Position numbers and translations under genes: made by a program
IMG/VR virus record: IMGVR_UViG_3300045256_000816
Span: 1-43,112 of that record
Source: a virus
Length of the DNA stretch: 43,112 bases
Direction: 5' to 3' (one strand)
The notes under the pieces: generated by a model
The model's database searches: none
Told to the model about the DNA's origin: nothing
The model's input: the letters and a program-made list of their open reading frames with translations, nothing else
In this document: positions 1 to 43,112 of the stretch, piece by piece
Layout: each line of letters starts with the position of its first letter
Position numbering within the stretch: the stretch's first letter is position 1

Positions 1-723
1 TCACGGTCGGTTGAGCACGCCGCAGACCCTGCCTAGGACGGTCAGCCGCTCCGTCTCGGACATGCTGAGCTGCACGGGCGGGACCGACGGGTTGTCGCTG
101 GCCAGATGCACGCCGGAGCCGACGATCCAACGCGCCCGCTTCATCAGCAGGGCCCCGTCGACCCTCACCGCGTAGACCTGGCCGTCGCGGTCCACCCGCG
201 TGACGGACGTGTCGAGGATCGCAATGGCCCCGTCGCGGATCGTGGGCTCCATGCTGTCACCGGTCACCCGGACGGCAACCGTCCTGCCGCGCGGGCGAAA
301 AAGCTCGCGAACGACCGTCCCCGGAAGCTGCAGGACCTCCACAGGCTGCTCGTCGCCCCAGGGCTCCCGGCCCGAGCCGGCCGAGAACTCGATGTCGTAC
401 AGCGGGCATTCCCAGGTGTCGGCCTGAACGGCCGGCAGCTGCGGCAGCTCGGCGCCGCCTCCCTCCTCGCCGGCGGCGAGCCAGCCCACTGAGACGCCGC
501 CAGCGGCCGCAAGGCGCACCAAGACCGGCCGCGTCGGCTCGTTGATCTTCTGCAGGTAGTTCCGGAGCGTGTTGGGCGGCACCTTCGCCAAGGCCGCGAA
601 GGCGCCTTGGGAGCCGCCAGTCGTGCGCTCGAGCAGCATTCGAAGCCGTTCCGCGAAGCTGCCGGCGTCGGCAGATGCATGCTGGGGAACCGAATTCGGT
701 CTGTCGGAGTGGAAATCTGACAT
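1..723 (-). CDS. S24-family phage repressor (C/cI-like)
   Basis: Lysogeny repressor, 240 aa, the only leftward gene in the early region and divergent from the early operon. Residues about 25-82 form a helix-turn-helix DNA-binding domain (AFAALAKVPPNTLRNYL carries the turn). Residues about 105-235 are a LexA/S24-type dimerisation-peptidase domain with the nucleophile in GDSMEPTIRDG (Ser157) and a general-base Lys in LLMKRARW (Lys195). An Ala115-Gly116 pair in FSAGSG matches the LexA-type cleavage position, so SOS-triggered self-cleavage is possible; this is inference, because many phage S24 repressors keep these residues. On its own strand AGGATGAGGG lies upstream of the ATG. It probably represses the rightward promoter across the TCCGAA/TTCGGA operator and its own promoter. 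The family assignment is secure; the role follows from position. Confidence 0.92.
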   Translation of the reverse strand: MSDFHSDRPNSVPQHASADAGSFAERLRMLLERTTGGSQGAFAALAKVPPNTLRNYLQKINEPTRPVLVRLAAAGGVSVGWLAAGEEGGGAELPQLPAVQADTWECPLYDIEFSAGSGREPWGDEQPVEVLQLPGTVVRELFRPRGRTVAVRVTGDSMEPTIRDGAIAILDTSVTRVDRDGQVYAVRVDGALLMKRARWIVGSGVHLASDNPSVPPVQLSMSETERLTVLGRVCGVLNRP

Positions 724-795
724 CAGCCGCCCTCATCCTTGTTGACATTGGGCCCAACTCCATCCGAAAACCGCATTCGGACGGAGCGGCACCTG
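689..795. promoter_or_regulatory. Divergent early promoter/operator region
   Basis: The gap between the repressor and ner genes holds a TTGACA -35-like hexamer at 742-747 on the plus strand. A perfect inverted repeat, TCCGAA-7 nt-TTCGGA, lies at 763-781 where a -10 box would fall. A perfect 12-bp palindrome ACCGAATTCGGT at 689-700, just inside the repressor coding region, uses the same CCGAA/TTCGG half-site. Four copies of one half-site in about 90 bp suggest cooperative operator binding by the repressor and/or Ner. GGAG at 783-786 is the ribosome-binding site for the ATG at 796. No convincing -10 box is visible. Confidence 0.6.
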
Positions 796-1089
796 ATGCG
801 GAAGAGTTGGAACCGGAAACGCATACTCGCCGAACTGAAGGCCCGCGGCACGAGCTTGCGCGCCATCGGCGACGAGATCGGCTACGCCCCCACCTCGATC
901 TACGGCGTCTTCCGGGCGCCGATGCCGCGCGCCGAGGCGGCCATCGCCGCCGTTCTCGGTACCAAGCCGCACCTTATCTGGCCCTCTCGCTACGATCAGG
1001 ACGGCGACCCCATCGGGTGGTCCCGAATGAAGGCGGTTATCAACTCCAAATTCGGTGCCGGCAACGTCAAAACCGGCGAGGCCGCGTGA
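796..1089 (+). CDS. ner: Ner-like winged/helix-turn-helix regulator
   Basis: A 97-aa DNA-binding protein of the Mu Ner/SfsB (Nlp) family, which represses early transcription and its own gene during lytic growth. The N-terminus has the family pattern: WNRKRILAELKARGTSL followed by an HTH (IGDEIGYAPTSIYGVF) and a 'GTKPHLIWPSRYD' segment, where Ner proteins typically read IG..P..IWPSRY. The ATG at 796 was chosen because GGAG lies 9 nt upstream and the homologous region starts there. An in-frame ATG at 739 would overlap the -35 region. First gene of the early operon. Confidence 0.9.
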   Translation: MRKSWNRKRILAELKARGTSLRAIGDEIGYAPTSIYGVFRAPMPRAEAAIAAVLGTKPHLIWPSRYDQDGDPIGWSRMKAVINSKFGAGNVKTGEAA

Positions 1090-1090
1090 C

Positions 1091-1585
1091 ATGGCTTCCG
1101 CGAGCCGCGACCAGCTGACGTTCGAAGGGTTGTTCGTCCCGCCAGCCCCGACACCCAAGCCGGCCGACCTCGGCCAGGCGGTGCGTCGGGCGCTGTCCGA
1201 GGCGCTCAAGGGGGCGGCCCGCAAGGGGACGCCCCGCAAGGGGCTCGCCGAGCGCATCAGCGCCGCCGCATGCCGCGAGGTAAGCGTCCACATGCTGGAC
1301 CGCTTCGCGGCGCAGTCCTGCGAGAATTGGCGGCTTCCGGCCGAGCTGGTGCCGGCCATCGCCCAGGCCACCGGCGACCGCAAGATCGTGGAGCTGCTGG
1401 CTGAGGCCTGCGGCGGCCGTGTGCTTTGGGGCGACGAGGCGGCCGTGGCCGAGCTTGGCGCCCTCCACCTGCAGGAGCGGGACGCGCGCGCCCGACGACG
1501 ATTGCTCGATCGTGCCTTGCCTCCGGCAAGGCGCGCCGAAGTCCTCGACGGCCTCCGGGGCCGGTTGGGAGGCGCCGGCGGATGA
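1091..1585 (+). CDS. Conserved Mu-like early protein upstream of transposase
   Basis: A 164-aa protein without a named function. Residues about 30-125 match in outline a family that often precedes the A transposase in alphaproteobacterial and Pseudomonas Mu-like phages: a basic helix-turn-helix-like stretch (LAERISAAACREVSVHMLDRF), then VPAIAQATGDRKIVELLAE and a C-terminal charged helix rich in Arg. The pattern is reminiscent of CII-type phage regulatory proteins, but I would not assign that name. The ATG lies 1 nt after the ner stop. The stop overlaps the transposase start (ATGA), indicating translational coupling. A DNA-binding or regulatory role in transposition is inferred from position and basic composition. 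Confidence 0.7.
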   Translation: MASASRDQLTFEGLFVPPAPTPKPADLGQAVRRALSEALKGAARKGTPRKGLAERISAAACREVSVHMLDRFAAQSCENWRLPAELVPAIAQATGDRKIVELLAEACGGRVLWGDEAAVAELGALHLQERDARARRRLLDRALPPARRAEVLDGLRGRLGGAGG

Positions 1586-3819
1586 ACCTAGCGCCCATCT
1601 CGGGGGGGATGGGGACGGAGGCCGAAGCCGCGGAGGGCCGAGCCCTCGAGCTTCTCCGGGCCGATGCCTTCACCGCCGCCGATCTCGTCGCGCTGAGCCT
1701 GCCTGGCCTGCCGGGAACTCGGCGCCGCATGCGGGACCATCTTGAGCGCCTCGGCGTGCGCCCGTTCGCCCGCATCCGCAACGGCGGCGTCACCCACGTG
1801 TACCAAAAGGAAGCCCTGCCGCGCGATCTGCGGCTGGCGATCGCGGCGCGGCTGGGTCCGTTCCTTCCCGGAGCGGGCCTCGGCGCGACCAAAGCGGCGA
1901 TTGCGGCCCCGGAGGCGCTCACGCGCTCGCAGCAGCAGCTCCTCGCCGCCACACCCCGCCGCGCCACCCGCGCCGAGACCCGCGCCGTCGCGGTCCGGGC
2001 CTTCGAGGCATGGGTGCTCATCGTGGGGCTTCGCGGCCGCCGCGCCGCCGAGCGCTTCGCCGAGCTGTGGGCGGCGGGCGCCATCGAGGCGCCGGACTGG
2101 GTGCTAGAGGCCCTTCCGGCCCTGAGCGCCCCCTCGCTTCTGCGCTGGCAGCAGCGCCTGGCATCCGAAGGCGCCATCGCCCTCGCCGGCGACTACAAGC
2201 CGCGCCTCTCCATCATCGACGCGGACCCGGTGCTCCGCGACGCGGCCGAGGGGCTGATCTACCGGCATCCGCACGCGAAGGGCTCGGACCTTCGCGACGC
2301 CTTGAAGGCGCTTTGCAACGACGGCCGCGACCTTCCCTCCTACCGGGCCTGCTGCCGCTGGCTCGCCGACTGGAAGGCAAAGCGCCGCCAGCTCCACCAG
2401 CACCTGCTCAACCCGGACGCCCACCGCGGCCGCTTCATGCCGGCCTTCGGCGACGCGGCCGCCGGCGTCGAGCGCCCCAACCAGCTCTGGGAAATGGACA
2501 GCACCCCGGGCGACGCGATGCTCCGTGTGGGCGATCGCCGGGTGCGTCACTCCGTCATCGGGGTGGTCGACGTCCACACCCGCCGCAAGTTGCTGCTGGT
2601 TTGGCCCACCTCCAACAGCGAGGGCATCGCCCTCCTCATCCGCCGCGCCATCCTCGAGTGGGGCGTGCCGGAGGCGATCAAGACCGACAACGGCGCGGAC
2701 TACACGTCCCGCGCGGTGTCCCGCGTGCTCGCGGACCTTGGGGTGAGCCACAAGTTGACCCGGCCCTTCTCCCCCGAGGAGAAGCCGCACATCGAGCGGG
2801 CGCTGGGCGCCTTCTCGCACGGCCTGGTCGAGCTGCTACCGGGCTTCGCGGGGCACAACGTCGCCGAGGCGCAGGCGCTCCGGGAGCGGCAGACCTTCGC
2901 CTCCCGGCTGATGTCGCGCGGCGAGGTCGCGGACTGCCCGCTCTCGCCCGAGGAGTTCCAGCGGTTCTGCGACCGCTGGTCCGGCGAATACCACTTCCGC
3001 CGCCCCCACGCAGGCCTCGGCAACCGCACACCTGAGGAGGTGATGCGCGCCTGGACCGGGCCGCTGCGCCGGGTCGCGGACGAGCGCGCGCTGGACCTGC
3101 TGCTGGCGCCGGTGGTCGGCCTGCGCACCGTCACGAAGAAGGGCATCCGCCTCGACCGCGGCACCTATATCGCGGCCGCGCTGGGCTCCCTGGTGGGTGA
3201 GCAGGTGGAGTGCCGGCACGACCCCGCGGATCTGGGCCGCATCTACGTCTTCACGACCGAGGGCGCCTTCGTCGCCGTCGCCGAGGATCCGGAGCGGACC
3301 GGCATCGACCGCCGCGCGGTCGCCCAGGCCGCCAAGGCCGTCGCCCGCCGCGGCGTGTCCGAGCAGCGGGCCCGCCTGAAGGAGGCCGCGAAGGCGCTGC
3401 CCAAGGGCGCGGCGCTGGCGGAGGCGATCCTCGACGCGGCGGCGCCGGCGGCCAACGTCGTCGCCTTCCCGCGCGCGGCCGCGCCGCACTCCACGCCCGC
3501 CATCGAGCAGCTCGGGCGCGCCGCGCGCGCCGACGAGGCGATGCCGCCGGCCGAACGCTCGGCCGAGGAGGCCGCCCGCGCCGCCTGGGTGGCCGAGAAG
3601 GCCAGACGCCGCGCCGTCGAGGCGGCCGAGGACAGCGCCGACGCCCAGCGCGAGGCCCGCATCAAGCGCGGCCTGGCGGTCATGGACGCCCTGCTCGCCG
3701 GCGCCGCCGTGCCGTCGGCCGACGCCGAATGGTTCGCCGGCTACCGCGACCTCGGCGAGTTCCGCGTCGCGCTGCGCCTGCAGGGGCTCGACCCCGACGA
3801 CATCCCCGCAACCGCCTGA
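1582..3819 (+). CDS. A: Mu-type DDE transposase A
   Basis: A 745-aa transposase that cuts and strand-transfers the phage ends during replicative transposition. The N-terminal about 110 residues hold a Mu-type DNA-binding region (HLERLGVRPFARIRNGGVTH; MuA-like winged helix). The integrase catalytic core (rve) spans about 295-440, with Asp306 in LWEMDSTPG, Asp369 in KTDNGADYTS and Glu405 in KPHIERALG. The Mu-transposase C-terminal beta-barrel follows (about 510-590, containing KKGIRLDRGTYIAAAL and DPADLGRIYVF), then an Ala/Arg-rich helical tail of about 150 residues that probably contacts B. The last two acidic residues are separated by 35 residues, shorter than the spacing in MuA and more like TnsB/Tn552 enzymes. 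The ATG overlaps the preceding stop; the upstream in-frame extension is not needed. Confidence 0.96.
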   Translation: MNLAPISGGMGTEAEAAEGRALELLRADAFTAADLVALSLPGLPGTRRRMRDHLERLGVRPFARIRNGGVTHVYQKEALPRDLRLAIAARLGPFLPGAGLGATKAAIAAPEALTRSQQQLLAATPRRATRAETRAVAVRAFEAWVLIVGLRGRRAAERFAELWAAGAIEAPDWVLEALPALSAPSLLRWQQRLASEGAIALAGDYKPRLSIIDADPVLRDAAEGLIYRHPHAKGSDLRDALKALCNDGRDLPSYRACCRWLADWKAKRRQLHQHLLNPDAHRGRFMPAFGDAAAGVERPNQLWEMDSTPGDAMLRVGDRRVRHSVIGVVDVHTRRKLLLVWPTSNSEGIALLIRRAILEWGVPEAIKTDNGADYTSRAVSRVLADLGVSHKLTRPFSPEEKPHIERALGAFSHGLVELLPGFAGHNVAEAQALRERQTFASRLMSRGEVADCPLSPEEFQRFCDRWSGEYHFRRPHAGLGNRTPEEVMRAWTGPLRRVADERALDLLLAPVVGLRTVTKKGIRLDRGTYIAAALGSLVGEQVECRHDPADLGRIYVFTTEGAFVAVAEDPERTGIDRRAVAQAAKAVARRGVSEQRARLKEAAKALPKGAALAEAILDAAAPAANVVAFPRAAAPHSTPAIEQLGRAARADEAMPPAERSAEEAARAAWVAEKARRRAVEAAEDSADAQREARIKRGLAVMDALLAGAAVPSADAEWFAGYRDLGEFRVALRLQGLDPDDIPATA

Positions 3820-3828
3820 GGAGACACC

Positions 3829-4614
3829 ATGGCAGCCCCCGCCAGCCGAACCGACCTGCAGACGGCCACCGAAAGTTCGGGCGGCATCGCGCAGCTCCGC
3901 AACGTCGGCGCCTTCGCGGCCGCGCTCGAGGACGCCAGGCGGCGCCCGCACCACCTCCCGGGCCTGGTGTGCATGTACGGCCCCTCGGGCTGGGGGAAGA
4001 GCCGGGCGGCGACCTTCGGCGCGAACCTGCACCGCGCCGTCTACGTCGAGGCGCGCTCCACCTGGACCAAGCGGGCCTTTTGCCGGGCGATCCTCCACGA
4101 GCAGGGCGTCGAGCCGGACGGCCGCGTGTACGAGATGGTCGAGCGCATCGCCCAGGGGCTGATGGCCAACGACACGCCGCTGATCGTGGACGAGGCCGAC
4201 TTCGTCCTGCAGGCGGGCATGATCGAGATCGTCCGCGACATCCACGAGGCGTCGGGCGCGGTCGTGGCGCTGATCGGCGAGGAGCGCCTCCCGAACAAGC
4301 TGCGGGCGGTGGAGCGCGTCCACAACCGGATCGCCTTCTGGGTGGCGGCGCAGCCCTGCGACCTGCAGGACGCGAAGGAGCTGGCGCGCCTCTACCAGCC
4401 GAAGCTCTCGCTTGGCGACGACCTTCTGGAGAAGGTGGTGCAGGCCAGCGCCGGCGGCGCGCGGCGGATCGTCACGAACCTGCACAACATCGCCCTCGAG
4501 GCGAAGCGGCAGCCGGCCGAGGTGCTGGACCTCCGTTGGTGGGGCCGCAAGCCGCTGTTCACGGGCGACGTCGAGGCGCGTGCGGCACTGGCCGCGCCCC
4601 GGAGGGCCGCGTGA
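3829..4614 (+). CDS. B: AAA+ ATPase transposition protein B
   Basis: A 261-aa MuB-like ATPase that binds target DNA, delivers it to the A transposome and gives target immunity. Walker A is GPSGWGKS at 51-58, with an unusual Trp in the loop. Walker B is LIVDEAD at 118-124. Sensor-type residues follow in VVALIGEERLPNKL, then an arginine-rich helical lid (GGARRIVTNLHNIALEAKR). The N-terminal extension found in MuB (HTH-containing) is shortened: only about 45 residues precede Walker A. GAGGAGA lies just upstream of the ATG. The gene begins 9 nt after A, as in all Mu-like phages. Confidence 0.94.
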   Translation: MAAPASRTDLQTATESSGGIAQLRNVGAFAAALEDARRRPHHLPGLVCMYGPSGWGKSRAATFGANLHRAVYVEARSTWTKRAFCRAILHEQGVEPDGRVYEMVERIAQGLMANDTPLIVDEADFVLQAGMIEIVRDIHEASGAVVALIGEERLPNKLRAVERVHNRIAFWVAAQPCDLQDAKELARLYQPKLSLGDDLLEKVVQASAGGARRIVTNLHNIALEAKRQPAEVLDLRWWGRKPLFTGDVEARAALAAPRRAA

Positions 4615-5183
4615 CGCGACCGCCCCGCTGCCCCGACGCCGCCGCGGCCCGCCTGTGGACCCAGCTCCAGGCCGTCCGCGTGGGCGTCTTCGTGTCCACC
4701 TCGAAGCTCGCCGGATGGGCCGAGGTGAAGAAGCCGCTCGTCAAGCAGCTGCTCGCGCAGTGGCGCGCCGGCGGGCACGTCCTGCACCGCCCCGGCCGTC
4801 ACGCGGGGCGGGAGGTCGACACCTGGTCGCCCGCGAGGCGCGCCCCGCTGCCACCCGCCGGCACGCCCTCCGAGACCGACCAGGACCGGATGTGGCGCGC
4901 GATGAAGATGATGAAGACGTTCACGGTGCAGGACCTCGCGTTGCACGCCGCCGTCCCGGGCGCCGAGATCCCCGTCGGGACGGCCCGCGCGTATCTGCTG
5001 CACCTGCAGCGCGCCGGCTACGTGGCCGCACAGCGCTCCGCCATGAACGCGCCCGCCGCCTACCGCTTCCTCAAGAGCACCGGGCCGAAGGCCCCGCGGG
5101 TGCTGAAGCTGCCGGCGGTCTGGGACCCCAACCTCCAGAAGATTGCCTGGATCCAGCCTGCGGAGGAGGTGGCCGGTGCTTAG
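4611..5183 (+). CDS. Early protein with predicted winged-helix pair, unknown function
   Basis: A 190-aa protein starting at a GTG that overlaps the B stop (GTGA), with GGAGG 5-9 nt upstream. Two similar predicted winged-helix units can be read: about 15-60 (VFVSTSKLAGWAEVKKPLVK, then LLAQWRAGGHVLHRPG) and about 95-150 (MKTFTVQDLALHAAV, then ARAYLLHLQRAGYVAAQR, then AAYRFLK). Each has helix-turn-helix and beta-wing spacing, so a DNA-binding role is likely. No enzymatic motif is seen. The place after A-B is taken in related phages by small proteins of unknown function. Confidence 0.65.
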   Translation: MTRPPRCPDAAAARLWTQLQAVRVGVFVSTSKLAGWAEVKKPLVKQLLAQWRAGGHVLHRPGRHAGREVDTWSPARRAPLPPAGTPSETDQDRMWRAMKMMKTFTVQDLALHAAVPGAEIPVGTARAYLLHLQRAGYVAAQRSAMNAPAAYRFLKSTGPKAPRVLKLPAVWDPNLQKIAWIQPAEEVAGA

Positions 5184-5274
5184 CCTCCTCGCCCGCCAGA
5201 TCCTCGTCGTGGCCCCCGCGGGCTTCGCGTGCGGCTACGGCCTCGCCCTCCTGCTCGACTGGGTGAGGCCATGA
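5176..5274 (+). CDS. 32-aa putative membrane micro-protein
   Basis: A short GTG-start frame overlaps the previous gene by 8 nt and ends in the ATGA of the next gene, which is exactly the coupling style of this operon. The peptide starts VLSLLARQIL and has one hydrophobic segment (ILVVAPAGFACGYGLALLL) followed by DWVRP, consistent with a single membrane span. GGAGGAGG lies upstream at about 5162-5169. Evidence is limited to overlap, ribosome site and composition. Confidence 0.5.
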   Translation: MLSLLARQILVVAPAGFACGYGLALLLDWVRP

Positions 5275-5648
5275 GCGGCAGGAACCGCGCCGCCGCCCTG
5301 TCCGCCTGGCCCGAGCCCGCGCCCGATTGGGTGCTGCGCCTGGCGGACGAAGCGGACGCCACCAGCCAGGTGCGCGCCGGCGAGCGCCTCGGCCTCAGCC
5401 CCTCGACGGTGAACGCAGTCATCCGCGGCCGCTACGGCGCCAAGACCGACCAGGTCGAGCGCGTGGTCCGCGGCAAGCTGATGGACGCGAAGGTCGAGTG
5501 CCCCGAGCTGGGCCCGACACCGCTCGACGTCTGCCACGACCACCAGGCCCGCGCCGGCTCCTTCGTGGACACCGGCTCCTTCCGGGCGCGGATGCGCCGC
5601 GCCTGCAAGGCCTGCCCCCTTTCCCGCTTCGCACAGGACCCCGCATGA
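5271..5648 (+). CDS. Small HTH protein with C-terminal cysteine cluster
   Basis: A 125-aa putative regulator. Residues about 17-54 form a helix-turn-helix (DEADATSQVRAGERLGLSPS followed by TVNAVIRGRY) of the kind seen in a conserved alphaproteobacterial Mu-phage family. After it comes VERVVRGKLMDAKVECP. Cys77, Cys88, Cys112 and Cys115 (C-x10-C-x23-C-x2-C) could bind a zinc ion. ATG overlaps the micro-protein stop. A transcriptional role in early gene control is inferred; target unknown. Confidence 0.75.
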   Translation: MSGRNRAAALSAWPEPAPDWVLRLADEADATSQVRAGERLGLSPSTVNAVIRGRYGAKTDQVERVVRGKLMDAKVECPELGPTPLDVCHDHQARAGSFVDTGSFRARMRRACKACPLSRFAQDPA

Positions 5649-5950
5649 GCAGGACGAAGAGCGCCGCCGAGGGCACGCCCGGCCCCGGCCACAACAGCGG
5701 CGAGGACGGGCCCCTCGCCGGCGACCGCCTCGCCGGGCTGGTGCAGCGGCTCGAGCGCATCGAGCAGGACATTGGCGCGCTGAACAGCGACAAGCGCGAC
5801 GTCTACGCGGAGGCGAAGTCCGCGGGCTTCGACCCGAACGCCCTGCGAGAGGTGCTGCGCTACCGCCGCGACCCGGCGAAGCACGAGGAGCGCTGGACGC
5901 TCCGCGACCTCTATCTCCGCTCCATCGAGAGCGCGCAGGCCAAGCCATGA
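5645..5950 (+). CDS. GapR-like DUF2312 DNA-binding protein
   Basis: A 101-aa member of the DUF2312/GapR family. GapR is the alphaproteobacterial nucleoid protein that clamps overtwisted DNA ahead of replication and transcription complexes and stimulates topoisomerases. The core at about 33-82 carries the signature: LVQRLERIEQDIGALNSDKR then DVYAEAKSAGFDPNALREVL and RYRRDP. A disordered Gly/Pro-rich leader (residues 1-30) precedes it. A phage copy near the transposition genes could handle supercoiling during replicative transposition, as the strong gyrase site does in Mu; that link is inference. ATG overlaps the previous stop. Confidence 0.9.
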   Translation: MSRTKSAAEGTPGPGHNSGEDGPLAGDRLAGLVQRLERIEQDIGALNSDKRDVYAEAKSAGFDPNALREVLRYRRDPAKHEERWTLRDLYLRSIESAQAKP

Positions 5951-6273
5951 CCGCCCAGCTCCAACCCGACCACGAAGGCCTCTCGAAGGCCGTCGTGAAG
6001 GCCCTCGGAACCGTGAAGCGCATGCCCAAGCTGCGCGTCGCGGGACGCGCGGACCTCCGGAAGGCCGTGCTGCTGACAGGCCGCGACCTGCTCCAGGCCT
6101 GCGAGCTGCTCGAGAACGAATTCGACATCCTCATCCTCCCGCAGGAGGTGGCACAGATCGCCCTCGACGGCCCGACCGTGGACCGGGTCGTCGAGACGAT
6201 CCGGCGCGAGCTCGACTACCGGCTGCTGGGCGAGCGGATGGCGGCCGTCCGGGAGCGCCAGTGCGATGCCTGA
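5947..6273 (+). CDS. Hypothetical early protein
   Basis: A 108-aa mainly helical protein with no motif I recognise. It opens polar (MTAQLQPDHEGLSKAVVKAL), has a basic segment (KRMPKLRVAGRADLRKAV) and a leucine-rich middle (LLQACELLENEFDILILP). The last part (VDRVVETIRRELDYRLLGER) looks amphipathic. ATGA coupling to the GapR-like gene and overlap with the next gene place it firmly in the early operon. No membrane segment or signal peptide. Confidence 0.7.
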   Translation: MTAQLQPDHEGLSKAVVKALGTVKRMPKLRVAGRADLRKAVLLTGRDLLQACELLENEFDILILPQEVAQIALDGPTVDRVVETIRRELDYRLLGERMAAVRERQCDA

Positions 6274-6466
6274 GACGCCCCGCACCACCTGCACCGGCTG
6301 CCTGCACGTCTCGGTAAGCCCGAGCGGCTGCGCCCGGTGCCATCACCCCGCGCGCTGGCACGACGCCGTCGCCTCCTGGGGCAAGCCGCGCGTGATCGAC
6401 GAGCGCTGGCGGGCCGGCGACGCCTGCCCGCACTGGTGCCCCCTCCGCCGGAAGCTGGCCGAATGA
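6266..6466 (+). CDS. Small zinc-finger-like cysteine-rich protein
   Basis: A 66-aa protein with Cys9-x2-Cys12 and Cys22-x2-Cys25 followed by two His (CHHP), then Cys54 and Cys58. The arrangement suggests one structural zinc knuckle, perhaps two. It overlaps the upstream gene by 8 nt and the next by 4 nt. A nucleic-acid or protein-binding role is plausible; no family name can be given. Confidence 0.65.
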   Translation: MPETPRTTCTGCLHVSVSPSGCARCHHPARWHDAVASWGKPRVIDERWRAGDACPHWCPLRRKLAE

Positions 6467-6996
6467 CGCCGCTCCTCCCCAAGCCGCGGCCGCGAGACTT
6501 GGCCGCCCTCCTCAACGGCCTCGCCGAGGGCGCCGGCGCCGGCGAGCTGACCGACATCCGCGCCCACGAGGCCATGGGGTGGGAGGTGCGGGGCCGCCCG
6601 CACGGGTGCCCGCTGGTCCGGAACCCGCTGCCGGGCGCTTGGCAGCCCATGCCCCGCGTCTCCCGGTCCGTGGACGCGGCTGCCGCCTTCCGTCCGTGGG
6701 GCTGGCGCTGGCGCGCCGGCGAGCGGGAGGACGGCATGGGCTTCGGGTGGGTGTCAGCCCCCGGCCCCGTCGAGCCGGAGTTGGTGGTGCGCTACTGCGA
6801 GGCCAACGCGGCATCGCCGGCGCTTGCCCTGCTGCGGGCGGCACTGTCCGCCCAACTCCTCCTCCTGACCGAGGCGCTGCCGCCCGCGGCCGCGCGCTGC
6901 CAGTGCGGCTGGGACGGGCCGGACGCTGCGCTCCTCCGTGGCAACGGCTGCCCCGACTGCCGCCGGCGCCTCCCGGCGCTGGAGTGCGCGGCATGA
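6463..6996 (+). CDS. Hypothetical protein with C-terminal zinc ribbon
   Basis: A 177-aa protein. The N-terminal two-thirds is unlike anything I recognise and contains many Trp (WGWRWRAGEREDGMGFGWV). A leucine-rich helix (ALALLRAALSAQLLLLTEAL) precedes a terminal CQCGW-x12-CPDC pattern typical of a zinc ribbon. Start ATG overlaps the upstream stop; stop overlaps the DnaA-like gene start. It belongs to the early operon. Confidence 0.65.
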   Translation: MTPLLPKPRPRDLAALLNGLAEGAGAGELTDIRAHEAMGWEVRGRPHGCPLVRNPLPGAWQPMPRVSRSVDAAAAFRPWGWRWRAGEREDGMGFGWVSAPGPVEPELVVRYCEANAASPALALLRAALSAQLLLLTEALPPAAARCQCGWDGPDAALLRGNGCPDCRRRLPALECAA

Positions 6997-7442
6997 GCGA
7001 GGACCGCCGCGCCGATCCCTGGGCCCGTCGAGAGATCTCCCGCCTGCAGCACGAGGTCGCGATGCTCCGCGAGCTGCTGACCGGCCGGAAAGCGCCTCGC
7101 GCCGATGCCTGCCAGGTGATCGCCGACATCGTCGGCAACCATCACGGCACCACCGGAGCGACACTGCTCTCCCGCGAGCGGGTGCGCGAGCTGCACGAGG
7201 TTCGCCGTATCGCGATCTACCTGTGCCGCCGGGTCACGGGGCTGTCCTACCCGGCACTCGGCCGCGTCTGGGGCCGCGACCAGACCACCATGCACCAGGC
7301 CGTGCAGGAGGTGGGCTCGGCCCGCGACGCCAACCGCCCGCTCGCCCGCAAGCTGGCCGCCCTTGAGGCCGAGTGCAAAGCCGCGCTCGAGGCGCGCGCC
7401 ACCTCCCCAACCCTCGTCGAAGGAGAGACGTCATGCGTGTGA
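6993..7442 (+). CDS. DnaA domain IV-like DNA-binding protein
   Basis: A 149-aa protein. An N-terminal coiled coil (about 10-32) is followed by a domain at about 38-110 that matches the C-terminal DNA-binding domain of DnaA: VRRIAIYLCRRVTGLSYPAL followed by GRVWGRDQTTMHQAV, the DnaA signature being GRDHTTVLHA with D and the T-T pair kept (Asp96, Thr98, Thr99). There is no AAA+ domain. Stand-alone domain-IV proteins could bind DnaA boxes, compete with host DnaA or act as a regulator; the gene-transfer-agent activator GafA of Rhodobacter is a known regulator with a DnaA-like domain. Overlaps gam by 10 nt. Confidence 0.85.
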   Translation: MSEDRRADPWARREISRLQHEVAMLRELLTGRKAPRADACQVIADIVGNHHGTTGATLLSRERVRELHEVRRIAIYLCRRVTGLSYPALGRVWGRDQTTMHQAVQEVGSARDANRPLARKLAALEAECKAALEARATSPTLVEGETSCV

Positions 7443-7948
7443 AGACGCCTGCGGCCTGCGTGCCGCAGAGCCGGGAGGAGGCCGACACGCTGCTGGCGCG
7501 CCTCGGCGTCTTGGTCCGGGACCGCCAGGTCGTGCAGGCCGCCCACGACGAGGCCGTGGCGGCCGCGAAGGCGAAGGCCGAGCGCGAGGCCGCGCCGATC
7601 GACGCCGAGATCGCGGAGGCGACCCGGCTGATCCAGGCCTGGGCGGAGGCGAACCGGAGCGACCTCACCAAGGGCGGCCGCACCAAGACCGTGAAGATGC
7701 CGGCGGGCGCGCTCTGCTGGCGGGCAGGTCGCGCGCGTCTCGTCGTCACGGACGAGGCTGCGGCGGTCGCGGCGCTGGAGAAGGGCAACCACGTCGCGAT
7801 GCTGAGCCGCAAGGTGACGCTCGACCGCGCGGCCCTCCTGAAGAATCCGCAGATCGTCGAGGACGTGCCCGGGATCTCTATCGCCGTAGGCGGGGAGGAG
7901 TTCGTGGCCGAGCCGGTGGCGCAGCCGCTGGCGGGAGCGGCGGAATGA
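7433..7948 (+). CDS. gam: Mu Gam-like host-nuclease inhibitor
   Basis: A 171-aa Gam-family protein that binds double-stranded DNA ends (structurally Ku-like) and shields them from exonucleases. The N-terminal half is a helical hairpin (EADTLLARLGVLVRDRQVVQ, then AAKAKAEREAAPIDAEIAEA). The typical KTVKMPAGALCWRAGR strand pair follows, then ALLKNPQIVEDVPGISI near the end. GAAGGAGAG lies 4-12 nt before the ATG at 7433; an in-frame ATG at 7373 lacks a ribosome site and lies deep in the preceding gene. Position after B and before gemA is as in Mu. Confidence 0.9.
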   Translation: MRVKTPAACVPQSREEADTLLARLGVLVRDRQVVQAAHDEAVAAAKAKAEREAAPIDAEIAEATRLIQAWAEANRSDLTKGGRTKTVKMPAGALCWRAGRARLVVTDEAAAVAALEKGNHVAMLSRKVTLDRAALLKNPQIVEDVPGISIAVGGEEFVAEPVAQPLAGAAE

Positions 7949-8187
7949 AGGCGGTGCAGCTCGGCGAACGCCAGTACGCGAAAGGCATATTGCGGGCGAT
8001 CCGCAGTGCCGCCCACAGCTGCGCGGACAACCTCGCGAACCACGTCGAGGCCCAGTGGCTTGCCGGGGAGTTCGGGCCGCCGGGGTCCTTCGTCGCCGAG
8101 ATTGGCGAGCCGCAGGACGGCTTGGTGCTGCAGGTGCACGTCACCCTGAAGCTGGCGCCGCCGAACCCCGTCGAGACTAAGCAGTGA
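7945..8187 (+). CDS. Hypothetical early protein
   Basis: An 80-aa protein of unknown function (MKAVQLGERQYAKGILRAIR at the start). One amphipathic helix and a beta-rich C-terminus (GLVLQVHVTLKLAPP) are suggested. ATG overlaps the gam stop and the stop overlaps the next GTG. Real-gene evidence is the coupling and the absence of other coding in this stretch. Confidence 0.6.
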   Translation: MKAVQLGERQYAKGILRAIRSAAHSCADNLANHVEAQWLAGEFGPPGSFVAEIGEPQDGLVLQVHVTLKLAPPNPVETKQ

Positions 8188-8324
8188 GCGCCCGCCGGCC
8201 CCGCTGGCTGCGCCGCCGGCGCCGCCGCCAGCAGCTCCGCCGCGTCCGGCGCCTGCTCGGCCTCGCCGCCACCCCGATCACCCTTTCCGCCCTCGCGCGG
8301 ATGGATCCCGAGGTCCTGGCATGA
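8184..8324 (+). CDS. 46-aa arginine-rich micro-protein
   Basis: A GTG-start frame with the GTGA/ATGA overlaps typical of this operon. The product begins VSARRPRWLRRRRRRQQLRR and is followed by a short hydrophobic part (LLGLAATPITLSALAR). The poly-Arg stretch would bind nucleic acid or a membrane. It fills what would otherwise be a 133-nt gap. No homologue recognised. Confidence 0.45.
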   Translation: MSARRPRWLRRRRRRQQLRRVRRLLGLAATPITLSALARMDPEVLA

Positions 8325-8650
8325 CCACCGTCACCGACGCCGCGGAGCGCGGCGGGATGTTCCAGCTGCACCTGCCCCGCGCGGGCGGTGCCGCGACGTA
8401 CGAGCCGGAGGCCATGCTCGGCCTCCACGCGGTAGCGACCATCGACCAACTGGCCGCGCTGCTGCGGAGCGAAGGCCGACGCGGCGCCGATGCGCTGGCC
8501 GGGCATGCCGGGCTCCTGGTCGCCCCGCCGCCGTCGGTCCGCGCCGTGATGACACTCGGCGCGCTGCACCACGAGCGCGGGTACCGGCTCCCGGACGGGC
8601 GCGTGGTGCGCCTCGTGATGGCGGTGTCCGTCGGGGGCGAAGGCGAATGA
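8321..8650 (+). CDS. Hypothetical early protein
   Basis: A 109-aa protein with no recognised domain. A small alpha/beta fold is suggested (MFQLHLPRAGG, VATIDQLAALLRSEGR, VVRLVMAVSVGG). Coupled by ATGA overlaps on both sides to the arginine-rich peptide and the next small gene. Confidence 0.6.
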   Translation: MTTVTDAAERGGMFQLHLPRAGGAATYEPEAMLGLHAVATIDQLAALLRSEGRRGADALAGHAGLLVAPPPSVRAVMTLGALHHERGYRLPDGRVVRLVMAVSVGGEGE

Positions 8651-8826
8651 GGGCGCAGCTCGAGCGGCAGGCCGGCGAGCTGTGGACGGCCGCCCAGAAC
8701 CCGGAGAACCGCAACAGCCCGTCTGCCCGCGAGCGGTGGGTGCGGTGGCTGGCCGCCGCGGCCGAGCACCTGGTGGAGCAGGAGGTCGCCCGCCGCCTCC
8801 AGGAACGCGAAGGCCGGAACGAATGA
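8647..8826 (+). CDS. 59-aa helical early protein
   Basis: A short gene coupled at both ends by ATGA overlaps. The peptide (MRAQLERQAGELWTAAQNPE at its start, ending EGRNE) looks all-helical and charged, with a Trp-rich centre (WVRWLAAAAEHLVEQEVARR). No family recognised. Confidence 0.55.
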   Translation: MRAQLERQAGELWTAAQNPENRNSPSARERWVRWLAAAAEHLVEQEVARRLQEREGRNE

Positions 8827-10304
8827 ACCGGCGTGCGACGGACGTCCTGGCGGCCGCGATCCGGCGGGCCTTCGAGCCCGAGCTGGCGCTGCTGCGGGCC
8901 TGGCTCCTGAAGCAGGCGAACCCGCCCTTCGTGGTTTCGCTCGATGAGCCGCCGCGGGTGCTGGGGCCCTCGGCGTCCCCGGCGCCGCGGGGGCAGGATC
9001 CGCGCGCGAAGAAGGCCGCGGCCCAGCGGAAGTGGCGCGAGAAGAAGCGCGGCGGGCGCCCGCCCTCCAAGGGATTCCCGCCGCCGGTGGATCCCGAGCG
9101 CCTCCGGAAGGCCCGGGAGATCTACGCGCGCGGCGGAAGCAGCCGGGACATCCGCCGGGAAACGGGCCTCGGCGCAGGCACGGTGAAGCAGTACCGCGAG
9201 GCGGAGGGGTGGTCCCGCGCCGCCGGCGTCGCCGAGCCCGGCAAAGGCCGCCGGCGCGCGGACCCGCCGGACGTGGTGGCCGAGGCGCGCCGCCTGTACG
9301 AGGTCGAGTGGCTGGGAGTGAAGGCGATCGCCCAGCGCCTCAAGCTGTCATCGGCCGGCAAGGTGCAGGCCTGGCTGTTCGCGGACGGCTGGCGGCGGCA
9401 GCCAAAGCCCAAGTCGCCCGAGATGGACCCGCCCCCAAGCGAGTTACCGGCCACGTCGGCCGCCAAGCCTGTGGATAGCGTGGGCGTTGCGGCACCGGTT
9501 CAAAACGCGCCGGCCGCGAACCGCGCCGATCGGAAGCTCCCGCCGCCGGCCGATCCGGCGCCCGCGCGCGTGGTGCCGCCCGCCTTCGTGGGCCGGGCGC
9601 CGGCGCTGCGGCGGGTGGCGGACTATCTGTTCGACCAGTTGCGCGTGGAGGGCGTCGGGCAGGCGGCCGCCGCCAACCGCGTCGCCCGGCTCCCCGACGA
9701 GGAGCTGCTCGACCAGGCAAACCACCGCCGCGCGCGCCGGCGCCTGTCGCTGTTCGGCATCGACGGCTCGCTTGTGCTCGAGCCCGGCGAGCAGCCGCCG
9801 GTGGCGCCAACCGAAGGCCCGGCCGCCGCGAGCCCGGTGCGGAAGGACGCGGCGGCCGCGCCCCGGCCGCCGGCCGTGCCCACGCGGCCGCGCGGCGCGC
9901 CCATGCGCGGGCTGACCGAGGCGCAGGAGGCCGATCTGCGTGCCGGCTGGCCGGACGCCGCTCGGACGCGCCGGGACGTGGCCACGGCCGTCGGGATGAC
10001 GGAGGCCGAAGTCATCGCCCATGCCCAGCGGCTTGGCCTCGGGGCGAAGGCGCAAGGCCCGGCCGCGTCGCAGCCACGCGAGGCGCTCCCGCCGGACACT
10101 GCCGCGCTCGAAGCCGTGCCCGCGTCCCTCGACACCGCCCAGGATTGGCTGATCGAGGACCTGGTGCGGGCCGACAAGGTGAAGCAGGGCGAGGCCGAGG
10201 ACCGCGCCGTCGCGATGCCGGCGAAGCGACTGTTCGCCGAGGTGAACCGACGCCGCGTCGCGCTCGGCCTGTCGCCCTACTTCCTCTCGGAGCGCGCGGC
10301 CTGA
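8823..10304 (+). CDS. Multi-HTH protein with GcrA-like domain and internal repeat
   Basis: A 493-aa basic protein with at least three helix-turn-helix units: about 90-130 (REIYARGGSSRDIRRETGLG then AGTVKQY), about 150-190 (EARRLYEVEWLGVKAIAQRL) and about 362-407 (LTEAQEADLRAGWPDAARTR then AEVIAHAQRLGLG). The third resembles the GcrA DNA-binding domain (W.....L..LW.....S...IA.......A....RLGL). Two further segments, about 265-313 and 438-490, resemble each other (LP.E.L...N.RRAR..LSLFGI versus MPAKRLFAEVNRRRVALGLSPYF), indicating an internal duplication. Pro/Ala-rich linkers join the parts. A transcriptional or DNA-organising role is inferred. Confidence 0.7.
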   Translation: MNRRATDVLAAAIRRAFEPELALLRAWLLKQANPPFVVSLDEPPRVLGPSASPAPRGQDPRAKKAAAQRKWREKKRGGRPPSKGFPPPVDPERLRKAREIYARGGSSRDIRRETGLGAGTVKQYREAEGWSRAAGVAEPGKGRRRADPPDVVAEARRLYEVEWLGVKAIAQRLKLSSAGKVQAWLFADGWRRQPKPKSPEMDPPPSELPATSAAKPVDSVGVAAPVQNAPAANRADRKLPPPADPAPARVVPPAFVGRAPALRRVADYLFDQLRVEGVGQAAAANRVARLPDEELLDQANHRRARRRLSLFGIDGSLVLEPGEQPPVAPTEGPAAASPVRKDAAAAPRPPAVPTRPRGAPMRGLTEAQEADLRAGWPDAARTRRDVATAVGMTEAEVIAHAQRLGLGAKAQGPAASQPREALPPDTAALEAVPASLDTAQDWLIEDLVRADKVKQGEAEDRAVAMPAKRLFAEVNRRRVALGLSPYFLSERAA

Positions 10305-10819
10305 TGGCAGCCTACAGCTTCCAGAAGCGGTTCATTCCGCACATTCTGGCCGGGCTGGAGTCCGGGCCATGGCTCCCCGGGATGAAGCGCCATACGCTGC
10401 GCCGTCCGCGCGTCGGCCGGCAGGGCCACGCCCGGCCTGAACAGCCGGTCCACCTCTTCACCGGCATGCGGACTAAGGCCTGCCGGAAGCTCGGCCTGGC
10501 CGTTGCCAGCGTGCAGATCCCGGTGACCCTGGCCACCGCGTGGCACGGCCACCCGCTGGTGCTGATGCGCCGCGACGGTGCCGTCACGCTCGGCCGCACC
10601 GGGCACTTAGCCCCCGTGGTCCAGCTGCTCCTCTTCACCGCGCCCGGCTTCGTCCTTTGCGGCGAGGCGATGGAGGAGTTCGCCCGCGCCGACGGCTTCG
10701 CGGACCTAACCGACATGCTCCGGTTCTTCGATGCGCCGGCCGGCCAGCCGGCGACCCTCGACATGGTCCTGATCGGGTGGCGTCCCCGCTCGGGGGAAGG
10801 CGGCCATGCCGACGAGTAG
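10304..10819 (+). CDS. ASCH-like (PUA-fold) phage protein
   Basis: A 171-aa protein of a type common in Mu-like phages of Alphaproteobacteria. It opens FQKRFIPHILAG, has the basic loop KRHTLRRPRVGRQGHARPEQ and then VHLFTGMRTKACRKLG, which has the layout of ASCH domains (basic loop, A-x-PG/PE turn, strand). The C-terminus carries ADLTDMLRFFDA and a final LDMVLIGWRP strand. ASCH domains are expected to bind RNA or modified nucleosides; the function here is unknown. ATG shares one base with the previous stop (TGATG). Confidence 0.65.
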   Translation: MAAYSFQKRFIPHILAGLESGPWLPGMKRHTLRRPRVGRQGHARPEQPVHLFTGMRTKACRKLGLAVASVQIPVTLATAWHGHPLVLMRRDGAVTLGRTGHLAPVVQLLLFTAPGFVLCGEAMEEFARADGFADLTDMLRFFDAPAGQPATLDMVLIGWRPRSGEGGHADE

Positions 10820-11477
10820 CCTCATCCCCGCCATCCACGCCTGCAGGAAGCACGTCGCCGGCCTCGCCGACGACGGCGCCTGGCGCCCGTTCCTCGAGCG
10901 CGTGACCGGCAAGACGAGCCTGCGGGCCTGCGACGGCCGCCAGCTCGGGAAGGTGCTCGACGAGCTGCACCGCCTCGGCGCCCCCAAGAAGGCCGGCGCC
11001 GGCGCTCGCGGCGCCACGTCCGACGACCGCCCGCAGGCGCGCATGGCCCGCGGACTCTGGATAGAGCTTGGGAAAGCCGGCGCCGTTCGAGACCCCTCCG
11101 AAGCGGGCCTGAACCGTTTCGGCGAGAACGTCACCGGCAAGGTTGCGCTCCGGTTCTGCACGCCGGCCGAGCTGAACAAGCTGATCGAGGCGCTGAAGGG
11201 ATGGCGGGACCGGACCGACGCGCAGGATCCCGTGGTGCGCATCGCCGAGGCGATGGAGGTGCACCCCGAGGAAACGCGCGACCAGGCGCTCGTCCGTCAC
11301 CTCTGGGGCGCGCTGCGTGACGCGAAGGCGCTCCGCTACCAGGCCGGCCTCGACGCCTGGCTGCTGCCCCGCTTCGGGGTGGCGAACGTGGCCGCCCTCG
11401 ACGAGGCGCAGGCCGAGGCCGCCGTGAAGCAGCTGGGCGACTGGCTGCGCGGCCACCTCCGGAGGCAGGGCGCGTGA
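10806..11477 (+). CDS. gemA: GemA-like regulatory protein (Mu gp16, DUF1018)
   Basis: A 223-aa protein of the GemA/gp16 family, which in Mu modulates host gene expression and decreases host DNA gyrase activity. Two related segments are visible: LIPAIHACRKHVAGLADDGA..PFLERVTGKTSLRACDG.. with GKVLDELHRLG near the N-terminus, and ENVTGKVALRFCTPAELNKL further on. The C-terminal part (DPVVRIAEAMEV onward) is helical. It overlaps the upstream gene by 14 nt. Position just before the Mor-like activator matches the end of the Mu early/middle region. Confidence 0.85.
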   Translation: MPTSSLIPAIHACRKHVAGLADDGAWRPFLERVTGKTSLRACDGRQLGKVLDELHRLGAPKKAGAGARGATSDDRPQARMARGLWIELGKAGAVRDPSEAGLNRFGENVTGKVALRFCTPAELNKLIEALKGWRDRTDAQDPVVRIAEAMEVHPEETRDQALVRHLWGALRDAKALRYQAGLDAWLLPRFGVANVAALDEAQAEAAVKQLGDWLRGHLRRQGA

Positions 11478-11722
11478 ACGACCAGGAGGCCCTGGAAGAC
11501 CTCCGTCGCCGCCTGATGGCGCTCTACCTCGACGCCATCCAGGCCCGCGGCATGCCGTGCCGCGAGGTCCTGCATGTCTTCGCGTGGACCACCGGCGAGA
11601 TGGGCGCCATCGCCGCGGTCCCCCAGCGGGTGGTGCAGGCGAAGCAGGAGCTCCTCGGCAGCCTCGACGCCGGGTGGAACCACAGCGCCCTCGCCGACGC
11701 GCCATCGGCCGGACGCGCGTGA
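11474..11722 (+). CDS. Hypothetical small protein before mor
   Basis: An 82-aa GTG-start protein (VNDQEALEDLRRRLMALYLD) whose start overlaps the gemA stop; GGAGG lies at 11460-11464, about 9 nt upstream. Predicted helical, with a middle segment REVLHVFAWTTGEMGAIAAV. No function is recognised; it is probably co-translated with gemA. Confidence 0.6.
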   Translation: MNDQEALEDLRRRLMALYLDAIQARGMPCREVLHVFAWTTGEMGAIAAVPQRVVQAKQELLGSLDAGWNHSALADAPSAGRA

Positions 11723-11723
11723 C

Positions 11724-12134
11724 ATGCCCCGGCACCCCTACCTCCACTTCCCCCTGTTTGACGTCGCGGAGCGGCACGGCCTAGATGCCGCGCTCCTCCT
11801 CGCCGAGCGGTTCGGGGGGCTCGAGCTGGAGGTGCCGCAGACGGCCCGCCCGGGCCACGCGGTGGCCCAGGCCTGCGGCCTCGGGGTGTGGGAGACGCTC
11901 GTCGGCCTCGCCGACGCGGGGAAGATCCGCAACCGCCGCGTCCACATCCCCATGGGCCCGCGCCACCCGGACCGCATCCGGGCCGCCTGGCGCGAGGGCG
12001 AGGTCCGCCGCCTGACCGACGGCGGCGGCAGCGAGCGCGTGATCGCGACGGAGCTGAAGATCTCCGCACGACGCGTCCGCCAGATCCGCGCGCGCTTGCG
12101 CGAGCCGCGCCGGCAAGGCACGCTCGACCTGTAG
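11724..12134 (+). CDS. mor: Mor-like late/middle transcription activator
   Basis: A 136-aa protein with the architecture of the Mor/C activator family: an N-terminal dimerisation part with LLLAERFGGLELEVPQTARP, a beta element (NRRVHIPMGPRHP), and a C-terminal helix-turn-helix (GSERVIATELKISARRVRQI). Mor in Mu turns on middle transcription and C turns on late genes by binding dyad sites and recruiting RNA polymerase. Here only one such protein is seen, placed last in the early operon and directly upstream of the first palindromic late promoter, so it probably takes the late-activator role. Similarity is moderate, not perfect. Confidence 0.75.
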   Translation: MPRHPYLHFPLFDVAERHGLDAALLLAERFGGLELEVPQTARPGHAVAQACGLGVWETLVGLADAGKIRNRRVHIPMGPRHPDRIRAAWREGEVRRLTDGGGSERVIATELKISARRVRQIRARLREPRRQGTLDL

Positions 12135-12141
12135 GGCAAGA

Positions 12142-12196
12142 CCCCAGGAAGCGCTTCCGGGGCGCATGCGCTGCCCGCCGCGGCCAAGGTGCCGCC
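12142..12196 (+). promoter_or_regulatory. Putative late promoter 1 (lysis/packaging block)
   Basis: A perfect palindrome GGAAGCGCTTCC at 12147-12158, flanked by CCCC and GGGG, sits in the 62-nt gap before the muramidase gene. The palindrome and the following sequence down to the start codon are repeated almost exactly before the protease gene (24105-24156): GGAA(A/G)CGCTTCCGGGGCGCAT, then GCCGCGGCCAAGGTGCC. The 3' part includes the AAGG ribosome site. The dyad is a good candidate binding site for the Mor-like activator. No standard -35/-10 boxes are visible, as expected for activator-dependent Mu late promoters. Confidence 0.65.
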
Positions 12197-12685
12197 ATGG
12201 CCGCCCCCCAACGCCCGACCAGCCCCGCCGTTGCCCGCGCCCCGCGCGGGATCCGGAACAACAACCCCGGCAACATCCGCTGGGACAAGAACACGACCTG
12301 GCAGGGCCAGGCAAAGGATCAGACGGACAGCGAGTTCGTCGTCTTCCAATCACCCGAATGGGGTATCCGGGCCCTCATCCGCGTCCTGCTGTCCTACAAG
12401 CGCCGCGGCGTGCGGACGCCCCAGCAGATCATCAACCGCTGGGCGCCGCCGCAGGGACAGGCGCAGGACGGCCGGACCTACACCCAGAACACCGCCGCCT
12501 ACGTCCGCGCCATCAGCGCGGCGCTGGGCGTCGGCGCCGACGCCGTGATCGACGTCGAGAGCGCGGACACCCTCCGCCTCCTGCTCCCGGCGATCATCAA
12601 GCACGAGAACGGCCAGCAGCCCTACGGCCCCGAGGTCTTCGAGCGGGCGATGGAGCTGGCGAACATCGAGACGGGGAGAGGGTGA
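12197..12685 (+). CDS. Phage lysozyme/muramidase-like endolysin (P5-like)
   Basis: A 162-aa protein with the GIRNNNPGNIRW motif followed by SEFVVFQSPEWGIRALIRVL, AAYVRAISAALGVGADAVID and AIIKHENGQQPYGPEVFERA. This pattern is found in proteins annotated as 'structural protein P5' or lytic enzymes in Mu-like and siphophages and is usually placed next to a holin, as here. It would degrade peptidoglycan, either for lysis or as a virion muralytic protein. No signal peptide; release would need the holin. ATG with AAGG at about 8 nt. The catalytic residue cannot be named with confidence. Confidence 0.75.
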   Translation: MAAPQRPTSPAVARAPRGIRNNNPGNIRWDKNTTWQGQAKDQTDSEFVVFQSPEWGIRALIRVLLSYKRRGVRTPQQIINRWAPPQGQAQDGRTYTQNTAAYVRAISAALGVGADAVIDVESADTLRLLLPAIIKHENGQQPYGPEVFERAMELANIETGRG

Positions 12686-12686
12686 C

Positions 12687-13064
12687 ATGAGCTGGTGGCA
12701 ACCCCTGGCCTCGGCCGGGCTGGAGATCGTGGCGAGCCTCGTGCTCGCCCTTGGCGGAGCGGCCCTTCTCCGCCTCTACCGCTGGCTCGGTCTGAGCCAG
12801 GACGCGCAGGTCCGCGAGTACCTGGACGCCGCCCTGAAGCGGGCGGTGGACTTCGGCGTCGCCGAGGCGCGCCGGAAGTTCGGCCTCGCCGTCCTCGCGC
12901 CCGGCGGGGACGCCTACGTCCATGCCGTGGACGCGGCGGCTGGATACGCGCGGCAGACCGTGCCCGACGCGCTCCGGCACTTCGGGATCGACGACGGCGG
13001 GCTCGTGGACCGGATCCGAGCGAGGCTCCCGGCGCCGGCCGCGAAGCTGGCCGGGGGCGGCTGA
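12687..13064 (+). CDS. Holin, LLH-superfamily-like
   Basis: A 125-aa membrane protein. One hydrophobic segment at about 9-31 (LEIVASLVLALGGAALLRLY) is followed by a helical cytoplasmic part with YLDAALKRAVDFGVAEARRK and YARQTVPDALRHFGIDDGGL, the pattern of phage holin superfamily 6 (LL-H type). It would form the lesion through which the endolysin passes. Lies 1 nt after the endolysin stop. Family call from pattern, fairly confident. Confidence 0.75.
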   Translation: MSWWQPLASAGLEIVASLVLALGGAALLRLYRWLGLSQDAQVREYLDAALKRAVDFGVAEARRKFGLAVLAPGGDAYVHAVDAAAGYARQTVPDALRHFGIDDGGLVDRIRARLPAPAAKLAGGG

Positions 13065-13070
13065 GCCGGC

Positions 13071-13445
13071 ATGGAAGGGCTGTGGAATGAGCTTCTGCGT
13101 GCCCAGGGCCTGGCCGTGCTCGCCATCGGCTTCCTCCTGAGCTGGGGTGGCTTCGCCCTGAACGCGCGCATCAAGGACCTCGTCTCCGGCAAGGCCGACG
13201 CCGGCCAGGTGTCGGCCCTCGCCGGACGCATCGACGCCGTCGAGGACAAGCTGGTCCGCATCGAGAGCCAGCTGGCACACCTGCCAGGCGCCGAGGACCT
13301 CGCGCGGCTCGAAGTGCAGCTCGAGCGCTGCAACGGCGCGCTGAGCGCGATAGCGGCCACCACGGAGGGCGTTTCCAGGATGCTGGAGGCGCAGGGCCGG
13401 CGCGTCGAGCTGATCGACGAGCACCTCAAGAGAGCGCACGCGTGA
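13071..13445 (+). CDS. DUF2730-like membrane/coiled-coil protein
   Basis: A 124-aa protein with an N-terminal transmembrane segment (LAVLAIGFLLSWGGFALNAR) and a long coiled coil with repeated heptads (LAGRIDAVEDKLVRIESQLA, then LARLEVQLERCNGAL). This is the layout of DUF2730 (Mu gp25-type) proteins, found between the lysis genes and the small terminase in Mu-like phages. A spanin-like or lysis-accessory role is possible because no separate Rz/Rz1 pair is seen; that is inference. Confidence 0.75.
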   Translation: MEGLWNELLRAQGLAVLAIGFLLSWGGFALNARIKDLVSGKADAGQVSALAGRIDAVEDKLVRIESQLAHLPGAEDLARLEVQLERCNGALSAIAATTEGVSRMLEAQGRRVELIDEHLKRAHA

Positions 13446-13735
13446 GCTACAACACCTTCCTGGCCGAGGACCGGCGCCTCTCCATCCTCCTGCTGATGAA
13501 GGATGCGCCCGGCGGCACAACCAACGAGGCGCTGCTCCACCAGGCGCTGCCCATCTACGGGCACTCGCCGTCGCTCGACACGGTCCGGACGGACCTCGGC
13601 TGGCTCTCCGAGCAGGGCCTGGTCGAGACGAGGGAGCCCGGCGGGCTGCTGATCGCCACCATCACCGCCCGCGGCGACGACGCGGCGAACGGCCGCGCCG
13701 TCGTGCCCGGGGTGAAGAAGCCCGTCCGGAGGTAG
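13442..13735 (+). CDS. Mu gp26-like winged-helix protein
   Basis: A 97-aa protein from a GTG that overlaps the previous stop. It reads as a winged helix: RRLSILLLMKDAPGGTTNEA, then TVRTDLGWLSEQGLVETREP and a C-terminal wing (LLIATITARGDDAANGR). This is the ArsR-like family (VpaChn25_0724 type) found beside the small terminase in Mu-like phages. Exact function unknown; probably DNA-binding in packaging or late regulation. Confidence 0.75.
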   Translation: MSYNTFLAEDRRLSILLLMKDAPGGTTNEALLHQALPIYGHSPSLDTVRTDLGWLSEQGLVETREPGGLLIATITARGDDAANGRAVVPGVKKPVRR

Positions 13736-13737
13736 GG

Positions 13738-14286
13738 GTGCCGCAGCCCTCCTCCATCGAGCTGCTGCCCCTGCCGCTGCGGCAGGCGGTCGAGAAGGCG
13801 ATCCGGGAGGGCCGCCTGCCGGACGGCAACGCCGCGACGATCGACGCCCTGGTCTCGATGGTGGGCGCGCATGGCCACCAGGTCAGCCGCTCCGCCATGG
13901 GGCGCCACCGCAAGACGGTGGCCGAGGAGATCGAGGACTTCCGGCAGCAGCAGCAGCTCGCGAAGCTCTGGATGGACCAGGCGCGCGAGAACCCGGACGG
14001 CGACGTCGGCCAGGTCGTGGGCGAGCTGCTCAAGATCATAGCCATGGGGACGGCCCGGGAGCTGCGCCAGGCGGAGGAGCCGGCGGACCCGAAGCAGATC
14101 CGCACGCTGGCGGCCGCCATCAAGGATCTCGCCATGGGCGACCGGCACCGCACCAAGCTGCGGGCCGAGTTGCTGGCCGAGACCAAGAGGAAGCTCGACG
14201 AGGTGGCCAAGGATGTGAAGGGCCAACCCCAGCTCGAGGAGATGCTGCGCCGGATCCGGCGCGATGTGTACGGCCTGGAGGACTGA
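13738..14286 (+). CDS. Small terminase subunit (DUF3486, Mu gp27-like)
   Basis: A 182-aa protein that would recognise phage DNA and load the large terminase. DUF3486 features: LPLPLRQAVEKAIREGRLPD, then SMVGAHGHQVSRSAMGRHRK (helix-turn-helix) and a long charged helix to the C-terminus (KRKLDEVAKDVKGQPQLEEM). GTG start with GGAGG at 13728-13732. In Mu-like phages this gene precedes the large terminase (gp28); here two small genes lie between them. Confidence 0.85.
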   Translation: MPQPSSIELLPLPLRQAVEKAIREGRLPDGNAATIDALVSMVGAHGHQVSRSAMGRHRKTVAEEIEDFRQQQQLAKLWMDQARENPDGDVGQVVGELLKIIAMGTARELRQAEEPADPKQIRTLAAAIKDLAMGDRHRTKLRAELLAETKRKLDEVAKDVKGQPQLEEMLRRIRRDVYGLED

Positions 14287-14289
14287 GGC

Positions 14290-14514
14290 GTGGACAACCA
14301 GCACCGCAAGATCAGTGGCTACCGCGAGCTAACTGAGGCGGAGATCGCCGCCATGAACGAGGCGAAGGCCATGGGCAACGCCATCGGCGGGCTCCTGGAC
14401 CGCATGAAGGAGCTGCCCGGGGTGGACCAGCGCGCGCTGGCCATCGCCCGGACGGAGCTGCAGACGGGCATCATGTGGGCCGTGCGCGCGGTCGCACGGC
14501 CCGAGAGCTTCTGA
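14290..14514 (+). CDS. acb2: Acb2-like anti-CBASS cyclic-nucleotide sponge
   Basis: A 74-aa GTG-start protein with the signature of the Acb2/Tad1 hairpin family (formerly DUF7681): QHRKISGYRELTEAEIAAMN and then a second helix ending ARTELQTGIMWAVRAVARPE. Acb2 of Pseudomonas Mu-like phage PaMx33 is a hexameric sponge that sequesters cyclic di- and trinucleotides made by CBASS enzymes, so that the effector nuclease or phospholipase is not triggered. Tyr11 and Lys26, which as I recall are the ligand-contacting residues in Acb2, fall at exactly positions 11 and 26 here. It lies between the small terminase and a membrane protein gene. Sequence-based but strong. Confidence 0.88.
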   Translation: MDNQHRKISGYRELTEAEIAAMNEAKAMGNAIGGLLDRMKELPGVDQRALAIARTELQTGIMWAVRAVARPESF

Positions 14515-14521
14515 GCCGCGC

Positions 14522-14926
14522 ATGCCCGGCCGTCCCCCGCCGGCCTGGCTGCAGGGCCTGGTCCTCGCTCTGCACCGGCATCTGAATGTCCGAACCCAGC
14601 GGTGGTTCGGCGGGGGCGACGCGCGCTTCGGCTGGTCCGCGCAGAGCTGGGCGGCCGCGCGGACCGGCTCCGTCGGGGCAGGGCGAATGGTGGCCGCCAT
14701 CGACCGGCTGTTCTGGGAGGGGCATTGCGAGGCCGAGCACGCGCGCGCCGCCGCGGGTCTCGACCCCGATGTGGAGGACTGGCGGAACATCGCCGGCGCT
14801 TCGTGGGCGCTCGCCCTGCTGGCGACCGTGGCGATCGGCGCCGTCGCGCTGCTCGGGTGGGCGGCGCCGCTGATGGTGGCGGGCGCGGCGATCGGCTGGC
14901 GCCTCGGCCGGGCGCTCCGCTCGTGA
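14522..14926 (+). CDS. Hypothetical membrane protein in packaging operon
   Basis: A 134-aa protein with a soluble N-terminal half (MPGRPPPAWLQGLVLALHRH, several Trp/Phe/Gly) and two closely spaced hydrophobic segments at about 94-130 (WALALLATVAIGAVALLGWA, then APLMVAGAAIGW), i.e. a membrane hairpin with the C-terminus back in the cytoplasm. It lies between Acb2 and the large terminase and overlaps the terminase GTG. A superinfection-exclusion role would fit a small membrane moron, but nothing in the sequence proves it. Confidence 0.65.
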   Translation: MPGRPPPAWLQGLVLALHRHLNVRTQRWFGGGDARFGWSAQSWAAARTGSVGAGRMVAAIDRLFWEGHCEAEHARAAAGLDPDVEDWRNIAGASWALALLATVAIGAVALLGWAAPLMVAGAAIGWRLGRALRS

Positions 14927-16254
14927 CGAGGCCGGCCCTCGAGCTCTACGGATACCAGCGCCGGTGGCTGCAGGACCGCAGCCGCTTCAAGATCGGCATG
15001 TTCGCCCGCCAGACGGGCAAGACCTTCACGACCACGCTCGAGATTGTCGACGACTGCTTCGAGGCGATGGCCAAGGGTAAGCGAGCCCGCTGGGTCATCC
15101 TGTCGCGCGGCGAGCGCCAGGCCCGCGAAGCGATGGATGAAGGGATCAAGCGCCACCTCCAGGCCTACAGGATCGCCTTCGAGGAGAGCGAGGCCCAAGT
15201 CGCCTTCGGCGACAAGGGGCAGACGATCGTCACGCAGCTCGAGGTGACGCTGCCGGGGGGCAGCCGCATCACCGCGCTGCCGGCCAATCCGGACACCGCC
15301 CGAGGCTTCTCGGCCAACGTGTTCCTCGACGAGTTCGCCTTCCATCCTGACAGCAAGGCCATTTGGAAGGCGCTGTTCCCAGTCATCTCCGCCGGCTGGA
15401 AGCTGCGCGTGACTTCGACCCCCAACGGCAAGGGAAACAAGTTCTTCGAGCTGATGACGGCGAACGACAAGCGCTGGTCGCGCCACGTCGTCACCATCCA
15501 CACCGCCGTCGCGGACGGCCTTCCGCGCGACATCGAGGAGCTCAAGGAAGGCATCAGCGATGACGATGCTTGGGACCAGGAGTACGAGCTCGAGTGGCTG
15601 GACGAGGCGTCCGCTTGGCTGTCCTACGACCTGATCAACGGCGTCGAGCACGAGCTTGCCGGAAGGCCCGAGCTTTATGAGGGCGGGCCTTGCTTTCTCG
15701 GCGTGGACATCGGCCGCCGGAAGGACCTGTACGTCCAGTACCTGCTGGAGCTGGTGGGCGACGTCCTCTGGGAGCGTGAGCGGCTCGAGCTCAAGGGCAA
15801 GAAGTTCGCCGAGCAGGACGCCGCCCTGGCGGACTTCTTCAAGCGGTACCGGATCCTTCGGTGCTGCATGGACCAGACCGGGATGGGCGAGAAGCCCGTC
15901 GAGGACGCGCAGAGAGTGCACGGTTCGCTCCGGGTCGAAGGCGTGATCATGACGGCGCCGACGCAGCTCCGCATAGCGACCCTCGCGAAGGAAGCCTTCG
16001 AGGAACGCACGGTGCGCATCGCCCGTGGGGTTTCGGCCCTGCGTGCCGACCTACACAAGCTGAAGAAGACCGTTGGGGCAACGGGCGTGCCGCGCTTCGT
16101 CGCGGAACGCGACGAGGGCGGTCACGCGGATCGCGCATGGGCGCTGTTCCTGGCTTTGGCGGCAGCCGAAAGCCCCGTCGCGCCCATCGAGTTCCGCGCC
16201 CTCGGCCGCCTGCGCGTCTCCTCCAACCTCAGTGAGTTCCGAGGCCTTCGATGA
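14923..16254 (+). CDS. Terminase large subunit (Mu gp28-like)
   Basis: A 443-aa DNA-packaging motor. N-terminal ATPase: Q-motif region LELYGYQRRWLQDRSRFKIG, Walker A FARQTGKT at 27-34, Walker B VFLDEF at 133-138 and coupling motif TSTPNGKG about 165. C-terminal RNase H-like nuclease: Asp262 in LGVDIGRRKD, Asp317 in CCMDQTGMGE and Asp403 in GGHADRAWAL are the likely metal ligands. In Mu-like phages it packages by headful, cutting within flanking host DNA. GTG start overlaps the upstream stop. Codon choice looks slightly less G/C-extreme than in neighbouring genes. Confidence 0.95.
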   Translation: MTRPALELYGYQRRWLQDRSRFKIGMFARQTGKTFTTTLEIVDDCFEAMAKGKRARWVILSRGERQAREAMDEGIKRHLQAYRIAFEESEAQVAFGDKGQTIVTQLEVTLPGGSRITALPANPDTARGFSANVFLDEFAFHPDSKAIWKALFPVISAGWKLRVTSTPNGKGNKFFELMTANDKRWSRHVVTIHTAVADGLPRDIEELKEGISDDDAWDQEYELEWLDEASAWLSYDLINGVEHELAGRPELYEGGPCFLGVDIGRRKDLYVQYLLELVGDVLWERERLELKGKKFAEQDAALADFFKRYRILRCCMDQTGMGEKPVEDAQRVHGSLRVEGVIMTAPTQLRIATLAKEAFEERTVRIARGVSALRADLHKLKKTVGATGVPRFVAERDEGGHADRAWALFLALAAAESPVAPIEFRALGRLRVSSNLSEFRGLR

Positions 16255-17825
16255 GCGAGACCACCGCCCCGCGCGCCGATCCGCCGCGCGCCGCCGCCAT
16301 CCGCATCGCCCGCGTCCGCCTCAAGACCGAGGTCGCAACACTCGCCACAGACCCCAACGCCTGGACCTGGGGCGGGCGCCTCGAGCCGAAGGACGCCATC
16401 CTCGTCCCCCGCGGCGGCCGCCGCGGTCTCGCCCACTACAAGGCCTTGAAGCGAGACGCCCGCGTCGACACGGTGCTCGGCAAGCGCAAAGCCGCTCTCG
16501 TCGGGCGCGAGTGGGAGTTGCAGCCCGTCGACGAAAGCGCCGGCGCCGCCGCGGCGGCCGAGCGGGTCGGGGAAGCGCTCAAGCCGCTCGCGCTGTCGCG
16601 GGCCGTGGGCGACTGGCTCGACGCGCTCCTGCTCGGCTACCTGCCCGGGGAGGTGATGTGGGACGTGGGCGGCGGCCTGGTCGTGCCGGCCGAGGTCCGC
16701 CCCCGGGATCCCGAGCGCTTCGTCTTCCGGGACGACAGCGACGGCAAGGGCCCCCAACTCCGCCTCCTCGTGAAGGGCAACGTGATGGACGGCGTCGAGG
16801 TGCCGCCCATGAAGTTCGTGGTGCACCGCCACCGGGGCGAGTTCGGGGATCCCTACGGCCTCGGGCTCGGACATCAGCTCTTCTGGCCGTGCTTCTTCAA
16901 GCGCCAGGGCATCGGCTTCTGGCTCAACGGCCTGGAGAAGTTCGGGCAGCCCACCGTGGTCGGGAAGTACCCGAACGGCACCTCCGACCCCGACCAGGAG
17001 AAGCTGCTGGCGGCGCTGAGCGCCATCGCCTCGGACACCGGCGTCGCCGTGCCCGAGGGCATGATGGTGGAGCTGCTCGAGGCGAAGCGGGCCGGCTCGT
17101 TCGACAGCTACAACACCCTCGTCCGGTACTTCGACGAGGAGATCACCCTCGCCGTCCTCGGCGAGACGCTTACCACCTCCGTCGGCCAGTCCGGCTCCCG
17201 CGCCCTTGGCGACGTCCACAACGAGGTGCGGCTCGAGCTGACAAAGGCTGATGGCGACGCCCTTGCGGAGACGCTGAACTCGACGCTGATCCCGTGGGTG
17301 GCCGCGCTCAACGGCGTGCCTGAGAACCTGGTCCCCCGGATCTGGTGGAAGGTCGAGGAGGGCGAGGACCTCAACCAGCGCGCGGAGCGGGACGCCAAGA
17401 TCAAGGGCCTAGGGTACCGCCCGACCATTCAGTACATCACGGACACCTACGGCGAGGGCTGGGAGGAAGCACCGGCGCCGGTGCCGCCGGCGGCCCGGCC
17501 GGGCCTGCCTGCCGGGCTCGCGGCCGCCTTCGCGGAGGCAGCCTTCGCGACACGCGGGGCCACTCTGCCGGCGGCCGACGACGGCCAGGACAATCCGCAG
17601 CTCGTGGCCGAGCTCCTCGACCGGCGGACGGCCCGCGCGCAGGAGGCGCTGCTGGGCCCTGTCGTCGCCCTGATGGAGCGCGCCGACACCCTGCAGGAGG
17701 TCGCGGACGGCCTGGCCGGACTGTACCCGCGGCTCGAGACCGACCGGCTCGGCGAGGTGATGGCGCAGGCGATGATCCTGGCCAGCCTGCTCGGCCGCGA
17801 CGACCTGGCCGCGCAGGGCGCCTGA
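16251..17825 (+). CDS. Portal protein (DUF935, Mu gp29-like)
   Basis: A 524-aa portal forming the dodecameric ring at the head vertex through which DNA enters. The DUF935 signatures are present: HYKALKRDARVDTVLGKRKA, WLDALLLGYLPGEVMWDVGG, VVHRHRGEFGDPYGLGLGHQ and VLGETLTTSVGQSGSRALGD followed by VHNEVRLELTKAD. The C-terminal about 130 residues (after TYGEGWEE) are Ala/Pro-rich then helical. The start overlaps the terminase stop (ATGA). The portal-MuF order is that of Mu. Confidence 0.95.
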   Translation: MSETTAPRADPPRAAAIRIARVRLKTEVATLATDPNAWTWGGRLEPKDAILVPRGGRRGLAHYKALKRDARVDTVLGKRKAALVGREWELQPVDESAGAAAAAERVGEALKPLALSRAVGDWLDALLLGYLPGEVMWDVGGGLVVPAEVRPRDPERFVFRDDSDGKGPQLRLLVKGNVMDGVEVPPMKFVVHRHRGEFGDPYGLGLGHQLFWPCFFKRQGIGFWLNGLEKFGQPTVVGKYPNGTSDPDQEKLLAALSAIASDTGVAVPEGMMVELLEAKRAGSFDSYNTLVRYFDEEITLAVLGETLTTSVGQSGSRALGDVHNEVRLELTKADGDALAETLNSTLIPWVAALNGVPENLVPRIWWKVEEGEDLNQRAERDAKIKGLGYRPTIQYITDTYGEGWEEAPAPVPPAARPGLPAGLAAAFAEAAFATRGATLPAADDGQDNPQLVAELLDRRTARAQEALLGPVVALMERADTLQEVADGLAGLYPRLETDRLGEVMAQAMILASLLGRDDLAAQGA

Positions 17826-17826
17826 G

Positions 17827-19065
17827 GTGTCGGGCGCCGCCTCGGCCGAGGCGATCGGCCTGCCCTTCGACGAGGCGATCGCGTTCTTCCGGCGGAAGCT
17901 CTCGGTCCCGACGCCGCGGTGGGACACGCTCTGGCGCGACCAGCACGCGGCCGCCTTCACCGTCGCCGGCGCCATGTCGGCGGACCTTCTCGCGGATCTC
18001 CGGGCGTCGGTGGACAAGGCGCTCGCCGAGGGCGGCACGCTCGCGGAGTTCCGGCGCGAGTTCGACGCGATCGTCCAGCGCCACGGCTGGCGGCACAAGG
18101 GCAAGCCCGGCTGGCGGGCGCGGACGATCTTCGAGACGAACCTCCGCACCGCCTACGCGGCCGGCAGCTGGCAGCAGGCCCAGGACACGAAGGCGGAGCG
18201 GCCGTTCCTCCGGTACTCGGCGATCCTCGACAACCGGACGCGGCCGCTCCACCGCCGGTGGCACGGCACGATCCTGCCCATCGACCACCCCTTTTGGCGG
18301 ACGCACTACCCGCCGAACGGCTGGGGTTGCCGCTGCACCGTCATCACGCTGAGCCAGGCGCAGCTCGACGCGCGGGGCTGGCGCGTCACGGATCCGGCGC
18401 CCGCATCGGGTGGGGTGCCGCGTCGGGTGCGGCAGCCCGACGGGACCGAGCGCATCGAGGAGGTGCCGCCGGGCGTGGATCCGGCCTGGGCCTACAACGT
18501 CGGCGAGGCGAACCTGCGCTGGCGGGCCGCGCGCGTGATGGCGGACAAGCTGGCGGCCGCCCCGCCGGATCTCGCGACCGTGGTGATGGCCGCGGTGAAC
18601 CGCGCCGGCGGCGAGGCGGCCGCGACGCGCGAGGATCTCCATGCCGAGTTCGACGCCTGGGCGGCGCGCTCAGCCCGCGGCGAGGCGACGGCCGCCGGCG
18701 ACGCCGAACGGGTGGCCGGCGCGCTCGTGCCCCTGGCGCACCGGGCGCTGTCCCGTGCCCTCAACGCGCCGCCGAAGGCGACGCCCGCGGTGCTGGTGCT
18801 GCGCGCGGAGGACGTCGCCGCCGGCGCCACCCTGGCACGGCAGCTGCCGGCGCTGGTCGCGACGGCCGGCGCCACGCTCCTCGAGGCGGCGACGGGCGAC
18901 GTGCTGCTGGTGGTGGCCGCGGCCGCCGGGCGTGTGCTGGCGGTGCGGGCGCGGCGCGACGGTAGGGTGCTGCGTCTCGACGGCGGGCGGCAGGAGGAGC
19001 TGCCGGGACCGGAGGGCCTCCGGCTGCTGTCGGGGTCGTGGCCCTGGCCGGAAACCCGCGGATGA
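17827..19065 (+). CDS. MuF/gp30-like minor head protein with long C-terminal extension
   Basis: A 412-aa head-morphogenesis protein. The Mu-F core at about 60-180 ends in the strongly conserved LDNRTRPLHRRWHGTILPID then HPFWRTHYPPNGWGCRC (Cys168, Cys170). The protein normally sits inside the head near the portal. About 150 residues after position 250 form an additional part, with a terminal beta-rich piece (VLLVVAAAAGRVLAVRARRD, then GRVLRLDGG). C-terminal extensions of MuF proteins are often ejected effector or nuclease-like domains (for example PBECR types); this one has no recognised catalytic motif. GTG start 1 nt after the portal stop. Confidence 0.9.
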   Translation: MSGAASAEAIGLPFDEAIAFFRRKLSVPTPRWDTLWRDQHAAAFTVAGAMSADLLADLRASVDKALAEGGTLAEFRREFDAIVQRHGWRHKGKPGWRARTIFETNLRTAYAAGSWQQAQDTKAERPFLRYSAILDNRTRPLHRRWHGTILPIDHPFWRTHYPPNGWGCRCTVITLSQAQLDARGWRVTDPAPASGGVPRRVRQPDGTERIEEVPPGVDPAWAYNVGEANLRWRAARVMADKLAAAPPDLATVVMAAVNRAGGEAAATREDLHAEFDAWAARSARGEATAAGDAERVAGALVPLAHRALSRALNAPPKATPAVLVLRAEDVAAGATLARQLPALVATAGATLLEAATGDVLLVVAAAAGRVLAVRARRDGRVLRLDGGRQEELPGPEGLRLLSGSWPWPETRG

Positions 19066-19181
19066 CCGTGACCATGGCCGTGGCGGGCCTTGGAGGGGGT
19101 CTAGACGGGTTTTCGGGGTCCGGGCGCGGCATGGGTAGCGGGCGCCCCCGCCCACGCCGCGCTGCCTATCTCAAACGGGTA
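19066..19181. terminator. Convergent intergenic gap, weak hairpin
   Basis: A 116-nt gap between the rightward MuF gene and the leftward XRE gene. A short GC hairpin GCGGG-CGCC-CCCGC lies at 19138-19151 without a following T-run, so termination is only suggested. This gap is the left boundary of the accessory island. No other feature is visible. Confidence 0.3.
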
Positions 19182-19523
19182 TTAAACCCCCGGTCCTGTA
19201 GACGGCTCCGACCCCGTTTTGTCGGTAGGCGCGGGTGCCGCATCTCCAGCCGGCGCCGCCTTGGGCAGGCGGAGGCCATCCTGACGGGCCCGATGGATCC
19301 AGAACGCGATCGCCTCCGGCTTCTGCGACACCAGCGACAGAAGCGCGATGGCCGGTCCGTCCGGCTTGCGGCGGCCCTGCTCCCAGTCCTGGACCGCGCT
19401 GGGCGAGAGGTAGTAGCGGCGCGCGAACTCGGCCTGGGTGAGCTTCAGCCGGTCGCGAAGGCGCTTGAGGGCCTCGGGGAAATCGTCGGGCAGGGCGATG
19501 GGCTTCTGGCGCTTGTGCGGCAT
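19182..19523 (-). CDS. XRE/HigA-like helix-turn-helix protein (orphan)
   Basis: A 113-aa leftward gene. Residues about 17-75 are an XRE-type domain: RLRDRLKLTQAEFARRYYLS followed by PSAVQDWEQGRRKPDGPAIA, the WEQGRR-P pattern typical of HigA/NadS antitoxins and small phage regulators. A disordered Pro/Ala/Thr tail follows. The start at 19523 is chosen because AAGAAGGG lies 6 nt upstream on its strand and the conserved region begins there; an upstream in-frame ATG at 19610 lacks this support. No toxin gene is adjacent on this strand, so it may be a stand-alone regulator of the island. Confidence 0.8.
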   Translation of the reverse strand: MPHKRQKPIALPDDFPEALKRLRDRLKLTQAEFARRYYLSPSAVQDWEQGRRKPDGPAIALLSLVSQKPEAIAFWIHRARQDGLRLPKAAPAGDAAPAPTDKTGSEPSTGPGV

Positions 19524-19609
19524 TGCGGGCCCTTCTTGGCGCTCTGGCCTTGCTTGGTCAACGGAAATTGGCCTCTCATGTACGCGCGTGCAGCGCGAGG
19601 GCCGGCCCA

Positions 19610-19951
19610 ATGACCGGCGGCGATTTGGCCTTCCTGGCCTTCTTCGGCCTGCCGCTCCTGGCCATCCTCTGGGGCGCGCTGCTGTGGTGGGGCGTCGTGC
19701 TGTTCCGGCGGCTCTTCCCGCCGCGTCCGGCGCCCGCCGCGCCGGCGGAGTGCCGCGCGTCCGCTCTGCGTCCGTGCCGCTGGCGCGCCCGATACGACGA
19801 GGTCATGCCGTCGGCGGAGGTGAACATCAACGGATCGTGCGGCTCGGCGGCGTTTTTGGAGGCGCTGAAGCTGAACCTGTACGTCCGCGACGTCTGCGAG
19901 CGCTGCGGCGCAGTTCGCGAGCGGCCGGAACATCGGGAAACAAGTTGTTGA
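19610..19951 (+). CDS. Small membrane-anchored protein with cysteine pair
   Basis: A 113-aa protein with one N-terminal hydrophobic span (about 7-32: FLAFFGLPLLAILWGALLWW), then a basic/proline linker (RRLFPPRPAPAAPAE) and a soluble part ending VRDVCERCGAVRERPEH. Cys in C-x2-C plus two more Cys could bind zinc or form disulphides. Divergent from the XRE gene with an 86-nt gap. No family recognised; a lysogenic-conversion (moron) gene is likely from the context. Confidence 0.6.
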   Translation: MTGGDLAFLAFFGLPLLAILWGALLWWGVVLFRRLFPPRPAPAAPAECRASALRPCRWRARYDEVMPSAEVNINGSCGSAAFLEALKLNLYVRDVCERCGAVRERPEHRETSC

Positions 19952-20041
19952 CTTGGCTACCGCCACTTGCGGTCAAACTTCGTTGACAACGACCGCCCCG
20001 TTGGCGACGGGCGCTGACGGAACCGGAGGAGGGAAGAATCG
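19948..20041 (+). promoter_or_regulatory. Putative promoter/operator of the Panacea pair
   Basis: This 90-nt gap is visibly more A+T-rich than its surroundings. It holds TTGACT at 19948-19953 and TTGACA at 19983-19988 as possible -35 elements, and a perfect inverted repeat ACCGC-CACTT-GCGGT at 19959-19973 that could be an operator for autoregulation. Strong ribosome site GGAGGAGGG at 20025-20033. No clear -10 hexamer. Confidence 0.45.
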
Positions 20042-20611
20042 ATGCACGATCCAAGGATCATCGCCAACGCGGTGCTGAGGCGTGCCGAGGCGCGAGGGTA
20101 CGCGCTGACGAACCTGGACCTCCAGAAGATCGTCTACCTCCTCCACGGTGGCTTTCTGCGGCAAACCGGCAAGCCGCTCGTCGCCGGCGAGTTCGTGGCC
20201 TGGGAGTACGGGCCGGTGCACCGCGTGCTCTACGACGCGGCGAAGTCCTGGGGGGACACGCCGGTGGACCGCCCGCTGACGAAGCTCGACCCGATCCGCC
20301 GCCAGCGGGTGCCCGTCCCGGCGCTCGATGATCCCGAGGTCGAGGAGTTCCTTGACGCGAATCTGGGCCGGTTCCTAGTCATCCCCACGTATCAGCTGGT
20401 GCAGCTCACGCATGCGCCCGGCACCCCGTGGAGCCGCACGATGGAGGCGGCCGAGACACGGGCGAACGTGGGGATGGTCATCTCGAACGACCTGATCGCC
20501 CAGCACTACGAGGGCGCCTCCGTCGGTGAGCCGGGCAAGACAGGCGGCGGTCGCCCCAGCGTCCAGGAGACGGTGGCGGCGCTATGGCAGACGGGGACGA
20601 CGGCGGCGTAA
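20042..20611 (+). CDS. Panacea (SocA/DUF4065) antitoxin-like protein
   Basis: A 189-aa protein with the Panacea domain at about 10-130: LTNLDLQKIVYLLHGGFLRQ, then GKPLVAGEFVAWEYGPVHRV and LYDAAKSWG are hallmark segments. Panacea-domain proteins (PanA, and the Caulobacter antitoxin SocA) neutralise many unrelated toxins, by direct binding or, for SocA, by delivering the toxin to ClpXP. They are common in prophages, where the pair can act as abortive-infection defence. It has its own strong ribosome site and overlaps the next gene by 28 nt, as toxin-antitoxin partners do. The family is clear; the antitoxin role is inferred from context. Confidence 0.88.
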   Translation: MHDPRIIANAVLRRAEARGYALTNLDLQKIVYLLHGGFLRQTGKPLVAGEFVAWEYGPVHRVLYDAAKSWGDTPVDRPLTKLDPIRRQRVPVPALDDPEVEEFLDANLGRFLVIPTYQLVQLTHAPGTPWSRTMEAAETRANVGMVISNDLIAQHYEGASVGEPGKTGGGRPSVQETVAALWQTGTTAA

Positions 20612-21333
20612 AGCGGCGCGCGGCGCAAAAGCGGGCGGACGACCTCGTAGGCAGGTTTCCAGTCACCGACCTCGGGCACGCGCTGGCGCTGACGGGGTCG
20701 TCGCGGCAGCAGTTCCTTCGTCGCTTCGTCGAGCGAAAGGGCGGCCGGGGCAACTTCACGCCGCTGCGGGCGCAACTGCCTCGCATCTACGCGGCGCACG
20801 GGCCCGAGGCCGGAAGCCACGGCGCACTGTTCCGCGATCTGCCGCCGGACGGGTGGGACCGTATCGAAGCTAGCCTTCGCGACACCTGCGAGCCGCAGCA
20901 CCTCGATACGAACCTGATGGTCGGGCGGATGGTGTTCGACCACGCGCGGGGCAGCGGATACACCGCCGTCACCATGAAGGCGCCGCCGCTCCGGGTGCAC
21001 GGGAAGCCCACGGTGCCTGTCGGCATCGACTTCTACTTGGTGCAGGGCGACAAGGTGATCCTGCAGTTCGTTCACCTCCGTTCGGCGGAGCTGTCGGCGC
21101 GCCAGCGGGCGATCATGGCGACATTGATCTTCGAGGCATGCGGCCGCGGCGAGCTTGAGGAGGCGCAGCCCGAAGTGGAGTTCGTCTCGTTCTGCGCCCC
21201 GAAGGCGGGTCAGCCCAGGCAGACGGTTTTGAGGTCGGTACCGCGGGACAAGTTCGTTCCGCTGTCCACGCTGAACGACGAGATCGCCGAGGTTTTCGAC
21301 ATCTTGCGGAGGATTGCGACCGGCGAGGCCTGA
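20584..21333 (+). CDS. Putative Panacea-partner toxin, family not recognised
   Basis: A 249-aa protein directly coupled to the Panacea gene. I do not recognise the family. A basic N-terminus (VKRRAAQKRADDLVG) is followed by a helical segment (SSRQQFLRRFVERKG). The most structured part at about 143-205 reads TVPVGIDFYLVQGDKVILQF, VHLRSAELSARQRAIMATLI and PEVEFVSFCAP, i.e. strand-strand-helix-strand. That order resembles a restriction-endonuclease-like (PD-(D/E)XK) core with Asp149 and Gln161, but the usual Lys is absent, so this is speculative. Being next to a Panacea antitoxin makes it the presumed toxin. GGAG lies about 14 nt upstream of the ATG at 20584, so translation is probably coupled. 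Confidence 0.7.
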   Translation: MADGDDGGVKRRAAQKRADDLVGRFPVTDLGHALALTGSSRQQFLRRFVERKGGRGNFTPLRAQLPRIYAAHGPEAGSHGALFRDLPPDGWDRIEASLRDTCEPQHLDTNLMVGRMVFDHARGSGYTAVTMKAPPLRVHGKPTVPVGIDFYLVQGDKVILQFVHLRSAELSARQRAIMATLIFEACGRGELEEAQPEVEFVSFCAPKAGQPRQTVLRSVPRDKFVPLSTLNDEIAEVFDILRRIATGEA

Positions 21334-21446
21334 TGGGGCGCGCTTTCTGACATTGCGCCCGGCGGCACGCCCCGCCACCCTCCGGCCACGCCACAGCCCG
21401 GAGCCCCCGCCCGATGCGAACCACGATCCTCGCCCTGGCGGTCGCC
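21334..21446. terminator. Convergent intergenic gap with two hairpins
   Basis: Between the toxin-like gene (rightward) and the lipoprotein gene (leftward). A perfect 6-bp stem GGGCGC/GCGCCC lies at 21336-21341 and 21355-21360, and another, CTCCGG/CCGGAG, at 21380-21385 and 21398-21403. Neither is followed by a T-run, so bidirectional termination is plausible but unproven. Confidence 0.4.
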
Positions 21447-22046
21447 TCAGCTGACGGGCCGCCCGCCGCCGCCGAGCGCGCCGAGCACCCGCAGCAGATC
21501 CTGGTCGTCGCCGATGGCCCTCACCAGGCGCCGCAGCCCTTCCTCCAGCGCAATCTGCGCGTTCTCGCCGCTCGCCAACATAATGCCGGGGTTCTGCGCC
21601 TCCACGGTGTAGTTCTTCGTGAAGAGGATCTGCCCGCCGGGCGACAGGACGCGGACGTTGGCGGTCAGCTCGCCCTGAGCCGTGCCCGTCCAGAAGCCGA
21701 CGAGGAAGCGGTTGAGGAACCGCAGGACCTCGATCTCGACGCGGCCGTCCGTGCCGTTGGTGCGGAAGCCCCTGGCCTCCAGCTCCCGCACGATGGCCTG
21801 GCGCAGCTCCGCGACCACGTCGTTGGTGGCGATGATGGGCGCCATCTCCATCCCGTAGCCATTCACCTTGTTGCCGACGCGGTCGCGGATCTGGCGGTTG
21901 TCCTGCGTGACAACGCTCAGCGCGATCAGCTCGGCGCCGGGCATGGCGGCTGGCATGACCTGCGGCTGGTGGCGGACCTCGATGTGGTCCGGCTGCAGGG
22001 CGCAGGCCGGCAGCAGCAAGGCAAGCAACAGGGCGAGACGGCGCAT
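21447..22046 (-). CDS. YajG-like outer-membrane lipoprotein
   Basis: A 199-aa leftward gene. The N-terminus MRRLALLLALLLPAC is a lipoprotein signal with lipobox LLPAC (lipidated Cys15). The mature part resembles YajG-family lipoproteins: IALSVVTQDNRQIRDRVGNK, then VVAELRQAIVRELEARGFRT and VEIEVLRFLNRFLVGFWTGT, ending with GEDA-type helices (LEEGLRRLVRAIGDD). It would be exported and anchored in the outer membrane. Unusual cargo for a phage; lysogenic conversion or superinfection exclusion at the surface is a reasonable inference. Divergent from the secreted-protein gene. Confidence 0.75.
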   Translation of the reverse strand: MRRLALLLALLLPACALQPDHIEVRHQPQVMPAAMPGAELIALSVVTQDNRQIRDRVGNKVNGYGMEMAPIIATNDVVAELRQAIVRELEARGFRTNGTDGRVEIEVLRFLNRFLVGFWTGTAQGELTANVRVLSPGGQILFTKNYTVEAQNPGIMLASGENAQIALEEGLRRLVRAIGDDQDLLRVLGALGGGGRPVS

Positions 22047-22130
22047 TGGGCGGCTTCCTCCACGTGATGGAACGCGGCCATGCTTCCGGTCGCGCCCCGA
22101 CAGCGCAAGCAGGACATTGGGAGAACAGCG

Positions 22131-22754
22131 ATGAAGCGCATCGCTTTGCTCGTAGCTGCTTCCCTGGCCGCCAAGAATGCACATGCAGCCGATCCGCCTA
22201 CCGATCGCGAACTGATCGTCGGCACCGCGGGCTGCGCCCTCGTGCGCGACGCCCTGGCCCGGCTGCGCTGCTTCGAGGGGTTTGCCGAGGACGCCACCGC
22301 GCGCCTCACGCCGGCCGAGCGCGGGGACGCCGAGGCGGTGGCGCGCGTCCTCAACGGCGTCGCGGCGTCGGCCCCTGCGCCGCCGATGACGGATGCGCAG
22401 CGCACGATCTTCCTCAGCGGACAAGCCTTCGCCGGGCGCGGGCGCTGCGAGCTGCTCGTGCGCTTGCGGAACGACGGTGCCGAGCCGCTGTCCTTCGTCG
22501 GGCTCAATATCGAGGTTGTGGCGGACGGCCGAACCTCGCTGGAGAGCTTCAACTTCCGCGATCTGGGCCGGCTTGAGGCACGTGAGGAAACTCGTGCCCT
22601 CGACCGGCCCTGCGGGCCGCTGATGAACTTCCGGGTGACCAGCGTGCCAATCTGCACATCCGGCTCCGTGAGCTTCCGAGACTGCCTAGATCACGTCCAT
22701 GGCCGCATACAAACACCGCAGGGGGAGCGGCCAGTGTTTCGCGCTGGCCCTTGA
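22131..22754 (+). CDS. Secreted/periplasmic hypothetical protein
   Basis: A 207-aa protein with a Sec signal peptide (MKRIALLVAASLAAKNAHAA, cleavage after AHA). The mature part contains six or more Cys, suggesting disulphides, and a beta-rich middle (RCELLVRLRNDGAEPLSFVG, then LNIEVVADGRTSLESFNFRD) that looks like an immunoglobulin-like or FxLYD-type sandwich. No family assigned. It is divergent from the lipoprotein gene with 84 nt between start codons, so the two could share a control region and act together in the envelope. The start at 22131 places the signal peptide correctly. Confidence 0.7.
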   Translation: MKRIALLVAASLAAKNAHAADPPTDRELIVGTAGCALVRDALARLRCFEGFAEDATARLTPAERGDAEAVARVLNGVAASAPAPPMTDAQRTIFLSGQAFAGRGRCELLVRLRNDGAEPLSFVGLNIEVVADGRTSLESFNFRDLGRLEAREETRALDRPCGPLMNFRVTSVPICTSGSVSFRDCLDHVHGRIQTPQGERPVFRAGP

Positions 22755-22990
22755 CGCACACGATGCCGTTCCGCGATGGTGCCAAGGCTAGCAGGGCGGC
22801 TTGAACACCCCTTGCGGCGGTTTCTCAACGGCGTCGGCCCCGCGCCAGGGGCACCCCGATACGTCCGGGTGGCGTGCAGGCATGTCCAAGGTCGGAGTTT
22901 GCTCCGTCCCAAAGCTGCGCGCGGCCGTCCGTTGAGCGGCTGTTCAACACCCGGACCCGCGGCGGGGGTCCCCGCGAAGGAGGCACGGCG
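22755..22990. promoter_or_regulatory. Intergenic region upstream of bro-gapR with inverted repeats
   Basis: A 236-nt region without a supported gene. It contains the dyad GTTGA-8 nt-TCAAC at 22931-22948, a near copy of part of it (TTGAACACCC at 22801-22810 versus TTCAACACCC at 22943-22952), and the perfect 6-bp repeat GGACCC/GGGTCC at about 22953-22971. GAAGGAGG lies just before the ATG at 22991. These are candidate operator/promoter elements; no sigma-70 boxes are convincing. Confidence 0.4.
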
Positions 22991-23614
22991 ATGCCGGCCA
23001 ACCCGCAATCCACCGCGCTCGCCTACGGCGCGCACGCCCTCGAAGCCATCCACCACGACGGGCTGACTTGGCTCAGGGTTCATTCGCTGAGTGAACCCTT
23101 GGGCTTCGACAACGCTCGAAGCGTCCTCAACCTCTACGCCCGCAATGCCGACGAGTTCGGCCCGAACGAGACACGGGAGCTGCCGCTCCCCACCGCGGGC
23201 GGCGTCCAGAAGGTCCGCGTCTTCTCCCTCCACGGCGCGCGGCTGCTGGCCATGCTCGCCTCGACGCCCGAGGCGAAGAGGTTCCGCCGCTGGGTGATCG
23301 ACCGCCTCGCGGAGCTGGACGCGGCCCGCCCCGACACCGCCGCCCGCGCGAAGCGCCACGCCCGGATCGAGGAGCAGGTGGCCCGCTTCCGCCAGCACCT
23401 CCTCGCCGAGGACGAGCGCTACGACCCCTTCGTCGAGCGGCTCGACCGCATCGACCAGGACATCGCCGCCCTCAACATGGACAAGCGCGACGTCTACGCC
23501 GAGGCGCGCGCGGCCGGCCTCTCCGAGGAGGAGCTGCGGTCCATGCGCGCATCGCGCCGCATGATCGCCATCGGCTGGGAAGCCCCGCGCCGGAAGGGCC
23601 TGCGCCATGGCTGA
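22991..23614 (+). CDS. Bro-N domain protein fused to a GapR-like (DUF2312) domain
   Basis: A 207-aa two-domain protein. Residues about 14-106 are a Bro-N/antirepressor domain: LTWLRVHSLSEPLGFDNARS, VRVFSLHGARLLAMLAS and EAKRFRRWVIDRLAELD. Residues about 147-190 are a GapR-like segment: FVERLDRIDQDIAALNMDKR then DVYAEARAAGLSEEELRSM. This is close to the DUF2312 protein at 5645-5950 (LVQRLERIEQDIGALNSDKR then DVYAEAKSAGF). Bro-N proteins are DNA-binding phage antirepressors; GapR binds overtwisted DNA. The C-terminal part after the core diverges from GapR, lacking the RYRR-DP end. Strong ribosome site GAAGGAGG. A regulator acting on supercoiled DNA is inferred. Confidence 0.85.
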   Translation: MPANPQSTALAYGAHALEAIHHDGLTWLRVHSLSEPLGFDNARSVLNLYARNADEFGPNETRELPLPTAGGVQKVRVFSLHGARLLAMLASTPEAKRFRRWVIDRLAELDAARPDTAARAKRHARIEEQVARFRQHLLAEDERYDPFVERLDRIDQDIAALNMDKRDVYAEARAAGLSEEELRSMRASRRMIAIGWEAPRRKGLRHG

Positions 23615-23837
23615 CCTCACCCTCCGCGAGGTCGCGGACGCCCTGAACCCCATCGCGATCCGGATCGCCGGCCAGGCCGCCGAGCTCGACGGGCTGCGGC
23701 TCATGGTTCCCGAGGCCCACCCCGCGCGCCCGGTGCTGGACGAGGCGCAGTCGCTCCTGTCGCACGCCTGGCAGGTGCTCGGCCTCGCCGAGGACGAGCT
23801 CGCGGACGAAGGCGGGGAGGGCGGCGATGACGCCTGA
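23607..23837 (+). CDS. Hypothetical small acidic protein
   Basis: A 76-aa helical protein (MADLTLREVADALNPIAIRI at the start) with a very acidic end (LAEDELADEGGEGGDDA). It overlaps the Bro-GapR gene by 8 nt and the next gene by 11 nt, so these three appear to be one translation unit. The helical hairpin pattern (GQAAELDGLRLMVPEAHPAR, then VLDEAQSLLSHAWQVLGLAE) is not recognised. Confidence 0.6.
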   Translation: MADLTLREVADALNPIAIRIAGQAAELDGLRLMVPEAHPARPVLDEAQSLLSHAWQVLGLAEDELADEGGEGGDDA

Positions 23838-24024
23838 CGCGCCCCGCGCCCCGCACCCCGACACGCCGGTTCCCCGGCCGCGCGACGAGGACCTCCAGCT
23901 CCGGAGCGGCCTCGCTGCGCTGCGCGACCTCCTGGAGGCCGCCCGGGACCTGCACTCCGTCCATCCGGAGAGCCTGGCTGCCCTCGTCAATGCCCTGCTG
24001 ACAGCCGGCCCGCCGCCGCGCTAG
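23827..24024 (+). CDS. Hypothetical small protein
   Basis: A 65-aa protein with a proline-rich start (MTPDAPRAPHPDTPVPRPRD) and one helix (LAALRDLLEAARDLHSVHPE). Last gene before the intrinsic terminator, which supports an end of transcription here. No function assigned. Confidence 0.55.
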   Translation: MTPDAPRAPHPDTPVPRPRDEDLQLRSGLAALRDLLEAARDLHSVHPESLAALVNALLTAGPPPR

Positions 24025-24063
24025 GCTGGCACTGTCCGGGTTCCCGGGCTCACTCTCCTTCGC

Positions 24064-24097
24064 GGGCGCCGGGGGCTTCCTCCGGCGCCCTTTCCTT
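24064..24097 (+). terminator. Intrinsic terminator before the capsid block
   Basis: A perfect 9-bp stem GGGCGCCGG (24064-24072) / CCGGCGCCC (24082-24090) with a 9-nt loop, followed directly by TTTCCTT. This is the clearest Rho-independent terminator in the window and insulates the accessory island from the second late promoter 8 nt downstream. Confidence 0.8.
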
Positions 24098-24104
24098 GTC
24101 CGGG

Positions 24105-24156
24105 GGAAACGCTTCCGGGGCGCATCGCTCGCCGGCCGCGGCCAAGGTGCCCCGGC
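24105..24156 (+). promoter_or_regulatory. Putative late promoter 2 (capsid/tail block)
   Basis: Near-duplicate of the element at 12147-12196. GGAAACGCTTCC at 24105-24116 differs by one base from the perfect palindrome of copy 1, then GGGGCGCAT, then GCCGCGGCCAAGGTGCC up to the ATG at 24157. The distance from palindrome to start codon is 40 nt here and 38 nt in copy 1. It follows an intrinsic terminator, as expected for a fresh transcription start. Probably bound by the Mor-like activator. Confidence 0.65.
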
Positions 24157-25323
24157 ATGACCGCCCCCGCCCCCCAGCCGCCCGCACCGGGCGCCGAGCC
24201 GCTGCCGCCCTTCGAGGTGTTCCGCGCCGGAACGCACACGGCGATGGACGGGCAGCGGCTCTCCTTCTCGCGCGACGACCTCGCCGCGATCGCCGCCGCC
24301 TACGACCCCGCAACCCGCGAGGCGCCGCTCGTCGCCGGCCACCCGAAGCACGACGACCCCGCCTACGGCTGGCTCGACCGCCTCGAGGTGAAGGGCGACA
24401 CGCTCGTCGCCCACCCGAAGCAGGTGGACAGCGCCTTCGCGGAGATGGTCCGCAAGGGCCGCTTCAAGCACCGCTCCATCGCGCTGCTGCCGCCCGGCTC
24501 GCCCGGCAACCCGTCCGCCACCGCGCACTACCCCAAGCACATCGGCTTCCTCGGCGCCCAGCCGCCGGCCGTGCAGGGCCTCAAGCCGATCGCCTTCGGC
24601 CGGATCGACGAGACGAGCGTCGCCTTCATGGAGCCCTGGCAGCAGTCCGGCCTCGGCCGGATGCTCCAGCGGCTGCGCGAGTGGCTCATCGCCGAGAAGG
24701 GCGCCGAGACCGCGGACCGCGTCCTGCCCTCCTGGGAGATCGAGGACGTGTCGCGTCCGCCCGTCGCGCCGGCGCCGCAGCCCTTCCCCGCCTTCTCCGA
24801 GCCGCCCCTCAACCCGCCTCCAAGGGAGCCTGAAGTGACCGACAAGACCGTGGCGGAGCTGCAGGCGCAGCTCGACGCCGAGAAGGCCGCGCGCGAGGCG
24901 GCCGAGCGCCAGGTGGCCGAGCAGGCCGCCGCCTTCGCCGAGGCCGAGGCGCGCGACCGCCGCCGGGACGACGAGGCCTTCCTCGACGGCCTGGTGAAGG
25001 AGGGCCGCCTGATCCCCGCGCTCAAGGCGGACGCGCTCGCCTTCATGGCGGCGCTCGAGCCGAAGGAGGCCGTCGTCGCCTTCGCCGAGGGCGAGAAGCG
25101 CGCCCCGCACGCCGCCTTCCGCGAGCTGCTCGGCAAGCTGCCGAAGGTCATTCCCTTCGGCGAGTTCGCCGGCGGCACGGGCGAGATCCGCGCGGTCGAC
25201 CCGCAGGACGCCTCGTCCATCCAGCGCGAGGCCGCCGCCTTCATGGAGCGCGAGGCCAAGCAGGGCCGCGCCGTCACCATCGCCGAGGCCATCGAGGCCG
25301 TCACCAAGGGAGCCGCCGCGTGA
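24157..25323 (+). CDS. Head maturation protease-scaffold fusion (Mu gpI-like)
   Basis: A 388-aa protein. The N-terminal part (about 15-160) is Mu gpI-like: FRAGTHTAMDGQRLSFSRDD, APLVAGHPKHDDPAYGWLDR, FKHRSIALLPPGSPGNPSAT and HIGFLGAQPPAVQGLKPI. It is the serine-type protease that processes the scaffold and capsid. His57 in AGHPKH and Ser106 in HRSIALL are likely catalytic. The C-terminal half (about 227-388) is a charged coiled coil (VAELQAQLDAEKAAREAAER) ending in helical segments, i.e. the scaffold. In Mu the scaffold Z is made from an internal start in the same frame; see the separate entry at 24835. Confidence 0.9.
   Translation: MTAPAPQPPAPGAEPLPPFEVFRAGTHTAMDGQRLSFSRDDLAAIAAAYDPATREAPLVAGHPKHDDPAYGWLDRLEVKGDTLVAHPKQVDSAFAEMVRKGRFKHRSIALLPPGSPGNPSATAHYPKHIGFLGAQPPAVQGLKPIAFGRIDETSVAFMEPWQQSGLGRMLQRLREWLIAEKGAETADRVLPSWEIEDVSRPPVAPAPQPFPAFSEPPLNPPPREPEVTDKTVAELQAQLDAEKAAREAAERQVAEQAAAFAEAEARDRRRDDEAFLDGLVKEGRLIPALKADALAFMAALEPKEAVVAFAEGEKRAPHAAFRELLGKLPKVIPFGEFAGGTGEIRAVDPQDASSIQREAAAFMEREAKQGRAVTIAEAIEAVTKGAAA
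24835..25323 (+). CDS. Internal in-frame start: scaffold protein (Z-like)
   Basis: Inside the protease gene a GTG at 24835 is in the same frame and is preceded by GGGAG (24824-24828) with 6 nt spacing. It lies exactly at the junction between the proline-rich linker and the coiled-coil scaffold (VTDKTVAELQAQLDAEK). The product would be a 162-aa protease-free scaffold, as gene Z in Mu and Nu3 in lambda. Ribosome site and domain boundary coincide, which is unlikely by chance, but this is a prediction. Confidence 0.65.
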   Translation: MTDKTVAELQAQLDAEKAAREAAERQVAEQAAAFAEAEARDRRRDDEAFLDGLVKEGRLIPALKADALAFMAALEPKEAVVAFAEGEKRAPHAAFRELLGKLPKVIPFGEFAGGTGEIRAVDPQDASSIQREAAAFMEREAKQGRAVTIAEAIEAVTKGAAA

Positions 25324-25700
25324 GCACGCCGATCCTCACCCAGTCCTTCACCGCGGGCGGGGCCATCGGCGCCAACCGCATCGTGGCGCCCCACGGCTCG
25401 AACGCCGGCCAGGTGGTGCAGAGCAACGCGTCCGGCGCCCTCTTCGGGGTCTGCACGCAGCCGGGCGGCGCCGCCTCCGGCGAGCGCGTGGACGTCCAGC
25501 TGCAGGGCACCGCCCGCGTCGTCGCAGGCGGCACCGTCGCCTTCGGCGCGCCGGTGACGGCGGACGCCAACGGCGCCGCCGTGGCCGCCGCCCCCGCCGC
25601 GGGGGCCAACGCCCGCGTGCTCGGCTTCGCGCTCGAGGCGGCCGCCTCCGGCGATCTCTTCTTCGTGCTGCTCAGCCAGCACACCATGCAGGGGGCCTGA
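25320..25700 (+). CDS. Capsid decoration/cement protein (DUF2190)
   Basis: A 126-aa small beta-rich protein. The start is a GTG overlapping the protease stop. The DUF2190 pattern is visible: FTAGGAIGANRIVAPHGSNA, VQLQGTARVVAGGTVAFGAP and VTADANGAAVAAAPAAGANA with a final LGFALEAAASGDLFFVLL strand. Such proteins trimerise on the outside of the head and stabilise it. Directly precedes the major capsid gene, as is common. Confidence 0.88.
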   Translation: MSTPILTQSFTAGGAIGANRIVAPHGSNAGQVVQSNASGALFGVCTQPGGAASGERVDVQLQGTARVVAGGTVAFGAPVTADANGAAVAAAPAAGANARVLGFALEAAASGDLFFVLLSQHTMQGA

Positions 25701-25703
25701 CCC

Positions 25704-26660
25704 ATGGCGCTTGCGCCCTTCACCGTCCAGCCGAACCTGGTCGCGGCCTCCGGCCTCTACCGGAACACCCGCCTCATCGCGGACCTGGTGCTGCCCCGCA
25801 TCGCCCCGGTGGGCACGCAGACCTTCAAGTGGCTGCTGCACACCATGGCGGACGGGTACACCATCCCCGACACGCGCGTGGGCCGCACGAGCCGCCCGCG
25901 CAGCGTCGAGTTCAGCGCCACCGAGCAGTCGGGCATGACGGTGGACTACGGCATCGAGGTGCCCATCCCCAACGCCGACGTGCGCAACGCCCAGGGGCAG
26001 GCGGACGCCGTCGCCCGCGTGGCCACGGATCCGCGCACCAAGGCGACGCTGCTGGCGACGGACCTCGTGCTGCTCGACCGCGAGGTCCGGGTGGCCAACC
26101 TGGTCTTCACGCTCGCGACCTACCCGAGCGCCAACCGCACCACGCTCTCCGGCACGAGCCAGTGGAGCGACTTCACGAACTCGGACCCGATCGGGGCCAT
26201 CCACGCCGCGGCGGACAGCATGATCATGCGCCCGAACGTCGGCGTGATGGGCCGGCAGGTCTTCACCGCGCTGCGCCGCCACCCGAAGATCGTCTCCGCC
26301 GTGCTGGGCAACGCAGGCACCTCCGGCGTCGTGTCGGCCGAGGACATCGCACGCCTGTTCGACCTCGACCGCCTGCTGGTGGGCGAGGCCTTCCTCAACA
26401 CCGCGCGGCCCGGCCAGGCGGCCAACATGTCCCGCGTGTGGGGCAAGCACTTCGCCATGATGTACCTCGACCCGAACGGCGGGCCCATGGACATGCCCTC
26501 CTTCGGCTGGACCCAGCCCTGGGGCGAGCGCGTCGCGGGCACGATCGAGGACCCGAACATGGGCCTCCGCGGCGGCGAGTGGGTGCGCGTCGGCGAGAGC
26601 GTGGCGGAGGTCGTCGCGGCGAACGCGATGGGCTACCTCTTCCGCGACGCGGTCGCCTGA
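25704..26660 (+). CDS. Major capsid protein
   Basis: A 318-aa capsid protein. HK97-fold hallmarks are suggested by the early LYRNTRLIADLVLPRIAPVG, the E-loop-like TFKWLLHTMADGYTIPDTRV, the spine-helix ARVATDPRTKATLLATDLVL, and later ADSMIMRPNVGVMGRQVFTA with YLDPNGGPMDMPSFGWTQ. It is the family found in B3-like transposable siphophages rather than Mu gpT itself. It sits after the decoration gene and before connector genes. Abundant expression from the second late promoter is expected. Confidence 0.9.
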   Translation: MALAPFTVQPNLVAASGLYRNTRLIADLVLPRIAPVGTQTFKWLLHTMADGYTIPDTRVGRTSRPRSVEFSATEQSGMTVDYGIEVPIPNADVRNAQGQADAVARVATDPRTKATLLATDLVLLDREVRVANLVFTLATYPSANRTTLSGTSQWSDFTNSDPIGAIHAAADSMIMRPNVGVMGRQVFTALRRHPKIVSAVLGNAGTSGVVSAEDIARLFDLDRLLVGEAFLNTARPGQAANMSRVWGKHFAMMYLDPNGGPMDMPSFGWTQPWGERVAGTIEDPNMGLRGGEWVRVGESVAEVVAANAMGYLFRDAVA

Positions 26661-26674
26661 CGGGAGGCCGCGCC

Positions 26675-26899
26675 ATGACCCAGAAGAAGGGCGACATCGT
26701 CGCCGAGAAGATCTCGGCGGGGGCGGCCACCGCCGCTGCCCTCGCGGTTTCGAAGCCCGCGACGGCCACCGTCCGCCTCCTCTGCAACCTCGACCACGAC
26801 GGCGTCCGCCACGACGAGGGTGCCGAGGTCGAGCTGCCCGCCGATGTCGCGCTCCGCCTCGTCGAGGGCGGCGCGGCCGAGACCGTCACCGCCGGCTGA
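26675..26899 (+). CDS. Small head-associated hypothetical protein
   Basis: A 74-aa protein (MTQKKGDIVAEKISAGAATA) with a C-terminal beta hairpin-like part (VRLLCNLDHDGVRHDEGAEV then ELPADVALRLVEGGAAETV) resembling DUF7210/Mu gp35-type proteins between capsid and gp36. Function not known; probably a minor head or connector component. GGGAGG lies 9 nt upstream of the ATG. Confidence 0.65.
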   Translation: MTQKKGDIVAEKISAGAATAAALAVSKPATATVRLLCNLDHDGVRHDEGAEVELPADVALRLVEGGAAETVTAG

Positions 26900-26901
26900 C
26901 A

Positions 26902-27342
26902 ATGCCCTACGCCACCCAGGCAGACCTCGTCGCGCGCTTCGGGACGGAGGAGCTCGTCCAGCTCACCGACCGGACGGGCGCGGACACGGTCGAAGCCGGG
27001 GTGGTGGACGCGGCGCTCGCCGATGCCGCCGCGAAGATCCACGGATACCTCGCAGCGCGCTACGCGCTGCCCGTCTCGCCCGCGCCGGACCTGCTGCGCA
27101 GCATGCAGGCCGACGTCGCGCGCTACCTGCTGCACGGCGATCGGGCGACCGAGCTGGTCCGGAAGAACTACGAGGACGCCCTCAAGCTGCTGCGCGACCT
27201 TTCCGAAGGGAAGGCCGTGCTCGCGGGCGCGTCGCCGGCGGGGGCGGGGGCCTCGCCGGCGGCCGCAGCGGGCCAGGTGCGGGTCGCCGCGCCCGGGCGG
27301 CGCTTCGGCGCCGAGGGCGGCATCGGGGAGTACCTCGGGTGA
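26902..27342 (+). CDS. Head-tail connector, gp36-like (DUF1320)
   Basis: A 146-aa protein with the DUF1320/Mu gp36 signature: YATQADLVARFGTEELVQLT at the N-terminus, AKIHGYLAARYALPVSPAPD and VRKNYEDALKLLRDLSEGKA. This family folds like other head-tail adaptors (gp6/gp15-type) and lies under the portal. A flexible Ala/Gly linker precedes the final segment. Only 2 nt separate it from the previous stop. Confidence 0.92.
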   Translation: MPYATQADLVARFGTEELVQLTDRTGADTVEAGVVDAALADAAAKIHGYLAARYALPVSPAPDLLRSMQADVARYLLHGDRATELVRKNYEDALKLLRDLSEGKAVLAGASPAGAGASPAAAAGQVRVAAPGRRFGAEGGIGEYLG

Positions 27343-27833
27343 CCGCGCGCGTCGTGATCGCCGATGGCCTGGTGCGCCGCGCCTTCCAGGGCCTCGAGGC
27401 GCTGGGCGCGGACCTGACGCCGCTCTTCAGGGAGGTGGGCAGCCGCCTCGTCTCGAACACCAAACTCCGCTTCGAGGAGGGTCGCGCGCCGGACGGCCGC
27501 GCCTGGATCCCCTCCATCCGCGCGAGGACGCAGCGCGGCCAGACGCTGCGCAGCAGTGGCAACCTAATGAACTCCATCAGCTATCGTGCCGAGCCGCGCC
27601 AAGTCATTGTCGGAACGAACACGCCCTACGCGGCGGTCCACCAATTCGGCACCACGATCCGCGCGAAGAATGCCAAGGCCCTTCGCTTCCAGATCGGCGA
27701 GCGCTGGGTCTTCAAGAAGAGCGTCACCATCCCGGCGCGCCCCTTCCTCGGGATCTCGGCCGAGGACGTCGTGGACCTGCAGGCCATCGTCGCGCGGCGC
27801 GTGGCGCAGGCGATCGCGGGCCGCGGCCCATGA
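27339..27833 (+). CDS. Mu gpG-like virion morphogenesis/tail completion protein
   Basis: A 164-aa protein of the Phage_tail_S / gpG family (head-tail joining or tail completion). Signatures: LFREVGSRLVSNTKLRFEEG, APDGRAWIPSIRARTQRGQT, LRSSGNLMNSISYRAEPRQV and TPYAAVHQFGTTIRAKNAKA, with RPFLGISAEDVVDL at the end. GTG start overlaps the gp36 stop. In Mu the G gene lies before the protease gene; here it has been moved to after gp36. Confidence 0.92.
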   Translation: MTARVVIADGLVRRAFQGLEALGADLTPLFREVGSRLVSNTKLRFEEGRAPDGRAWIPSIRARTQRGQTLRSSGNLMNSISYRAEPRQVIVGTNTPYAAVHQFGTTIRAKNAKALRFQIGERWVFKKSVTIPARPFLGISAEDVVDLQAIVARRVAQAIAGRGP

Positions 27834-28261
27834 GCCTCCTCACCAATGTCCAGGACCGGCTCCGCCAGCAGGTGCCCCAGCTGCGCACCGTGGACGGCCT
27901 GGCCGCCTACGCCTCGCTGCCCGCGAAGCCCCCGACCGCGAAGCTGCCCGCGGCCTACGTCTTCGCGCTGTCGGACAGCGGGGAGCCGAACGCCACCGCC
28001 TCCGGGCCGCACCGCCAGCGCATCACCACCGTGATCGGCGTCGCGCTGGTCGTTTCCACGCTTCCGGATGCGCGCGGCGAGGCCGGCGCGCTGGCGCTCG
28101 AGCCTCTCCGCGCCCTCGTCCGCAACGCCCTGATGGGTTGGAAGCCCGCCGGCGCCGACACGCCCTTCGACTTCCTGGCCGGCGAGCTCCTGCAGGCGAA
28201 GGAAGGCACCGCCGACTGGCAGCTGACCCTGTCCTGCCGATCCACCGTCTCGATCCTCTGA
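27830..28261 (+). CDS. Tail terminator protein (gp37-like)
   Basis: A 143-aa protein with the profile of tail terminators: an N-terminal helix (VQDRLRQQVPQLRTVDGLAA), central strands (LPAAYVFALSDSGEPNATAS, then HRQRITTVIGVALVVST) and a helix before WKPAGADTPFDFLAGELLQA. It ends with a strand pair (TADWQLTLSCRSTVSIL). It would cap the tail tube and join it to the head. ATGA overlap with G. Confidence 0.82.
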   Translation: MSLLTNVQDRLRQQVPQLRTVDGLAAYASLPAKPPTAKLPAAYVFALSDSGEPNATASGPHRQRITTVIGVALVVSTLPDARGEAGALALEPLRALVRNALMGWKPAGADTPFDFLAGELLQAKEGTADWQLTLSCRSTVSIL

Positions 28262-28275
28262 GGGACCCCCGGACC

Positions 28276-28461
28276 ATGGCCGAGAAGCCCGACCCCGCGC
28301 CCGCGCCCCGCCCGACCGAGGGCGGCAGCTACCTCGTCGAGGGACGCCGCAAGCCGCGCCGCGTCGAGTTCACCGCCCCCGGCTCGGCCGAGGGCGAGGA
28401 GGCACCGGCGACGCCGGCGGCCCAGGCGCCGGCCGAGGACGGCACGGACGGGGAGGCCTGA
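28276..28461 (+). CDS. Small disordered tail-region protein
   Basis: A 61-aa protein, mostly Pro/Ala/Glu (MAEKPDPAPAPRPTEGGSYL), with one short basic ordered core (VEGRRKPRRVEF). Small proteins of this type occur before tail tube genes in siphophages (similar in outline to Mu gp38). It lies 3 nt before the tail tube gene. Function unknown. Confidence 0.6.
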   Translation: MAEKPDPAPAPRPTEGGSYLVEGRRKPRRVEFTAPGSAEGEEAPATPAAQAPAEDGTDGEA

Positions 28462-28464
28462 TCC

Positions 28465-29409
28465 ATGGCACGCATGACCCACCTCCTGGCGCTCTGCGCC
28501 ATGGAGACGACCTACGGCACCTTCGTCTCGCCCTCCGCCACCGTGGCGGCCGACGTGCTGATCTTCCGCGACGTGGACGTGTCGGGGCTCGACGCGGAGC
28601 TGGTCGAGCGGCCGCGCGTGCTGCCCTACCACGGCTATCCGGCCCGCGCGGCGCGCCACAGCCGCGCGCTCGCCCTGTCCGGCACGCTGCCGCTGCCCGC
28701 GGCCGGCGCCGCCGGCACGGCCCCCGCCTGGCGGCGCATCCTTCGGGCCTGCGGCATGGCCGAGACCATCACCGCCGGCACGCGGGTCGACTACACGCCG
28801 ATCTCGGCCGCGCAGGAGGGCGTGTCCCTCCAGTTCTTCCTGGACGGGTCGCGGCACGAGGCCGCCGGCGCCCGCGGCACCTTCGCGCTGAACTTCACGG
28901 CCGGAGAGGAGCCGACGCTCAACGCGTCGCTCCAGGCCGTGGTGCGCCCGCAGGCGGCCGCCGCGTTCCCGGCCAGCCCGGCCTTCACGGGCTGGCCGGA
29001 CACGACCGAGGTGCGCAACACGACCTCCACGCTCACCATCGGCGGGCAGACGATCCCCTTCCGGTCGGTGGGCTACACCCACGGCAACCAGCTGGCGCAG
29101 CGCGACATTCCCGCGCGGCGCGAGGTGCGGATCACCGGCCGCACGCCGACGCTCGACCTGCTGATCGAGGCGCCGGACGGCCTCGCGCCGCTCGACTTCT
29201 TCAACCTCGCGGACACCGGCGCGGTGACCGCGATGAACCTGGTCCACGGCGTCGGCGCCGGGAACATCGTCGAGCTCACCTGCAACCAGCTGCAGATCCT
29301 TCCGGGCCCCCGGTACGAGCGCGACGGCGACGTCGCGATGCTCCGCCTCCAGGCCCGCGCCCACCCCACGGCGGCCGGCAACGACGAAGTGCTGATCCGC
29401 GTCCGCTGA
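28465..29409 (+). CDS. Major tail tube protein (siphovirus type)
   Basis: A 314-aa tail tube protein. It begins ARMTHLLALCAMETTYGTFV and contains the beta-rich body with DVLIFRDVDVSGLDAELVER, VDYTPISAAQEGVSLQFFLD, GARGTFALNFTAGEEPTLNA and VTAMNLVHGVGAGNIVELTC. Proteins of this length and pattern (phage_tail_tube family 2 type) form flexible non-contractile tails in B3-like transposable phages. No sheath gene follows, which fits. Confidence 0.85.
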   Translation: MARMTHLLALCAMETTYGTFVSPSATVAADVLIFRDVDVSGLDAELVERPRVLPYHGYPARAARHSRALALSGTLPLPAAGAAGTAPAWRRILRACGMAETITAGTRVDYTPISAAQEGVSLQFFLDGSRHEAAGARGTFALNFTAGEEPTLNASLQAVVRPQAAAAFPASPAFTGWPDTTEVRNTTSTLTIGGQTIPFRSVGYTHGNQLAQRDIPARREVRITGRTPTLDLLIEAPDGLAPLDFFNLADTGAVTAMNLVHGVGAGNIVELTCNQLQILPGPRYERDGDVAMLRLQARAHPTAAGNDEVLIRVR

Positions 29410-29451
29410 GCCTTTTCCCGCAACCCCCGCGACGAAGGGACAAGCCCCCGC

Positions 29452-29787
29452 ATGTTCGTGTTCGACCCCAACCCCCAGTTCACCTGGCCCGTGACGGCGC
29501 GGATGCCGGCCAACGGCGGCTTCGTGGAGCACGCCTTCCAGGCCCGCTTCCGCCTGCTGCCCGAGGACAGGCGCGAGGAGCTGAGCCGCGCGGGCGGTGA
29601 CCTCGCCCTCCTGCAGGAGGCGGTCGTCGAGCTCGTCGAGGTGGAGGTGGACGGGCGGCCCTTCGGCCGCACGGCCGAGGAGGTCGCTGCGGTCCTGAGG
29701 CTGATGCCGTACCGCACGGCGCTCGCCGAGGCCTACGTCGCCGCCGTGTTCGGCATGTCGCCCGGTGCGGCCGCAAGGGGAAACTGA
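29452..29787 (+). CDS. Tail assembly chaperone, short form (gpG-like)
   Basis: A 111-aa protein (VFDPNPQFTWPVTARMPANG, then EHAFQARFRLLPEDRREELS) with the charged helix and C-terminal helix (LAEAYVAAVFGMSPGA) of tail assembly chaperones. GAAGGGAC lies upstream. It ends at GGA AAC TGA, and this end contains the heptamer G GGA AAC that lets a fraction of ribosomes slip into the -1 frame. It coats the tape measure protein during tail assembly together with the long form. Confidence 0.85.
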   Translation: MFVFDPNPQFTWPVTARMPANGGFVEHAFQARFRLLPEDRREELSRAGGDLALLQEAVVELVEVEVDGRPFGRTAEEVAAVLRLMPYRTALAEAYVAAVFGMSPGAAARGN

Positions 29788-30146
29788 AGGAGGCCGCGCG
29801 CGCCATCGCCTCGGGGCGGGCGCGCCCGGCCGCCTCGGCGATCGACGAGCAGGCGCGCGGCCTCGGCCTGCCGCCGGCGGTCTCCGCGGCCATCCTGAAG
29901 CACACCCAGAAGGCGAAAGCGCCCGTGCGGGTGTGGGCCGAGAATTGGCCCGCGCTCCGGCTCTTCCTGGCCATGGCGACGCAGTGGCGGCGCGCCGGCC
30001 TCGCCGGGATGCCGACCGGGCTGGACTACGCCGCGATGCCTGCCGTCGCGCGCATCCTCGGCTACCGGCCGACGGAGGAGCTGTTCGCGCGGCTCCGGGT
30101 GCTCGAGGCGGAATGGCTCTCGGCATCCGCGGAGAAGGGGCGGTGA
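29452..30146 (+). CDS. Tail assembly chaperone, -1 frameshift long form (gpGT-like)
   Basis: A programmed -1 frameshift joins the short chaperone to a second frame. Slippery heptamer GGGAAAC at 29778-29784 is in phase as G GGA AAC, directly before the zero-frame TGA (29785-29787). After slipping, translation continues with codon CTG at 29784-29786 to the stop at 30144-30146, giving about 231 aa. The added part (LKEAARAIASGRARPAASAI, AAILKHTQKAKAPVRVWAEN, GLDYAAMPAVARILGYRP) has no start codon of its own near the junction. A GGGCGCGCCC palindrome at 29818-29827 may stimulate pausing. This is the lambda G/GT arrangement (lambda uses GGGAAAG). Confidence 0.85.
29778..29784 (+). other. Slippery heptamer for programmed -1 frameshift
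   Basis: GGGAAAC, phased X XXY YYZ as G GGA AAC relative to the chaperone frame, immediately followed by the stop codon TGA. Directly comparable to the lambda GGGAAAG site in G-T. Confidence 0.85.
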
Positions 30147-30150
30147 CCCC

Positions 30151-32694
30151 GTGAGCGGCAGCATGCGCCTGCAGGTGGTCATCACCGGCGAAGCCGGGAA
30201 CCTGAAGGCGGAGATACAGTCCGCCAGCGGGGAGCTGGACAAGCTCGGCCGCGCCGGCGAGGGCGCAGGCCGCGGCGTCGGCGGCGGCTTGGGCGTCATA
30301 GAGGCGGCCTCGCGGCGGCTGATGCCGCTGCTGGGCGCCGCCGGCCTCGCCGGCGCCGTCATGGGCGTCGCCCGGGCCGGCGACGCCATGACGGCCAGCC
30401 TGGGGCGACTGCAGGCCGCGACGGGCAGCATCCAGGCTGCTGCCGACAGCTACAACCAGCTGTATCGCCTTTCGCTCCAAACGGGCGTGGCCGTCGGCGA
30501 CGCGGCCAACGCCTTCGCCCGCTTCCAGATCTCGGCCCGCGAGATAGGCGCGACGCGGGACCAGGTGCTGCAGCTCGTCCGGACGCTGCAGCAGGCCGGA
30601 GCCGTCGGCGGGGCGTCAGCCCAGGAGACGGCGGCCGCCACGCAGCAGCTGGCCCAAGGCCTCGCCAGCGGCAAGCTGCAGGGCGACGAGCTCCGCTCGG
30701 TGCTGGAGAACATGCCGACGCTCGCCGAGGCGCTGGCGCGCGAGCTCGGCGTGGGCATCGGCGAGCTCCGCAAGATGGGCGAGGAGGGGAAGCTCACCGC
30801 CGAGGTGGTCTTCCCCGCGCTGCTGCGGGCCGGGGAGCGGATCAACCGGGAGTTCCAGCAGCTCCCGGTAACGATGGCGCGGGGCTTCGCCCAGCTCGGC
30901 GTCGCGACCACGCAGTTCGTCGCGGATCTCGACCGTGCGGTCGGGCTCTCCCAGCGCATCGCCCAGGCGGCTCAGCAGGCCGCGAACGCCCTCGATCGCG
31001 TCCGGCAGGGGCAGTTCGGCACGCCGCAGGAGCGGGCGACGATCGCCTACGACGACGCGCGCGGTCGCGTCGTCGAGTTGGAGCGCCAGGCTGCGGCCGC
31101 GCGTGTGGCATTGGAGCCGGGCGGGCCCGACCGGGCCTCACCGAACCTCGTGGGCCCGGCTCGGCAGGCCGCCCAGCGCAACCTCGCGAGCCTCGAGCGG
31201 CAACTGGGCGAGGCGCGCCAGGCGCTCGAGCGCGCCGCCCAGCAGCGTGGTGCGCTCGAGGCCGGTCAGCCCGACGAACGGGGAGCCGGCGTCGCCGGTC
31301 AGGAGACAGGGCTCCGCAATGCCCGCCGGAGCGCGCAAACCGAGTACGACGGCCTCCGCGGCATCATCGACCGGCCTGGTCAACTCAGGGGCGAGGCAGC
31401 GGAGCGCCGCCGAACCGTCGAGCGCGCCCGCGATCTTGGCCTGATCAGCCCCGAGCAGGCGACGCGAGATCTCGGGGCCATCGACAGACGCCTTGCGGAC
31501 GATCTTAAGAAGCTCGAGGAGCGCGGGCCCCGGGACGAGCGCGACAAGCGCCTGCGGGAGCAGCTGCAGCTGCTCGACGCGAACGCCCGCTCCGAGCGCG
31601 AGGTCGCGCGCGCCACGCTCGAGGGCGGCGAGGCCGTGCGTGAGGCCGAGGCGCGGCAGAAGGCCCTGCAAGAGGCGATCCGGCTCTTCCCGGAGGGCGG
31701 CGCGCGGTACGACGCCGCCCTTAGGCAGCTGACGGAGCGGCACATCGAGCTGGCCCGCGCCCAGACCGAGGGCCGGGCCGCGGCGATCGAGTTCCAGGAC
31801 GCGCAGGAGAACGCCACTCTTTCCCTGCAACGCGACCTGATCGGCTCGTCCGCCGTCGAGCGCGCCCGGCGTACCGCCGAGCTGCGTCGATCCCAGGAGC
31901 TGGTGCGCAACGGCATCGACCCGTCCAGCGACCGCGGGCGCGGGCTGATCGCGGCCGCGGCGGACCGCGCCGAGAGGACGCTCGAGGTCCAGCGCGCGGA
32001 GGCCAGCTTCAACGAGCTCGGCCGCATCGGGGAGCAGATGTTCGACCGGATCGGCGAGGCCGCGACGCGCATGGCCCTCGACGGCAAGAACGCCTTCCAG
32101 AACCTGAAGAACCTCGGGAACGCAGTCGCGAGCGAGCTCTATCAGGCCTTCCTGCGCCTTGCGTTGCTGAACCCGCTCAAGAACATGGTTAGCGGCACCA
32201 ACCTCCCGACGCTGGGCGACGTGGCCGGGCGCATCGCCGGCTGGTTCGGCGGTGGCGGGAGCAGCTCGTCATTCATCGACCCGACCTACGGCGGGCTGAC
32301 CTACCACACCGGGGGCATCGCCGGCGTCGAGGGCCGGATGCGGGCGGTGCCCCTCGGGGTCTTCGCCGACGCGCCCCGCTTCCACACCGGCGGCTTCATC
32401 GGCCCTGACGAGGTGCCGGCGATCCTGCAGCGCGGCGAGGGCGTCTTCACGGCCGAGCAGATGCGCGCCCTGGGTCCCGCCGGCGGCGTGTCCGTGGGCG
32501 ACATGCACTTCCACTTCCAGGGCGGCGACATGGGGCGGCCCGAGGACCGCCAGGCCATGGCCGAGGCCGTCCGCGCCGTGGTGCGGGAGGAGATCGGCGC
32601 CGCCGCCCCCGGCATCGTCCGCGCCGCCACCGCCGACACCGTAGCGCAGGCCAATCGCGGCGGCTCCGTCGCACGCTCGCTCGGGAGGCGCTGA
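30151..32694 (+). CDS. Tape measure protein
   Basis: An 847-aa tail length ruler. The N-terminal tape-measure domain (about 1-250) contains LGRLQAATGSIQAAADSYNQ, QISAREIGATRDQVLQLVRT, LQGDELRSVLENMPTLAEAL and KMGEEGKLTAEVVFPALLRA. There is a hydrophobic stretch near 57-79 (MPLLGAAGLAGAVMGVAR) and a long Arg/Glu-rich coiled coil (about 260-600). The C-terminus YHTGGIAGVEGRM then FHTGGFIGPDEVPAILQRGE and GVFTAEQMRALG is typical. By the usual rule of about 0.15 nm per residue it predicts a tail of roughly 125 nm. GTG start 4 nt after the long chaperone stop. Confidence 0.95.
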   Translation: MSGSMRLQVVITGEAGNLKAEIQSASGELDKLGRAGEGAGRGVGGGLGVIEAASRRLMPLLGAAGLAGAVMGVARAGDAMTASLGRLQAATGSIQAAADSYNQLYRLSLQTGVAVGDAANAFARFQISAREIGATRDQVLQLVRTLQQAGAVGGASAQETAAATQQLAQGLASGKLQGDELRSVLENMPTLAEALARELGVGIGELRKMGEEGKLTAEVVFPALLRAGERINREFQQLPVTMARGFAQLGVATTQFVADLDRAVGLSQRIAQAAQQAANALDRVRQGQFGTPQERATIAYDDARGRVVELERQAAAARVALEPGGPDRASPNLVGPARQAAQRNLASLERQLGEARQALERAAQQRGALEAGQPDERGAGVAGQETGLRNARRSAQTEYDGLRGIIDRPGQLRGEAAERRRTVERARDLGLISPEQATRDLGAIDRRLADDLKKLEERGPRDERDKRLREQLQLLDANARSEREVARATLEGGEAVREAEARQKALQEAIRLFPEGGARYDAALRQLTERHIELARAQTEGRAAAIEFQDAQENATLSLQRDLIGSSAVERARRTAELRRSQELVRNGIDPSSDRGRGLIAAAADRAERTLEVQRAEASFNELGRIGEQMFDRIGEAATRMALDGKNAFQNLKNLGNAVASELYQAFLRLALLNPLKNMVSGTNLPTLGDVAGRIAGWFGGGGSSSSFIDPTYGGLTYHTGGIAGVEGRMRAVPLGVFADAPRFHTGGFIGPDEVPAILQRGEGVFTAEQMRALGPAGGVSVGDMHFHFQGGDMGRPEDRQAMAEAVRAVVREEIGAAAPGIVRAATADTVAQANRGGSVARSLGRR

Positions 32695-32697
32695 CCG

Positions 32698-33342
32698 ATG
32701 AGCCTCGCCCTCTGGCCCGCCGCCATCCTGCCGTCGTCCTACTCGCTGGTCGTCGCCGCCAACACCCAGTCCGGCGGCCGCTCGCCCTTCGACGGCTCCG
32801 AGCAGACGCTCGAGCTGCCGGGCGCGAAGTGGGTCGCGCGCCTCGTCTTCGAGGGCCTCGACCGCGACGAGCACCGCCACCTCCAGGCCTGGGTGAACGG
32901 CCAGCGCGGCCGCGCCGGGCGCTTCCGTTGGGGACCGCCATCCCAGCCGCTGCGCGGAACGGCCGCGGCGGCAGCCGTGTCACCGCGGATCCGCGGCGCC
33001 GGCCAGTCGGGCGCCATCCTCGCGACCCAGGGTTGGCAGGCCAACGTCGGCACGGTCTTCGCGCCGGGCGACTTCCTCTCCTTCGAGGTGTCCGGCCGCG
33101 CCTGGCTCCACCAGGTGTCGGCCCGCTCCGACGGCCTCGTGGACTTCGCGGGCTCGAACGCCTCCGGCTGGTGCGACTTCACGGTCTCCCCGCCGCTCCG
33201 CCGGCCGCCCGCCGACAACGCCGCCCTCAACATCGCCGCCCCGGTCGGGACCTTCCGCCTGTCCGCGGATCGCAACCCCTTCGAGTTCGAAACGGGGATG
33301 TTCGGGGCGATCATCCTCGAGATCGAGGAGGCCATCCCATGA
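32698..33342 (+). CDS. Distal tail/minor tail protein
   Basis: A 214-aa protein directly after the tape measure, where distal tail proteins lie. Features: LWPAAILPSSYSLVVAANTQ, KWVARLVFEGLDRDEHRHLQ, RFRWGPPSQPLRGTAAAAAV and GSNASGWCDFTVSPPLRRPP, with the terminal FRLSADRNPFEFETGMFGAI. The mixed beta pattern resembles the phage distal tail proteins of B3-like phages. Exact family name uncertain. Confidence 0.75.
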   Translation: MSLALWPAAILPSSYSLVVAANTQSGGRSPFDGSEQTLELPGAKWVARLVFEGLDRDEHRHLQAWVNGQRGRAGRFRWGPPSQPLRGTAAAAAVSPRIRGAGQSGAILATQGWQANVGTVFAPGDFLSFEVSGRAWLHQVSARSDGLVDFAGSNASGWCDFTVSPPLRRPPADNAALNIAAPVGTFRLSADRNPFEFETGMFGAIILEIEEAIP

Positions 33343-33920
33343 GCCGCAACCTCACGACGGCGGCCGCCAGCGCCGTCCAGCAGGAGACGGTCGCGCGCAC
33401 AGTGGCCGTCGAGCTCGACTTCGCCTCGGGCTTCGTCCGCGTGAACGGATCGACGGCCAGCGTCTTCATCGGCGGGGTCGAGTACCTGGGCGTCGGGGCG
33501 CTCGGCGGGATCTCCGAGGTCGAGGAGAGCGCGGAGCTGCGGGCCTACGGCCTGACGCTGACCCTGGCCGGGATCCCCCGCGACAGCGTCGCGCTGGCGA
33601 TGACGCAGAACTACCAGAACCGCCGCGCCACGGTGTGGGAGGTGGTGCTGGACCGCGCGACGCTCCTGCCGGTGGCGGACCCGGTGGTCGTGTTCCGCGG
33701 CCGCATGGACACCATGACGCCGGAGCTCGGCGAGGAGGCGAAGGTCACCGTCCGCCTGGAGAACCGGCTGGCCGACTGGGAGCGGCCGAGGATCCGCCGC
33801 TACACCGACGAGGACCAGCAGCTCCGCTTCCCCGGCGACAAGGGCTTCGAGTTCGTCTCGGCCACGGCCGAGCGCGAGATCGTCTGGCCGGCGGCGAGCT
33901 TCTTCCAGAGGCGGCGATGA
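33339..33920 (+). CDS. Tail hub-like protein (DUF2163-like)
   Basis: A 193-aa beta-rich protein that overlaps the previous stop. TVAVELDFASGFVRVNGSTA, VFIGGVEYLGVGALGGISEV and ELRAYGLTLTLAGIPRDSVA lead to YQNRRATVWEVVLDRATLLP and VVFRGRMDTMTPELGEEAKV. The pattern matches the DUF2163/gp14-like hub family that in gene transfer agents and siphophages forms the ring below the distal tail protein. Confidence 0.75.
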   Translation: MSRNLTTAAASAVQQETVARTVAVELDFASGFVRVNGSTASVFIGGVEYLGVGALGGISEVEESAELRAYGLTLTLAGIPRDSVALAMTQNYQNRRATVWEVVLDRATLLPVADPVVVFRGRMDTMTPELGEEAKVTVRLENRLADWERPRIRRYTDEDQQLRFPGDKGFEFVSATAEREIVWPAASFFQRRR

Positions 33921-34345
33921 GGGCGCCCGGCCAGCGGCCGCGCCTGCCGGACTGGACGGAGCGCCTGGCCGGGCTTGTCGAGGAGCGGCGCCAGGCGCCC
34001 TTCGCCTGGGGCTCGCAGGACTGCTGCCTGTTCGCGGCCGACGCGGTCGTCGCGGTCACGGGCGACGACCCAGCCGCGGCCTGGCGCGGCAAGTACCGGA
34101 CGGAGGCGGGCGCCGAGCGGCTGCTAGGCGCGCTGGGGCTTGAGGGCACGGTGGCGCAGGCCCTCGCCGACTTCGGGCTTCAGGAGTGCCCGCCGGCCTT
34201 CGCCCAGCGTGGCGATCTGGCGATCGTCGCCTCCGGCAACCTCCCGACCGTGGGCGTGGTGCTGGGGGATGCGGTGGCTGCGCCGGGGCCAGACGGGCTG
34301 GCCTTCGTGCCGCTAACCGATGCCACCCGCGCGTGGGGGGTGTAG
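33917..34345 (+). CDS. NlpC/P60-like tail protein (DUF6950 type)
   Basis: A 142-aa protein with the WGSQDCCLFAADAVVAVTG segment (Cys36/Cys37) like the Cys-containing helix of NlpC/P60 tail hydrolases and of the DUF6950 family at the tail tip. The strand where the catalytic His normally precedes VGIYLG reads LPTVGVVLGD, so the His is replaced by Thr; a structural rather than hydrolytic role is possible. It sits just before the J-like gene, the usual position for tail-tip peptidoglycan hydrolases. Confidence 0.75.
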   Translation: MRAPGQRPRLPDWTERLAGLVEERRQAPFAWGSQDCCLFAADAVVAVTGDDPAAAWRGKYRTEAGAERLLGALGLEGTVAQALADFGLQECPPAFAQRGDLAIVASGNLPTVGVVLGDAVAAPGPDGLAFVPLTDATRAWGV

Positions 34346-34348
34346 CGC

Positions 34349-37300
34349 GTGCCGCAGCTGATCCCGCTCGTTATCGGCGCTGTTGCGACGATCGGCGCCG
34401 GCTCGCTCCTGGGCACCGGTGTCATCTTCAGCATCGGGACGTTCGCGGTCACCGGCACGATGCTCGCTGGCTTCATCGGCGCCGTGGTCTCCACGATCGC
34501 GTCGGTCGCCCTCTCCGCGATGATGGGGAGCGGCCAGAAGGCCCCACAGGTCGAAGCCCAGGACCGCAAGCAGACGATCCGCGGCTCGATCGAGGCCCGC
34601 CGGGTGGTCTACGGCGAGGCGCGCGTCGGAGGCGTCATCGTCTACGCCGCCTCCGCCGGTCCCGACCGCGAGCGCCTGCACCTCGTCGTCGTGCTGGCGG
34701 GCCACCCCTGCCAGAGCATCGAGAGCGTCTTCATCGGGGACACGGCAATCCCTGCCGCCTCCCTCGGCGAGGACGGCGCCATCACGGACAGCGCTCACCC
34801 GCTCCACGGCAAAGTCCGGATCTGGCGCTACCTCGGAAATCAGACCACCGCCGACGCCCGCCTGAAGGAGGTCTTCCCGACCGACGCCACGCCCCCGGGT
34901 GGCACGCCTTCCGACGCCTCGGTCCTCGATCTGCCTAGCATGTCCGACCAGCAGCTGCTGTCCCGGGCCCAGACCGGTGGCTTCAAGCCCGGCACACCGC
35001 TCGAGGACCGCACGCCCTACTACGGCGCCTGGACCGACGCCCACGTGCTGCGCGGCTGCGCCTACGTCCACGTCGAGCTGACGTACGACCGGGACAAGTT
35101 CCCCAACGGCCTCCAAAACATCTCCGCCGTTGTCCGCGGCAAGAACGACATCTGGGACCCGCGCAACAACACCACGGGCTTCACGGACAACTGGGCGCTC
35201 TGCGTCCTCGACTACCTCCGCTCGGACTTCGGCCTCGCCTGCGCCTCCGACGAGCTCGACCTCCCGTTCTTCACGGCGGCCGCCAACCAGGCGGACGAGG
35301 CCGTGCCGCTCGACGGCTCGGGCGCCGCGACCGAGCCCCGCTGGCGCCTTCACGGCTCCTTCGACCTCGACCGGACGCCCCTCGACATCGTCGAGGGCAT
35401 GGTCGCCGCCGGCGCCGGCGACCTGGTCTACGTCCAGGGGAAGTACCGCCTGTACGGCGGCGCCTACCGCGCTCCGACAGCATCCATCGGGCCCTCCGAC
35501 TTCGCGGGCACCGTGAAGGTCACCACCAAGCCGCCCCGCAGGGAGCTCTTCAACGCGGTTCGAGGGACCTTCATAGACCCTGCGAGGAGCTATCAGGCCG
35601 CCGAGTTCCCGCCGGTCTTCAATCCGTCCTTCGACGCCGAGGACGGCGAGCGGATCTGGCGCGACCTGCAGCTGCCATTCGTGCGCTCGGTCGTCCAGGC
35701 GCAGCGCGTGGCGCGGGTCGCGCTGCTGACCGGGCGCGACGCGCTCTCCTTCACGGCGCCGATGAAGTACTCGGCGATCCGCTTCGCCGTGAAGCAGACG
35801 GTCTCAGTCACCCACCCCGACTTCGGCTGGAGCGCCAAGCCCTTCAGCATCGAGAGCTGGAAGTTCGCACCCGCCACCGGCGAGGTCGAGGTCACCTTCC
35901 GCGAGCACAACGCCTTCAATTACGCCTGGATCTGGGAGAACGCGGCGGTCCCGGCCTCCATCCCGGACACGGCGCTCATCGACCCGCTGGCGATCCCGGC
36001 CGCCACTGGCGTCTCCCTCACCTCAACCACCCAGATCCAGCCGGACGGCACCGCGGTGCCCGCGCTAGCCGTGGAGTGGACCGCGGCGCCCCATCCCTTC
36101 GTCACGGCGCACGAGGTGCAGTGGCGCCCGTCCGGCGGGCAGTGGACGGCCGTCGAGGTGCCCGTCCCCGCGACGCGGCTGGTCGTGCCGATCGCCGCCG
36201 GCGGCGTGGTGCACGAGGCCCGGGTGCGACCCGTTGGCGGGCTCGCCCGAGGGCCCTGGACCGACATCGTCAGCGCCACGGCCGCGCCCGACACCACTGC
36301 GCCAGGAATGCCCTCGGGCCTCACGGCCACGGGCGTGCTGCGCGGCGTGTCGCTCAACTGGACCCCGCCTACCGACCTCGACCTGGCGCGCTCCGAGGTC
36401 CAAGAGGCAGCGGCTTCGACCGGCCCCTGGACCAAGATCGGCGAGGCCGACGGCTCGGTCTTCCTTCGGTCAGGGATGCCGGCCGGCGGCAGTGCCTGGT
36501 TCCGCGTCCGCGCCGTGGACCGTTCCGGCAACGCCGGCCCCTTCACCGCGGCCGTCCAGGGCACGGCGGCGCTGGCTCAGTCGGTCGACATAGCCGATCA
36601 GGCGGTGACGCTGCCCAAGTTCGGCGGGGGTCTGGAGCCGATAACCATCGTCTCCTCCGGCCCTCTTCCCACGACCAAGTTGACCGAGACAATCAGCTTC
36701 GGCGGGAAGCTCTACCGCTGGAACGGCGCGGCCTACACGGCCGCGGTCCCAGCGGTGGACGTCGCGGGTACTCTCTCTGACGCCCAGATCGCCGACCTCA
36801 ACGCGGCGAAGCTGACCGGCACGATGGACGTCGCCCGGATCGCGGACGGCGCGCTGACCGACGCGAAGCTCCGGGGCGGCGTCTCGGGCAACCAGATCTG
36901 GAACTCCACGCTCGACCGCGCCGTGACGGGCTGGACCTTCGGGGGCTCGGTCACGGCCACCTCGAGCGGGTCCACGCGCGGGACGATCTCCTCCCTCGGC
37001 GGCGCCGCCGACAACTGGCGCCTCTCCGGCTACGGCTCGGGCTTCATGCACCGGGCGTCCCTGGGGGCGTTCGACTTCATGGACGCCTACTGGCAGCTCG
37101 ACGACCGCGTCGCGGTGGTCGGCGGTGCCCGCTACGAGGCGCACGCCCTGCTGCTGCCGCGCAACGCCCCGGCCTATATCAACATCGCCTGGTATGACGC
37201 GGCCGGGACCTACCTCTCCGAGGTCGCCGGCAACAGCGTCGCGGCCTCCGCGGCGACCGACGGCCGGACGGAGGACCGCTACACGCGCTCCGGCGTGATC

Positions 37301-40300
37301 GCCACGGCCCCGGCGACGGCGCGGACGGCCCTGGTCTACGTCCGCAGCGCCGGGGCCGGCTCCGCCCGCACCAACCCCTCCGTCGTCTTCACGAAGGCCT
37401 ACTTCGGCGAGGCCCGTCCGAACCAGACCGACCTTTCGGTCTGGACCCCCGGCGCCTTCTCGACGTCGAGCCCCGAGACCTTCGGCCCCGGCTCCATCGT
37501 CAACGACCTGCTCGGGACGGTGGACGCGGCGAAGATCAACGGCGAGCTCGCCAACGCCACGATCGCGGCCTCCAGGCTCTCGACGGCCGTCACCGCAAGC
37601 CAGATCGCCTCGGTGAACGCGGCCGTCGTCTCGGGCCTCCTGGAGAACGCGAACCTCGCGGCCGCGCGCATCGACGGGCTGATCACCTCCGACCAGATCG
37701 CCGGCATCACGGCCGCGAAGCTCACCACCCAGATCACGGCGACCAACATCGCCAACGACGCGATCACGACGCCCAAGATCGCCGCCGGCGCCGTGGTGGC
37801 CGCGAGCGTCTCGGCAGGCGCCATCACCGCCTCGAAGCTCACCCTCACCACCGGGAACCTGAACCCGGACCCGCAGTTCGAGGATGGGGCGTGGTGGTCG
37901 CCCGACGCGAACGGCTGGTTCTTCGAGAGCGCGGGCGGCGGCAACTACCCGCAGATCATCGGGGTGCGGCGGTCCGCGACGATCCTCGCGTCCACGGGCT
38001 TCGGCGCGGCCCGCCGCCACATCTGGACGCCCACGCAGCACCCCGCCTGCACGGTCACCCCGGGCCAGACCCTCCGCCTGCGCGCCGAGTGCCGGAACGA
38101 CAGCAATCAGAACCTCCACGTGTGGCTCGGCTTCACGGACGCGGCCGGCGCGGCGATCAGCGCGGTCGAGGTTTCGTGGGCCCCGGGCGAAGGGGTCGGC
38201 GACGGCACGGTCAAGGCCGTCCGGGCGACCGCGCCCGCCGGGGCCGTCTACTGGCGCATCGCCATCTACAACTTCGGCGGGACGGCCTTCTCGGGCGGCG
38301 GGACGATCTCCGACGTCACCGTCCAGCTCGCCGCAGACGCATCGCTCATCGTTGACGGCGCGATCACCGCCGCCAAGATCGACACCGACGCGGTGACGGC
38401 CGGCAAGATCCAGGCCGGCGCCATCACCACGGGCAAGATCGCCGCCGGCGCGGTGACGGCCTCGAAGATGACGCTCGTGGACGGCACGAACCTCGTGCCC
38501 GACCCGGGCATGGAGGACGACGCCGCCTGGAGCCCCTTCGAGCTGGACGGCCCGATGCCCAAGGGCTGGGTGACGACGGGCGTCGGCCAGGAGGAGTTCG
38601 GCAGCGTCCGCTACTACCAGGCGGCGGGGTCGGGCCGCATCTTCGTCTACTCCAGGCGCTTCCAGGTCCAGCCCGGCCGGCGCCTCCGCGCCCAGCTCCC
38701 CGTCTGGACCTCCGCGAACCTCAACACCCGCCTGATCTTCGATTGGCTTCGCGCCGACGGGGCGTGGATCTCCAACACCATCACCTGCGACAGCACGGCG
38801 ATCGGCTGGCGGACCACCGCGACGGCCGAGATCCTGGTGCCCGCAGGCGCCGTCTACGCCGTGGTCGTCCTCGCGAAGGAGACGGGCTCCGCCACCGTGG
38901 CCTTCGGCCGCCCGCTCGTCACCCTGATGGCGAACGCCGAGCTGATCGTGGACGGCTCGATCAGCGCCAACGAGCTCGCGGCGAACAGCGTCACCGCCGA
39001 CAAGATCGTCGCCGGCGCGGTCACCGCCGCGAAGCTCTCCGTCGGCAACGCCTCCAACATCTCGTGGAACGGCGGCTTCGAGAACGGCACCACGGACGGC
39101 TGGCAGAACGGCGCCGACGACGGCGGCTCGGCCCTGCCGGGCTGCACCTTCGGCATCGTCGCGACCTCGAGCCCCTACGGCATGGAGCGGGGGATGCGGA
39201 CCGCCGAGCTCCGCCGGCCGTGGGCCGCCTGGTCGGGGAACATGGCCGCCTACGCGATTTGGGCGCCGGAGGGCGAATGGGACCGCGTGATGGCGGTTGA
39301 GCCCGGCCAGCGCGTGCAGGCGAGCGTCTACGCGCAGACCCACCGCTGCCGAGGGCAGCTCTTCATCGACTTCTACAACGCCTCCGGCACCCCCGTCGCG
39401 GGCCACTTCACGAGCGCGCAAGGGCCCTTCGCGCCGTCCCAGTTCAAGAGCCTGGCGGACGCCCAGCGCTGGTCGATCTTCGCCACCGCGCCGGCGGGCG
39501 CGGCCTTCGCGCGGGCCTACGTCCGGATGATCGCGGACACGTCGCCCACCACCGACCCCTACCTGTTCTTCACGGGCTTCATGTTCGGCCGGGCGCTGCC
39601 GAACCAGACGGAGGCCGACCCCTACGCGCCGGGCGGCGTGTCGTCGATCTCGGGCGGCGTCATCAAGACGCGCACCATCGCGGCCGACCGCATCGTGGCG
39701 AACGCCATCACCGCCAACGAGCTGAACGCCACCGACATCTTCTCGACCAACGCGACGATCGGGAACCTGATCGTGAACCGCGTGATCACGGCGCCGACGG
39801 TGATCGCGGGCGACTTCCTCGCCAACGGCTCCATCACGGCGCCGAGGCTCGCGGCCGACGCCGTCACCGCGTCGAAGATCCTGATCGTGCCGGGTAACAT
39901 CAACCCGGACCCGAGCTTCCGGGACCTCTCGTTCTGGAGCTTCGATCCGAGCGGCTGGTATCCCGAGGATGCCTCCGGGTCCAACTATCCCGCAGCCATG
40001 GGCCTCGCGCGCACGGCCACCATCTGGTCGGGCGCCGCCATCGGCACCGCCCGGCGCCATGTCTGGATGCCCTACATGGACCCGTCGTTGGTCCTGGCCG
40101 ACGGGCAGGTGCTCCGGCTCAAGGCCAAGGGCCGGAACGACAGCAACCAGGTGCTCTACGCGGAGATCAAGCTCTACACCGCCGGCGGAGCCGAGATGGC
40201 GTCGCTGGTCCTCTCCTGGGCGCCCGGCGAGGGCGGGGCGGGCGGGACGGTGAAGTCCGGCCAGATCACCGTGCCGGGCGGCGCGGCCTACTGGCGGGGC

Positions 40301-41740
40301 GTCGTCTTCAACCAGGGCACGGTGTCGAACTTCTCGGGCGGCGGCGCGATCGGCGACTTCACCGTGCAGGTCGCCTCCGACCGCAACCTGATCGTGGACG
40401 GCGAGGTCCTGGCGACGAAGATCGCCACCGGCGCCGTCGAGGCCGCGAAGATCGCCGCCGGGGCCGTGACGACCGAGAAGCTCTCCGTCGGCTCGACCAA
40501 CCAGCTCTCCAACTCCTGCGCGACCTACTCAACCTGGGGGTGGAACCCGTTCTTCCTCCTCGACGGCAACTGGAGCACGCCGCCGGCCAACGCCACGACG
40601 GCCGCCCTCATCTCCAACCCGACCTGGGCGCTCCGGCACTACGGCTCGCTCCAGCTCTACCGGGGCGGGACCTGGTGGGGCAACTTCTCCTTCTTCTGCC
40701 AGTGGCAGCCCGAGAACGGGAACGGATGGCGCGACAACATCCCCGTCGTCGCCGGCAGGCGCTACCAGATGTCCGGCCTCCTCCAGGCGCACCGCTGCCG
40801 CGCCCGCTTCGACGTCGTCTGGCTGAACGCCGCCGGGACCTACCTCTCCGAGGTCAACACGACCGAGGTCGAGAACTTCACCGGCGGCGGCGCCGGCCTC
40901 ACGGAAGCCGACTACCAGCTCCGTGGCGGCGTCTACACGGCGCCGGCGGGCGCCGCGCAGGCGATCTTCCGGGTCGTGATGGTCGGGAACGGCGGCAACG
41001 AGCCCTACGTCTTCGCGACCAAGATGTTCTTCGGCGAGTGCCTGCCGAACGCCGTCGAGCTCCAGCCCTGGGCGGCCGGCGGCGTCACCGGCATCGAAGG
41101 CGGGTCGATCCGGGCCAACACGATCACGGCCCGGGAGATCAACGCCAACGACATCTTCGGCAACAGCGGCGTCTTCAACACCCTGCGGTCGGCCATCGCC
41201 GGCTTCGGCGGGCTCTCGGCCAACGAGATCGCGGCGGGCGCGATCACGGCGACCAAGATCGCATCGGCGGAGGTGATCACCCAGTCCGTCCAGGTGGCCA
41301 ACCTGATCATCGGCTCCACCAAGATCACCGACGCGGCGATCCTGACGGGCAAGATCAACGGCGACGCCGTCACCTCGTGGACCCTCGGGGAGAACCCCAG
41401 CACCTTCGCCGGGCCCTCGGCCGACGTCTGGTATCACGTCGTCTCCGCGTCCCTCACCGTCGCGGAGAACCGCAACGCGCTGGTGATCGGCGACGTCAAC
41501 CACAACTCGACCGACAACTCCTTCGGCATCTACTCCATCAACGCGATCCCGCCCGGCGGCACGGAGTTCGGCGTCGTCTTGGACAGCGTCACGGGCGGCG
41601 GGCGGATCGCGGTGGTGAAGCCGATGCTGCTCACCCCCGGGACGTGGCAGTTCAAGGGCTACTGGCGCTTCTCGGGAGGGCAGCCGTTCGCCTCCTCGAT
41701 GAGCAACGCCGTCATCTCCGTCCTCGCGAGGGTGCGATGA
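34349..41740 (+). CDS. J-like tail tip attachment / receptor-binding protein, giant modular
   Basis: A 2463-aa GTG-start protein, the largest in the window. Residues 1-55 are hydrophobic (LIPLVIGAVATIGAGSLLGT and following). About 65-540 is the gpJ-like hub region: GSIEARRVVYGEARVGGVIV, VVVLAGHPCQSIESVFIGDT, CAYVHVELTYDRDKFPNGLQ and ELFNAVRGTFIDPARSYQAA. Two fibronectin-type domains follow (about 565-645 and 646-743). The rest alternates short I-T-A-x-K-I linkers with six jelly-roll-like modules of 150-200 residues (see repeat entry), each with Trp-rich NPDP or NGGFENG openings typical of carbohydrate-binding modules. The last about 120 residues form a terminal domain (WHVVSAS-type YHVVSASLTVAENRNALVIG). 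It determines host recognition. Confidence 0.92.
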   Translation: MPQLIPLVIGAVATIGAGSLLGTGVIFSIGTFAVTGTMLAGFIGAVVSTIASVALSAMMGSGQKAPQVEAQDRKQTIRGSIEARRVVYGEARVGGVIVYAASAGPDRERLHLVVVLAGHPCQSIESVFIGDTAIPAASLGEDGAITDSAHPLHGKVRIWRYLGNQTTADARLKEVFPTDATPPGGTPSDASVLDLPSMSDQQLLSRAQTGGFKPGTPLEDRTPYYGAWTDAHVLRGCAYVHVELTYDRDKFPNGLQNISAVVRGKNDIWDPRNNTTGFTDNWALCVLDYLRSDFGLACASDELDLPFFTAAANQADEAVPLDGSGAATEPRWRLHGSFDLDRTPLDIVEGMVAAGAGDLVYVQGKYRLYGGAYRAPTASIGPSDFAGTVKVTTKPPRRELFNAVRGTFIDPARSYQAAEFPPVFNPSFDAEDGERIWRDLQLPFVRSVVQAQRVARVALLTGRDALSFTAPMKYSAIRFAVKQTVSVTHPDFGWSAKPFSIESWKFAPATGEVEVTFREHNAFNYAWIWENAAVPASIPDTALIDPLAIPAATGVSLTSTTQIQPDGTAVPALAVEWTAAPHPFVTAHEVQWRPSGGQWTAVEVPVPATRLVVPIAAGGVVHEARVRPVGGLARGPWTDIVSATAAPDTTAPGMPSGLTATGVLRGVSLNWTPPTDLDLARSEVQEAAASTGPWTKIGEADGSVFLRSGMPAGGSAWFRVRAVDRSGNAGPFTAAVQGTAALAQSVDIADQAVTLPKFGGGLEPITIVSSGPLPTTKLTETISFGGKLYRWNGAAYTAAVPAVDVAGTLSDAQIADLNAAKLTGTMDVARIADGALTDAKLRGGVSGNQIWNSTLDRAVTGWTFGGSVTATSSGSTRGTISSLGGAADNWRLSGYGSGFMHRASLGAFDFMDAYWQLDDRVAVVGGARYEAHALLLPRNAPAYINIAWYDAAGTYLSEVAGNSVAASAATDGRTEDRYTRSGVIATAPATARTALVYVRSAGAGSARTNPSVVFTKAYFGEARPNQTDLSVWTPGAFSTSSPETFGPGSIVNDLLGTVDAAKINGELANATIAASRLSTAVTASQIASVNAAVVSGLLENANLAAARIDGLITSDQIAGITAAKLTTQITATNIANDAITTPKIAAGAVVAASVSAGAITASKLTLTTGNLNPDPQFEDGAWWSPDANGWFFESAGGGNYPQIIGVRRSATILASTGFGAARRHIWTPTQHPACTVTPGQTLRLRAECRNDSNQNLHVWLGFTDAAGAAISAVEVSWAPGEGVGDGTVKAVRATAPAGAVYWRIAIYNFGGTAFSGGGTISDVTVQLAADASLIVDGAITAAKIDTDAVTAGKIQAGAITTGKIAAGAVTASKMTLVDGTNLVPDPGMEDDAAWSPFELDGPMPKGWVTTGVGQEEFGSVRYYQAAGSGRIFVYSRRFQVQPGRRLRAQLPVWTSANLNTRLIFDWLRADGAWISNTITCDSTAIGWRTTATAEILVPAGAVYAVVVLAKETGSATVAFGRPLVTLMANAELIVDGSISANELAANSVTADKIVAGAVTAAKLSVGNASNISWNGGFENGTTDGWQNGADDGGSALPGCTFGIVATSSPYGMERGMRTAELRRPWAAWSGNMAAYAIWAPEGEWDRVMAVEPGQRVQASVYAQTHRCRGQLFIDFYNASGTPVAGHFTSAQGPFAPSQFKSLADAQRWSIFATAPAGAAFARAYVRMIADTSPTTDPYLFFTGFMFGRALPNQTEADPYAPGGVSSISGGVIKTRTIAADRIVANAITANELNATDIFSTNATIGNLIVNRVITAPTVIAGDFLANGSITAPRLAADAVTASKILIVPGNINPDPSFRDLSFWSFDPSGWYPEDASGSNYPAAMGLARTATIWSGAAIGTARRHVWMPYMDPSLVLADGQVLRLKAKGRNDSNQVLYAEIKLYTAGGAEMASLVLSWAPGEGGAGGTVKSGQITVPGGAAYWRGVVFNQGTVSNFSGGGAIGDFTVQVASDRNLIVDGEVLATKIATGAVEAAKIAAGAVTTEKLSVGSTNQLSNSCATYSTWGWNPFFLLDGNWSTPPANATTAALISNPTWALRHYGSLQLYRGGTWWGNFSFFCQWQPENGNGWRDNIPVVAGRRYQMSGLLQAHRCRARFDVVWLNAAGTYLSEVNTTEVENFTGGGAGLTEADYQLRGGVYTAPAGAAQAIFRVVMVGNGGNEPYVFATKMFFGECLPNAVELQPWAAGGVTGIEGGSIRANTITAREINANDIFGNSGVFNTLRSAIAGFGGLSANEIAAGAITATKIASAEVITQSVQVANLIIGSTKITDAAILTGKINGDAVTSWTLGENPSTFAGPSADVWYHVVSASLTVAENRNALVIGDVNHNSTDNSFGIYSINAIPPGGTEFGVVLDSVTGGGRIAVVKPMLLTPGTWQFKGYWRFSGGQPFASSMSNAVISVLARVR
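36890..41080 (+). repeat. Six carbohydrate-binding-like modules within the J-like gene
   Basis: Approximate protein positions: a 848-1031, b 1170-1333, c 1380-1531, d 1570-1768, e 1849-2014, f 2050-2244. Modules b and e are clear duplicates: NLNPDPQFEDGAWWSPDANG versus NINPDPSFRDLSFWSFDPSG, RNDSNQNLHVWLGF versus RNDSNQVLYAEIKL, VSWAPGEGVGDGTVK versus LSWAPGEGGAGGTVK, and SGGGTISDVTVQ versus SGGGAIGDFTVQ. Modules d and f share WSGNMAAYAIWAPEGEWD versus WGNFSFFCQWQPENGNGW and the QAHRCR/QTHRCR motif. Modules a and f share AAGTYLSEV. Linkers repeat GAITA-K-I and similar triads, as in phage fibre shafts. Confidence 0.85.
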
Positions 41741-42333
41741 TCGACCAAGGCATGATGGAGGGCTCCGTCCAGGGGTTCTTCGTGGTGCGCGCCACCGGCC
41801 GCATCTGGAACGCCGTCACCCTGTCCATCGGACAGGTCCCGATGCCGCCCGACGGGATGGTGTGGGTCGCGCAGACGCCCGACGACCCCACCGACCCGAA
41901 GCTCCACGCCTTCGAGCCGATCCCCGACGACGCGCCGGAGCCGCTGGTGATGCGCCGCATCCCGAAGCCGCCGGAGCCCGTGAACATCGAGTGGGAGCGG
42001 GCCGCCGCGCTGTCGCGCATCGACACCCATGCCGGGCGCCGCCGCGACGCGATCCGCCCCGCCGCGATGGCGGCCGTGGATGCCGAGCGCGTGCGCCAGG
42101 CCCGCGAGGTCGCGTCCGATCCGGGCACGCCGGAGTGGATGGTGCCGCTCGTCGCCGCCGCGCCCGGCGCGACGCTCGCCGAGAAGGCCTCCGGCATCAT
42201 CGCCGCCCATGCCCTGACGATGGCGGAGCTCGCCCGCATCGAGGCCGACCGCCTCGCCGCCAAGGCCGCGGCCCGCGCCATGACCGATCCCGAGCAACTC
42301 AAGCAGATCCACGAGGAGCCGAAATTCCCATGA
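41737..42333 (+). CDS. Tail fibre-associated hypothetical protein
   Basis: A 198-aa protein coupled by ATGA overlap to the J-like gene. The N-terminal half is beta-rich (VQGFFVVRATGRIWNAVTLS, PPDGMVWVAQTPDDPTDPKL). The C-terminal half is an Ala/Arg/Glu helical region (ALSRIDTHAGRRRDAIRPAA and on) like the C-termini of small tail-fibre assembly proteins. Function inferred from position only: a fibre chaperone or accessory tip protein. Confidence 0.65.
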   Translation: MIDQGMMEGSVQGFFVVRATGRIWNAVTLSIGQVPMPPDGMVWVAQTPDDPTDPKLHAFEPIPDDAPEPLVMRRIPKPPEPVNIEWERAAALSRIDTHAGRRRDAIRPAAMAAVDAERVRQAREVASDPGTPEWMVPLVAAAPGATLAEKASGIIAAHALTMAELARIEADRLAAKAAARAMTDPEQLKQIHEEPKFP

Positions 42334-43112
42334 GCGACAATTCCCCCGTCATCGACGGCGAGGCCGAGGAGCTCACGCCCGAGCAGCTCGCCGAGCAGGC
42401 GCGCATCGCCGAGCTGGAGGCCCGCGACGCCGCCGAGCGTGTCCTCGTCATGGAGGTGCAGTCCCGCGCCCATGCGGTCGCCGCGGAGCGGGGCTGGCAG
42501 GTCCGCAACATCGGCCGACAGCTTCCCGGCGACCGCTGGTTCTGCGTGGTCGAGAAGGACGGCGCCTTCGAGGTTCACGAGCTCTCGGACCCGCCGCAGC
42601 TTGTCCGCATCCGCGGAACCCATCGCGACGCCGAGGCGGTGCTGCACCGGCTGATGGAGGGCAAGCACCCCGAGGAGATCCCGGGCGACCCCGAGCCGCC
42701 GCCCCCGGCGCCCACGCCCTACGGGTCCAGCCCCGAGGCCCTCCTCCAGTGGGAGAAGGACGACGCCAAGCGCCGCATCGACCGCAACGCCGAGCAGGCC
42801 AGGCTCCGCTATGTCACCGCGGGCGCAGGCCAGGCCATGGCCTACAAGGCAAAGGAGGAGGAGGCGCGCATGGTCACCACCTTCGCGCCGGGGGTGGACC
42901 TGGACCCCTCCGCCTTTCCGTTCCTGGCGCTTGAGGCCGAGGCGACCGGCCAAACGCTCCGGCAGGTTGCGCAGGTGGTCGTGGCGGCCGCCGATCTCTG
43001 GCGCCAGGTCGGGGCGCGGATCGAGGTCTTGCGGCTGTCCGCCAAGCGGGCTGTGGAGGCTGCCGCCTCGGAAAGCGAGGTGCGGGTCGCCGCTCGGGTG
43101 GAGTGGCCGTGA
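42330..43112 (+). CDS. Phage tail-end protein, DUF4376-like C-terminus
   Basis: A 260-aa protein whose stop codon is the last base of the window. An acidic helical start (EAEELTPEQLAEQARIAELE) leads to a small alpha/beta part (GWQVRNIGRQLPGDRWFCVV, then EVHELSDPPQLVRIRGTHRD), a proline-rich linker (PEPPPPAPTPYG) and a helical C-terminus (KRRIDRNAEQARLRYVTAGA then YKAKEEEARMV) resembling DUF4376 of tail fibre-associated proteins. Probably the last structural or fibre-assembly gene before the right end of the phage. The gene is complete. Confidence 0.7.
   Translation: MSDNSPVIDGEAEELTPEQLAEQARIAELEARDAAERVLVMEVQSRAHAVAAERGWQVRNIGRQLPGDRWFCVVEKDGAFEVHELSDPPQLVRIRGTHRDAEAVLHRLMEGKHPEEIPGDPEPPPPAPTPYGSSPEALLQWEKDDAKRRIDRNAEQARLRYVTAGAGQAMAYKAKEEEARMVTTFAPGVDLDPSAFPFLALEAEATGQTLRQVAQVVVAAADLWRQVGARIEVLRLSAKRAVEAAASESEVRVAARVEWP

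What the first reader, a model, noticed from the sequence alone, without database searches (positions are those of the whole stretch)
20042..21333. Panacea antitoxin paired with an unrecognised partner: possible new toxin family
The first gene carries clear Panacea/SocA (DUF4065) motifs. The overlapping second gene (249 aa) matches no toxin I know. Its central strand-strand-helix-strand core (GIDFYLVQGDKVILQFVHLR, then VEFVSFCAP) suggests a degenerate restriction-endonuclease-like fold, which would differ from the membrane and (p)ppGpp/ATP-type toxins usually paired with PanA. An A+T-richer promoter gap with an inverted repeat, placement in a prophage accessory island and 28-nt overlap support a self-contained defence cassette.
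Basis: partly seen in the sequence, partly recalled or inferred. Interest (0 to 1): 0.82.

Follow-up and report, generated by a model that had tools for sequence, protein, structure and literature searches.

The report
SocAB-like toxin–antitoxin in Mu-like phage
A Mu-like bacterial virus carries, as swappable cargo between two head genes, a distant relative of the SocAB toxin–antitoxin pair, whose founding toxin stops DNA replication by gripping the sliding clamp; the pair is not a new family, but its home in phages, its missing tail and its predicted dead-nuclease fold were not described in anything I could search.

Summary
Both genes are real: a Panacea gene (20042–20611) and a 249-aa partner (20584–21333), overlapping by 28 nt. 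The partner is not unrecognised. NCBIfam matches it to SocB, the sliding-clamp toxin of Caulobacter SocAB (E 4e-18), and matches gene 1 to SocA (E 4e-49). Both fall below the equivalog cut-offs, so this is a divergent SocAB. Every SocB relative with readable upstream DNA has a Panacea gene just upstream, bar one damaged copy. SocA and SocB trees agree.

The pair is cargo in a Mu-like phage, between head genes F and I. A sister phage with near-identical flanks carries a DNA methyltransferase there instead. Isolated Mu-like phages RS1 and RC1 carry SocAB in the same interval, with the toxin unannotated.

The window's clade lacks the C-terminal TGTGxLF-like tail of canonical SocBs, a candidate clamp-binding motif. 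Best reading: a phage-borne SocAB-family module, probably a non-enzymatic replication poison held by SocA, used for lysogen defence or maintenance. Target and role are inferred, not shown. New variant of a known kind.

The parts
20042..20611 (+). SocA-like antitoxin, Panacea domain (DUF4065), 189 aa
   Evidence: PF13274 E 2.2e-13; NF047745 SocA E 3.8e-49, 166.7 bits, cut-off 190; 67.7% identical to Neoroseomonas soli SocA
20584..21333 (+). SocB-like toxin, 249 aa; predicted degenerate PD-(D/E)XK-like fold; no C-terminal TGTGxLF tail
   Evidence: NF047746 SocB E 3.8e-18, 65.4 bits, cut-off 210, residues 26-246; 42% identical to Neoroseomonas SocB; AlphaFold pLDDT 79.9, pTM 0.75; Foldseek
20584..20611 (+). 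28-nt overlap of the two genes (translational coupling likely)
19611..20041 (.). upstream intergenic region with SocA Shine-Dalgarno; short palindromes only, no sigma-70-like match
19222..21343 (.). exchangeable cargo segment: DNA homology with sister phage L088 stops at 19221 and resumes at 21344, 10 nt after the SocB stop codon; L088 holds a DNA methyltransferase segment instead
   Evidence: blastn; methyltransferase PF01555 E 3.6e-40
19182..19610 (-). HTH protein (HTH_3; weak MqsA-like match), mostly inside the same exchanged segment; not seen beside other SocAB pairs examined
17827..19065 (+). left flank: Mu F-like minor head protein
   Evidence: PF04233 E 3.9e-23
24157..25323 (+). right flank: Mu I-like head maturation protease
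   Evidence: phrog_976 E 1.8e-109

Best explanation
The locus is a divergent SocAB-type toxin-antitoxin operon carried as cargo by a Mu-like temperate phage. Shown by sequence: SocA and SocB family relationship, fixed gene order, co-evolution of the two genes, and insertion in an exchangeable slot between head genes F and I. Inferred: SocB is a non-enzymatic toxin built on a decayed PD-(D/E)XK nuclease fold that stops host DNA replication, most likely by occupying the sliding clamp as in Caulobacter; SocA holds it, either as a ClpXP adaptor (type VI) or by direct binding (type II, as other Panacea proteins). In the lysogen, disturbance of SocA or ClpXP, for example by another phage, would free SocB and block replication, giving abortive protection or prophage maintenance.
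For: NCBIfam matches for both genes. Two-way profile matches between the window's clade and canonical SocBs. A SocA gene lies directly upstream in every full-length SocB whose upstream DNA is on the contig, except the damaged L074. Congruent SocA and SocB trees, with window+Neoroseomonas and RS1+Dinoroseobacter pairs in both. Same slot in phages RS1 and RC1. Cassette swap against sister phage L088. Clamp target, suppressors in the clamp's hydrophobic pocket, and ClpXP/SocA degradation of Caulobacter SocB are published (PMC12795458; PMC5422525; PMC7566177).
Against: Both scores are under the equivalog cut-offs. The canonical C-terminal TGTGxLF-like tail, the most clamp-motif-like element in the family, is absent from the window's whole clade, so the clamp may not be the target here. 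QQFLRRF (residues 42-48) fits QxxLxxF but its Q is not conserved. Other Panacea antitoxins tested did not need ClpXP or Lon (PMC8832971). No PADLOC match. No toxicity or defence data.
Confidence: 0.75

Rival explanations
1. A SocA-SocB pair in which the toxin of this tail-less clade has left the clamp and hits another replication or repair target, using its nuclease-derived surface to bind DNA or a repair complex.
For: The whole nine-member clade, including both phage copies, lacks the TGTGxLF-like tail of canonical SocBs (98/97 support). Foldseek neighbours are Cas4, AddAB/AdnAB, RecE, MGME1.
Against: The clamp motif of Caulobacter SocB could not be located here (paper not held); it may be elsewhere, for example the loop before the last helix (QSDLF in L082).
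Confidence: 0.3
2. SocB of this phage is an active nuclease toxin (restriction-like), neutralised by SocA.
For: PD-(D/E)XK-like predicted fold; canonical SocBs keep D at column 164 in 8 of 10 and R166 in all.
Against: No D/E-x-K in the window in either possible register (Q161-F-V, H164-L-R); column 149 acidic in 3 of 9 of the clade, column 164 acidic in 0 of 9. Published SocB acts by binding the clamp.
Confidence: 0.07
3. The pair serves the phage's own lytic cycle, for example by damping host chromosome replication, rather than defence or maintenance.
For: It lies among late head genes in the same direction.
Against: Mu-type phages replicate through the host replisome (general knowledge), so a clamp poison would harm them; the sister phage L088 lacks the pair; an antitoxin is always kept.
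Confidence: 0.12
4. A generic Panacea pair with an unrelated, truly new toxin, the SocB match being chance.
For: Panacea antitoxins pair with dozens of toxin types (PMC8832971); Pfam and PHROGs are silent on gene 2.
Against: E 3.8e-18 over residues 26-246, reciprocal profile hits, shared neighbour and matching trees.
Confidence: 0.01

Closest known systems
SocAB of Caulobacter crescentus (type VI toxin-antitoxin; NCBIfam NF047745/NF047746)
   Same: Same two families, same order (antitoxin first), toxin of similar length; Panacea antitoxin.
   Different: Scores below both equivalog cut-offs; no TGTGxLF-like C-terminal tail; carried by a Mu-like phage; degradation and clamp binding not shown.
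SocAB of the Neoroseomonas soli chromosome (L006)
   Same: Closest relative: SocA 68%, SocB 42% identical, sister in both trees.
   Different: Sits between housekeeping genes (LolA-, exonuclease III- and DedA-like ORFs by my reading), not in a phage.
SocAB of phages Rhodovulum RS1 and Rhodobacter RC1 (JF974307, JF974308)
   Same: Same pair in the same F-I interval of a Mu-like head module.
   Different: SocB 26% identical, on a different branch with a Roseobacteraceae prophage copy; the toxin starts with TTG and is unannotated except for its 3' part.
PanAT pairs of phages, such as Burkholderia phi52237 and E. coli PhiR47_1
   Same: Panacea antitoxin plus toxin in a temperate phage.
   Different: Different toxins (the phi52237 one is cyclase-like) and different positions.
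Accessory region RGP G of Pseudomonas Mu-like phages (anti-CRISPR genes, e.g. D3112 gp29/gp30)
   Same: Low-G+C accessory cargo region in the left half of Mu-like genomes (PMC4378225).
   Different: Carries anti-CRISPRs, not a toxin-antitoxin pair; exact equivalence of the interval rests on my memory of gene order.

Membership tests
SocA (NF047745) | score over the curated equivalog cut-off of 190 bits | tested here: not met
   166.7 bits, E 3.8e-49: homologous, but under the cut-off
SocA / Panacea (PF13274) | Panacea domain over Pfam's gathering score | tested here: met
   51.5 bits against 25.7
SocB (NF047746) | score over the curated equivalog cut-off of 210 bits | tested here: not met
   65.4 bits, E 3.8e-18, positions 2-216 of 228
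SocB superfamily | full-length homology to canonical SocBs | tested here: met
   profile of canonical SocBs finds the window ORF at E 1.2e-16 and the reverse holds
SocAB | socA directly upstream of socB | tested here: met
   window and all relatives with upstream sequence present, except damaged L074
SocAB (type VI) | SocA delivers SocB to ClpXP for degradation | not testable with these tools
   needs protein stability assays
SocB | binds the DnaN cleft through a clamp-binding motif | tested here: inconclusive
   canonical TGTGxLF-like tail absent in the window's clade; QQFLRRF present but not conserved; reference motif not available
PD-(D/E)XK nuclease fold | alpha-beta-beta-beta-alpha-beta core | tested here: met
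   predicted only: two AlphaFold models, top Foldseek hits Cas4-type ACE1, AdnA, RecE, MGME1, Hjc with prob up to 0.99 but TM-score mostly 0.2-0.47 and E above 1e-3 in the PDB
PD-(D/E)XK nuclease fold | sequence-profile similarity to a PD-(D/E)XK family | tested here: not met
   no Pfam match at E up to 10; hhalign against AddB-type domains probability 0.15%
PD-(D/E)XK nuclease (active) | catalytic D and D/E-x-K | tested here: not met
   column counts

The most novel reading that the evidence does not exclude
SocB toxins are decayed Cas4/RecB-type nucleases turned into non-enzymatic replication poisons, and Mu-like phages have repeatedly taken up SocAB, in the same head-gene interval, as a lysogen defence module; the phage branch has dropped the canonical tail and grips the replisome in a different way.
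Probability: 0.3. Interest if true: 0.68.

Novelty: new variant of a known kind. Interest (0 to 1): 0.5.

Why it matters
SocAB is the founding type VI toxin–antitoxin system and the first with a sliding-clamp target, yet as far as I could find it is known experimentally from one bacterium. Finding it as exchangeable cargo in Mu-like phages, including two isolated ones (RC1, RS1) where the toxin was missed by annotation, gives a natural setting in which its purpose can be tested. A predicted dead-nuclease fold for SocB, with a clade-wide loss of the likely clamp tail, makes a clear structural question of how these toxins stop replication.

Tried and rejected
New toxin family: rejected by NCBIfam and reciprocal profiles. 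Clamp motif QQFLRRF: fits the pattern but the Q is not conserved in relatives, so not claimed. Active nuclease: no catalytic D/E-x-K. Sequence-profile proof of PD-(D/E)XK ancestry: failed. Sequence matches in the PDB: the best single-sequence hit (a ubiquitin hydrolase, E 0.007) vanishes with the family profile, so chance. SocB in IMG/VR by peptide patterns: none found; the patterns are weak, so this is not proof of absence. SocAB in about 100 Mu-like IMG/VR loci from F and I protein queries: none besides the window and RS1. Other phages whose Panacea gene matches the window's SocA (Pseudomonas vB_Pae, Bordetella avium phages) carry 122–129-aa partners without a Pfam match, not SocB. The HTH gene upstream as a third component: not seen beside other SocAB pairs examined. 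Promoter inverted repeat: weak. Working-note correction: an earlier count said 49 of 56 short F–I gaps; the right count is 41 of 46 loci in which both genes were found.

Full report
OBSERVATION. The first is a Panacea protein (PF13274, 51.5 bits against a cut-off of 25.7). The second has no Pfam, PHROGs or PADLOC match.

IDENTITY. NCBIfam settles the partner: gene 1 matches SocA (NF047745, E 3.8e-49) and gene 2 matches SocB (NF047746, E 3.8e-18, residues 26–246 on positions 2–216 of 228), both below the equivalog cut-offs. A search from the SocA pair of window and Rhizobium gave 61 Panacea loci in genomes; the six most similar to the query (45–69% identity) all carry a SocB relative directly downstream, the others do not. 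Broader genome samples found SocB rarely: 5 of 398 genomes in the Neoroseomonas family, 2 of 149 in the Caulobacter family, 3 of 385 across the class, 7 of 397 and 5 of 398 in two further families. In every full copy with upstream sequence on the contig the Panacea gene lies directly upstream; the exceptions are two copies at contig ends (L236, L241) and one damaged copy beside an integrase (L074). A profile of canonical SocBs finds the window protein at E 1.2e-16.

TWO BRANCHES. The SocB tree puts the window with Neoroseomonas (99/97), phage RS1 with a Dinoroseobacter copy (100/99), and these with the Rhizobiales-type copies in one branch of nine (98/97). The SocA tree shows the same pairs. 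Canonical SocBs mostly end in a tail such as KTGTGGLFD, TGTGPLI, TGTEGGLF, NDDGPLF or KTGTDDLFS; no member of the window's branch has it. The tail resembles a clamp-binding motif, but that is my inference: the original SocB paper is not held, the reference Caulobacter protein itself was not examined, and a second candidate (QSDLF-like loop before the last helix) exists in some canonical members.

PHAGE SETTING. The window is a virus record with Mu transposase, terminase, Mu portal, Mu F, I protease and major head protein. SocAB lies between F and I. In 41 of 46 related IMG/VR loci where both genes were found the F–I gap is at most about 1.2 kb (some loci are near-duplicates); the window has 5.0 kb. 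The sister phage L088 (F 88%, I 95% identical) has homologous DNA up to window 19221 and again from 21344, 10 nt past the SocB stop, and between them a DNA methyltransferase segment instead of HTH+SocAB. The isolated Mu-like phages RS1 and RC1 carry SocA and a full SocB ORF (TTG start after a GGAGG, L083:5499–6221) between their G-like gene and the I protease; the records annotate only the 3' part of the toxin gene. Two papers that discuss RC1 do not mention a toxin. The Dinoroseobacter copy also looks prophage-borne, by tail fibre, DNA methyltransferase and S24 repressor neighbours. Since the phage copies do not group together, SocAB has probably entered such phages more than once. Pseudomonas Mu-like phages keep anti-CRISPR genes in a comparable low-G+C accessory region (PMC4378225); exact positional equivalence was not proved.

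FOLD. AlphaFold of the window SocB (pLDDT 79.9, pTM 0.75) and of the Roseibium SocB (pLDDT 88.2, pTM 0.84) both show an N-terminal helical part and an alpha-beta-beta-beta-alpha-beta core. The two alignments hold the same seven sequences, so the models are not fully independent. Foldseek against the PDB lists mostly PD-(D/E)XK enzymes: ACE1 (Cas4 family, prob 0.99), AdnA, Hjc, viral cap-snatching endonucleases, Cas4, RecE, MGME1, lambda-type exonuclease, AddAB. E-values are above 1e-3 and the TM-scores of the best hits are 0.35–0.47, so this is a consistent but moderate signal. The best viral match, M4T560 (109 aa), has the length of the annotated RC1 fragment RHWG_00018 and is probably that protein. 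Sequence profiles do not confirm the relationship. Catalytic residues are not recognisable in the window.

MECHANISM. Published: Caulobacter SocB blocks replication by binding the clamp, is degraded by ClpXP with SocA as adaptor, and suppressors map to the clamp's pocket. Inferred for this locus: a SocA-neutralised, non-enzymatic replication poison carried for lysogen defence or maintenance. I put about 0.97 on a SocAB-family pair, about 0.75 on a replication-blocking toxin, about 0.5 on the clamp as target, and about 0.6 on defence or maintenance as the role.

VERDICT. Observation confirmed; 'new toxin family' not supported; the fold guess was good. New variant of a known kind.

Noticed in passing
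L083:5499-6221 (Rhodovulum phage RS1, JF974307) and L190:4001-4723 (Rhodobacter phage RC1, JF974308): Full-length SocB toxin genes missed by annotation: only 3' pieces (RHVG_00038, RHWG_00018) are annotated.
   Followed up: yes
L088:10908-12611: Sister phage holds in the same slot a DNA methyltransferase (PF01555) whose C-terminal part weakly matches a NACHT-associated inactive restriction endonuclease domain (PF22722, below cut-off).
   Followed up: partly
window 22874-23614: Protein with a Bro-N antirepressor domain followed by a GapR-like DNA-binding domain (PF02498, PF10073).
   Followed up: no
window 21447-22199 (- strand): Uncharacterised bacterial lipoprotein (Lipoprotein_16, PF03923) in the same accessory interval: a lysogenic-conversion candidate.
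   Followed up: no
L010:4908-10484 (Dinoroseobacter MAG): Another apparently prophage-borne SocAB, between a D12-class DNA methyltransferase and a large DUF4062 protein.
   Followed up: partly
L085:4965-5785 (Bordetella avium phage vB_BaM-IFTN6) and L084:5001-5850 (Pseudomonas phage vB_Pae_BR161c): Panacea antitoxins paired with 122-129-aa partners that have no Pfam match: candidates for uncharacterised phage PanT toxins.
   Followed up: no
L095:10866-14479: Mu-like phage with a 4.4-kb F-I interval holding three uncharacterised minus-strand ORFs (669, 109, 313 aa).
   Followed up: no
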